In this document: positions 1 through 39,026 of the stretch, piece after piece
Layout of the letters: every line of letters begins with the position of its first letter
Numbering within the stretch: position 1 is the stretch's first letter
NCBI GenBank assembly: GCA_003550425.1
Contig: PUKE01000069.1
Coordinates: 1 to 39,026 of the forward strand
Origin: Nitriliruptoria bacterium
GTDB lineage: Bacteria > Actinomycetota > Nitriliruptoria > Euzebyales > Egibacteraceae
Direction of reading: 5' to 3'
DNA: 39,026 bases
Translations under genes and position numbers: made by a program
Notes under the pieces: model-generated
What the model saw: the letters and a program-made list of their open reading frames with translations, nothing else
Databases searched by the model: none
What the model was told of the DNA's origin: nothing

Positions 1-2403
1 CACCTCACCGCCTTCGGCAGCGCCACCTGGGACGTCCCCGCCAAGGCCTGGGAGACCTTCCGGGGCGACGTCGCGGCCGCGGCGGCCACGGCGCGCCAGC
101 TGGTCGCCGACGGGCACGCCGTGGTGCTGACCGCCCCGGGCGCGGGCACCGCGCGGCGGCTGGCCGGGGTGCTGCGCGAGGAGGGCGTGGCCGCCCGCGT
201 GGCCGAGCGGCTCGAGGGCCTGGGCGAGCCCGGCGTGGCGGTGGTGCCCTCGTCGCTGCGCGGCGGGTTCCGCTCCGAGGAGCTCGGCCTGGCCGTGCTC
301 GGGGAGTGGGACCTGCTCGGCCCGCGACGCTCGCGGGCGCCGCGCCGGTTGCCCGGGCGGCGCTCGGCGGCCGACGCCGTGCTCGACCTCGAGCCCGGCG
401 ACCACGTGGTCCACTCCACGCACGGGGTCGGGCGCTACGCCGGGGTGGTGACCCGCACGCTCGGCGGGCCGACCACCACCGTGGGCGGCGGCGCGGCGGG
501 CCAGGTGACCCGCGACTACGTCGTGGTCGAGTACGCCGGCGAGGACACCCTCTACGTGCCCGGCGACGCCGTGGACTCGCTCCACAAGTACGTCGGCGGG
601 GAGCAGCCCCAGGTGATGCGCCTGGGCGGGGCGGACTGGGAGCGCGCCCGCGGCAAGGTGAAGGCCCAGGCCCGCGAGATGGCCGGCGAGCTGCTGCGCC
701 TCTACCAGGCGCGCCAGCACGCCGACGGGCGCGCCTTCGGCCCCGACACCCCGTGGCAGCGCGAGCTCGAGGACGCCTTCCCCCACGTGGAGACCCCGGA
801 TCAGCAGGAGGCGATCGACGCGGTCAAGGCCGACCTCGAGCGTCCCGTCCCGATGGATCGCCTGATCTGCGGGGACGTGGGCTACGGCAAGACCGAGATC
901 GCGGTGCGCGCGGCCGCCAAGGCGGTCTTCGACGGCGCGCAGGTCGCGGTCCTGGTGCCCACCACGCTGCTGGCCCAGCAGCACGGGGAGACCTTCGCCG
1001 AGCGCTTTCGCGGCTTCCCGGTCGAGGTGCGGGTCCTGTCGCGCTTCGCCAGCCAGCGCGAGCAGCGCGAGATCCTCGACGGGCTGGCCGCGGGCACCGT
1101 GGACATCGTGGTGGGCACCCATCGCCTGCTCGGCGACGACGTGTCCTTCCGCGACCTCGGGCTGCTCGTGGTCGACGAGGAGCAGCGGTTCGGGGTGGCG
1201 CACAAGGAGCGCCTCAAGGCGCTGCGCGCCAGCGTGGACGTGCTGACGATGACCGCCACGCCGATCCCGCGCACCCTCGAGATGGCCATCACCGGGATCC
1301 GGGACCTGTCGACCATCGACACCCCGCCCGAGGAGCGCCAGCCGGTCGTGACCCACGTCGGGCAGTTCGACGAGTCCCTGGCCGCGCTCGCGGTGCGCCG
1401 AGAGCTGCTGCGCGAGGGGCAGGTCTTCTGGGTGCACAACCAGGTCGACACGATCGAGGCCGCCGCGGCGCGGGTCCGCGAGCTGGTGCCCGGCGCGCGG
1501 GTCGCCGTGGCGCACGGCCAGATGGGCGAGGAGGCGCTCGAGTCGCTCATGGTGGCCTTCTGGCGGCGCGAGTACGACGTGCTGGTGTGCACCACCATCA
1601 TCGAGTCGGGCCTGGACATCCCCAACGCCAACACCCTCGTGCTCGAGCGCGCCGACCTGCTCGGCCTCGCGCAGATCTACCAGCTGCGGGGGCGCATCGG
1701 GCGCTCGTCGCGCCGGGCCTACGCCTACGTGCTGTTCCCCGAGCAGCGCGCGATGACCGAGCAGGCCCAGCGGCGCCTGGAGGCCGTCGCCGAGCACAGC
1801 GGCCTGGGCTCGGGCCTGTCGATCGCCCTGCGGGACCTCGAGATCCGCGGCGCCGGCGACCTGCTGTCGGGCGACCAGTCGGGCAAGGTCGCCGCCGTGG
1901 GCGTGCAGGAGTACGGGCGCCTCATGAAGGAGGCGGTCGACGAGCTCACCTCGGGCGAGGCGCCCGCGCCCGAGCCGGAGATCCGCATCGACCTGCCCGT
2001 CGACGCCCACCTGCCCGCCGACTACATCGACGACGAGGCGCTGCGCCTGGAGGCCTACCGGCGCGTCGCCTCGGTGCGCGACGCCGCGGGCATCAAGGCG
2101 GTGCGCGCCGAGCTCGCCGACCGGTTCGGGCCGCTGCCCGAGCCCGCCGAGCGCCTGCTGGCCGTGGCCGCGCTGCGCGCGGCGGTGCGTCGCTGGGGCA
2201 TCACCCGCATCAGCACCACGCCCCGGCGCACCGCCCGGATCGAGCCGGTGGAGCTCACCGAGGCCCAGGACATCCGGCTGCGCCGCCGGTTCCCCGATGC
2301 CACGTCCAACCCGGCCGCGAGCGCGATCGAGCTGCCGCTGCCGCGCTCGGGCGACCTGGTCGGGGCGCTGGCGCGGGACCTGAAGACGCTGTTCGGCGCC
2401 TAG
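1..2403 (+). CDS. mfd: Transcription-repair coupling factor Mfd (3' part, N-terminus outside window)
   Basis: Mfd is a DNA translocase that removes stalled RNA polymerase at lesions and recruits UvrA. The frame is open from base 1, so the start and the UvrB-like N-terminal region lie upstream; about 800 residues are visible. An RNA-polymerase-interacting domain begins near base 390 (LEPGDHVVHSTHGVGRY) and carries a small Gly/Thr-rich insert. The RecG-like motor follows: Walker A GDVGYGKT (about 874-897), DEEQ box (about 1174-1185), the TATPIPRT motif, and in the second lobe QLRGRIGRS. The translocation (TRG) region RGAGDLLSGDQSG is near 1850-1890, and the C-terminal UvrA-contact domain ends at 2403. 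All motor motifs look intact. Downstream mazG and eno match the mycobacterial order. Identity is very secure; only the 5' boundary is artificial. Confidence 0.97.
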   Translation, partial: HLTAFGSATWDVPAKAWETFRGDVAAAAATARQLVADGHAVVLTAPGAGTARRLAGVLREEGVAARVAERLEGLGEPGVAVVPSSLRGGFRSEELGLAVLGEWDLLGPRRSRAPRRLPGRRSAADAVLDLEPGDHVVHSTHGVGRYAGVVTRTLGGPTTTVGGGAAGQVTRDYVVVEYAGEDTLYVPGDAVDSLHKYVGGEQPQVMRLGGADWERARGKVKAQAREMAGELLRLYQARQHADGRAFGPDTPWQRELEDAFPHVETPDQQEAIDAVKADLERPVPMDRLICGDVGYGKTEIAVRAAAKAVFDGAQVAVLVPTTLLAQQHGETFAERFRGFPVEVRVLSRFASQREQREILDGLAAGTVDIVVGTHRLLGDDVSFRDLGLLVVDEEQRFGVAHKERLKALRASVDVLTMTATPIPRTLEMAITGIRDLSTIDTPPEERQPVVTHVGQFDESLAALAVRRELLREGQVFWVHNQVDTIEAAAARVRELVPGARVAVAHGQMGEEALESLMVAFWRREYDVLVCTTIIESGLDIPNANTLVLERADLLGLAQIYQLRGRIGRSSRRAYAYVLFPEQRAMTEQAQRRLEAVAEHSGLGSGLSIALRDLEIRGAGDLLSGDQSGKVAAVGVQEYGRLMKEAVDELTSGEAPAPEPEIRIDLPVDAHLPADYIDDEALRLEAYRRVASVRDAAGIKAVRAELADRFGPLPEPAERLLAVAALRAAVRRWGITRISTTPRRTARIEPVELTEAQDIRLRRRFPDATSNPAASAIELPLPRSGDLVGALARDLKTLFGA

Positions 2404-2405
2404 CG

Positions 2406-2437
2406 CGAGGCCGCGGCAACGGCGCTCAGCCGCCTCG
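2406..2437 (+). terminator. Possible mfd terminator stem-loop
   Basis: Directly after the mfd stop, CGAG and GCGGC (2406-2417, with a GCC bulge) can pair with GCCGC-CTCG (2429-2437) around an 11-nt loop. There is no T-tract, which is common for GC-rich actinobacteria. The stem is imperfect, so this is a weak call. Confidence 0.3.
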
Positions 2438-2557
2438 TGGGTGGTCGGGGGCGCCCTCGTCTGCCCGGCCGTGGTCCGGTCGGGTCGCCGCGCTGGCGGT
2501 CTCGGTGATCGCCGGGCGCCGGCGCGCACCCGACCTGCGACCCCGATCGCGGGCTCG

Positions 2558-2563
2558 TACGCT
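2558..2563 (+). promoter_or_regulatory. -10 element (TACGCT) for the PPIase lipoprotein gene
   Basis: TACGCT fits the actinobacterial TAnnnT -10 pattern and lies 57 bases before the GTG start at 2621, in a 217-base intergenic region. No convincing -35 element was seen. Confidence 0.45.
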
Positions 2564-2620
2564 GGCCGTTGCGGCCGCGACCTCGGCCGGACCCCTTCCC
2601 GTGCAAGAGAGGCGATCACC

Positions 2621-3691
2621 GTGTCCGTTCTGAAGATGCTGACCGCCGCGGCAGCGCTCTCGCTCCTGCTGGTCGCCTGCGACCAGGAGCTCGGTGCCGG
2701 CGGCGACGACTGGGCCGCGCTCGTCAACGGCGAGGAGATCCCGGCCTCCGACGTCGAGTCGCAGCTCGACGCCGTGACCGACGACCCCGAGTTCGAGCAG
2801 CAGGCCGAGATGATGGGCGGCGAGGATGCCCTGCGCGCCCAGCTCGGCGCGCAGGTGCTCAACCAGCGCATCAACGGCGCGCTGATCCGCCAGGGCGCGG
2901 AGGAGCGCGGCGTCGAGGTCACCGAGGAGGACATCGACGCCCAGCGCGACGAGATCGAGGCCGACATCCAAGAGCAGATGGGGATGGACCTCGAGGAGTT
3001 CGCCGAGACCCAGGGGCTCACCGAGGAGGACATCGACCTCGACCTCGAGCTGCTCGCCTACCAGGAGGGCCTGATGGCCCAGCTCGCCGAGGACGGCGAG
3101 ATCGAGGACGAGGAGATCGCCGAGGCGCGCCACATCCTCACCGAGGACGAGGGCGCCGCCGACGACGCCCGCGAGCGGATCGAGGACGGCGAGGACTTCG
3201 CCGACGTCGCCGAGGACGCCTCCGAGGACCCCGGCAGCGCCGAGGAGGGCGGCGACCTCGGGGAGTTCCCCCGCGGCCAGATGGACGAGGCCTTCGACGA
3301 CGCCGTGTTCGATGCCGAGGCCGGCGACCTGCTCGGGCCGATCGAGACCCAGTTCGGCTTCCACATCATCGAGGTGCTGGCCCTGGAGAGCGAGGCCTAC
3401 GAGGACCTCGACGAGGACGCCCAGCTCCAGCGCCAGCAGGCCTACATCAACGAGGAGCTCCTGCCGGAGCTGATCGAGGACGCCGAGATCGAGGTGGCCG
3501 AGGAGTACGGGACCTGGGACGCCGAGCTCGGCCAGGTCACCCCGCCCGAGGACGCCGAGATGCCCGACCCCGGCGGCATGCCCGCCCCCGAGGGCGAGGA
3601 GATGCCCGCCCCGGACGAGGAGGACCTCGAGGAGCTCGACGAGGAGGCCATCGAGGAGGAGCTCGAGGAGCTCGAGGACCTCGAGGACTGA
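2621..3691 (+). CDS. Acidic SurA/PrsA-like peptidyl-prolyl isomerase lipoprotein
   Basis: Predicted extracytoplasmic foldase of 356 residues. The GTG at 2621 is chosen because it follows an AGAGAGG ribosome site and starts a short lipoprotein signal peptide (KMLTAAAALSLLLVAC) with lipobox LVAC, so Cys18 or so would be lipidated. A SurA-type N-terminal helical region follows. The parvulin/rotamase domain (roughly residues 165-265) contains AEARHIL, the GGDLGEFPRGQM loop and FGFHIIEV, all standard parvulin landmarks. The protein is extremely rich in Asp and Glu and ends in a tail made almost only of E, D and L. It sits between mfd and mazG, with mazG starting 35 bases later. It probably helps fold secreted proteins; the acidic surface suggests a salty or alkaline exterior (inference). 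Confidence 0.85.
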   Translation: MSVLKMLTAAAALSLLLVACDQELGAGGDDWAALVNGEEIPASDVESQLDAVTDDPEFEQQAEMMGGEDALRAQLGAQVLNQRINGALIRQGAEERGVEVTEEDIDAQRDEIEADIQEQMGMDLEEFAETQGLTEEDIDLDLELLAYQEGLMAQLAEDGEIEDEEIAEARHILTEDEGAADDARERIEDGEDFADVAEDASEDPGSAEEGGDLGEFPRGQMDEAFDDAVFDAEAGDLLGPIETQFGFHIIEVLALESEAYEDLDEDAQLQRQQAYINEELLPELIEDAEIEVAEEYGTWDAELGQVTPPEDAEMPDPGGMPAPEGEEMPAPDEEDLEELDEEAIEEELEELEDLED

Positions 3692-3725
3692 CCTCGGTCC
3701 CACCCCGTCCCGACGGCCCGCGCCC

Positions 3726-4805
3726 GTGACCCGCCTCGTCCTCGTCGACAGCAGCGACCAGCTGCCGGGGCTGCTGCCTCTGCACGCCTGGTCGGCGCTG
3801 ATGGCGAGCGAGGCGGTGCTCGTGGGCGCGCCGAGCCACCCCTTCGTGCCCCACCTCGACGCGGCCGGGCTGCGCTACGAGGTCGTGCCGCCAGCGGGGG
3901 AGGCGCCGCTGTCGCGCGGCGACCTCCTCGGTGGCGTGAGCCCCGAGCAGCGGGCGCGCGCCGACTGGATCGTCGACCGCACCCAGGCCCTGGGCGAGGT
4001 GGCCTACCTCTACGGCCCCGGCGACCACGAGGCCTTCACCCGCACCCTGGGCATGACGGCCGCGCGCGCCCAGATCGAGGTGGAGGTCGTCTACTTCGGC
4101 GCCGCGCCCAAGGGCGTGCGGCTGCTGGAGCTCGTGGACGTGCAGGCGCGGCTGCGCGCCCCCGACGGCTGCCCGTGGGACCAGGAGCAGACGACCGAGT
4201 CGCTGATCCCCTACGCCGTCGAGGAGGTCCACGAGCTCGCCGAGGCCGTCGCGGCAGGCGACGACGACGCGATCCGCGAGGAGCTGGGCGACCTGCTGCT
4301 CCAGGTGGTCTTCCACGCGCAGATCGCCGACGACGAGGAGCGCTTCGACGTCGACGACGTCGCCGGCGGCATCGCCGAGAAGCTGGTCCGCCGTCACCCG
4401 CACGTGTTCGGCGAGGACACGGCTGCCGACGCTGCGTCGGTCATGGACCGCTGGGAGGAGCTCAAGGCCGCGGAGAAGCCCGAGCGCAACGGCCCCTTCG
4501 ACGGCGTGGTGCGCGGTCAGCCAGCGCTGCCGTTGGCCGCGAAGCTGCTCCAGCGCGCCCGGCGGCACGACCTGCCGGTGGCCTCGCGGGCCGAGGCCGC
4601 GGCGTCCGCGCGCGAGGCCCTGGCGGCCCTGGTCGACGATGCGCCGGACGAGGCCGGCGGCCCCGACGCGCAGGATGCGGTCGGGCGGCTGCTGCTGGCC
4701 GCGGTGACCCTGGCAGGCGAGGCCGGCGTGGACGCCGAGCAGGCGCTGCGGCGCGCGGCGCAGGGCTTCGCGCAGCGGGCCGAGGGTCCTCCGTCGCCGC
4801 GCTGA
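3726..4805 (+). CDS. mazG: Nucleoside triphosphate pyrophosphohydrolase MazG with remnant methylase-like N-terminus
   Basis: MazG hydrolyses NTPs to NMP and PPi, cleaning the nucleotide pool and, in some bacteria, limiting ppGpp. The 359-residue product has the MazG core from about residue 135: CPWDQEQT (149-156), EEVHE (166-170) and EELGD (185-189), which supply the Mg-binding acidic residues. It continues through RHPHVFGE and WEELKAAEK. Residues 1-130 resemble a shortened tetrapyrrole-methylase-like domain (YGPGDHEAFTRTLGM near 96-110), as in YabN-type fusions, but are too short to be a complete methylase. The GTG start has no clear ribosome site. The position between mfd and eno is conserved in actinobacteria. 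Confidence 0.9.
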   Translation: MTRLVLVDSSDQLPGLLPLHAWSALMASEAVLVGAPSHPFVPHLDAAGLRYEVVPPAGEAPLSRGDLLGGVSPEQRARADWIVDRTQALGEVAYLYGPGDHEAFTRTLGMTAARAQIEVEVVYFGAAPKGVRLLELVDVQARLRAPDGCPWDQEQTTESLIPYAVEEVHELAEAVAAGDDDAIREELGDLLLQVVFHAQIADDEERFDVDDVAGGIAEKLVRRHPHVFGEDTAADAASVMDRWEELKAAEKPERNGPFDGVVRGQPALPLAAKLLQRARRHDLPVASRAEAAASAREALAALVDDAPDEAGGPDAQDAVGRLLLAAVTLAGEAGVDAEQALRRAAQGFAQRAEGPPSPR

Positions 4806-4901
4806 CGGCCCTGTCGGCGGGCTGACCGGCTGACGCGCGCGCTGCGATCGGGCAGACTGCGCGCGACGATCCGACACCCCGAGACAGGGAGGAGCGCAGC
4901 C

Positions 4902-7408
<2,507 letters not shown>

Positions 7409-7409
7409 C

Positions 7410-7889
7410 ATGGCCGACCGTCGCCGGCGCGCGAGCGCCAGCCGCCGCTGGCGACGGTCCCTGCTGCCCGCGGCGCTGACCCGCGGGCAGCGCCCCTACG
7501 CGCTCGCGCTGGCCGCGCTGCTGCTGGTGATCGCGCTCGTGGCGGCCACGCCCGCCCAGCGCTACCTGGAGCAGCGCGACCGCGTGGCCGAGCTGGAGGC
7601 CGAGCGCGCGCAGCTCGCCGAGGAGGTCGCCGACCTCGAGGAGCGCCGCGAGGAGCTGGAGGACCCCGACGAGATCGAGCTGCTCGCGCGCGACCTCGGG
7701 CTCGTGCGCCCCGGCGAGATCCCCTACGTGGTGCGCCGTGACGACGACGCGCCCCGCGCCCTGGCCAGCGAGCGCGAGCCCGACGAGGAGGCCCGCGAGG
7801 ACGACGCGCCCTGGTGGCGCACGCTCGGCGAGGCGCTCGGCCTGCTCGGCGACGACCGCGACACAGCCCCCGACGACGAGGACCCGTGA
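7410..7889 (+). CDS. FtsB/DivIC-like septum formation initiator
   Basis: Small bitopic cell-division protein of 159 residues. A basic cytoplasmic N-terminus (residues 1-28, many Arg) is followed by one membrane segment (about 29-47) and a charged coiled coil (about 51-86, heptad-like ELEAERAQLAEEVADLEERR). Then comes the family signature DPDEIELLARDLGLVRPGEIPYVV, in which a short motif follows the coil. The tail is acidic and probably unstructured. FtsB/DivIC proteins bridge FtsL and FtsQ at the septum. The position immediately after eno and before DUF501 is that of Rv1024 in mycobacteria, which supports the call. The stop overlaps the next start. Confidence 0.88.
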   Translation: MADRRRRASASRRWRRSLLPAALTRGQRPYALALAALLLVIALVAATPAQRYLEQRDRVAELEAERAQLAEEVADLEERREELEDPDEIELLARDLGLVRPGEIPYVVRRDDDAPRALASEREPDEEAREDDAPWWRTLGEALGLLGDDRDTAPDDEDP

Positions 7890-8431
7890 CGCACCCGACG
7901 ACCCCGACCGCCGCCCACGACGCGCCGGGCGAGCCCGACCGACCGACGCTCATCTCGCGCAGCGCCGCCGGCCCGGCGCTGGACGCGGCCACGCTCTACG
8001 CGCTGCTGGCGCTGCGGGTGGACGTGTTCATCGTCGAGCAGCAGGCGATCGACCCCGAGCTGGACCATCGCGACCTGGACTCTCCCGTCACCCACGTGTG
8101 GGCCGAGGTCGCTGGCCGCGCCGTCGCCGAGGGCGCGGCCTCGCCGATCGCCGGCACCGACCGCGGCGTCGTGGCCGGTGCGCGGCTGCGCGTCGAGCCG
8201 GGGTCGCCGGCCTCCCTGGAGCGGGTGGTGGTCCATCCGGCCTGGCGAGGGCGCGGCGTGGGCTCCCAGGTGGTCGAGCGCGCCCTGGCGCTCACCGACG
8301 GCCCCGTGGTCTGCAAGGCCCAGGAGCACCTCGTGGACTGGTACGCGCGCTTTGGCTTCGCCGCCGATGGCGCCACCTTCCTGTGGGCGCAGATCCCCCA
8401 TGTGCCGCTGCGGCGCGCGGGGCGGCGCTGA
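7886..8431 (+). CDS. ElaA-like GNAT family N-acetyltransferase
   Basis: Predicted acetyl-CoA dependent acetyltransferase, 181 residues from GTG at 7886, which overlaps the TGA of the previous gene. The ElaA pattern is clear: ALLALRVDVFIVEQQAIDPELDHRDLD near the N-terminus, then a central strand with GARLRVEP, then ERVVVHPAWRGRGVGSQVVERAL, which contains the acetyl-CoA-binding R-G-x-G-V-G loop. The C-terminus has the YARFGF motif typical of the fold. The acceptor substrate cannot be read from sequence. The first 30 residues are proline- and acid-rich and probably disordered; a later start is possible but none is better supported. Confidence 0.85.
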   Translation: MTHPTTPTAAHDAPGEPDRPTLISRSAAGPALDAATLYALLALRVDVFIVEQQAIDPELDHRDLDSPVTHVWAEVAGRAVAEGAASPIAGTDRGVVAGARLRVEPGSPASLERVVVHPAWRGRGVGSQVVERALALTDGPVVCKAQEHLVDWYARFGFAADGATFLWAQIPHVPLRRAGRR

Positions 8432-8490
8432 CCGGCGCGCGGCGCGACGACGCGGTTGCCGCCGGGGGCGCCGCAGGCGAGCCTGGTGCC

Positions 8491-9123
8491 ATGCCCGACG
8501 ATCCCGCCGCCACCGATCCGCCCGCGCAGGGCACCGCCGAGGACGCCCTGCGGCCACCGTCCGACGCCAGCGACGACGCCGCACTGGCCCGTCCCGAGCT
8601 GGACGCCCACGACCGGGCGCGTGGCGCCGCCATGATCGGCCGGCCGCTGCGCGGACGCGTCGCCGCTGCCGCGCGCTGTGCCTGGGGCCTGCCCGCGGTG
8701 CTGCGGGTCGATCCGGCGCTGGAGGACGGGACCCCCTTCCCCACCACCTTCTGGCTGGCCTGCCCGCTGGCCAACAAGGCCTGCGCGCAGCTGGAGTCCG
8801 ACGGGGTGATGGCGGGGCTCACCGAGCGTCTGGCCCACGACCCCGAGCTCGCTGACGCGCTCGCCCGCGCCCACGAGCGCTACGTCGCCCTGCGCGATCG
8901 GCTCGGGCCGCCCGTGCCCGGCGATCCCAGCGCCGGTGGCATGCCCGGCCGGGTCAAGTGCCTGCACGCGCTCTACGCCCATCACCTGGCCACCGGCGAC
9001 AACCCGATCGGGGCCTGGGTGGCGCAGCGCGTGGTGCCGATGCCCTGCGCAGGGCCCTGCGTGACGGTCGACGACGAGGCCCGCCACGATGGGGCCGTCA
9101 CCGAGCGCGAGGAGCAGCCATGA
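8491..9123 (+). CDS. DUF501 family protein
   Basis: Conserved actinobacterial protein of unknown biochemical role, 210 residues. The ATG at 8491 starts a 40-residue variable acidic leader, then the DUF501 core: RCAWGLPAVLRVDP, LEDGTPFPTTFWLACPLANKAC, a helical stretch and GMPGRVKCLHALYAHHLATGDNPIG. It ends with PMPCAGPCV. Several Cys and His residues (CPLANKAC, KCLH, AHH, PCAGPC) are arranged as if for a metal site; this is inference. The gene lies between the FtsB-like gene and ppx, as Rv1025 does in mycobacteria. Its stop overlaps the ppx start (ATGA), which suggests translational coupling. Confidence 0.9.
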   Translation: MPDDPAATDPPAQGTAEDALRPPSDASDDAALARPELDAHDRARGAAMIGRPLRGRVAAAARCAWGLPAVLRVDPALEDGTPFPTTFWLACPLANKACAQLESDGVMAGLTERLAHDPELADALARAHERYVALRDRLGPPVPGDPSAGGMPGRVKCLHALYAHHLATGDNPIGAWVAQRVVPMPCAGPCVTVDDEARHDGAVTEREEQP

Positions 9124-10052
9124 CGCGCGTCGCCGCCGTCGACTGCGGGACCAACTCCACGCGCCTGCTGGTGGCCGAGGCCGGCAGCCCGCTGGCCACG
9201 GTCGAGCGCGAGATGCGCGTCACGCGCCTGGGCGCCGGCGTGGACCGCACGGGTCACCTCGACGACGCGGCGCTCGCGCGCACCGTCGACGTCATCGCCG
9301 GCTACCACGAGCGCGCGCTGGCACTCGGTGCCCAGCGGATGCGCATCGCCGCGACCAGCGCGATCCGCGATGCGGTGGATCGCCACCGCTTCCTCGACGC
9401 GGTCGGCGAGCGCACGGGCGTGGCCGCGGAGGTGCTGACGGGCGACGCGGAGGCCGCGACCGCCTTCGCCGGGGCCACGCGCTCGGTCGATGGCGCGCCG
9501 CCCTACCTGGTGCTCGACATCGGTGGCGGCTCCACCGAGCTCATCACCGGCACCGAGGGCCCCGAGGCGCTGGCCAGCCACCAGATCGGCTGCGTGCGCC
9601 TCACCGAGCGCTGCCTGGCCGGCGATCCCCCGACCGAGCAGGAGCTCGCGGGGGCGCGCGCCGTCGCGCGCGAGGAGCTCGGCGCCGCGATCGCGCGCAC
9701 CCAGGCGGCGACGGCGCGGACGGTGATCGGGGTGGCCGGCACGGTCACGACGCTCGCGGCGCTGCACCTCGGCCTGCCCTTCTACGATGCCGGCCGGATC
9801 CACGGCACGCGCCTGCCGCGCGCGGCGGTCGACGAGCTCACCGACGCGCTGGCGCGCCAGCCCGCCGCCGCGCGGGCCGAGCTCGGCCCCATGGCGCCCG
9901 GGCGCGAGGACGTCATCGTGGGCGGCGCGATCGTCCTGCGGGAGGCGATGGCGCTGCTGGAGGGCGACGAGGTGCTGGTCAGCGAGGCCGACATCCTCGA
10001 CGGCCTCGCGCTGGCGCTGCTGGACGCGGCCGGCCGCGACCAGGTCGGCTGA
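9120..10052 (+). CDS. Ppx/GppA family exopolyphosphatase
   Basis: Member of the actin-like ASKHA phosphatases that remove terminal phosphate from polyphosphate or convert pppGpp to ppGpp. The 310-residue form is the short actinobacterial type without the C-terminal HD domain. Visible landmarks are VAAVDCGTNSTRLL (phosphate 1 loop), ATSAIRDAVDR, LTGDAEAATAFAGA (this family more often has Glu-Glu here), DIGGGSTELI (phosphate 2 loop) and GVAGTVTTLAAL. The start overlaps the DUF501 stop. The short form corresponds to mycobacterial Rv1026, reported as pppGpp- or polyP-active, so the exact substrate is uncertain. Confidence 0.9.
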   Translation: MTRVAAVDCGTNSTRLLVAEAGSPLATVEREMRVTRLGAGVDRTGHLDDAALARTVDVIAGYHERALALGAQRMRIAATSAIRDAVDRHRFLDAVGERTGVAAEVLTGDAEAATAFAGATRSVDGAPPYLVLDIGGGSTELITGTEGPEALASHQIGCVRLTERCLAGDPPTEQELAGARAVAREELGAAIARTQAATARTVIGVAGTVTTLAALHLGLPFYDAGRIHGTRLPRAAVDELTDALARQPAAARAELGPMAPGREDVIVGGAIVLREAMALLEGDEVLVSEADILDGLALALLDAAGRDQVG

Positions 10053-10100
10053 CGCGGGGCGACCACGCCCGATCCGACGGCTGCGAGCAGGAGGCTCCCG

Positions 10101-10394
10101 ATGCAGGCCTGGTTCTCGGTGACCCCGATCGGCACCGGCTCGGCGAGCGTGTCCGCCGAGGTCGCCCGCGCGGTCCGGGCCGCGGAGGCGACCGGCGTGC
10201 GCGCCACCACCGACGCCAGCGGCACGCTGCTGGAGGGCACGTGGGAGGAGTGCGTGACCGGCCTGCGCGCCGCCGTCGACGCGGTCCTGGCCACCGCCCC
10301 CCGGGTGTCGGTGGTCGCCAAGCTGGACGTGCGCACCGACAAGCCCGAGCAGTCGGGCGCCGACAAGCTCGCCGCGCTGGAGGCCCACCGCTGA
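10101..10394 (+). CDS. MTH1187/YkoF-type thiamine-binding protein
   Basis: Small 97-residue ferredoxin-like protein of the MTH1187 (DUF77) family, members of which bind thiamine or hydroxymethylpyrimidine. Family features are the N-terminal strand with a conserved serine-containing WFSVTPIGTG segment, the TTDASGTLLEGTWEE turn, and the closing VSVVAKLDVRTDK strand. A good AGGAGG ribosome site lies before the ATG. There is no thiamine biosynthesis or transport gene next to it, so its job here rests on the family only. Confidence 0.85.
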   Translation: MQAWFSVTPIGTGSASVSAEVARAVRAAEATGVRATTDASGTLLEGTWEECVTGLRAAVDAVLATAPRVSVVAKLDVRTDKPEQSGADKLAALEAHR

Positions 10395-10448
10395 CCGCGC
10401 ACGGGGCGCCGGCGGGCCGGGCGCGGCCGTGCCAGGATTGGAGACGCC

Positions 10449-10547
10449 ATGATGAACCCCAAGACGCAGCGGACGGTCGTGATCGTGCTCGTGGCCGCGG
10501 TGGCCCTCTCGATGGTGGTCACCATGGTCATCGCGCCGATCTTCTGA
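10449..10547 (+). CDS. Small single-pass membrane peptide (32 residues)
   Basis: A 33-codon open frame starting ATGATG encodes a peptide with a short basic start (MMNPKTQR) and then one strongly hydrophobic segment (about residues 9-31) ending in APIF. The orientation is probably N-in. A GGAG lies eight bases upstream (10440-10443), and a CAGGAT possible -10 is close by. The clean pattern of a polar head and a full membrane span makes a real gene likely, but I do not recognise a named family. It stands between a thiamine-binding gene and a Nudix gene. Confidence 0.65.
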   Translation: MMNPKTQRTVVIVLVAAVALSMVVTMVIAPIF

Positions 10548-10650
10548 CGAGCGCGGCGGCCCACCAGCCGCGGGAGCCGGGCGGGTGGCCCCGTGGCCTG
10601 GCGAGTCGTGCGCGTCGCGCGCCGCTCGCGCCGGGTTCGCGCCCTTGCGG

Positions 10651-10656
10651 TAGGGT
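10651..10656 (+). promoter_or_regulatory. -10 element (TAGGGT), probable leaderless start of the Nudix gene
   Basis: TAGGGT lies only eight bases before the GTG at 10664, so a transcript starting 6-8 bases after it would begin at or next to the start codon. No ribosome site is visible, which agrees with leaderless translation. Confidence 0.5.
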
Positions 10657-10663
10657 CGAGCCC

Positions 10664-11362
10664 GTGGACGCCTGGACCCGGCTGCGCGCGGGGCTCGCCG
10701 CAGTGGCCGAGCCCGTCCCCGGCGCGCGCGCCCCCGCCTCGGCGCGCCGCGGCGGGGCGCTCGCGCTGCTGCGCCCCACCGACGACCACGACCTCATGCT
10801 GCTGCTGATCCGGCGTCGCGCCGACCTCGCGGCCCATCCCGGTCAGATCGGGTTCCCCGGTGGCCGGCTCGAGCCCGGCGAGACCGCGCGCGAGGCCGCG
10901 CTGCGGGAGGCAGGGGAGGAGTGCGGGGTCCGCGCCGACAGCGTGGAGGTGCTCGGGCAGCTGCCGGGCTTCCTGATCCCGCCGTCGAACTTCTGGCTCG
11001 AGGTCGTCGTGGGCGGGTGGCAGCGCCCGCACGCGCTGGCGCGCGAGCCGGGCGAGGTCGCCGCGCTGCTCGAGACCCGCCTGTCGGACCTGCGCGACCC
11101 CGACCGCTGGCGCGTCACCGCGCTGGGCGACCGCGGCGCCGGCTGGGCCTGGGCGCTGCCCGGCGGCGACCTGCTGTGGGGCGCGACGGCCGGGGCGACC
11201 GCCGCGCTGCTGGACGTCCTCGACCCCGACTGGCGCGGCGGGCGCCGCCCCGAGGACCTGCCCGCCTCGTGCGTGGTGGACCCCTGGGCGCACCCCGACG
11301 CGCAGGCGCACCACGCGGGCCCGCCCGGGCGGTCCGCAGCGGCGCGGGAGCCGCGGGCATGA
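10664..11362 (+). CDS. CoA-type Nudix pyrophosphatase
   Basis: Predicted hydrolase of CoA or related nucleoside diphosphates, 232 residues from GTG 10664. The UPF0035/NudL signature is present: LLIRRRADLAAHPGQIGFPGG immediately before a complete Nudix box, G-x5-E-x7-REAGEECGV (about residues 66-88), with the catalytic Glu pair intact. A later SNFWLEVVVGGW segment corresponds to the part of the fold after the box. The start is chosen from the adjacent -10 element. The last bases overlap the next gene (ATGA), suggesting co-translation. Confidence 0.87.
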   Translation: MDAWTRLRAGLAAVAEPVPGARAPASARRGGALALLRPTDDHDLMLLLIRRRADLAAHPGQIGFPGGRLEPGETAREAALREAGEECGVRADSVEVLGQLPGFLIPPSNFWLEVVVGGWQRPHALAREPGEVAALLETRLSDLRDPDRWRVTALGDRGAGWAWALPGGDLLWGATAGATAALLDVLDPDWRGGRRPEDLPASCVVDPWAHPDAQAHHAGPPGRSAAAREPRA

Positions 11363-11904
11363 GCGCCACGCCGGTCTGGGCCGGCGTGGTGGTGTCGGAC
11401 CTGGCGCGCTCCACCGCCTGGTACACCGCCACGCTGGGCTGCGCGGTCACCGAGCGCAGCGCGCGCCTGGCCGTGCTCGCATTCCCCGACGGCAGCACCA
11501 TCGAGCTGGTGCTGGGCGACCCCACGCGGCCGGCGTCGGCCTTCCCGAGCTATCGCGAGGAGCCCGGGCCGCCGGTCATGCCCGGGTTCTCGGTGGAGGA
11601 TCCCGACGAGCTCGGGCGCGGGTTCGCGATCGCCAGCTGGCTGCCGCAGTGGGTGGTCGCGGTGGGCCCCGAGGGCCTGCGCGCCGTCCTGTGCGACCGC
11701 GTCGGCGCCGGCCGCGCGCTGTGCGGCTTCCGCGTGGCCAGCCCGGTGCCCGACGCCCACCGGGAGTGGTTCGCCTCCTTCGGCGCGGTCATCGAGGCGG
11801 TGGAGGCCGACGAGCTGTCGGTGGGCCTGCGCATCCGCGGCACCGCCGACGCCGAGCACCGCGACCCCGACGGCACGCCGGTGCGCATCGTCGCGGCCAG
11901 CTGA
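11359..11904 (+). CDS. VOC (glyoxalase/bleomycin resistance) superfamily protein
   Basis: Protein of 181 residues whose start overlaps the Nudix stop. The first half has the VOC fold pattern: VWAGVVVSDLARSTAWYTATLGCAV, then FPDGSTIELVLGD and MPGFSVEDPDEL. The second half (AVGPEGLRAVLCD, VPDAHREWFASFGAV, EHRDPDGTPVRIV) may be the second module. VOC proteins use paired modules to bind a metal; the usual His at the start of the first strand is not evident here (VWAGVVV), so metal-dependent catalysis is doubtful. Substrate unknown. Confidence 0.65.
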   Translation: MSATPVWAGVVVSDLARSTAWYTATLGCAVTERSARLAVLAFPDGSTIELVLGDPTRPASAFPSYREEPGPPVMPGFSVEDPDELGRGFAIASWLPQWVVAVGPEGLRAVLCDRVGAGRALCGFRVASPVPDAHREWFASFGAVIEAVEADELSVGLRIRGTADAEHRDPDGTPVRIVAAS

Positions 11905-11935
11905 CGCGGCACCGCCGCTCGCGAGGCCGGGCCGG

Positions 11936-12358
11936 TCAGTGCTCCTCGCGCACCACCGTGACGGGGCAGGGCGCGTAGGCGGTGGCCTGCTGGCTGGTCG
12001 AGCCGAGCATCAGCCCCGAGAAGCCCCCGCGGCCGCGCGAGCCGACCACCAGCAGCTCGGCGTCCTCCGCGGCACGGCACAGGGCCCTGGCGGGATGCTC
12101 CTCGCGCACGACCTGGCGCGTCACCCGCACGCCCTCCAGCGCGTCACCGAGCTCGCGGATGGCCGCGTCGATCTGCTGGCGGGTGCGCTTCTCGGTGCCC
12201 TCGCTGTCGACCGCGGGCATGGCAGGCCAGAACGAGGCGCTGGCCTTGGGGATGGCGGTGACGACCCGGAGCTCCACGCCGCGCATCCGCGCCTGCTCGG
12301 TCGCCCAGCCCAGCGCGCGCCGGGCGTGGTCGCTGCCGTCGAACCCAACGACGATCAT
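11936..12358 (-). CDS. Universal stress protein (UspA family)
   Basis: Single-domain Usp of 140 residues. The ATG at 12358 is chosen because it gives the canonical MIVVGFDGSDHARRAL start and follows AGGGAGGAC; the longer open frame upstream is not conserved-looking. The ATP-binding motif G-x2-G-x9-G-S/T is complete (GSRGRGGFSGLMLGST), so this is an ATP-binding Usp. The C-terminal strand CPVTVVREEH closes the fold. It converges with the VOC gene. Usp proteins respond to starvation, hypoxia or redox stress; the exact role is not visible. Confidence 0.93.
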   Translation of the reverse strand: MIVVGFDGSDHARRALGWATEQARMRGVELRVVTAIPKASASFWPAMPAVDSEGTEKRTRQQIDAAIRELGDALEGVRVTRQVVREEHPARALCRAAEDAELLVVGSRGRGGFSGLMLGSTSQQATAYAPCPVTVVREEH

Positions 12359-12440
12359 GGCGTCCTCCCTCGTCGGCGGCGCGCGGCGATCCCACCGGAG
12401 CGCCGTCCAGGGTCCGACTCGCGCGCCTCGCGTGCCCGTC

Positions 12441-12446
12441 ACCGTA
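12441..12446 (-). promoter_or_regulatory. -10 element (TACGGT on the minus strand) for the universal stress gene
   Basis: On the minus strand TACGGT fits TAnnnT and lies about 80 bases before the usp start. No -35 was recognised. Confidence 0.35.
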
Positions 12447-12492
12447 GGCCATCGCCCAGGGCTCCCTCACGTCAGGGGCACGTGCGAGTGCG

Positions 12493-13041
12493 CTAGGCGC
12501 AGGAGGCGAAGCCGACCGCGACCACGACGAGCGCGGCCGCGAGGCCGAGCCACGCGCGCCGGTCGGCGAGCCGCGAGCGCTGCCGCGGGGCCGGCGGACC
12601 GAGGCGCTGCGGGCGGGCCTGCGGCAGGCTGATCGCCACGTCGGCGCCGGTGCGACCGTCGTCGCGCAGCCACTCCCAGCACACCCAGGTGACGACCTCC
12701 TCGCCGCGCGCGGCGAGCAGCGCCGCGACGGCCTCGGCGTGCGCGGCGGGCACCCAGCCGGCGCGCTGCTCGCCCTGGGCGTCGCGCACGGCCACGCCGC
12801 CCTGCTCGCTGGCCAGCGTCACGGGGCGGTCCAGGGCGAAGCCGGGCGTGCGCAGCGCCTGGCGCTCCTCGGGCGAGGCCGGTGCGACCTCGACGATGGC
12901 CAGCTGCTCGAAGCGCTCGGGGGTGAGGGCCTCGCGCGACAGCGGCTGGCCCTGTGCGTCGCGCGCCTCGTAGCCGCGCCCGATCACCGGCTGGCCGTCG
13001 GGCGCGACCGCCTCGCGCGTGGTCAGCCGCAGGCTCACCAT
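12493..13041 (-). CDS. Putative HIRAN-like protein with C-terminal membrane anchor
   Basis: Uncharacterised 182-residue protein. ATG at 13041 follows a strong GAGGAGGAGG site. The middle (about residues 70-120) reads like a HIRAN-type strand pattern: FALDRPVTLASEQGGVAVRD, then GWVPAAHAEAVAALLA. HIRAN domains are usually found on helicases and bind DNA ends, but stand-alone versions exist in bacteria. The last 22 residues (RRAWLGLAAALVVVAVGFAS) form a single hydrophobic segment ending almost at the C-terminus, so the protein is probably tail-anchored. It is read after the gene at 13073-13615, with a 31-base gap, and the two are likely one operon. The domain call is tentative. Confidence 0.6.
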   Translation of the reverse strand: MVSLRLTTREAVAPDGQPVIGRGYEARDAQGQPLSREALTPERFEQLAIVEVAPASPEERQALRTPGFALDRPVTLASEQGGVAVRDAQGEQRAGWVPAAHAEAVAALLAARGEEVVTWVCWEWLRDDGRTGADVAISLPQARPQRLGPPAPRQRSRLADRRAWLGLAAALVVVAVGFASCA

Positions 13042-13072
13042 CGGCGTCCTCCTCCTCGCCAGGCGCGGCGCG

Positions 13073-13615
13073 TCACGAGGCCTCGGGCGCGGGATCGTCG
13101 AGGTCGGCTGGCGCCCCGCGCAGCACCGCCAGCAGGCCCCAGCCGTAGGCGTCGACCGCCCGCGGCGACATCGCCTCGTGCTCGCGGTCGCCGTCCAGCG
13201 CGACGCGGCAGCGGAAGCGGCCGTCCACGCGGCGCAGGGCACGGAAGCGCTCGCCGAGGCGCTCGCGCAGCTGCCCCTCGGTCGGCAGCCAGACGACCTC
13301 CTGCTGGCGGATGGCGTCGAGCGCCCACTCCACGGCGCCGTTGAAGGTCAGGATCTGGCCCCCGGGCGCGCGGCGCACGTCCACGCTCATCGGGCTGATG
13401 AGGAAGGTGTGCTCGTCCAGCTGGGCCTCGGGGATGAGGAACCGGTCGCCCTGGCGGGGCTCCCATTCCAGGCCCGCGTCGCGGAGGCGGCGCGCGAGGT
13501 GCAGCGACAGCAGCGGCTCGCCCTCGTCGGGATCGTCGACGGCGGCGTCGTCCACGGCCCACACCCAGGAGCCGGGCTCGTGGCGCTCGTCGCCGGGTGC
13601 GGTGTCGGGTGGCAC
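13073..13615 (-). CDS. Conserved actinobacterial hypothetical protein (sometimes labelled CpaE-like)
   Basis: A 180-residue soluble acidic protein. GTG at 13615 follows AAGGAG with good spacing. Visible segments are LHLARRLRDAGLEWEPRQGDRF, LDEHTFLISPMSVDVR, LTFNGAVEWALDAI, VVWLPTEGQLRERLGERFRAL and a final strand RFRCRVAL. From memory, similar actinobacterial proteins carry a label as pilus assembly protein CpaE, but there is no P-loop or receiver domain here, so that name is not justified by the sequence. Function unknown; it starts 71 bases from tRNA-Leu and is followed by the HIRAN-like gene. Confidence 0.75.
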   Translation of the reverse strand: MPPDTAPGDERHEPGSWVWAVDDAAVDDPDEGEPLLSLHLARRLRDAGLEWEPRQGDRFLIPEAQLDEHTFLISPMSVDVRRAPGGQILTFNGAVEWALDAIRQQEVVWLPTEGQLRERLGERFRALRRVDGRFRCRVALDGDREHEAMSPRAVDAYGWGLLAVLRGAPADLDDPAPEAS

Positions 13616-13685
13616 GCGGGCGGCTCCTTGCTCGGCGCTGCCTCGAGTCTCTCACGCCCCGCGGCACCGGGAAGGTGGCCGGCAG

Positions 13686-13768
13686 TGCCGGAGGCGGGAC
13701 TCGAACCCGCACGCCCCGAGGGGCAGCGAGGTTTAAGCTCGCCGTGTCTGCCGTTCCACCACTCCGGC
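13686..13768 (-). tRNA. tRNA-Leu (anticodon TAA)
   Basis: On the minus strand an 83-nt tRNA folds with acceptor stem GCCGGAG/CTCCGGC and discriminator A. The anticodon stem GCGAG/CTCGC holds the loop CTTAAAC (anticodon TAA), and a long variable arm (CCCCTCGGGG) is typical of class II tRNA-Leu. The T arm is GCGGG-TTCGAGT-CCCGC. CCA is not encoded. It reads UUA, the rarest leucine codon in such genomes; I found no TTA codon in the called genes of this window. Confidence 0.95.
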
Positions 13769-13776
13769 GTGAGGGC

Positions 13777-13782
13777 AGCGTA
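13777..13782 (-). promoter_or_regulatory. -10 element (TACGCT on the minus strand) of tRNA-Leu
   Basis: TACGCT ends nine bases before the tRNA 5' end, placing transcription initiation at or one to two bases before the mature tRNA. Confidence 0.5.
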
Positions 13783-13832
13783 GCGAACCACCCGGCCGCG
13801 GGGCAGGCCACGCGTCCTGATCGCGCAGCGAC

Positions 13833-13838
13833 TAGGCT
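13833..13838 (+). promoter_or_regulatory. -10 element (TAGGCT) of the NYN/OST-HTH gene
   Basis: TAGGCT lies 37 bases upstream of the ATG at 13875 and 50-60 bases from the oppositely oriented tRNA promoter, forming a divergent promoter pair. Confidence 0.45.
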
Positions 13839-13874
13839 CCGTCTGCGTCCCCGTCCCCGGCGATCGTCCCGATC

Positions 13875-15116
13875 ATGGCTCACGACGAAGAGCGCCTCGC
13901 GCTGTTCCTGGACTACGAGAACCTCGCCATCGGGGCCCGGGAGGACCACAAGGGCTTCAGCTTCGACCTCAAGCCCGTGGCCGATGTGCTCGCCGAGCGC
14001 GGCCGCGTCGTGGTGCGCCGGGCCTACGCCGACTGGTCGTACTTCGAGGCCGACCGGCGGATGCTCACCGAGCACCACGTCGAGCTGATCGAGATCACCC
14101 AGCGGCTCAAGCACCAGCGCAAGAACGCCGCCGACATCAAGCTCGCCGTCGACGCGATCGAGCTGAGCTTCGAGCGCGACTACATCACGACCTTCGTCAT
14201 CGCCACCGGCGACAGCGACTTCACCCCGCTGGTGGACAAGCTGCGGGCGCTCAACAAGCGCGTGGTCGGGGTGGGCATGGAGTCCTCGACCTCTGGCCTG
14301 CTGCCTCCGGCGTGCGACGAGTTCATGTTCTACGAGCGCCTGGAGGGCGTGGACCTCAAGCCCTCGCGCGGGCGTGGGCGCGGGCGTCGCGGGCGTGGTG
14401 GCCGTGGCGGCGGCCAGGCGCCACCGGCCGCCGAGGCGCCAGCCGCGGCCGCGGCAGCGCCCGCCGAGCCGGCCGCGCCCGCCGCGACCTCGCCAGCGGA
14501 GGAGGTCGTGCCCGAGCCGCCGGTGGAGCCCGCCGCGCCCGCGCCCGCCGAGGCCGCCGCGGGCGACCTCGGCGCCGAGGAGGAGGACGACGCCGGCGAG
14601 GGCAACGGTGGCGATCCCGAGGACCTCGTCAAGCTCGTGACGCAGACCCTGTCGGGCCTGCAGCGCTCCAGTGGCGGGGCGGTGGTGGCCAGCGCCCTGA
14701 AGCGCGCCATGCTCCGCAAGGACCCGACCTTCAACGAGGCCGACCACGGCTTCCGCGCCTTCGGCGAGCTGCTGCGCCACCTCGAGCACCGCGGGATCGT
14801 CGAGCTGTCCGAGGGCACCGCCCGCGGCGACCCGGAGGTCGCCTTCCCCGAGGCGCACCGCGGCGAGGAGGAGGCCTTCGCGCTGCTGCGCGACACCATC
14901 GCTGACCTCGCGGGCCAAGGCTCGCCGCCGCCGCTGTCGGGGCTCAAGGACCAGCTGCGCAAGCGCGACCCCGGCTTCAGCGAGAAGTCCTACGGCTACG
15001 GCGGGTTCCTCCAGTTCTGCAAGGCCGCCAGGGCGCGCGGGCTCGTCACCATGGAGTGGGACGAGGACGCCGACGACTACGTCCTCGAGCCGGTCCACGA
15101 GGGCGCGTCGAGCTGA
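13875..15116 (+). CDS. NYN-domain putative RNase with RG-rich linker and two OST-HTH-like domains
   Basis: Predicted RNA-acting protein of 413 residues. Residues 5-155 form a NYN/LabA (PIN-like) nuclease domain: LFLDYENLAIG with Asp13, KNAADIKLAVDAIEL with Asp88 and Asp93, and ATGDSDFTPLV with Asp113 and Asp115. These are the acidic residues expected for metal-dependent RNA cleavage. Residues 165-180 are an RG-rich patch ([16 protein letters not shown]), followed by a disordered Ala/Pro/Glu linker to about 245. Two C-terminal modules (about 247-326 and 331-406) share the OST-HTH/LOTUS pattern of a helical start, an L-K-x-x-L/M-R-K-x-D-P-x-F segment, a G-F/Y-x-x-F-x-x-L/F segment and a final strand. 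The layout recalls eukaryotic MARF1 and Limkain-type proteins. RNA target unknown. Confidence 0.85.
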   Translation: MAHDEERLALFLDYENLAIGAREDHKGFSFDLKPVADVLAERGRVVVRRAYADWSYFEADRRMLTEHHVELIEITQRLKHQRKNAADIKLAVDAIELSFERDYITTFVIATGDSDFTPLVDKLRALNKRVVGVGMESSTSGLLPPACDEFMFYERLEGVDLKPSRGRGRGRRGRGGRGGGQAPPAAEAPAAAAAAPAEPAAPAATSPAEEVVPEPPVEPAAPAPAEAAAGDLGAEEEDDAGEGNGGDPEDLVKLVTQTLSGLQRSSGGAVVASALKRAMLRKDPTFNEADHGFRAFGELLRHLEHRGIVELSEGTARGDPEVAFPEAHRGEEEAFALLRDTIADLAGQGSPPPLSGLKDQLRKRDPGFSEKSYGYGGFLQFCKAARARGLVTMEWDEDADDYVLEPVHEGASS

Positions 15117-15117
15117 C

Positions 15118-15145
15118 GCGGCAGACCCGAGGCGGCAGACCCGAG
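15118..15145 (+). repeat. 14-bp tandem duplication
   Basis: GCGGCAGACCCGAG occurs twice in direct succession (15118-15131 and 15132-15145), just after the NYN gene stop and just before the GlnR-type box. Confidence 0.8.
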
Positions 15146-15153
15146 GGCCAGGG

Positions 15154-15608
<455 letters not shown>

Positions 15609-15688
15609 TCGACGCCACCGTCCCACCGCTGGACCCCCACCGGGTCGACGCCGAGCTCGGCCCGTCCTGGTGCGAGGCGTGGACGGCG

Positions 15689-18141
15689 GTGGTCGATGCC
15701 CGCCTGCGGGCGGGGCTGGCCGCGTCCGAGGCCACCGCGGGGGTGGCCCTCGTGGCCGTCGGCGGCTACGGCGCCGCGCGGCTGTGCCCCCGCAGCGACG
15801 TGGACCTGCTGCTGCTCCACGACGGTCGCGTCGCCGGTGGCCTCGACGCGGTGGTGCGCAGCGTCTGCTACCCCCTGTGGGACGCCGGGATGGCGGTGGG
15901 CCACGCGGTGCGCACCGTGCGCGAGGCGGCCCGCGCCGGCGACGACACGGTCGAGACCGCCACGGCGCTGCTGACCCGCCGGCTCGTGGCCGGCGACCGG
16001 GGGCTGCTCGATCGCCTGGATGCCCGCCTGGCCCGAGCGCCGTCGCGCCAGGGGCGGCAGCTGGTGCAGGCGCTGGGACGCGACGCGCCCGATCGCGCCG
16101 CGCTGCCGGTGGGGCGCCTGGAGCCCGACCTCAAGTGCGATCCTGGCGGCCTGCGCGACCTCGACCGCCTGGAGTGGGCCGCGGCGGGCCTGCTCGGCCG
16201 CCCCTCGCTGGAGGCGCTGGTCGAGACCGGCACGCTGGGCGCGCCGGACCACTCCGCGCTGCGGATGGCCAGGGCGGTGCTGCTCGCCGCCCGCACCGCG
16301 CTGCACCTCACCGACGCGCGGTCCGGCGATCGCCTGCGGCTCGACCTCCATGACGACGTCGCCGCGCGCCTCGGTGGCGAGGCCGATGGGCTGCTGCGCG
16401 CGGTCGGGCTCGCGATGCGGGCGGTGGCCCACGTCGCGGCCCGCGCCTGGCCGCGGCTGCTGGCCGACGCGCAGGGCGGGCGCTCGCGCCCGTCGCCGGC
16501 GCCCCGCCCGGTCGATGACGGCGTCGCCGTGGTGGACGGGCTCGTGACGCTCGCGGCCGAGCGCGACCTGCACGCCGATCCGACGCTGGCGTGGCGCGCG
16601 GTGGCCGCCGCTGCCCGCGAGGGCGCGCACCTGGACCGCCGCACCGCCGAGCGCGTGCGCACCACCTTCGCGAGCGCCCGGCCCTGGTGGGACGACGCCG
16701 CGCGCGACGCGCTGCTCACCACGCTGCGCCAGGGCGAGGCGGGGGTGCGCGCGCTGCGCGACGCCGACCACCTCGGGCTGCTCGTGGCCTACCTGCCCGG
16801 CTGGGAGCGGGTGCGCGGGCTGCCCCAGCGCAACCCCTTCCACCGCTTCGACCTCGACACCCATCTGCTGCACACCGTGGCCTGGCTGGTGGCCATCGGG
16901 GAGGGTGCGCTGGAGCCCGACCACGCGCGGCGCTGGGCGGCGCTGGAGGATCCCGACGCCCTGCTGCTCGCCGCCTGGCTCCATGACGTCGGCAAGGCGT
17001 GGCCCGGCGACCACAGCCTCGTGGGCGCCGAGCTGGTCGCCGAGTGGCTGGCCGACGCCGGGTTCGGCAGCGCCCGGGCCATGCGCGTGGCCAAGCTGGT
17101 GCGGCTGCACCTGCTGCTGCCCGACGTCGCCACGCGCCGCGACCTCGACGATCCCGAGGAGATCGCGGGCGTGGCCGAGGCCGTCGGCGACGCCGAGACC
17201 CTCGACGGCCTGCTGCTGCTCGCGCTCGCCGACGCCCGCGCCACCGGGCCCTCGGTCTGGTCGGCGTGGAAGGACGGGCTGCTGGCCACGCTGCACGCGC
17301 GGGTGCGCGCGGCGCTGCGCGACGACGCCGCGGTCCCCGGCGCGCCGGAGGACACCGCCGCGGCCGCGCGTCGCGTCGCGGCCGCCGCCGGGGCGTCGCA
17401 GGCCGCGGTGGACCGCCTCCTCGCCGACGTGCCCCGCCGCTACGTCGTGGCGGCCAGCGCCGAGCAGATCGCCGCGCACCTCGCCCTGCTCGCCGAGCGC
17501 GCCCCCGACCGGCCGGCCGCCGCGTGGCGGGCCGGCAGCGTGCCCGGCACCGCCGTGCTGTCGGTCGTGGCGCCTGACCGCGTGGGGCTGCTGGCCGCCT
17601 GCGCGGGGATCATCTCGTCCCATGACCTGCGGCTGCTCGATGCCCGCGCGGTCACCAGTGGGCAGGGCACCGCGCTGGACTGGTTCACCGTGGCGGTGGA
17701 CGGCGAGCCGCCCGCGGCGCTCGCTGAGGAGGTCGTCGCGGCGATCGAGGGGGAGGTCGACGTCGCCGCGCGGATCGCGGCCCGCGAGCGGCGCCGCGAC
17801 GCGCGCCTGCCGGCCGAGGCCGCGCTGGCCAAGACCTCGGTGACCGTCGACGCCTCCGGCGACCTGGTGCGCCTGGAGGTGCGGGCGCCCTCGACGCCCG
17901 GGCTGGTGTACCGGCTCACGCGCGCGGTGGCGGACACCGGCATCTCGGTGGCGGGGCTCAAGGCGGAGGTGCTGGGCGCCCAGGCCCGCGTCGCCCTGTT
18001 CTTCCCCGAGCTCGCGGCGGTGCTGCGCGAGACCCTCGTCGCCGCGCTCACCACCGCCGCCGCCCCACCCGACCACCTGCGGCGCGGCCAGGGGGCGCGG
18101 CCGAGCCGAGCGGACGCGCCCGGCTCGGCCGATGGCGCGTC

Positions 18142-18145
<4 letters not shown>
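15689..18145 (+). CDS. glnD: [Protein-PII] nucleotidyltransferase GlnD
   Basis: Bifunctional enzyme that modifies PII at Tyr51 (uridylylation, or adenylylation in actinobacteria) and removes the group. The 818 residues show the nucleotidyltransferase motif [20 protein letters not shown] (Gly25, Gly26, Asp37, Asp39). The HD hydrolase domain follows, with [11 protein letters not shown] and [16 protein letters not shown]. Two C-terminal ACT domains ([18 protein letters not shown] and [19 protein letters not shown]) sense glutamine. GTG 15689 is the first normal start in frame, but in-frame coding-like sequence including WCEAW extends upstream to the glnB stop; a CTG at 15629 is a possible non-standard start. 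The stop codon shares CTAG with the fumC stop. Confidence 0.93.
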
Positions 18146-19545
<1,400 letters not shown>

Positions 19546-19612
19546 GGTTCCTCCTCGACGGCGGTCGGTGCGCAGGGTCTCCGGCCCGCCCCCGGACGGC
19601 CTGCCGCAGCGG

Positions 19613-19618
19613 AGCCTA
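19613..19618 (-). promoter_or_regulatory. -10 element (TAGGCT on the minus strand) of fumC
   Basis: TAGGCT lies about 70 bases before the fumC ATG, within the 250-base divergent region shared with the phosphomutase gene. Confidence 0.45.
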
Positions 19619-19689
19619 ACGGTCGGCCTGCGCCCGGCGAGGGACGCGCGGGCCTCGCCCGTGCGCTGAACGGCCCGGGATCGGGCGGC

Positions 19690-19695
19690 TACCCT
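19690..19695 (+). promoter_or_regulatory. -10 element (TACCCT) of the phosphomutase operon
   Basis: TACCCT fits TAnnnT and lies about 100 bases before the GTG at 19795, giving a leader near 90 bases. Nothing else recognisable is seen in the leader. Confidence 0.4.
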
Positions 19696-19794
19696 CGCAC
19701 CTCGCACCGCGTCTCGCCCGTCCACCGGCGCCGCGCCGCTGCGCGAGCGCCGCCCACCCCGCCCACCCCATCGCCCCGGAAGGACCGCTCGCCG

Positions 19795-20463
19795 GTGACC
19801 GCGCTGCTGCTCGTGCGCCACGCCACCACCGCCGCGACCGGGCGCCGGCTGGGCGGGCGCACCACCGCCGAGCTCGACGCGCGCGGCCGCGACCAGGCCG
19901 CCGACGTGGCCGCGCGCCTGGCCGAGGTGCCCGTGGCCGCGGTCTACGCGAGCCCGCTGCCGCGCACCTGGCAGACCGCGCAGGCCATCGCCGCGCGGCA
20001 TCGCCGCCGCGTGCGCGAGCTGCCCGGCGTCATCGAGGTCGACTACGGGTCGTGGACCGACCGGCCGCTGGCGCAGGTCCGACGCACCAAGCGCTGGCCG
20101 GTGATCCAGACGCGCCCCTCGCGGGTGACGTTCCCCAAGGGCGAGTCGATCCGCGCGGCCCAGGCCCGCGCGGTGGAGGCGCTCGAGGGGGTCGCGGCCG
20201 CGCACCGACGCGACGCGGTGGTGGTGGTCAGCCACGCCGACGTGCTCAAGGCGGCGGTGGCGTTCTTCCTCGGCCAGCCGCTGGACCTGTTCCAGCGGCT
20301 GCACGTCGCCCCGGCCTCGGTCACCTGGCTCCAGCTCGACCCCGACGCGCCACCGACGCTGCTGCGCCTGGGCGACGACGGTCCCCTGGACGCCGCGCGC
20401 TTCGGTGGGCCGCGGCAGCAGCGACAGGCCGGCCGCGACGACGACGCGCGCAGGAGAGGCTGA
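19795..20463 (+). CDS. Histidine phosphatase / phosphoglycerate-mutase-like protein (MSMEG_4193 type)
   Basis: Member of the histidine phosphatase superfamily, 222 residues. GTG 19795 follows GGAAGGACC. The catalytic LLVRHATT motif has His9, with Arg8 beside it. The second phosphate Arg is in [10 protein letters not shown], the acid-base Glu probably in EVDYGSW, and the second catalytic His in [11 protein letters not shown]. The gene is first in a three-gene cluster with DUF3090 and SCO1664-type genes, a conserved actinobacterial set whose members in Streptomyces sit next to mshC. Substrate unknown; a role in the process shared by the three is inferred. The stop overlaps the next ATG by one base. 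Confidence 0.9.
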
Positions 20464-20987
20464 TGAGCGAGTCCTTCGAGCTCGACCCGGTCGACTGGAT
20501 CACCGCCGGCGCGATCGGCGAGCCCGGGTCGCGGACGTTCTACGTGCAGGCCCACAAGGACCACAGCGTCGTCGCGCTGCTGGTCGAGAAGCAGCAGGTC
20601 CGCCAGCTCGCCCAGGTCGCCCAGGAGCTCCTCGAGCGCATCGACGTCACGGTCACCCCCGACGACCTCGACACCCGCACCCAGCAGCTGCAGGAGCCGA
20701 TCGCCGCGGCCTGGCGGGCCGGCCGCCTGGCGCTGGGGATGGACGAGGACGGCGAGCGCTTCCTGCTGGAGGCCGAGGAGCTCGTCGAGGGCGAGGACGC
20801 CGAGCCGGCCACGGCACGGCTGTGGATGACCAGCGAGCAGCTCACCGCCATGGCCGCCCACGCCGCCTGGTCGGTGGAGGCCGGCGCCCGGGAGACGTGC
20901 CGGCTGTGCAACCGGCCCATCGACCCGGCCGGCCACCTGTGCCCCGCCATGAACGGGCACGGCCCGCTCGTGGAGCCCTCGACGTGA
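20463..20987 (+). CDS. DUF3090 family protein with C-terminal zinc ribbon-like motif
   Basis: Conserved actinobacterial protein of 174 residues, unknown function. The N-terminus [22 protein letters not shown] is family-typical, followed by a helical region ([18 protein letters not shown]) and a strand-rich middle with a negative patch. The end has [21 protein letters not shown], where Cys-x2-Cys plus His/Cys residues could bind zinc. The ATG overlaps the previous TGA (TGATG) and follows GGAGAGG, so translation is probably coupled. The SCO1664-type gene follows eight bases downstream. Confidence 0.9.
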
Positions 20988-20994
20988 GGCGATC

Positions 20995-21759
20995 ATGAGC
21001 GCCGACCCCGCCCCGCCCGCGACGGCCAGCGAGGCCGTGGCCCTCGCCGAGGGCGACCTGCGGCCCGTGGGCTTCCTGGACAACGCCAGCAACCACACGC
21101 TGCTCGCCCAGGTCGGCGCGGCCACCGACGGTCGCTTCGCGGTCTACAAGCCCCGCGCGGGCGAGCGCCCGCTGTGGGACTTCCCCACCGGCACGCTGTG
21201 CCAGCGCGAGGCCGCGGCCTTCGAGGTGTCCCAGGCGCTGGGCTGGCACCTGGTGCCGCCCACGGTGCTGCGCACCGACGGGCCGGCCGGGCCTGGCTCG
21301 CTCCAGGCGTTCGTGCCCCACGACCCACAGCGCCACTACTTCACCCTGGTGCAGGCGGGCGAGCGCCTCGAGCCGCTCGCGCGGATGGCGGTGTTCGACC
21401 TGCTGGTCAACAACGCCGACCGCAAGGCCAGCCACGTGCTGGTCCCCGACGAGGAGGACGCGGCGCCCCAGGGGATCCTCGGCTGCGACCACGGGCTGTG
21501 CTTCCACGTCGAGCCCAAGCTGCGCACCGTCATCTGGGACCTCGGGGCCCACCCGGTGCCCGCGGCCTGGCGCGAGGACGTGGCCGCGCTCGCCGCGACC
21601 CTGCGGGAGCCGGGCGACGAGCTGACCGTGCGGCTCGGTCAGCTGCTGTCGGCGGCCGAGCTGGAGGCGCTGGCGGGCCGCGCCGAGGCCGTGGCCACGC
21701 TGGAGGCCCTGCCCGCGCTGGATCCCGAGGAGCGCCCCTCCCCCTGGCCGCCGCTGTAG
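20995..21759 (+). CDS. SCO1664 family protein (PI3/PI4-kinase-like fold)
   Basis: Conserved actinobacterial protein of 254 residues distantly related to phosphatidylinositol-kinase/HipA-like folds. Visible kinase-like features: FAVYKPRAGERPLWDFP, where the Lys would be the ATP-binding lysine; the catalytic-loop-like FDLLVNNADRKASHVL; and CDHGLCFH, which takes the place of the metal-binding DFG-type segment. Activity has not, to my knowledge, been defined. It ends the cluster phosphomutase - DUF3090 - SCO1664. mshC, its usual next neighbour in Streptomyces, is not here. Confidence 0.88.
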   Translation: MSADPAPPATASEAVALAEGDLRPVGFLDNASNHTLLAQVGAATDGRFAVYKPRAGERPLWDFPTGTLCQREAAAFEVSQALGWHLVPPTVLRTDGPAGPGSLQAFVPHDPQRHYFTLVQAGERLEPLARMAVFDLLVNNADRKASHVLVPDEEDAAPQGILGCDHGLCFHVEPKLRTVIWDLGAHPVPAAWREDVAALAATLREPGDELTVRLGQLLSAAELEALAGRAEAVATLEALPALDPEERPSPWPPL

Positions 21760-21803
21760 CGCCGGGGAGCAGTGGCCGTCGCGTGCCCGGCCAGCGGTGC
21801 GGG

Positions 21804-22478
21804 CTACTCGATCAGCAGGCAGCCCTGCCCGTCGGCGAGCTCCTCGTCGGGTCCCAGGACGAAGGGCGGCAGCTCGTCGGCGTCGGGGTCGTGGTCGTCG
21901 AGCCCGCGGGTGCAGTCGGCCCAGCCGCGCACCTCGCCGTCCTCGCTCAGCGCCCGCACCGCCTCGACGGGCTGCTCGACCGGCCCGGCCGCGAACCCCA
22001 TCGGGAACCCGTAGTCGGCGTAGCCGCCCTCCAGCCGCGCGCTGCCGCCGCCGTGCACCACCTCGACCTCGGTGGTGCGGGCGTCGCCGATCGCCAGGAG
22101 CACGAGGTCCCCGTCGAGCTCGGCGGAGCCGAGGGCGCGCAGCGCCGAGGGCCCCTGCTCGGCGCCGCAGGCCTCCGCGACCTCCTCGCCATCGGCGTCC
22201 AGGCGCAGGCAGGGCGTCTCCTCCTCGGGCTCGGTCGCCGTCGCCGACCACGCGCGGTCCCCGAGTCGCCCGTCGGCGATCGGCGTCGGCGGCGGGTCGG
22301 GCGCCATCGCCTCGGTGGCCTCCTGCAGGCGCGGCCCGAGCAGCGCGAGGATCGCCCCGAGCGCCAGCACGCCGATGACGCTGGAGATCACGAAGGCCTT
22401 GCCGGAGCGCCCCGGTCGGTCGGGGCCCTCCTGCGGCTCGGGGCCGTCGTCGCGAGGAGCGTGGAGCATCGCCGCCAT
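21804..22478 (-). CDS. Membrane-anchored hypothetical protein
   Basis: About 224 residues, not recognised. A short polar cytoplasmic N-terminus is followed by one membrane segment (about residues 28-47, VISSVIGVLALGAILALLG) and a long acidic outer domain. Four Cys in the outer part (ETPCLRL, AEACGAE, WADCTRG, GQGCLL) may form two disulphides. The start is uncertain: ATG 22478 is used here, ATG 22469 is an alternative, and a longer frame begins at 22529; none has a good ribosome site. It is divergent from the threonine dehydratase gene and convergent with the SCO1664 gene. Confidence 0.65.
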   Translation of the reverse strand: MAAMLHAPRDDGPEPQEGPDRPGRSGKAFVISSVIGVLALGAILALLGPRLQEATEAMAPDPPPTPIADGRLGDRAWSATATEPEEETPCLRLDADGEEVAEACGAEQGPSALRALGSAELDGDLVLLAIGDARTTEVEVVHGGGSARLEGGYADYGFPMGFAAGPVEQPVEAVRALSEDGEVRGWADCTRGLDDHDPDADELPPFVLGPDEELADGQGCLLIE

Positions 22479-22523
22479 GATGGCACCCGCGGGGCGCGTC
22501 GACCCGGCCGGCGGCGGCGTCGG

Positions 22524-22529
22524 TAGCAT
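22524..22529 (+). promoter_or_regulatory. -10 element (TAGCAT) of the threonine dehydratase gene
   Basis: TAGCAT fits TAnnnT and lies 39 bases before GTG 22568 and 18 before GTG 22547, so either start can be reached. Confidence 0.4.
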
Positions 22530-22567
22530 GCGCGGGCCCCAGCGCCGTGGAGCCGGAGCCTGCCGCC

Positions 22568-23770
22568 GTGGACCTCGTCACCCTCGCCGACGTGCGCGCT
22601 GCCCGCGACCGTGTCGGCCACCTGCTGCACCGCACCCCCGTGGAGACCTCGCAGGCCGCCTCACGGGCGGCGGGGCGCACCACGCTGCTCAAGTGCGAGC
22701 ACCTCCAGCGCACCGGCTCGTTCAAGCTGCGGGGCGCGGCCAACCGCGTCGCGCGCCTGACGGCCGAGGAGCGCGCCCGCGGGGTGGTCGCGGCCTCGGC
22801 GGGCAACCACGCCCAGGGGCTCGCGCTGTCGGCGGCGCGGGTGGGCGCGCCGGCCTGGGTGTTCATGCCCGAGGGGGCGCCGCTGCCCAAGGTGGCGGCC
22901 ACGCGCAGCTACGGCGCCGAGGTGGTGCTGACCGGCGAGACCGTCGACGACGCCTACGCCGCGGCGCGCGCCCACGCCGCCGAGCGTGGCGCCACGTTCG
23001 TCCACCCCTTCGACCACCCCGACATCATCGCCGGGCAGGGCACGCTCGGCCTGGAGCTCCTCGACCAGGTGCCCGAGGCCGCCAGCGTCGTGGTGCCCGT
23101 GGGCGGTGGCGGGCTCGTCTCCGGCGTGGCCACCGCGATCAAGGGGCTGCGTCCCGACGTGACCGTCGTGGGCGTGCAGGCCGCCGGGGCCGCGTCGGTG
23201 CCGCCCTCGCTGGCCGCCGGCACGCCGCAGACGCTCGAGGGGGTGTCCACCATCGCCGACGGCATCGCCCTGAAGCGCCCCGGCGAGCTGACGCTGGCCC
23301 ACATCGCGGCGCGGGTCGACGAGGTGGTCACCGTGGCCGACGAGGCGATCGCCCGCGCGGTGCTGCTGCTGGTGGAGCGGGCCAAGCAGGTCGTGGAGCC
23401 CAGCGGCGCGGCGGGCCTCGCGGCGGTCCTGGACCGCACCGTGGAGCTGCCCGAGCCGTGCGTGGCGCTGCTGTGCGGCGGCAACGTCGACCCGCTGCTG
23501 CTGGTGCGCATCCTCCAGTCGGGCATGGGGGAGGAGGGCCGCTACTTCTCGCTGCGCACCCGCCTCGGCGACCGGCCCGGCGCGCTGAGCCGCCTGCTGG
23601 CGATCGTGGCCGAGCGCGGAGCGAACGTGGTGGCGGTGGACCACCATCGCCTCGGCACGCGGCTGGACCTGCTCGAGGTGGAGGTCGCCCTCGAGATCGA
23701 GACGCGCGGGCCCGAGCACATCCGCGAGATCGTCGACGCGCTCGTGGCCGCCGACTATCCGATCCGCTGA
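22568..23770 (+). CDS. ilvA: Threonine ammonia-lyase with C-terminal ACT domain
   Basis: PLP enzyme deaminating threonine to 2-oxobutyrate, first step of isoleucine synthesis or threonine catabolism; 400 residues. PLP-binding Lys is in RTGSFKLRGAANR, followed by SAGNHAQGLAL, the phosphate-binding PVGGGGL loop, and a late CGGNVDP. The C-terminal 70 residues (TRLGDRPGALSRLLAIVAERGANVVAV) form a single ACT domain, as in the short form of about 400 residues found in many actinobacteria. GTG 22568 is preferred because GGAG lies nine bases before it; GTG 22547 would add seven residues. Allosteric control by amino acids is expected from the ACT domain. Confidence 0.9.
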   Translation: MDLVTLADVRAARDRVGHLLHRTPVETSQAASRAAGRTTLLKCEHLQRTGSFKLRGAANRVARLTAEERARGVVAASAGNHAQGLALSAARVGAPAWVFMPEGAPLPKVAATRSYGAEVVLTGETVDDAYAAARAHAAERGATFVHPFDHPDIIAGQGTLGLELLDQVPEAASVVVPVGGGGLVSGVATAIKGLRPDVTVVGVQAAGAASVPPSLAAGTPQTLEGVSTIADGIALKRPGELTLAHIAARVDEVVTVADEAIARAVLLLVERAKQVVEPSGAAGLAAVLDRTVELPEPCVALLCGGNVDPLLLVRILQSGMGEEGRYFSLRTRLGDRPGALSRLLAIVAERGANVVAVDHHRLGTRLDLLEVEVALEIETRGPEHIREIVDALVAADYPIR

Positions 23771-23815
23771 CGTCGCTGGCTCCTGGGGCGCTCGCGCGGG
23801 GGCTGGCGCGCGCAG

Positions 23816-23833
23816 GTTACCGTTCAGTAACAT
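23816..23833 (+). promoter_or_regulatory. Palindromic operator overlapping the -10 element of the fadA-fadB operon
   Basis: GTTACCGTTCAGTAAC (23816-23831) has perfect 5-bp arms, GTTAC and GTAAC, around six bases. TAACAT (23828-23833) fits a -10 and overlaps the right arm. An AT-containing palindrome in such GC-rich DNA directly before a beta-oxidation operon suggests an operator for a TetR-type fatty-acid regulator (inference). Confidence 0.6.
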
Positions 23834-23887
23834 GCGCGCGCGGCCGTGACGCGCCAGCCGACAGCGTCCGAGCACGAGGAGCCACTG

Positions 23888-25069
23888 ATGACCCAACTCC
23901 GAGACGCCGTGTACGTCGACGGGGCGCGGGTGCCCATCGGGCGCGCCCGCCCCGACGGCTACTACGCCAACACGCGCGCCGACGACCTCGCCGTGCGCGT
24001 GATCCGCGCGCTGCTGGACCGCAACCCGCAGCTGGCCCCCCATCAGGTCGACGACAACGTGTGGGCCGCGACCACCCAGATCGGCGACCAGGGGCTCACG
24101 ATCGGGCGCACCACCGCGATCCTCTCCGGCCTGCCCAAGTCGGTCCCGGGCTACGCCGTGGACCGGATGTGCGCCGGCGCGCTGACCACGATCACCAACG
24201 CCGCCAACGCCATCCGCGTGGGCGCCCAGGACGTCGTCATCGCCGGCGGGGTGGAGCACATGGGCCGCCACCCGATGGGCGAGCAGGCCGATCCCAACCC
24301 GCGGTTCCTCGCCGAGGGGCTGGTGGACGGCGAGGCGCTCGTGATGGGCAACACCGCCGAGAACCTCCACGACCACCTGCCCGAGATCACCAAGGAGCGC
24401 GCCGACGCCTACGCGGTCCAGAGCCAGGAGCGCGTGGCCAAGGCCGCCTCCGACGGCGTGTTCGACAGCCACGTGGTGCGCATGAGCGCCTGGTCGGACG
24501 CGCACGGGTGGCGCGTGGTCACCGAGGACGAGCACCCGCGGCCCGGGACCACCATCGAGGACCTGCAGGGCCTGCGCACCCCCTTCCGTCCCGGCGGGCG
24601 CGTGACCGCCGGCAACGCCGCCGGCCTGAACGACGGCGCCGGCGCGGCGCTGCTGGCCTCCGCCGAGACGGCCGACGAGCTCGGCCTGCCCTCGACGATG
24701 CGCCTGGTGGACTACGCCTTCGTCGGGGTGGAGCCCGAGACCATGGGCTGGGGGCCGGTGCCGGCCACCGAGGCGCTGCTGGACAAGACCGGGCTGTCGA
24801 TCGACGACATCGACGTGGTGGAGATGACCGAGGCCTTCGCGGTGCAGTGCGTGGCCTTCCTCGACCACTTCGACCTGCCCCTGGACTCCGAGAGGGTCAA
24901 CCCCTATGGCGGCGCCATCGCCCTGGGCCACCCCCTGGCGATGAGCGGGGCGCGCCTGACCGCCCAGCTGGCCCACTACCTGCAGACCCATCCCGACGCC
25001 CGCTACGGCATCACGACGCTGTGCATCGGCCTGGGCATGGGCTGCGCGGTGCTGTGGGAGCGACGGTGA
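23888..25069 (+). CDS. fadA: Acetyl-CoA C-acyltransferase (thiolase), FadA type
   Basis: Last step of the beta-oxidation cycle, splitting 3-ketoacyl-CoA with CoA; 393 residues. ATG 23888 follows GAGGAG. The nucleophile Cys95 is in VDRMCAGALT, followed by GGVEHMGRHPMG. The C-terminal half holds NPYGGAIALGHPLAMSG with His348 and LCIGLGMG with the second catalytic Cys379. The complete triad favours a degradative thiolase. It is first in a two-gene operon with the multifunctional fadB gene 49 bases downstream. Confidence 0.93.
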   Translation: MTQLRDAVYVDGARVPIGRARPDGYYANTRADDLAVRVIRALLDRNPQLAPHQVDDNVWAATTQIGDQGLTIGRTTAILSGLPKSVPGYAVDRMCAGALTTITNAANAIRVGAQDVVIAGGVEHMGRHPMGEQADPNPRFLAEGLVDGEALVMGNTAENLHDHLPEITKERADAYAVQSQERVAKAASDGVFDSHVVRMSAWSDAHGWRVVTEDEHPRPGTTIEDLQGLRTPFRPGGRVTAGNAAGLNDGAGAALLASAETADELGLPSTMRLVDYAFVGVEPETMGWGPVPATEALLDKTGLSIDDIDVVEMTEAFAVQCVAFLDHFDLPLDSERVNPYGGAIALGHPLAMSGARLTAQLAHYLQTHPDARYGITTLCIGLGMGCAVLWERR

Positions 25070-25118
25070 CCCCGGTTCCCCCGCGGGTCCTGCGAGCCGT
25101 GAGAAAGGCGTGAACCCC

Positions 25119-27182
25119 ATGAGCGATCCGGTCACCACCTTCAAGGTCAGCTACCCCGTGTCGCCCTCGGCCGGGCGCCTGGCGCTGCTGACCATGGACA
25201 ACGGCCACGACCACACCAAGCCCACCACCCTTGGGGTGGACGCGCTCGCCTCGCTCGAGCGCGCCCTCGACGAGGTCGCCGCCCAGAGCGACGTCAAGGG
25301 ACTGTTGCTGACCGGCAAGCCCTTCGTCTTCGCCGCCGGCGCCGACCTGAACCAGTTCGCCGACGTCTCGCCCGAGGACGCCCGCTACGGCGTCAGCGCC
25401 GGGCACGACGCCTTCCGTCGCCTGGCCAGCCTGGAGGTCCCCACCCTCGCCGCGATCAACGGCGCCACGCTCGGGGGCGGCCTCGAGCTGGCCCTGCACT
25501 GCGACTACCGCACCCTGTCGGAGACGGCGGGGCCGATCGCCTTCCCCGAGGTCTTCCTGTCGATCCTGCCCGGCTGGGGCGGCACGCAGCTCGCGCCCCG
25601 CCTGCTCGGCTCGCGAGCGGCGCTGCAGCTGATCATCCACAACGCGCTCAGCAACAACCGGATGATCCAGGCCCGCGAGGCCTTCGACCTCGGCCTCGCC
25701 GACCGGCTGCTCGCGCCGGTGGACTTCCTGGAGCAGTCGCTCGCCCTGCTCGAGCGCCTGATCACCGGCGAGGAGACGATCACCCGTCCCGCGCCTGACG
25801 AGCGCCACCTCGACGAGGCGCTCACCGAGGCCCGCAAGGTCGCCGACGACCGCACCCATGGCGCCACCCCCGCGCCCTACCGGGCGATCGACCTGGTCGA
25901 GCACGCCGCGCGCGGCGGCGACCTGGAGGAGGGCCGTCAGGGCGAGATCGATGCGATGGCCGAGCTCGTGCCCGCCCGCCAGGCCCAGGCCAGCATCTAC
26001 GCGTTCAACCTGGTGCAGAGCCGGGTGCGCAAGCAGCCCTGGAAGCCCGACGCCGAGCCCAAGCGCCTGCAGCGCATCGGCGTGGTCGGCGCCGGGCTGA
26101 TGGGCTCCCAGCTCGGGGCGCTGTGGCTGCAGCGCTACCAGGTGCCGCTGGTCATGAAGGACCTCGACCAGGAGGTGCTGGCGCGCTCGCAGTCCACGAT
26201 CGAGGGCGAGCTCGACAAGCGCGTACAGCGCGGCCGGCTCGACGCCGCCAAGGCCGAGTGGCTCAAGTCGGTGGTGACCTACACCGTCGACGACGCCGAC
26301 CTGGCGGGGTGCGACCTGGTCATCGAGGCCGTGGTCGAGCGCATGGACGTCAAGAAGCGGGTCTTCGCCGACCTCGAGCGCGTCCTGGCCCCCGACGCGG
26401 TGCTGGCCACCAACACGTCCTCGCTGTCGGTGGCGGAGATGGCCGCCGACCTCCAGCATCCCGAGCGCGTGCTCGGGCTGCACTTCTTCAACCCCGTCTC
26501 GGCGATGCCCCTGCTCGAGGTCGTGCGTCCACCGCACGTCTCCGACGGGACGATGGCCACCGGCTTCGCGGCGGCCAAGACGCTGCGCAAGAGCGGCGTG
26601 CAGGTCGCCGACGCGCCCGGCTTCGTGGTCAACCGCATCCTCATGCGGTTCATGGGCGCCTGCGGGGACGCGGCCAACCGCGGCAACGCCTTCGCCGACA
26701 TCGACGACGCCATCAAGGGGCTGGGGCTGCCGATGGGCCCCTTCGAGCTCCTCGGCCTGGTCGGCCTGGAGGTGGGGGCGCACGTGCTGCGCGTCATGCA
26801 CGAGGGCTATCCCGACCGGTTCCCGCTCGACGCCAACTTCCAGATGCTGGCCGAGACGGGGCTGCCGGGCGTCTACGACTGGGACCGCGGACGCGTGCCA
26901 TACGACGAGATCCGCGAGCGCTGGCAGGTCCTGGAGGGCGCCGAGCCGCTCACGCCCGACCAGATCCGCACCCAGGCGCTGGAGGCGGTGGCCGACGAGG
27001 CTCGGCACATGCTCGACGAGGGCGTGGTCGCCGATGCCCGCGACATCGACACCTGCATGATCCTCGGCGCGGGGTGGCCGTTCTTCAACGGCGGCATCTG
27101 CAAGCACCTCGACCAGATCGGCCTGAGCGAGAAGCTGTTCGGCGAGCCGCTCGTGGGCCCGCACGACCGAGCCGCGGGCTGA
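25119..27182 (+). CDS. fadB: Multifunctional fatty acid oxidation protein FadB (enoyl-CoA hydratase / 3-hydroxyacyl-CoA dehydrogenase)
   Basis: Carries out the two middle steps of beta-oxidation; 687 residues. ATG 25119 is chosen over GTG 25110 because AAAGG is ten bases away. The hydratase half has the oxyanion loop FVFAAGADLNQF and both catalytic Glu positions, in INGATLGGGLELAL and AFPEVFLSILPGWGG. The dehydrogenase half begins near residue 315 with RIGVVGAGLMGSQ (NAD-binding), then NTSSLSV, LGLHFFNPVSAMPLLEVV with the catalytic His, and APGFVVNRI. A strong hairpin ends the operon. FadA and FadB probably form the alpha2-beta2 trifunctional complex. Confidence 0.94.
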   Translation: MSDPVTTFKVSYPVSPSAGRLALLTMDNGHDHTKPTTLGVDALASLERALDEVAAQSDVKGLLLTGKPFVFAAGADLNQFADVSPEDARYGVSAGHDAFRRLASLEVPTLAAINGATLGGGLELALHCDYRTLSETAGPIAFPEVFLSILPGWGGTQLAPRLLGSRAALQLIIHNALSNNRMIQAREAFDLGLADRLLAPVDFLEQSLALLERLITGEETITRPAPDERHLDEALTEARKVADDRTHGATPAPYRAIDLVEHAARGGDLEEGRQGEIDAMAELVPARQAQASIYAFNLVQSRVRKQPWKPDAEPKRLQRIGVVGAGLMGSQLGALWLQRYQVPLVMKDLDQEVLARSQSTIEGELDKRVQRGRLDAAKAEWLKSVVTYTVDDADLAGCDLVIEAVVERMDVKKRVFADLERVLAPDAVLATNTSSLSVAEMAADLQHPERVLGLHFFNPVSAMPLLEVVRPPHVSDGTMATGFAAAKTLRKSGVQVADAPGFVVNRILMRFMGACGDAANRGNAFADIDDAIKGLGLPMGPFELLGLVGLEVGAHVLRVMHEGYPDRFPLDANFQMLAETGLPGVYDWDRGRVPYDEIRERWQVLEGAEPLTPDQIRTQALEAVADEARHMLDEGVVADARDIDTCMILGAGWPFFNGGICKHLDQIGLSEKLFGEPLVGPHDRAAG

Positions 27183-27205
27183 CCCGACGCCCGCGACGGA
27201 CCAAA

Positions 27206-27247
27206 CCGCCGGTGGGGCGCAGCCCGGCATGGGCGCCCCACCGGCGG
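27206..27247 (+). terminator. Strong terminator hairpin after fadB
   Basis: CCGCCGGTGGGGCGC (27206-27220) pairs perfectly with 27233-27247 to give a 15-bp stem with a 12-nt loop. No T-tract follows, typical of actinobacterial terminators. It separates the fad operon from the histidine kinase promoter 24 bases later. Confidence 0.8.
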
Positions 27248-27270
27248 CCCAGCGTCGGCCGTGCTGCGCC

Positions 27271-27276
27271 TACACT
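27271..27276 (+). promoter_or_regulatory. -10 element (TACACT) of the histidine kinase gene
   Basis: TACACT fits TAnnnT, 57 bases before GTG 27327. The leader contains a small inverted repeat, CCCGTC/GACGGG (27283-27298). Confidence 0.45.
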
Positions 27277-27332
27277 CGCCTCCCGTCCCACCGACGGGCA
27301 GGAGCGGGGAGCGAGACGAGGGGCAGGTGACC

Positions 27333-28958
27333 GTGGCAGCCCGCGACGAGGCCGCCTACCGCGGTGAGGACCGTCGTCGCACCGCACGCGGTGCCGACGA
27401 GTCGCTCGCCTGGATCGCGGTCGGCGCGGCGGCGCTCACCGCCGTCGCGCTCGTCGCGCTGGCCTGGACCGTCCTTGGCCTGCCGACCGCGGCGGCGCTG
27501 TCGGACTCCCTGCTGGTGCTGCTGCTGCGCACCGCCGCGGCCACCGGGGTGGGCTTCGTGGCCGTGCTGCTGCTGCGTCGCGCCCGCCTCACCGGCGAGG
27601 CCGCCCCGCGGCTCATCGCCGCCGCCGCCCTCGCCCTCGCGGTCGGGACGGTCCTGGCCGAGCTGCCCGCCGCGGTGGGGCCGCTGCTGACCGGCGCCTT
27701 CGCCATCCGTGTCGGCAGCGTGCTCGTGGCCGCCGGCCTGCTCGTGGCCGCTGGCCGCTGGCCGACCGTCGACGCCCGCCTGGGCACCTGGTCGGTGGTG
27801 GCCGTGGCGGTCGTCGCTGGGGCGATCGCGACCGGCCTGGTGCTGCTCGCCCTGACCCTCGCGCCGGTCGAGCCGGCGCGGATCGTGGCCAACGTCGCGG
27901 TCGCCGTGGCCGTCGCGCTGGCGATGGCCGCGCTCGTCGTCGCCGCGCTGCGGTGGCGCCGTCGGCTCTTCGCGGCTGCGGCGCTCCTCGCGCTCGCCTG
28001 GGCCTTCACCCAGATGCTCGCCTTCAGCGCGCTGCCGGGCACCGAGCTGGCCGCGGTGTTCGAGGCGCTGCGCTTCGGCGCGGTGGTGCTGGTGGGCATG
28101 GCGGCCCTCGACGACCTCGCCGCCACCTTCGACGCGCAGAGCTCGGCGCTGCTGCGCACCGAGCTGGACCGTCGGTCGGCCGAGCAGGAGCTGGTCACCG
28201 AGCGGCGCCTCGCCGAGGAGCGCGCCCACGAGGCGCGCTCGGCGCTGACGGCCATCGAGGGCGCCAGCAGCATGCTGGGGCGCTACCGGCAGTCGCTGGA
28301 CCCCGACGGGCGCGTCGCGCTCACCGAGGCCATCAAGGGCGAGATCCGTCGGCTCCAGCGCCTCGTCCAGGACCCGGCCGCCGCGCTGCAGCCCGAGCCG
28401 CTCGACCTGGCCGCGCTCGTCGCCCGCGAGGCCGAGCACGCCGAGCGCGAGGGCACCCGGGTGCGCAACCTGCTCGAGCGTGGATGCCTGGTCCACGCCG
28501 ACGCGCACACGGTGGCGGGGATCGTGCGCAACCTGCTGGTCAACGCGCGCGTCCACGCCCCCGAGGCCACGGTGACGCTGGCCCTCCGCGACCTCGACGA
28601 CCCGGGTCGCGTGGCGCTGGTGGTCTCCGACGACGGTCCTGGCCTGCCCGGTGACCCCGAGGCGCTGTTCGAGCGAGGACGACGCGGGCCCGACAGCGGC
28701 GAGCGCCCCGGCAGCGGCCTCGGGCTGCACGTGGCGCGCTCGCTCGCCGAGCGCAACGACGGCGCGCTGTGGGCCGAGCCGACGCCCGGGGGAGGGGCCA
28801 CCTTCGTGCTCGTCCTGCCGGCCGAGACCGCCGACGTCACGCCCGAGCAGGCGCGCGGCCATCCCCGCGATGCCGTGCCGGCGGAGGTGGCCGATGCCAG
28901 GGATCCCGCCGCGCCCGTGACCCCTAGCCGCGAGCCCGCCGCTGGCCACGAGGGCTAG
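27333..28958 (+). CDS. Sensor histidine kinase with eight-segment membrane domain
   Basis: Predicted two-component sensor of 541 residues. About eight hydrophobic segments fill residues 27-260 with very short loops, so the signal is probably sensed in or at the membrane rather than by an outer domain. The dimerisation helix has an unusual H-box, RAHEARSALTAIEGA, with His299 followed by Glu-Ala-Arg in place of Glu-Leu-Arg. The ATPase domain has the N-box IVRNLLVNARVHA, VSDDGPGLPGD and GSGLGLHVARSLAE. The C-terminus is a disordered tail. GTG 27333 is preferred because GAGGGG is nine bases upstream; GTG 27327 is possible. It probably phosphorylates the LuxR-type regulator at 29314. The stop shares CTAG with the opposing gene. 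Confidence 0.85.
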   Translation: MAARDEAAYRGEDRRRTARGADESLAWIAVGAAALTAVALVALAWTVLGLPTAAALSDSLLVLLLRTAAATGVGFVAVLLLRRARLTGEAAPRLIAAAALALAVGTVLAELPAAVGPLLTGAFAIRVGSVLVAAGLLVAAGRWPTVDARLGTWSVVAVAVVAGAIATGLVLLALTLAPVEPARIVANVAVAVAVALAMAALVVAALRWRRRLFAAAALLALAWAFTQMLAFSALPGTELAAVFEALRFGAVVLVGMAALDDLAATFDAQSSALLRTELDRRSAEQELVTERRLAEERAHEARSALTAIEGASSMLGRYRQSLDPDGRVALTEAIKGEIRRLQRLVQDPAAALQPEPLDLAALVAREAEHAEREGTRVRNLLERGCLVHADAHTVAGIVRNLLVNARVHAPEATVTLALRDLDDPGRVALVVSDDGPGLPGDPEALFERGRRGPDSGERPGSGLGLHVARSLAERNDGALWAEPTPGGGATFVLVLPAETADVTPEQARGHPRDAVPAEVADARDPAAPVTPSREPAAGHEG

Positions 28959-29260
28959 CGGGCCGCTGCCGCCTCCCGCACACGCTCGACGAGCTCGGCG
29001 AGGTCGCTGATCTCCCGCGCCCCGTTGGGCGACCCGTACACCGCGCCCACCACGTCCTGATCGCTGCCCTCGTGCAGGCGCACCACCACGTCCCCCTCGA
29101 CGGGCTCGTCCCCGGTCACCACGGTCACGGTTAGACTCGAGGTCGAGGCATCGACAGGCTCCTCGCGCAGCTCGACCTCGGCCAGCGGCTCCTCGAGCGC
29201 GCGCGAGATGAGCTCCCCGAGGATGGGAGGCTCCACCGCGACGACCAGGTGCACCTTCAT
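28955..29260 (-). CDS. Small receiver-like protein lacking the phosphorylation site
   Basis: A 101-residue soluble protein of unknown function between the kinase and regulator genes, read in the opposite direction. Its pattern fits a small alpha/beta fold like a receiver domain: strand KVHLVVAVE, helix PPILGELISRALEE, strand VELREEP, strand LTVTVVTGD, strand DVVVRLHE, strand VGAVYGS, and a final helix ISDLAELVERVREA. The conserved phospho-acceptor Asp and Lys of receivers are not in the expected places, so if related it is a pseudo-receiver. GGAGG lies just before the ATG. The fold call is inference from pattern only; the reading frame itself is convincing, with coding-type base use. Confidence 0.7.
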   Translation of the reverse strand: MKVHLVVAVEPPILGELISRALEEPLAEVELREEPVDASTSSLTVTVVTGDEPVEGDVVVRLHEGSDQDVVGAVYGSPNGAREISDLAELVERVREAAAAR

Positions 29261-29313
29261 GGGCCTCCATCACAACACCGCGCAGCAAGGAGCGAATACC
29301 CAATGTTGGTGAA

Positions 29314-30006
29314 GTGGACACGCGCGTGAGCGACGCCGACCACCGCGGCAGCCGGGCGCGCCTCCTGATCGTCGAGGATCACTCGCTGCTCGCGCAGAGC
29401 CTGCGCCTGGGCCTCCAGGAGGAGGGGCTGGAGGCGCGGATCAGCAGCCTGCGCAGCCCCGATGACGTGGTCGCGGAGGCCGAGGGGGTCGACATCGTCC
29501 TGCTCGACCTCGACCTGGGTGGCCTGGGCTCGGGGCGCGACCTCGTCGTGCCGCTGCGCGAGCAGGGCGCCGAGGTCGTGATCCTGACCGGCACGCGCGA
29601 CCGGACCGACATCGCCGAGGCGATCGAGCGCGGCGCTGCCGGCTACGTCACCAAGTCCGAGTCCTTCGACGACCTGCTCCAGGCGGTCTCGGAGCTCGCC
29701 GAGCTCGGGCGCCTGCTGACCCGCAACGAGCGCGACCAGCTGATCGGCGAGCTGCAGGCCAGCCGCGCGGCGGAGCGGCGGCGCCGAGAGGCCTTCGCGG
29801 CGCTCACCGAGACCGAGCAGCAGGTGCTCGCCGGGCTCATGGAGGGCAAGTCGGCCCACGACATCGCCGAGGACCGCGTCGTGTCGCTGGCCACGGTGCG
29901 CACCCAGATCCGCTCGCTGCTGCGCAAGCTCGGGGTGGGCTCGCAGCTCGCGGTCGTGGCGCTGGCGCGCCGCGCCGGCTGGGAGCCGCCCGCCGAGGGG
30001 CGCTAG
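29314..30006 (+). CDS. LuxR/NarL-type response regulator
   Basis: DNA-binding response regulator of 230 residues. Receiver domain 16-130: LLIVEDHSLLAQSL with the acidic pair Glu21-Asp22, phospho-acceptor Asp65 in DIVLLDLDL, Thr92/94 and Lys114 in GYVTKSE. A charged linker of about 30 residues follows, then a LuxR HTH (about 163-222): LTETEQQVLAGLMEGKSAHDIAEDRVVSLATVRTQIRSLLRKL. The start is GTG 29314 or GTG 29326; AAGGAG lies about 20 bases upstream of the first, too far to be a normal ribosome site. The partner is probably the kinase at 27333. The last seven codons are one unit of a tandem repeat that continues beyond the stop. Confidence 0.9.
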   Translation: MDTRVSDADHRGSRARLLIVEDHSLLAQSLRLGLQEEGLEARISSLRSPDDVVAEAEGVDIVLLDLDLGGLGSGRDLVVPLREQGAEVVILTGTRDRTDIAEAIERGAAGYVTKSESFDDLLQAVSELAELGRLLTRNERDQLIGELQASRAAERRRREAFAALTETEQQVLAGLMEGKSAHDIAEDRVVSLATVRTQIRSLLRKLGVGSQLAVVALARRAGWEPPAEGR

Positions 30007-30045
30007 CCGCCCGCCGAGGGGCGCGAGCCGCCCGCCGAGTGGCGC
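29983..30045 (+). repeat. Three 21-bp tandem repeats across the response-regulator stop codon
   Basis: Units 29983-30003, 30004-30024 and 30025-30045 are nearly identical. The first encodes EPPAEGR, the C-terminus of the regulator. The second differs at its first base, making GAG into the stop codon TAG. The third has one further change. A partial fourth copy follows (30046-30060). Confidence 0.9.
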
Positions 30046-30067
30046 GAGCCGCGCGACCGCGTCCGGC

Positions 30068-30958
30068 TCACGGGTCGACGTCGACGTCCTCGAGCGAGAA
30101 CGGCGCGGCCGATCCCTCCAGCCGTACCCCCTCGGGGCGGATGCGGACGTCATCGACCGCGAAGCCCAGCGGCAGCTCGTCGATGGCGATGGTGAGGTCG
30201 CCGATCTGGCCCAGCGGCGCGGACGGGGAGAGCACGAGGTCGCCGTTGCGGATCTCCGCGGTCGCGTCGACCACCGCGAAGCCGACGACGCTGAGCCTGG
30301 CCACGCCCTCCTCGAGCTCGATCTCGACGAGCTCGCTGACGTCGCCGATCAGCGGCACGTCGTCGGGCAGCTGGCCGATCACCGGCAGCAGCGACTCCAG
30401 GCTGTCGGCGTCGAGCACCACCGCGAAGGTGGCGCGCTCGGCCTCCACCGCGCCGGCGTCGCGGTCCACGCGCACGTCGGTCAGCGACAGCTCGAGCTCG
30501 GTGAGCGTGGTGCCGAGCTCGGGCACCGCCACCTCCTCGGCGCGGACCTCTGCCTCCCCGACGCGCCCGAGCAGCGCGCGGAAGCCCACCGGGAAGCCGC
30601 GCAGCGTCACGTCGGGCTCGGTGCGAAGCTCCTCCTGCGTGGCCTCGACGAGGCGCTGCTCGGTGCTGGCCGCCAGCCACGCGTTGGCCGCGAGCAGCAC
30701 GAGCACGAGCGCGGCGACGCCGGCCGCCACCAGGGTCGGCCAGCCCGGGCGCTCCCCGTCGGCCAGCGCGCGCCACCAGGACGGGCGCGCCGGGCCGTCC
30801 GCAGCGCCTGCGCGCGCGTCGCCTGTGCGCGCGTCGCCCGTGCGCGCGTCGCCGCTGTGGTCGTGGTCGGGGCCCGGCCCGACCACCGGGATCGGCTCGG
30901 TGTCGTGGTCGGGGCGCCCGTGGCGGTCAGGGCGCCCCTCGCCCTCCGCGTCGCTCAT
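30068..30958 (-). CDS. DUF2993 (LmeA-like) membrane-anchored protein
   Basis: Protein of 296 residues. A 70-residue disordered, charged cytoplasmic N-terminus holds three GDART/GDARA repeats (about residues 36-50). One membrane segment (74-96, TLVAAGVAALVLVLLAANAW) follows, and then the DUF2993 domain outside: LVEATQEEL, VTLRGFPVGFRALLGRVGEAEV, and repeated beta strands. DUF2993 proteins resemble lipid-binding tubular folds; mycobacterial LmeA acts in lipomannan synthesis. Here it is the last gene of a minus-strand operon with flotillin, starting six bases after the flotillin stop, which suggests a link to membrane organisation (inference). Confidence 0.85.
   Translation of the reverse strand: MSDAEGEGRPDRHGRPDHDTEPIPVVGPGPDHDHSGDARTGDARTGDARAGAADGPARPSWWRALADGERPGWPTLVAAGVAALVLVLLAANAWLAASTEQRLVEATQEELRTEPDVTLRGFPVGFRALLGRVGEAEVRAEEVAVPELGTTLTELELSLTDVRVDRDAGAVEAERATFAVVLDADSLESLLPVIGQLPDDVPLIGDVSELVEIELEEGVARLSVVGFAVVDATAEIRNGDLVLSPSAPLGQIGDLTIAIDELPLGFAVDDVRIRPEGVRLEGSAAPFSLEDVDVDP
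30812..30856 (-). repeat. Three 15-bp tandem repeats inside the DUF2993 gene
   Basis: Units 30812-30826, 30827-30841 and 30842-30856 are nearly identical and encode the pentapeptide repeat GDART/GDART/GDARA in the disordered cytoplasmic part. In-frame length makes copy-number change tolerable. Confidence 0.85.
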
Positions 30959-30964
30959 GATCGC

Positions 30965-32356
30965 CTAGCCCTGCTCGCGACCCGAGTCGCCCTCGGCGTC
31001 GCCGTCGGCCTGCCCGTCGGCGTCCGGTCCGCCGCCACGGCCCCGGCCCCCGAGCACCGACCGCAGGTCCAGCCCGGTCAGGTCCGAGCCGATCTGCAGG
31101 CCCTGCTCGAGGTTGCTGGCCACGTTGCGGGTGAGGCCGCTGGCGCCCTGGGTGTCGATGACCGTCAACCTCTCCACCGCGCTGATGGGCTCGGCGGCGC
31201 CGCGCACGATGTCGGGCAGCACGCTGGTGAGCATGTCCAGCACCGCGGCGTCGCCGTAGAGCTGGAAGGCCTCGGCGTTCTGACGCCGCGCCTGCGCCTC
31301 GGCCTCGCCGCGCGCCAGGGTGGCCGACGCCTCGGCGCGGCCCTCCTCCTCCACGGCCTCGGCCATGCGCACGCGGCGGGCCTTCTCGGCCTCGGCCTCG
31401 AAGATCTGGCTGTTCTTGGCGCCCTCGGCCTCCTGCTCGACGCGGTAGCGCTCGGCGTCGGCGGGCTTGCGGACCTCGGCATCGAGCTGGCGGTCGCGCA
31501 GGCTCGCCTCGCGCTCGGCGACCTGCTCCTGCTCGGCGATGACCTCCTGGTTGCGGGCGGCCTCGCGCAGAGGGCCGGCGGCGGCCGCCTGGGCCTTGGC
31601 CTCGTCGGTCTCGGCCTTGATCTCGGCCTTGCGCAGCTCCAGCTGCCGCTCGGAGTTGGCGATCTGCTCCTCCGAGGCGTAGCGCTGCTTCTCGGCGGCC
31701 TCGCGGGCGCGGGCCTCGGCGATCTTGGCCTCCTGCTCCACCCGGGCGGCCTCGGGGCGGCCGAGGTCATCGAGGTAGCTGCCCTCGGCCTGGATGTCCT
31801 GGATCTGGAAGGTGTCCAGGATCAGGCCCTGGTTGCTCAGGCTGGTCTCGGCCTCCTCGGCGACCTCGCTGGCGAAGGCGGCGCGGTCGCGGATGATCGA
31901 CTCGACGGTCAGCCGGCCAGCGATGGCGCGCAGCGAGCCCGCCAGGACCTCTTGGGTGAACCGCTCGATGTCGTCCTGCTGGTCGAGGAAGCGCTGGGCG
32001 GCGGCGCGGATGTTCTCCTCGGTGCCGCCGACCTTGACCAGCGCCACGCCGTCGAGGTCGACCTTGACGCCGGTCTGGGAGACCGCGCCCTCGATGCGCA
32101 CCGAGATGCGGCGGCTCGACAGGTCCAGGCTGTGCAGGCGCTGCACGAACGGCAGCACGAACACGCTGGCGCCCGTCACGACCTTCTGGCCCGACAGGTC
32201 CTGCTGGTCGCGGCTGCTGCGCCCGGTGACGATGTAGGCCTCGTTGGGGCCGGCCACGTGGATGCGCTGGACGATCAGGTAGGCGACCAGGATCAGCAGG
32301 ACGACCGCCCCGATGATGGCGGTCACCTCCGGTGCCGCGGTGAGGAAGTCGAGCAT
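30965..32356 (-). CDS. Flotillin-like SPFH/Band 7 protein
   Basis: Membrane-microdomain scaffold of 463 residues. One membrane segment (about 11-30) is followed by the SPFH domain (about 32-200: VAGPNEAYIVTGR, VFVLPFVQRLHSLDLSSRRI, RFTQEVLAGSLRAIAGRLTVESI). The long Ala/Glu-rich flotillin coiled coil (about 205-370) contains many EA/AE-type repeats. The C-terminal region has DMLTSVLPDIVRGAAEPIS, typical of flotillins, then a Gly-rich and acidic tail. It is second in a minus-strand operon behind an NfeD-like gene, the classical bacterial flotillin arrangement, 83 bases after the NfeD stop. Confidence 0.93.
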   Translation of the reverse strand: MLDFLTAAPEVTAIIGAVVLLILVAYLIVQRIHVAGPNEAYIVTGRSSRDQQDLSGQKVVTGASVFVLPFVQRLHSLDLSSRRISVRIEGAVSQTGVKVDLDGVALVKVGGTEENIRAAAQRFLDQQDDIERFTQEVLAGSLRAIAGRLTVESIIRDRAAFASEVAEEAETSLSNQGLILDTFQIQDIQAEGSYLDDLGRPEAARVEQEAKIAEARAREAAEKQRYASEEQIANSERQLELRKAEIKAETDEAKAQAAAAGPLREAARNQEVIAEQEQVAEREASLRDRQLDAEVRKPADAERYRVEQEAEGAKNSQIFEAEAEKARRVRMAEAVEEEGRAEASATLARGEAEAQARRQNAEAFQLYGDAAVLDMLTSVLPDIVRGAAEPISAVERLTVIDTQGASGLTRNVASNLEQGLQIGSDLTGLDLRSVLGGRGRGGGPDADGQADGDAEGDSGREQG

Positions 32357-32439
32357 GGGCGGTGCCCTCCTGGGATCGGGGTGCGGGCCGGTGGGGCTGG
32401 TCGGACGTCGGGTGCGGCGTCAGCGGGGCCGGTGCGGCG

Positions 32440-32994
32440 TCACTGGGGGCCGTCGTCGGCGGCGCGGTCCTGGCCTTCCTCGGCGTCGGGGTCGATCGGG
32501 CGCACCACCGCCGAGGTGGAGCTGACCATGGCGACGACCTCCACCACCCGCCCGGCCGGGACGGCGGCGTCGGCGCGGGCGCTGAGCTTCTGGGTGGTGC
32601 CGTGGACGCTCGCCTGGATCTCGCCGAGCCCCTCGGCGGGGATGTCGGTCACCACGGTGCCGCGGACCCCCACGAGATCGTCGGCGCGCTGCGTCGCGCC
32701 GGTGGGCATGTCCATCAGCGAGCGGGTGAGCAGCAGGGCGATGCCGCCCACGACCACCCCACCGCCGAGCCCCGCGAAGGCCCCCTCGGTCGCGCCGAGC
32801 CCCGCGGCGGTCATGCTCAGCGCCGCGCCGAAGCCGAATGCGGCGAGGAACGAGCCCACCACCGGCGCCGAGAAGATCCCGCCGCCGACGTCGAGGTCGA
32901 GCGCGTCGAAGACGCCGGACAGGATGTCGCCGAGGATCAGCGACACCAGCACGATCGCGAGCCCGACGATCCCGATCACGAGGAATCCAGCCAC
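32440..32994 (-). CDS. NfeD-like membrane protein (flotillin partner)
   Basis: Protein of 184 residues. GTG 32994 is chosen because AAGGGG lies six bases before it and it gives a clean hydrophobic N-terminus; the much longer open frame upstream runs antisense to arcA. Three hydrophobic segments (about 4-22, 43-65 and 68-90) precede an OB-fold-like domain (about 105-167: LVGVRGTVVTDIPAEGLGEIQAS, AAVPAGRVVEVVAMVSSTSAVVRPI). This is the short NfeD form, without the ClpP-like protease domain, that pairs with flotillin. It is first in the operon NfeD-like - flotillin - DUF2993. Confidence 0.88.
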   Translation of the reverse strand: MAGFLVIGIVGLAIVLVSLILGDILSGVFDALDLDVGGGIFSAPVVGSFLAAFGFGAALSMTAAGLGATEGAFAGLGGGVVVGGIALLLTRSLMDMPTGATQRADDLVGVRGTVVTDIPAEGLGEIQASVHGTTQKLSARADAAVPAGRVVEVVAMVSSTSAVVRPIDPDAEEGQDRAADDGPQ

Positions 32995-33021
32995 GGGCGC
33001 CCCTTCGTCGTCGCGTGGGGC

Positions 33022-33027
33022 AGGGTA
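33022..33027 (-). promoter_or_regulatory. -10 element (TACCCT on the minus strand) of the NfeD-flotillin operon
   Basis: TACCCT lies about 28 bases before the GTG at 32994, with transcription expected near 33015. It is divergent from the arcA promoter 46 bases away. Confidence 0.45.
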
Positions 33028-33072
33028 GCCCACCGTCCCGGTCACGCGCTTCCCCCACCAGGCGCGGACGGC

Positions 33073-33078
33073 TAGGCT
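33073..33078 (+). promoter_or_regulatory. -10 element (TAGGCT), nearly leaderless arcA promoter
   Basis: TAGGCT ends nine bases before the ATG at 33088, so the leader would be one to three bases. No ribosome site precedes the ATG. TTCCCC (33050-33055) at 17-base spacing is a weak -35. Confidence 0.5.
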
Positions 33079-33087
33079 GCCGCGGCC

Positions 33088-34320
33088 ATGGCTCCAGACC
33101 CCGCCCCGCTGACCCCGCGCGTGGACTCCGAGATCGGCGCCCTGCGCGAGGTCGTCCTCCATCGTCCCGGCCGCGAGCTGCGCCGGCTCACGCCGTCCAA
33201 CAAGGACGACCTGCTGTTCGACGAGCTCGTGTGGGTCGACAAGGCCCAGGAGGAGCACGACGGCTTCGCCCTGACCCTCGCCGAGGAGGGGGTGCGGGTG
33301 CGGCTGCTCGACGACCTGCTCGCCCGGGCGCTGGCCGACGACGCCGAGCGCGAGGGCCTCGTCACCGACCTCGTCACCGCCGACACCGTCGGCGTGGAGC
33401 TGGTCGAGCGCGTCCGGGGCCATCTGCGCGAGCTGCCGCCCGCGGCGCTGGCGGGCGCCGTCACCGGCGGCCTGACCGTCGGGGAGGTGCCCGGCGCTGG
33501 CGAGGGGTTCCTCGGCGGCACGCTCGGGCCCCGGGCGTTCCTGCTGCCGCCGCTGCCCAACCTCGTGTTCACCCGCGACCCGACGGCCTGGATCGGCGCG
33601 GGCGTGGTGCGTGCGCGGATGAGCCGCACGGCCCGTCACGCCGAGCGCCGGCTGTGGCAGGCGGTCCACCGCTCGCACCCCGACTTCGCGCGCGCCAGCG
33701 CCCCCGTCTGGTTCGGCGCCGAGGCGCGACCGGGCGATCCCGCCACCCTCGAGGGCGGCGACGTGCTGGTGCTGTCGGATCGCGTGGTGGCCCTGGGGAT
33801 CTCCGAGCGCACCCATCCGGTGGCGGTCGAGAACCTCGCGGCCGCCCTGTTCGCGGCTGGCGCGTGCGAGGAGGTGCTCGCGGTCGACCTGCCCAAGCAC
33901 CGCGGGCAGATGCACCTGGACACGGTGCTGACGGTGGTCGACCGCGACGCGGTCGTGTGGTGGCCGGCGCTGCCGCGCGTGGCGCGCTGCTGGCGCATCC
34001 GCCCCGGCGGCGAGCGCATGATCGTGGCCGAGGAGCCCGACCTGCGCCGGGCGCTGGCCGATGGCCTCGGCGTCGACCACCTGCGCGTGGTCACCACCGC
34101 CGACGACGAGACCGCCGCCGACCGCGAGCAGTGGGACGACGGCAACAACACGCTGGCGGTGCGCCCCGGCGTGGTCGTGGCCTACGAGCGCAACGTCGAC
34201 ACCAACGCGCGCCTCGACGCCGCGGGCGTGACGGTGCTGCCGATCGGCTCGGCCGAGCTCCCCCGCGGGCGCGGCGGGCCGCGCTGCATGAGCTGCCCGC
34301 TGGTGCGCGACCCGCTGTGA
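33088..34320 (+). CDS. arcA: Arginine deiminase
   Basis: Hydrolyses arginine to citrulline and ammonia; 410 residues, the usual length. Motifs: VDSEIGALREVVLHRPGREL, LLFDELVWVDKAQEEHD, LPNLVFTRDP, EGGDVLVLSD, MHLDTVLTVVD with the catalytic His, WDDGNNTLAV, and the C-terminal GPRCMSCPLVRDPL with nucleophile Cys400. All active-site segments are present. No arcB, arcC or arginine/ornithine antiporter is next to it, so energy yield through the full pathway cannot be inferred; ammonia release for acid or nitrogen balance is possible. Transcription appears leaderless from an adjacent -10. Confidence 0.95.
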   Translation: MAPDPAPLTPRVDSEIGALREVVLHRPGRELRRLTPSNKDDLLFDELVWVDKAQEEHDGFALTLAEEGVRVRLLDDLLARALADDAEREGLVTDLVTADTVGVELVERVRGHLRELPPAALAGAVTGGLTVGEVPGAGEGFLGGTLGPRAFLLPPLPNLVFTRDPTAWIGAGVVRARMSRTARHAERRLWQAVHRSHPDFARASAPVWFGAEARPGDPATLEGGDVLVLSDRVVALGISERTHPVAVENLAAALFAAGACEEVLAVDLPKHRGQMHLDTVLTVVDRDAVVWWPALPRVARCWRIRPGGERMIVAEEPDLRRALADGLGVDHLRVVTTADDETAADREQWDDGNNTLAVRPGVVVAYERNVDTNARLDAAGVTVLPIGSAELPRGRGGPRCMSCPLVRDPL

Positions 34321-34356
34321 GGCGCCGTCGGGCTGCCCGGGGCGGTCAGGGCGCGG

Positions 34357-34836
34357 CTAGGGCGTGTCGATCGCGGTGATGGTGACCTCCAGCTCGCCGG
34401 CGGGCGCCTGGTAGCGCACCGTCTCGTCGCGCTGGCGCCCGAGCAGGGCACGGCCGAGCGGTGACTGGGGGCTGACGTTGGTGCGCCCCGCCGCCTTGTC
34501 CTCCCGGTCGGCGAGCACGACCTGGTGCTCGTCGCCGTCCTCGTCGACGATCGTGACGAGGTTGCCCAGCGAGACGGTGTCGCCGGCCTCGGTGTCGCCG
34601 ACCACCGCGTGGGCGAGGGTCCGCTCGATCTCGCGGATGCGCGCCTCGAGCTTGCCCTGCTCCTCCTTGGCGACCTCGTACTCGGCGTTCTCGCTGATGT
34701 CGCCGTGCTCGCGGGCTCGCTCGATCGCCTCGGAGGCCTCGGCGCGCCCCTGGCCCTTGAGGTGCTCGAGCTCGGCCACGAGCCGGTCGTGCGCCTCGCG
34801 GCTGAGCCAGACGGTGTCGTTGTCGGTCTCGGTCAC
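34357..34836 (-). CDS. greA: Transcription elongation factor GreA
   Basis: Rescues backtracked RNA polymerase by stimulating transcript cleavage; 159 residues. GTG 34836 follows GGGGGAG. The N-terminal coiled coil (about 8-80) carries the acidic tip residues Asp46 and Glu49 in AREHGDISENAEYEVAKEEQ, which coordinate Mg in the polymerase channel. The C-terminal FKBP-like domain contains VSLGNLVTIVDEDGDEHQVVL and SPLGRALLGRQRDETVRYQAP. It converges with arcA across a 36-base spacer. A mycobacterial greA lies in a comparable neighbourhood with a Z-prenyl transferase gene and phoH2. Confidence 0.94.
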   Translation of the reverse strand: MTETDNDTVWLSREAHDRLVAELEHLKGQGRAEASEAIERAREHGDISENAEYEVAKEEQGKLEARIREIERTLAHAVVGDTEAGDTVSLGNLVTIVDEDGDEHQVVLADREDKAAGRTNVSPQSPLGRALLGRQRDETVRYQAPAGELEVTITAIDTP

Positions 34837-34901
34837 GGCTCCCCCGGAACGATCGTGGCGCTCACCCTGGTGCGAAGCCGACGCTGCGCACCGAAGCCGG
34901 C

Positions 34902-34907
34902 AGTGTA
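34902..34907 (-). promoter_or_regulatory. -10 element (TACACT on the minus strand) of greA
   Basis: TACACT lies about 66 bases upstream of the greA GTG, close to the divergent Fpg/Nei gene. Confidence 0.45.
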
Positions 34908-34956
34908 GCGAGCGGGTCGTGCATGAGCGGACCGTCGGTGGGGCACCACCGCGGTG

Positions 34957-35814
34957 ATGCCCGAGCTGCCCGAGCTCGCCGCCCACGCCGAGCGCCTCGA
35001 CGCCGGCTGGGCCGGCGCGCGCCTGGAGCGCACCGAGCCGCTGGGGTTCACGGTCCTCAAGACCGTCGACCCGCCGCCCGAGGCCGCGCATGGCGCGGCC
35101 GTGGCGAGCGTGGGCCGCCGGGGCAAGCACCTGCTGCTGCGCCTGGAGCCCCCCGCGCCCGACCAGCCCTCGCTCGCCTTCGTCGTCCACCTCATGCAGG
35201 CCGGTCGGCTGCGGGCCGACGCGCGGCTGGCCCGTCGCCCTCGCGGGGGCCTGTGGCGCTGGCGCTTCGCCGACCGCGAGGCGCTGCTGCTGACCGAGGC
35301 CGGCACGGAGCGGCGCGTCGGGGTGTGGCTGGTGCGCGGCGACCCGTGCGCGCAGGAGCCCCTGGCCGGCCTCGGGCCCGACGCGGACGCGCTCGATCGC
35401 GAGGCCCTGGCTGCGCGGCTGACCGGTCAGACCGGCCGGATCCACACCGTGCTGCGCGACCAGCGGGTGCTCGCCGGCCTCGGGCGGCGGCTGGCCAACG
35501 AGGTCTGCCACCGGGCTGGCCTGTCGCCGTTCGCGCGCGCCGATCGGGTGGACGGCGAGGCCCTCGATCGCCTGGCCACGGCGCTGTCGGAGGGGCTGGC
35601 CGAGGAGCTGGCCACCGAGCGCGAGCGCGACGACCTGGGGTCGGCCCGCGAGCGTGCCACGCGCGTCCATGGGCGCACCGGCGAGGCCTGCCCCGCGTGC
35701 GGCGACGTGGTCCGGGAGGTCGCCTACCGCGACTATGCGATCCACTACTGCGCGCGCTGCCAGACCGGGGGCAGGGTGCTGGCCGACAACACCACCAGTC
35801 GGTTCGTGCGCTGA
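34957..35814 (+). CDS. Formamidopyrimidine-DNA glycosylase / endonuclease VIII family (Fpg/Nei)
   Basis: Base-excision repair enzyme removing oxidised bases and cutting the abasic site; 285 residues. The ATG at 34957 must be the start, because the N-terminal Pro exposed after Met removal (PELPEL) is the catalytic nucleophile, with the next Glu also catalytic; the GTG three bases earlier would block it. Lys57 ([10 protein letters not shown]) is the conserved DNA-phosphate lysine. The helix-two-turn-helix has [21 protein letters not shown]. The zinc finger is complete, with CPACG, later CARCQ, and the Arg-bearing NTTSRFVR end. Whether it is Fpg-like (8-oxoG) or Nei-like cannot be settled by eye. 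Confidence 0.9.
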
Positions 35815-35818
35815 AGGC

Positions 35819-35861
35819 GCGCGGCGCGTGGATGGTCGAGCCGTCCGCGCGCGTGCCGCGC
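35819..35861 (+). terminator. Possible terminator after the Fpg/Nei gene
   Basis: GCGCGGC (35819-35825) pairs with GCCGCGC (35855-35861), with partial pairing inside, directly after the stop and before the next promoter. There is no T-tract. Confidence 0.35.
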
Positions 35862-35879
35862 GGTGGGCGGCGTCTGGCG

Positions 35880-35885
35880 TAGGCT
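35880..35885 (+). promoter_or_regulatory. -10 element (TAGGCT), nearly leaderless promoter of the prenyl transferase gene
   Basis: TAGGCT ends nine bases before the ATG at 35895, the same geometry as at arcA. A weak GGGGCG is the only purine-rich stretch before the start. Confidence 0.5.
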
Positions 35886-35894
35886 GCCGGGGCG

Positions 35895-36668
35895 ATGCGC
35901 ACCCTGCTGTACCGCCTCTACGAGCGCCGCCTCGCGCGCCAGCTGCGCGGCCGGCCCCTGCCCCGCCACGTCGGGGTGATCCTGGACGGCAACCGCCGGT
36001 ACGCCCGCGAGCGCGGCCTCGGCGACGCCAGCGCCGGGCACCGCCAGGGCGCGCGCAAGATCGACGAGCTGGTGGCCTGGTGCGACGAGCTGGGCGTGCC
36101 CCACGTGACCCTGTGGCTGCTGTCGCCCGACAACCTGCGCCGCGACGCCCGCGAGCTCGGCGCGCTGTGCGACATCATCGCCGAGACCGTCCGTGGGTTG
36201 GCCGAGAGCCCCGCGCACGCGCGTCGCGGGCTGCGGCTGACCGCGGTCGGGGCCAGCGACGCCCTGCCCGACCCGCTGCGCGCCGCCCTCAAGGACGCCG
36301 AGGAGGCCACCCGCGGCCGGCAGGGCGTGCACGTGCAGATCGCGGTGGGCTACGGGGGCCGGGAGGAGATCACCGAGGCGCTGCGCCGGCTGCTGCTCGA
36401 GCGGGCCGCGCGGGGCCAGGACCTCGACCGCGTCGTCGCCGAGCTCTCCCCCGAGGAGATCAGCGCCCACCTCGACACCGCCGACACCCCCGACCCCGAC
36501 CTGATCATCCGCACCTCCGGGGAGATCCGCCTGTCGGGGTTCCTGCTGTGGCAGTCGGCCCACAGCGAGTTCCACTTCGCCGAGGCCTACTGGCCGGCGT
36601 TCCGCAAGGTCGACTTCCTGCGTGCGCTGCGCAGCTACGCCTCCCGGCACCGTCGCTACGGCCGCTGA
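35895..36668 (+). CDS. Z-isoprenyl diphosphate synthase (UppS family, short-chain Rv1086-like)
   Basis: cis-Prenyltransferase extending isoprenyl diphosphates; 257 residues. Catalytic Asp31 is in [14 protein letters not shown], followed by [26 protein letters not shown] and the C-terminal [25 protein letters not shown]. The last segment and overall length resemble mycobacterial Rv1086, which makes Z,E-farnesyl diphosphate, rather than the long-chain decaprenyl enzyme; product length is thus inferred. In mycobacteria the gene also lies between greA and phoH2. Transcription seems to start from a promoter almost touching the ATG. Confidence 0.88.
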
Positions 36669-36708
36669 CGTCGCGCCGAGGGTGCTTCCCTGCGAGCGGC
36701 GCCCGGGC

Positions 36709-36714
36709 TACCGT
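36709..36714 (+). promoter_or_regulatory. -10 element (TACCGT) of the PIN-PhoH gene
   Basis: TACCGT lies ten bases before an in-frame ATG at 36725 and 112 bases before the preferred ATG at 36827. Either a leaderless longer form or a leader with internal ribosome site is possible. Confidence 0.4.
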
Positions 36715-36826
36715 CACCCTTGCGATGCGCACGCTGGCGATGGCCGATCCGACCCCCCCGCTCGCCGCGGCGCGTCCGCTCCCCGCTGGTCGATCGGTGC
36801 CGCAGGCGCACCGCTGGAGGCATGCC

Positions 36827-38143
36827 ATGGCGCACCACGGCAGCGTGACGACCTACGTGCTGGACACCTCGGTGCTGCTCGCCGACCCGCACGCGCTGCA
36901 CCGGTTCGACGAGCACGCCGTGGTGCTGCCGGTGGTGGTGCTGACCGAGCTGGAGCGCAAGCGCGACGACCCGCAGCTGGGCTGGGCGGCCCGGACCGCG
37001 CTGCGCCACCTGGAGGAGCTGCGCACCGCCCACGCGTCGCTGCTGGCGCCGGTGCCGGTCACCGACGCCGGCGGCACGCTGCGCGTCGAGCTCAACCACG
37101 CCGACCCGGCCGCGCTGCCGGCCGGCCTGCGCGGCGAGGACGCCGACGCGCGCATCCTCGGCGTCGCCGTGGGGCTGCGCGAGGCCGGCCACGAGGTCGT
37201 CCTGGTCACCAAGGACCTGCCGCTGCGGCTGCGCGCGAGCCTGTGCGGGCTGCCTGCCGAGCCCTACCGCAACGAGGAGGCCGCCACCGCCGAGTGGCCC
37301 TCGGTGACGCGGCTGCAGGTGGCCGGCGAGGTCGTGGACCGCCTCTACGCCGATCAGGTCGTCGACCTGGACGACGCCCGCGACCTGCCGGTGCACACGG
37401 GCCTGGTCGTGGATGCCGCCGGGCAGTCGGCGCTCGCGCGCGTGGGCGCCGACAAGCGCGTGCACCTGGTGCGCGGGGACCGCGCGGCGCTGGGGCTGCG
37501 CGGCCGCAGCGCCGAGCAGCGCCTGGCCCTCGAGCTGCTGCGCGACGACGACATCGGCATCGTCAGCCTGGGCGGGCCCGCTGGCACCGGCAAGAGCGTC
37601 CTGGCGCTGGCCGCCGGGCTCGAGGCGGTGCTCGAGCAGCAGGCCCACCGCAAGGTCATCGTGTTCCGCCCGCTGCACCCGGTCGGCGGGGAGACGCTGG
37701 GCTACCTGCCCGGCACCGAGGACGAGAAGATGCAGCCGTGGGCCACGGCGGTGACCGACGCCCTGGAGTCCTTCGCCTCCCAGGCGGTCATCGACGAGGT
37801 CCACGCGCGCGGCCTGCTGGAGGTCCAGCCGCTGACCCACATCCGGGGGCGCACCCTCGGCGGCGCCTTCGTGATCGTCGACGAGGCGCAGAACCTCGAG
37901 CGCGGCGTGCTGCTGACGGCGCTGAGCCGTCTCGGCGACGCCTCGCGCGTGGTGCTCACCCACGACCTCGCCCAGCGCGACAACCTGCGGGTCGGTCGCC
38001 ACGACGGCGTCGCCTCGATCATCGAGGACCTCGCCGGCCACCCGCTGTTCGCCCACGTGACGCTGACCAAGTCCGAGCGCTCGCCGGTCGCGGCGCTCGT
38101 CGGGCAGCTGCTGGAGGGGCGACCCCTGCACGGGGGCGGCTAG
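36827..38143 (+). CDS. phoH2: PIN-PhoH fusion protein (PhoH2 type RNA helicase/nuclease)
   Basis: Predicted ATP-dependent RNA helicase joined to a PIN ribonuclease; 438 residues. ATG 36827 is preferred because GGAGG lies six bases before it. The PIN domain (1-130) has acidic sites in [13 protein letters not shown] (Asp13), [12 protein letters not shown] (Glu41), [12 protein letters not shown] and [12 protein letters not shown]. The PhoH ATPase follows: [12 protein letters not shown] with Lys256, then [46 protein letters not shown] with Walker B Asp352, and [14 protein letters not shown]. All motor and nuclease residues look intact. Mycobacterial PhoH2 unwinds and cuts RNA. It converges with phoU. 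Confidence 0.93.
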
Positions 38144-38176
38144 GGGCCGCCGGCAGCCCGCGCCGGTCGCGTCGCG

Positions 38177-38923
38177 TCAGTCGGTCTCGGTGCCGGGGTC
38201 CGGCGGGGCGTCCTGCGCTGGCGGGGTGCCCGAGAGGCGCTCGCCGGTGACCACGTAGCTGACCGCGCGGGCCAGCTCGACGCCGTGGTCGGCGACGCGC
38301 TCGTAGTAGCGGGCGATCAGCGCGAGGCTGACGGCCTCCTCGACCGACTGGTCGCCGGTGTAGATCTCGGTGAGCAGGACCTTCTGCAGCAGGTCGGCCT
38401 GGTCGTCGGCCTCCTGCAGCTCGACCGCGGCGAAGCTGTCCTGCTCGCGCCAGGCGCGCACCGCCCCCCGGTAGATGTGGGCGGCGGTGGCGCCGAGCTG
38501 CCCGACCACCTCGCGCACCGAGCCCGACAGCGACGGCGGATGCACCCAGGTCAGCGACCCGGCGACGTGGCGCAGCAGGTTGGAGGACCGGCGCATCTCC
38601 GCGGTGCAGCGCAGCGTGGCCACCACGCGGCGCAGGTCGGTGGCGACCGGGCTCTGACGGGCCAGCAGCAGGTAGCAGGCCTCCTCGAGCTCCTCGCAGC
38701 CGCGGGCGATGCCCTCGTCGGTGTCGCGCCACGCAAGGGCCGCGTCCTCGTCGGCGTCGAGGAAGGCGGTCGTCAGCGGCTCGACCCCCTCGGCGATCTG
38801 CTCGGCGAGCGCGATCAGCCGCTGCTCCAGGCCCTCGAGCTGCCGGGCGAACTCCTGACGACTGCCGGCACGGGTGTCCTGCGGGGTCAGCAGCCGCTCC
38901 AGCGGGTCCTCGCCCTGGCTCAT
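38177..38923 (-). CDS. phoU: Phosphate signalling protein PhoU
   Basis: Negative modulator linking the Pst phosphate transporter to a two-component kinase; 248 residues. Two three-helix PhoU repeats are visible (about 28-118 and 128-222), each with the acidic metal-binding region: DTDEGIARGCEELEEACYLLLARQSPVATDLRRVV in the first, and LQEADDQADLLQKVLLTEI plus ALIARYYERVADHGVELAR in the second. The tail is short and disordered. A GGGGGTGATG stretch precedes the ATG. No pst or phoR/phoP gene is present in the window on this side; the upstream DNA ends about 100 bases later, so a linked phosphate system could lie outside. Confidence 0.9.
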   Translation of the reverse strand: MSQGEDPLERLLTPQDTRAGSRQEFARQLEGLEQRLIALAEQIAEGVEPLTTAFLDADEDAALAWRDTDEGIARGCEELEEACYLLLARQSPVATDLRRVVATLRCTAEMRRSSNLLRHVAGSLTWVHPPSLSGSVREVVGQLGATAAHIYRGAVRAWREQDSFAAVELQEADDQADLLQKVLLTEIYTGDQSVEEAVSLALIARYYERVADHGVELARAVSYVVTGERLSGTPPAQDAPPDPGTETD

Positions 38924-39026
38924 ACCATCACCCCCGACGCCGTGCAGGGTCGCCAGTGTGCCGCACGCGCCCGCGCGCTCGCGCCACCCTCCGCCGCGCC
39001 GCGGGCGGGGCGCCCCGCGACCCGCC

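Follow-up and report, generated by a model that had tools for sequence, protein, structure and literature searches.

Very probably, the product of the gene at 13875..15116 on the forward strand of the window, the 39,026-nucleotide stretch of Nitriliruptoria DNA analysed here, belongs to the bacterial LK-nuclease/OST-HTH family and serves as a housekeeping-type endoribonuclease encoded on the chromosome, in which two C-terminal modules bind RNA and an N-terminal NYN domain cuts it. The most likely role is predicted to be that of a standalone RNA-decay endoribonuclease; by analogy with its relatives, the protein would cleave RNA in a metal-dependent manner and bind it through the modules. A housekeeping nuclease is supported by the domain content and its conservation, by the predicted folds and by a wide, mostly single-copy occurrence. 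The gene and the parts of its product are as follows.

13875..15116, forward strand: NYN nuclease with two OST-HTH/LOTUS modules, 413 amino acids (open reading frame with ATG start, Pfam, 28-sequence alignment, AlphaFold2)
13893..14333, forward strand: NYN (LK-nuclease/DUF88) domain, residues 7-153 (Pfam, Foldseek; conserved D13, D87, D93, D113 and D115)
14346..14615, forward strand: disordered linker, residues 158-247 (pLDDT below 50 over most of 166-237; charge)
14367..14414, forward strand: RG-rich tract, residues 165-180, at the start of the linker (sequence; basic tract conserved in position)
14616..14849, forward strand: OST-HTH/LOTUS module 1, residues 248-325 (Pfam, 18.7 bits alone; modelled elements ordered as in a winged helix)
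14859..15098, forward strand: OST-HTH/LOTUS module 2, residues 329-408 (Pfam, 17.8 bits alone; homology to module 1; models)

The NYN nuclease domain

An earlier note, made from the sequence alone, had placed an NYN domain with its acidic residues intact at residues 5-155, and both parts of that description are borne out. The Pfam family PF01936 matches residues 7-153 with 105.8 bits (E 3.6e-30; cut-off 24.2), and D13, D87, D93, D113 and D115 are each at least 90% conserved in an alignment of 28 sequences, comprising the window protein and 27 of 31 relatives from the genome collection. The full-length AlphaFold2 model derived from these sequences (mean pLDDT 79) places the NYN domain at roughly residues 5-157 and one winged helix each at 248-325 and 329-408. 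In a Foldseek search of the full model against the PDB, the best match was VPA0982 (2qip; E 1.3e-10, TM 0.83 by target length), which shares the NYN fold and whose solved structure is the NYN domain alone. The NYN domains of human and mouse MARF1 (6fdl and 5yaa) ranked second and third with E 8e-6 to 1e-4, and no other PDB entry matched at E below 0.001. The predicted fold superposes on MARF1 NYN and 2qip, a match at the level of the fold, the distances between aspartates being a separate matter. In MARF1, Asp residues of the NYN domain are required for the cleavage of single-stranded RNA (Yao et al., 2018, as cited in PMC10226599).

The OST-HTH/LOTUS modules

Two related C-terminal OST-HTH/LOTUS modules had also been proposed, with profile searches and structure prediction suggested as checks. 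PF12872 matches the whole protein over two stretches with 29.8 bits (Pfam, E 5.6e-7), above its cut-off of 23.8, and hhalign relates module 1 to module 2 with a probability of 97.6% (E 3.8e-12, 25% identity); the modules are homologous and therefore products of a duplication. The proposal is thus upheld for the whole protein, although module 1 (18.7 bits, E 0.0016) and module 2 (17.8 bits, E 0.0031), each taken in isolation, match PF12872 below the cut-off. A search of the organism's own genome with PF12872 returned nothing, a false negative since each module is weak alone, and an alignment-based search recovered both modules there.

When modelled alone by AlphaFold2, the two-module half reached a pLDDT of 90. 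Against the PDB this model gave no Foldseek match below 0.001, with LOTUS matches at E 0.05 or worse. Its best 50 matches include the LOTUS domains of TDRD7 and Oskar as well as the bacterial OST-HTH structures 2kzv and 2kpm, at TM 0.56-0.81 by target length (TDRD7 3rco 0.81, 2lh9 0.75, Oskar 5a49 0.68-0.72), and winged helices other than LOTUS obtain similar scores. The sequence profile of the alignment weakly selects 2kzv (E 0.16) and 2kpm (E 0.68). Structure prediction yielded two winged helices, and assignment to a different helical family is not what emerged.

Distribution and relation to known systems

NYN turned up, mostly once per genome, in 36 of the 41 close-relative genomes searched, the window's source genome among them. 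The two-module C-terminal half was detected at more than 190 bits in 37 of the 197 near-complete actinobacterial genomes sampled, and a further 17 of the 197 gave single, partial or weak module matches. A gene of this two-module form belongs to the regular complement of part of the actinobacteria, and the protein is of an ordinary, known kind. Among more distant sequences, one from Coriobacteriia (L028) and one from Hydrogenophilaceae (L030) carry one module only. An apparent fusion of the NYN domain to a GGDEF/EAL-looking protein (L035) was rejected as an assembly or masking artefact, because its open frame crosses a run of N.

The combination of NYN/DUF88 (LK-nuclease) and OST-HTH domains in bacteria was described by Anantharaman, Zhang and Aravind (2010), who also proposed a bacterial origin for the domain pair (accessible text of PMC2848206). 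The traits of that family are found here, namely an N-terminal NYN domain, one or two C-terminal OST-HTH domains and conserved acidic residues; the window protein shares with it the duplicated OST-HTH and the standalone gene, and differs in its RG-rich/basic linker tract, which is absent from the description of the family in the same accessible text. The layout had been called MARF1-like in the earlier note. This holds for the nuclease fold, MARF1 NYN being the best match after 2qip, and for the presence of multiple LOTUS domains, as in animal MARF1 (Limkain b1). The layout itself, however, is the described bacterial type: human MARF1 has RRMs and eight LOTUS domains, whereas the window protein has two LOTUS domains and no RRMs (Pfam finds NYN and OST-HTH only), and MARF1 has decapping partners, which bacteria lack. 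DNE1 of Arabidopsis likewise has an NYN domain followed by LOTUS domains but, unlike the window protein, partners the eukaryotic decapping factor DCP1 (PMC10226599). The remark that bacterial examples are predicted but little studied agrees with a search of the open literature, a body lying outside most subscription journals, in which no experimental study or activity was found for a bacterial protein of NYN and OST-HTH architecture.

The linker and its basic tract

A disordered linker was correctly anticipated: pLDDT is below 50 almost throughout 166-237. Its first 30 residues carry a net charge of +7 and its other 61 a net charge of -16, so that a basic tract is followed by a Pro/Ala-rich acidic stretch. 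Of 59 homologues measured, 30 formed the set from the window's class and 27 lay outside it. In every member of the class set, the 30 residues that follow NYN have a net charge of at least +4 (30/30, median +7), and what remains of the linker tends to be acidic (median -5.5); 10 of the 27 homologues outside reach +3 in this tract. With at least five RG/GR dipeptides as the threshold, 11 of the 30 and none of the 27 have an RG-rich tract, and the RG label requires 5-7 changes on the tree. At the DNA level, an imperfect 6-12-base repeat encodes the tract. The RG patch reported earlier is real, at residues 165-180, but its RG form varies among lineages; it is a labile form of a basic tract. As the basic tract is kept while its RG wording drifts, an electrostatic role would fit better than a specific RG motif. 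In three Acidimicrobiia-type sequences (L004, L025 and L026), an RG-rich tract lies in a long C-terminal tail after the LOTUS domains, not after the NYN domain.

It is doubtful that the basic/RG tract and the acidic stretch together form a switchable RNA-binding or condensate-forming element, with the nuclease belonging to a bacterial RNA-decay body. A further idea concerned self-targeting through an RNA quadruplex, G-quadruplex RNA binding having been reported for LOTUS domains across kingdoms (Ding et al., 2020, as cited in PMC8331183). A canonical G-quadruplex motif lies within the RG codons on the coding strand (14370-14393), one of five in the window on both strands. The idea was rejected: the motif is rarely kept, occurring on the coding strand of only four homologous genes, the window's included, and being absent from the sister genome, and there is no excess beyond amino-acid demand when quadruplex potential is compared with synonymous-codon shuffles (mean z -0.11 over 30 genes; p 0.66 for the window).

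Gene neighbourhood and alternative roles

The nuclease gene is flanked by the following features.

13073-13615, reverse strand: open reading frame beyond the tRNA, no Pfam match at 1e-5, 81% identity in the sister genome
13685-13768, reverse strand: tRNA-Leu(TAA), 106 bases from the nuclease ATG
15270-15608, forward strand: P-II (glnB/K), downstream of the nuclease after a gap of about 150 bases
15689-18145, forward strand: GlnD, downstream of the nuclease and P-II

In several relatives the nuclease and P-II are separated by a gap of about 1.4 kb. Within the order, tRNA-Leu(TAA) lies near the nuclease in 16 of 21 loci, some of them clipped at contig ends, and P-II and GlnD follow downstream in the same orientation in 15 of the 21. 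Elsewhere in the class, none of 11 loci has tRNA-Leu, P-II or GlnD beside the nuclease; in other classes no locus has the tRNA there, and the other actinobacterial classes lack P-II and GlnD at this place. The neighbourhood is best read as gene order inherited within the order.

This pattern bears on the improbable alternative of a tRNA- or rRNA-processing nuclease acting on the neighbouring tRNA-Leu(UAA) or on tRNAs generally. Protein-only RNase P is among the NYN/PIN relatives, a kinship that would favour such a role, as would the frequent proximity of the tRNA within the order. The relatives without the tRNA nevertheless keep the nuclease, and where both are present their distance and orientation vary; since the synteny is not conserved with the gene family, it provides no evidence for a tRNA target, and the suggestion to that effect in the earlier note is not sustained.

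A nuclease of anti-phage defence or transposon silencing is more improbable still. A LabA-like NYN model of PADLOC matches weakly (E 5.9e-5), and MARF1 limits retrotransposons in mouse oocytes (abstract of PMC6294520), but the gene is core, mostly single-copy and fixed in its surroundings within the order, and the scanned neighbours (Usp, P-II, GlnD and fumarase) include no toxin-antitoxin or defence gene. Least probable of all is a regulator of P-II and GlnD acting on their mRNA, for which their position downstream in the order is, at best, a faint pointer to nitrogen control, given the separation from P-II in the window and the absence of both genes from these loci beyond the order.

Proposed mode of action and significance

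For the favoured housekeeping endoribonuclease, the two winged-helix modules would bind RNA, possibly at structured or G-rich sites, as the LOTUS domains studied so far suggest, while the disordered linker and basic tract may add unspecific grip on RNA and reach. The NYN domain would then cleave single-stranded RNA close to where the modules bind, using metal ions coordinated by a predicted cluster of aspartates.

In animals and plants, the pair of NYN and LOTUS domains controls mRNA decay. Taking into account this shared pair and its proposed bacterial origin, a bacterial member would offer a simple system for the function of the nuclease. To this the window gene adds little more than a two-module form that is regular in part of the actinobacteria and a basic tract that is conserved in position in one class.
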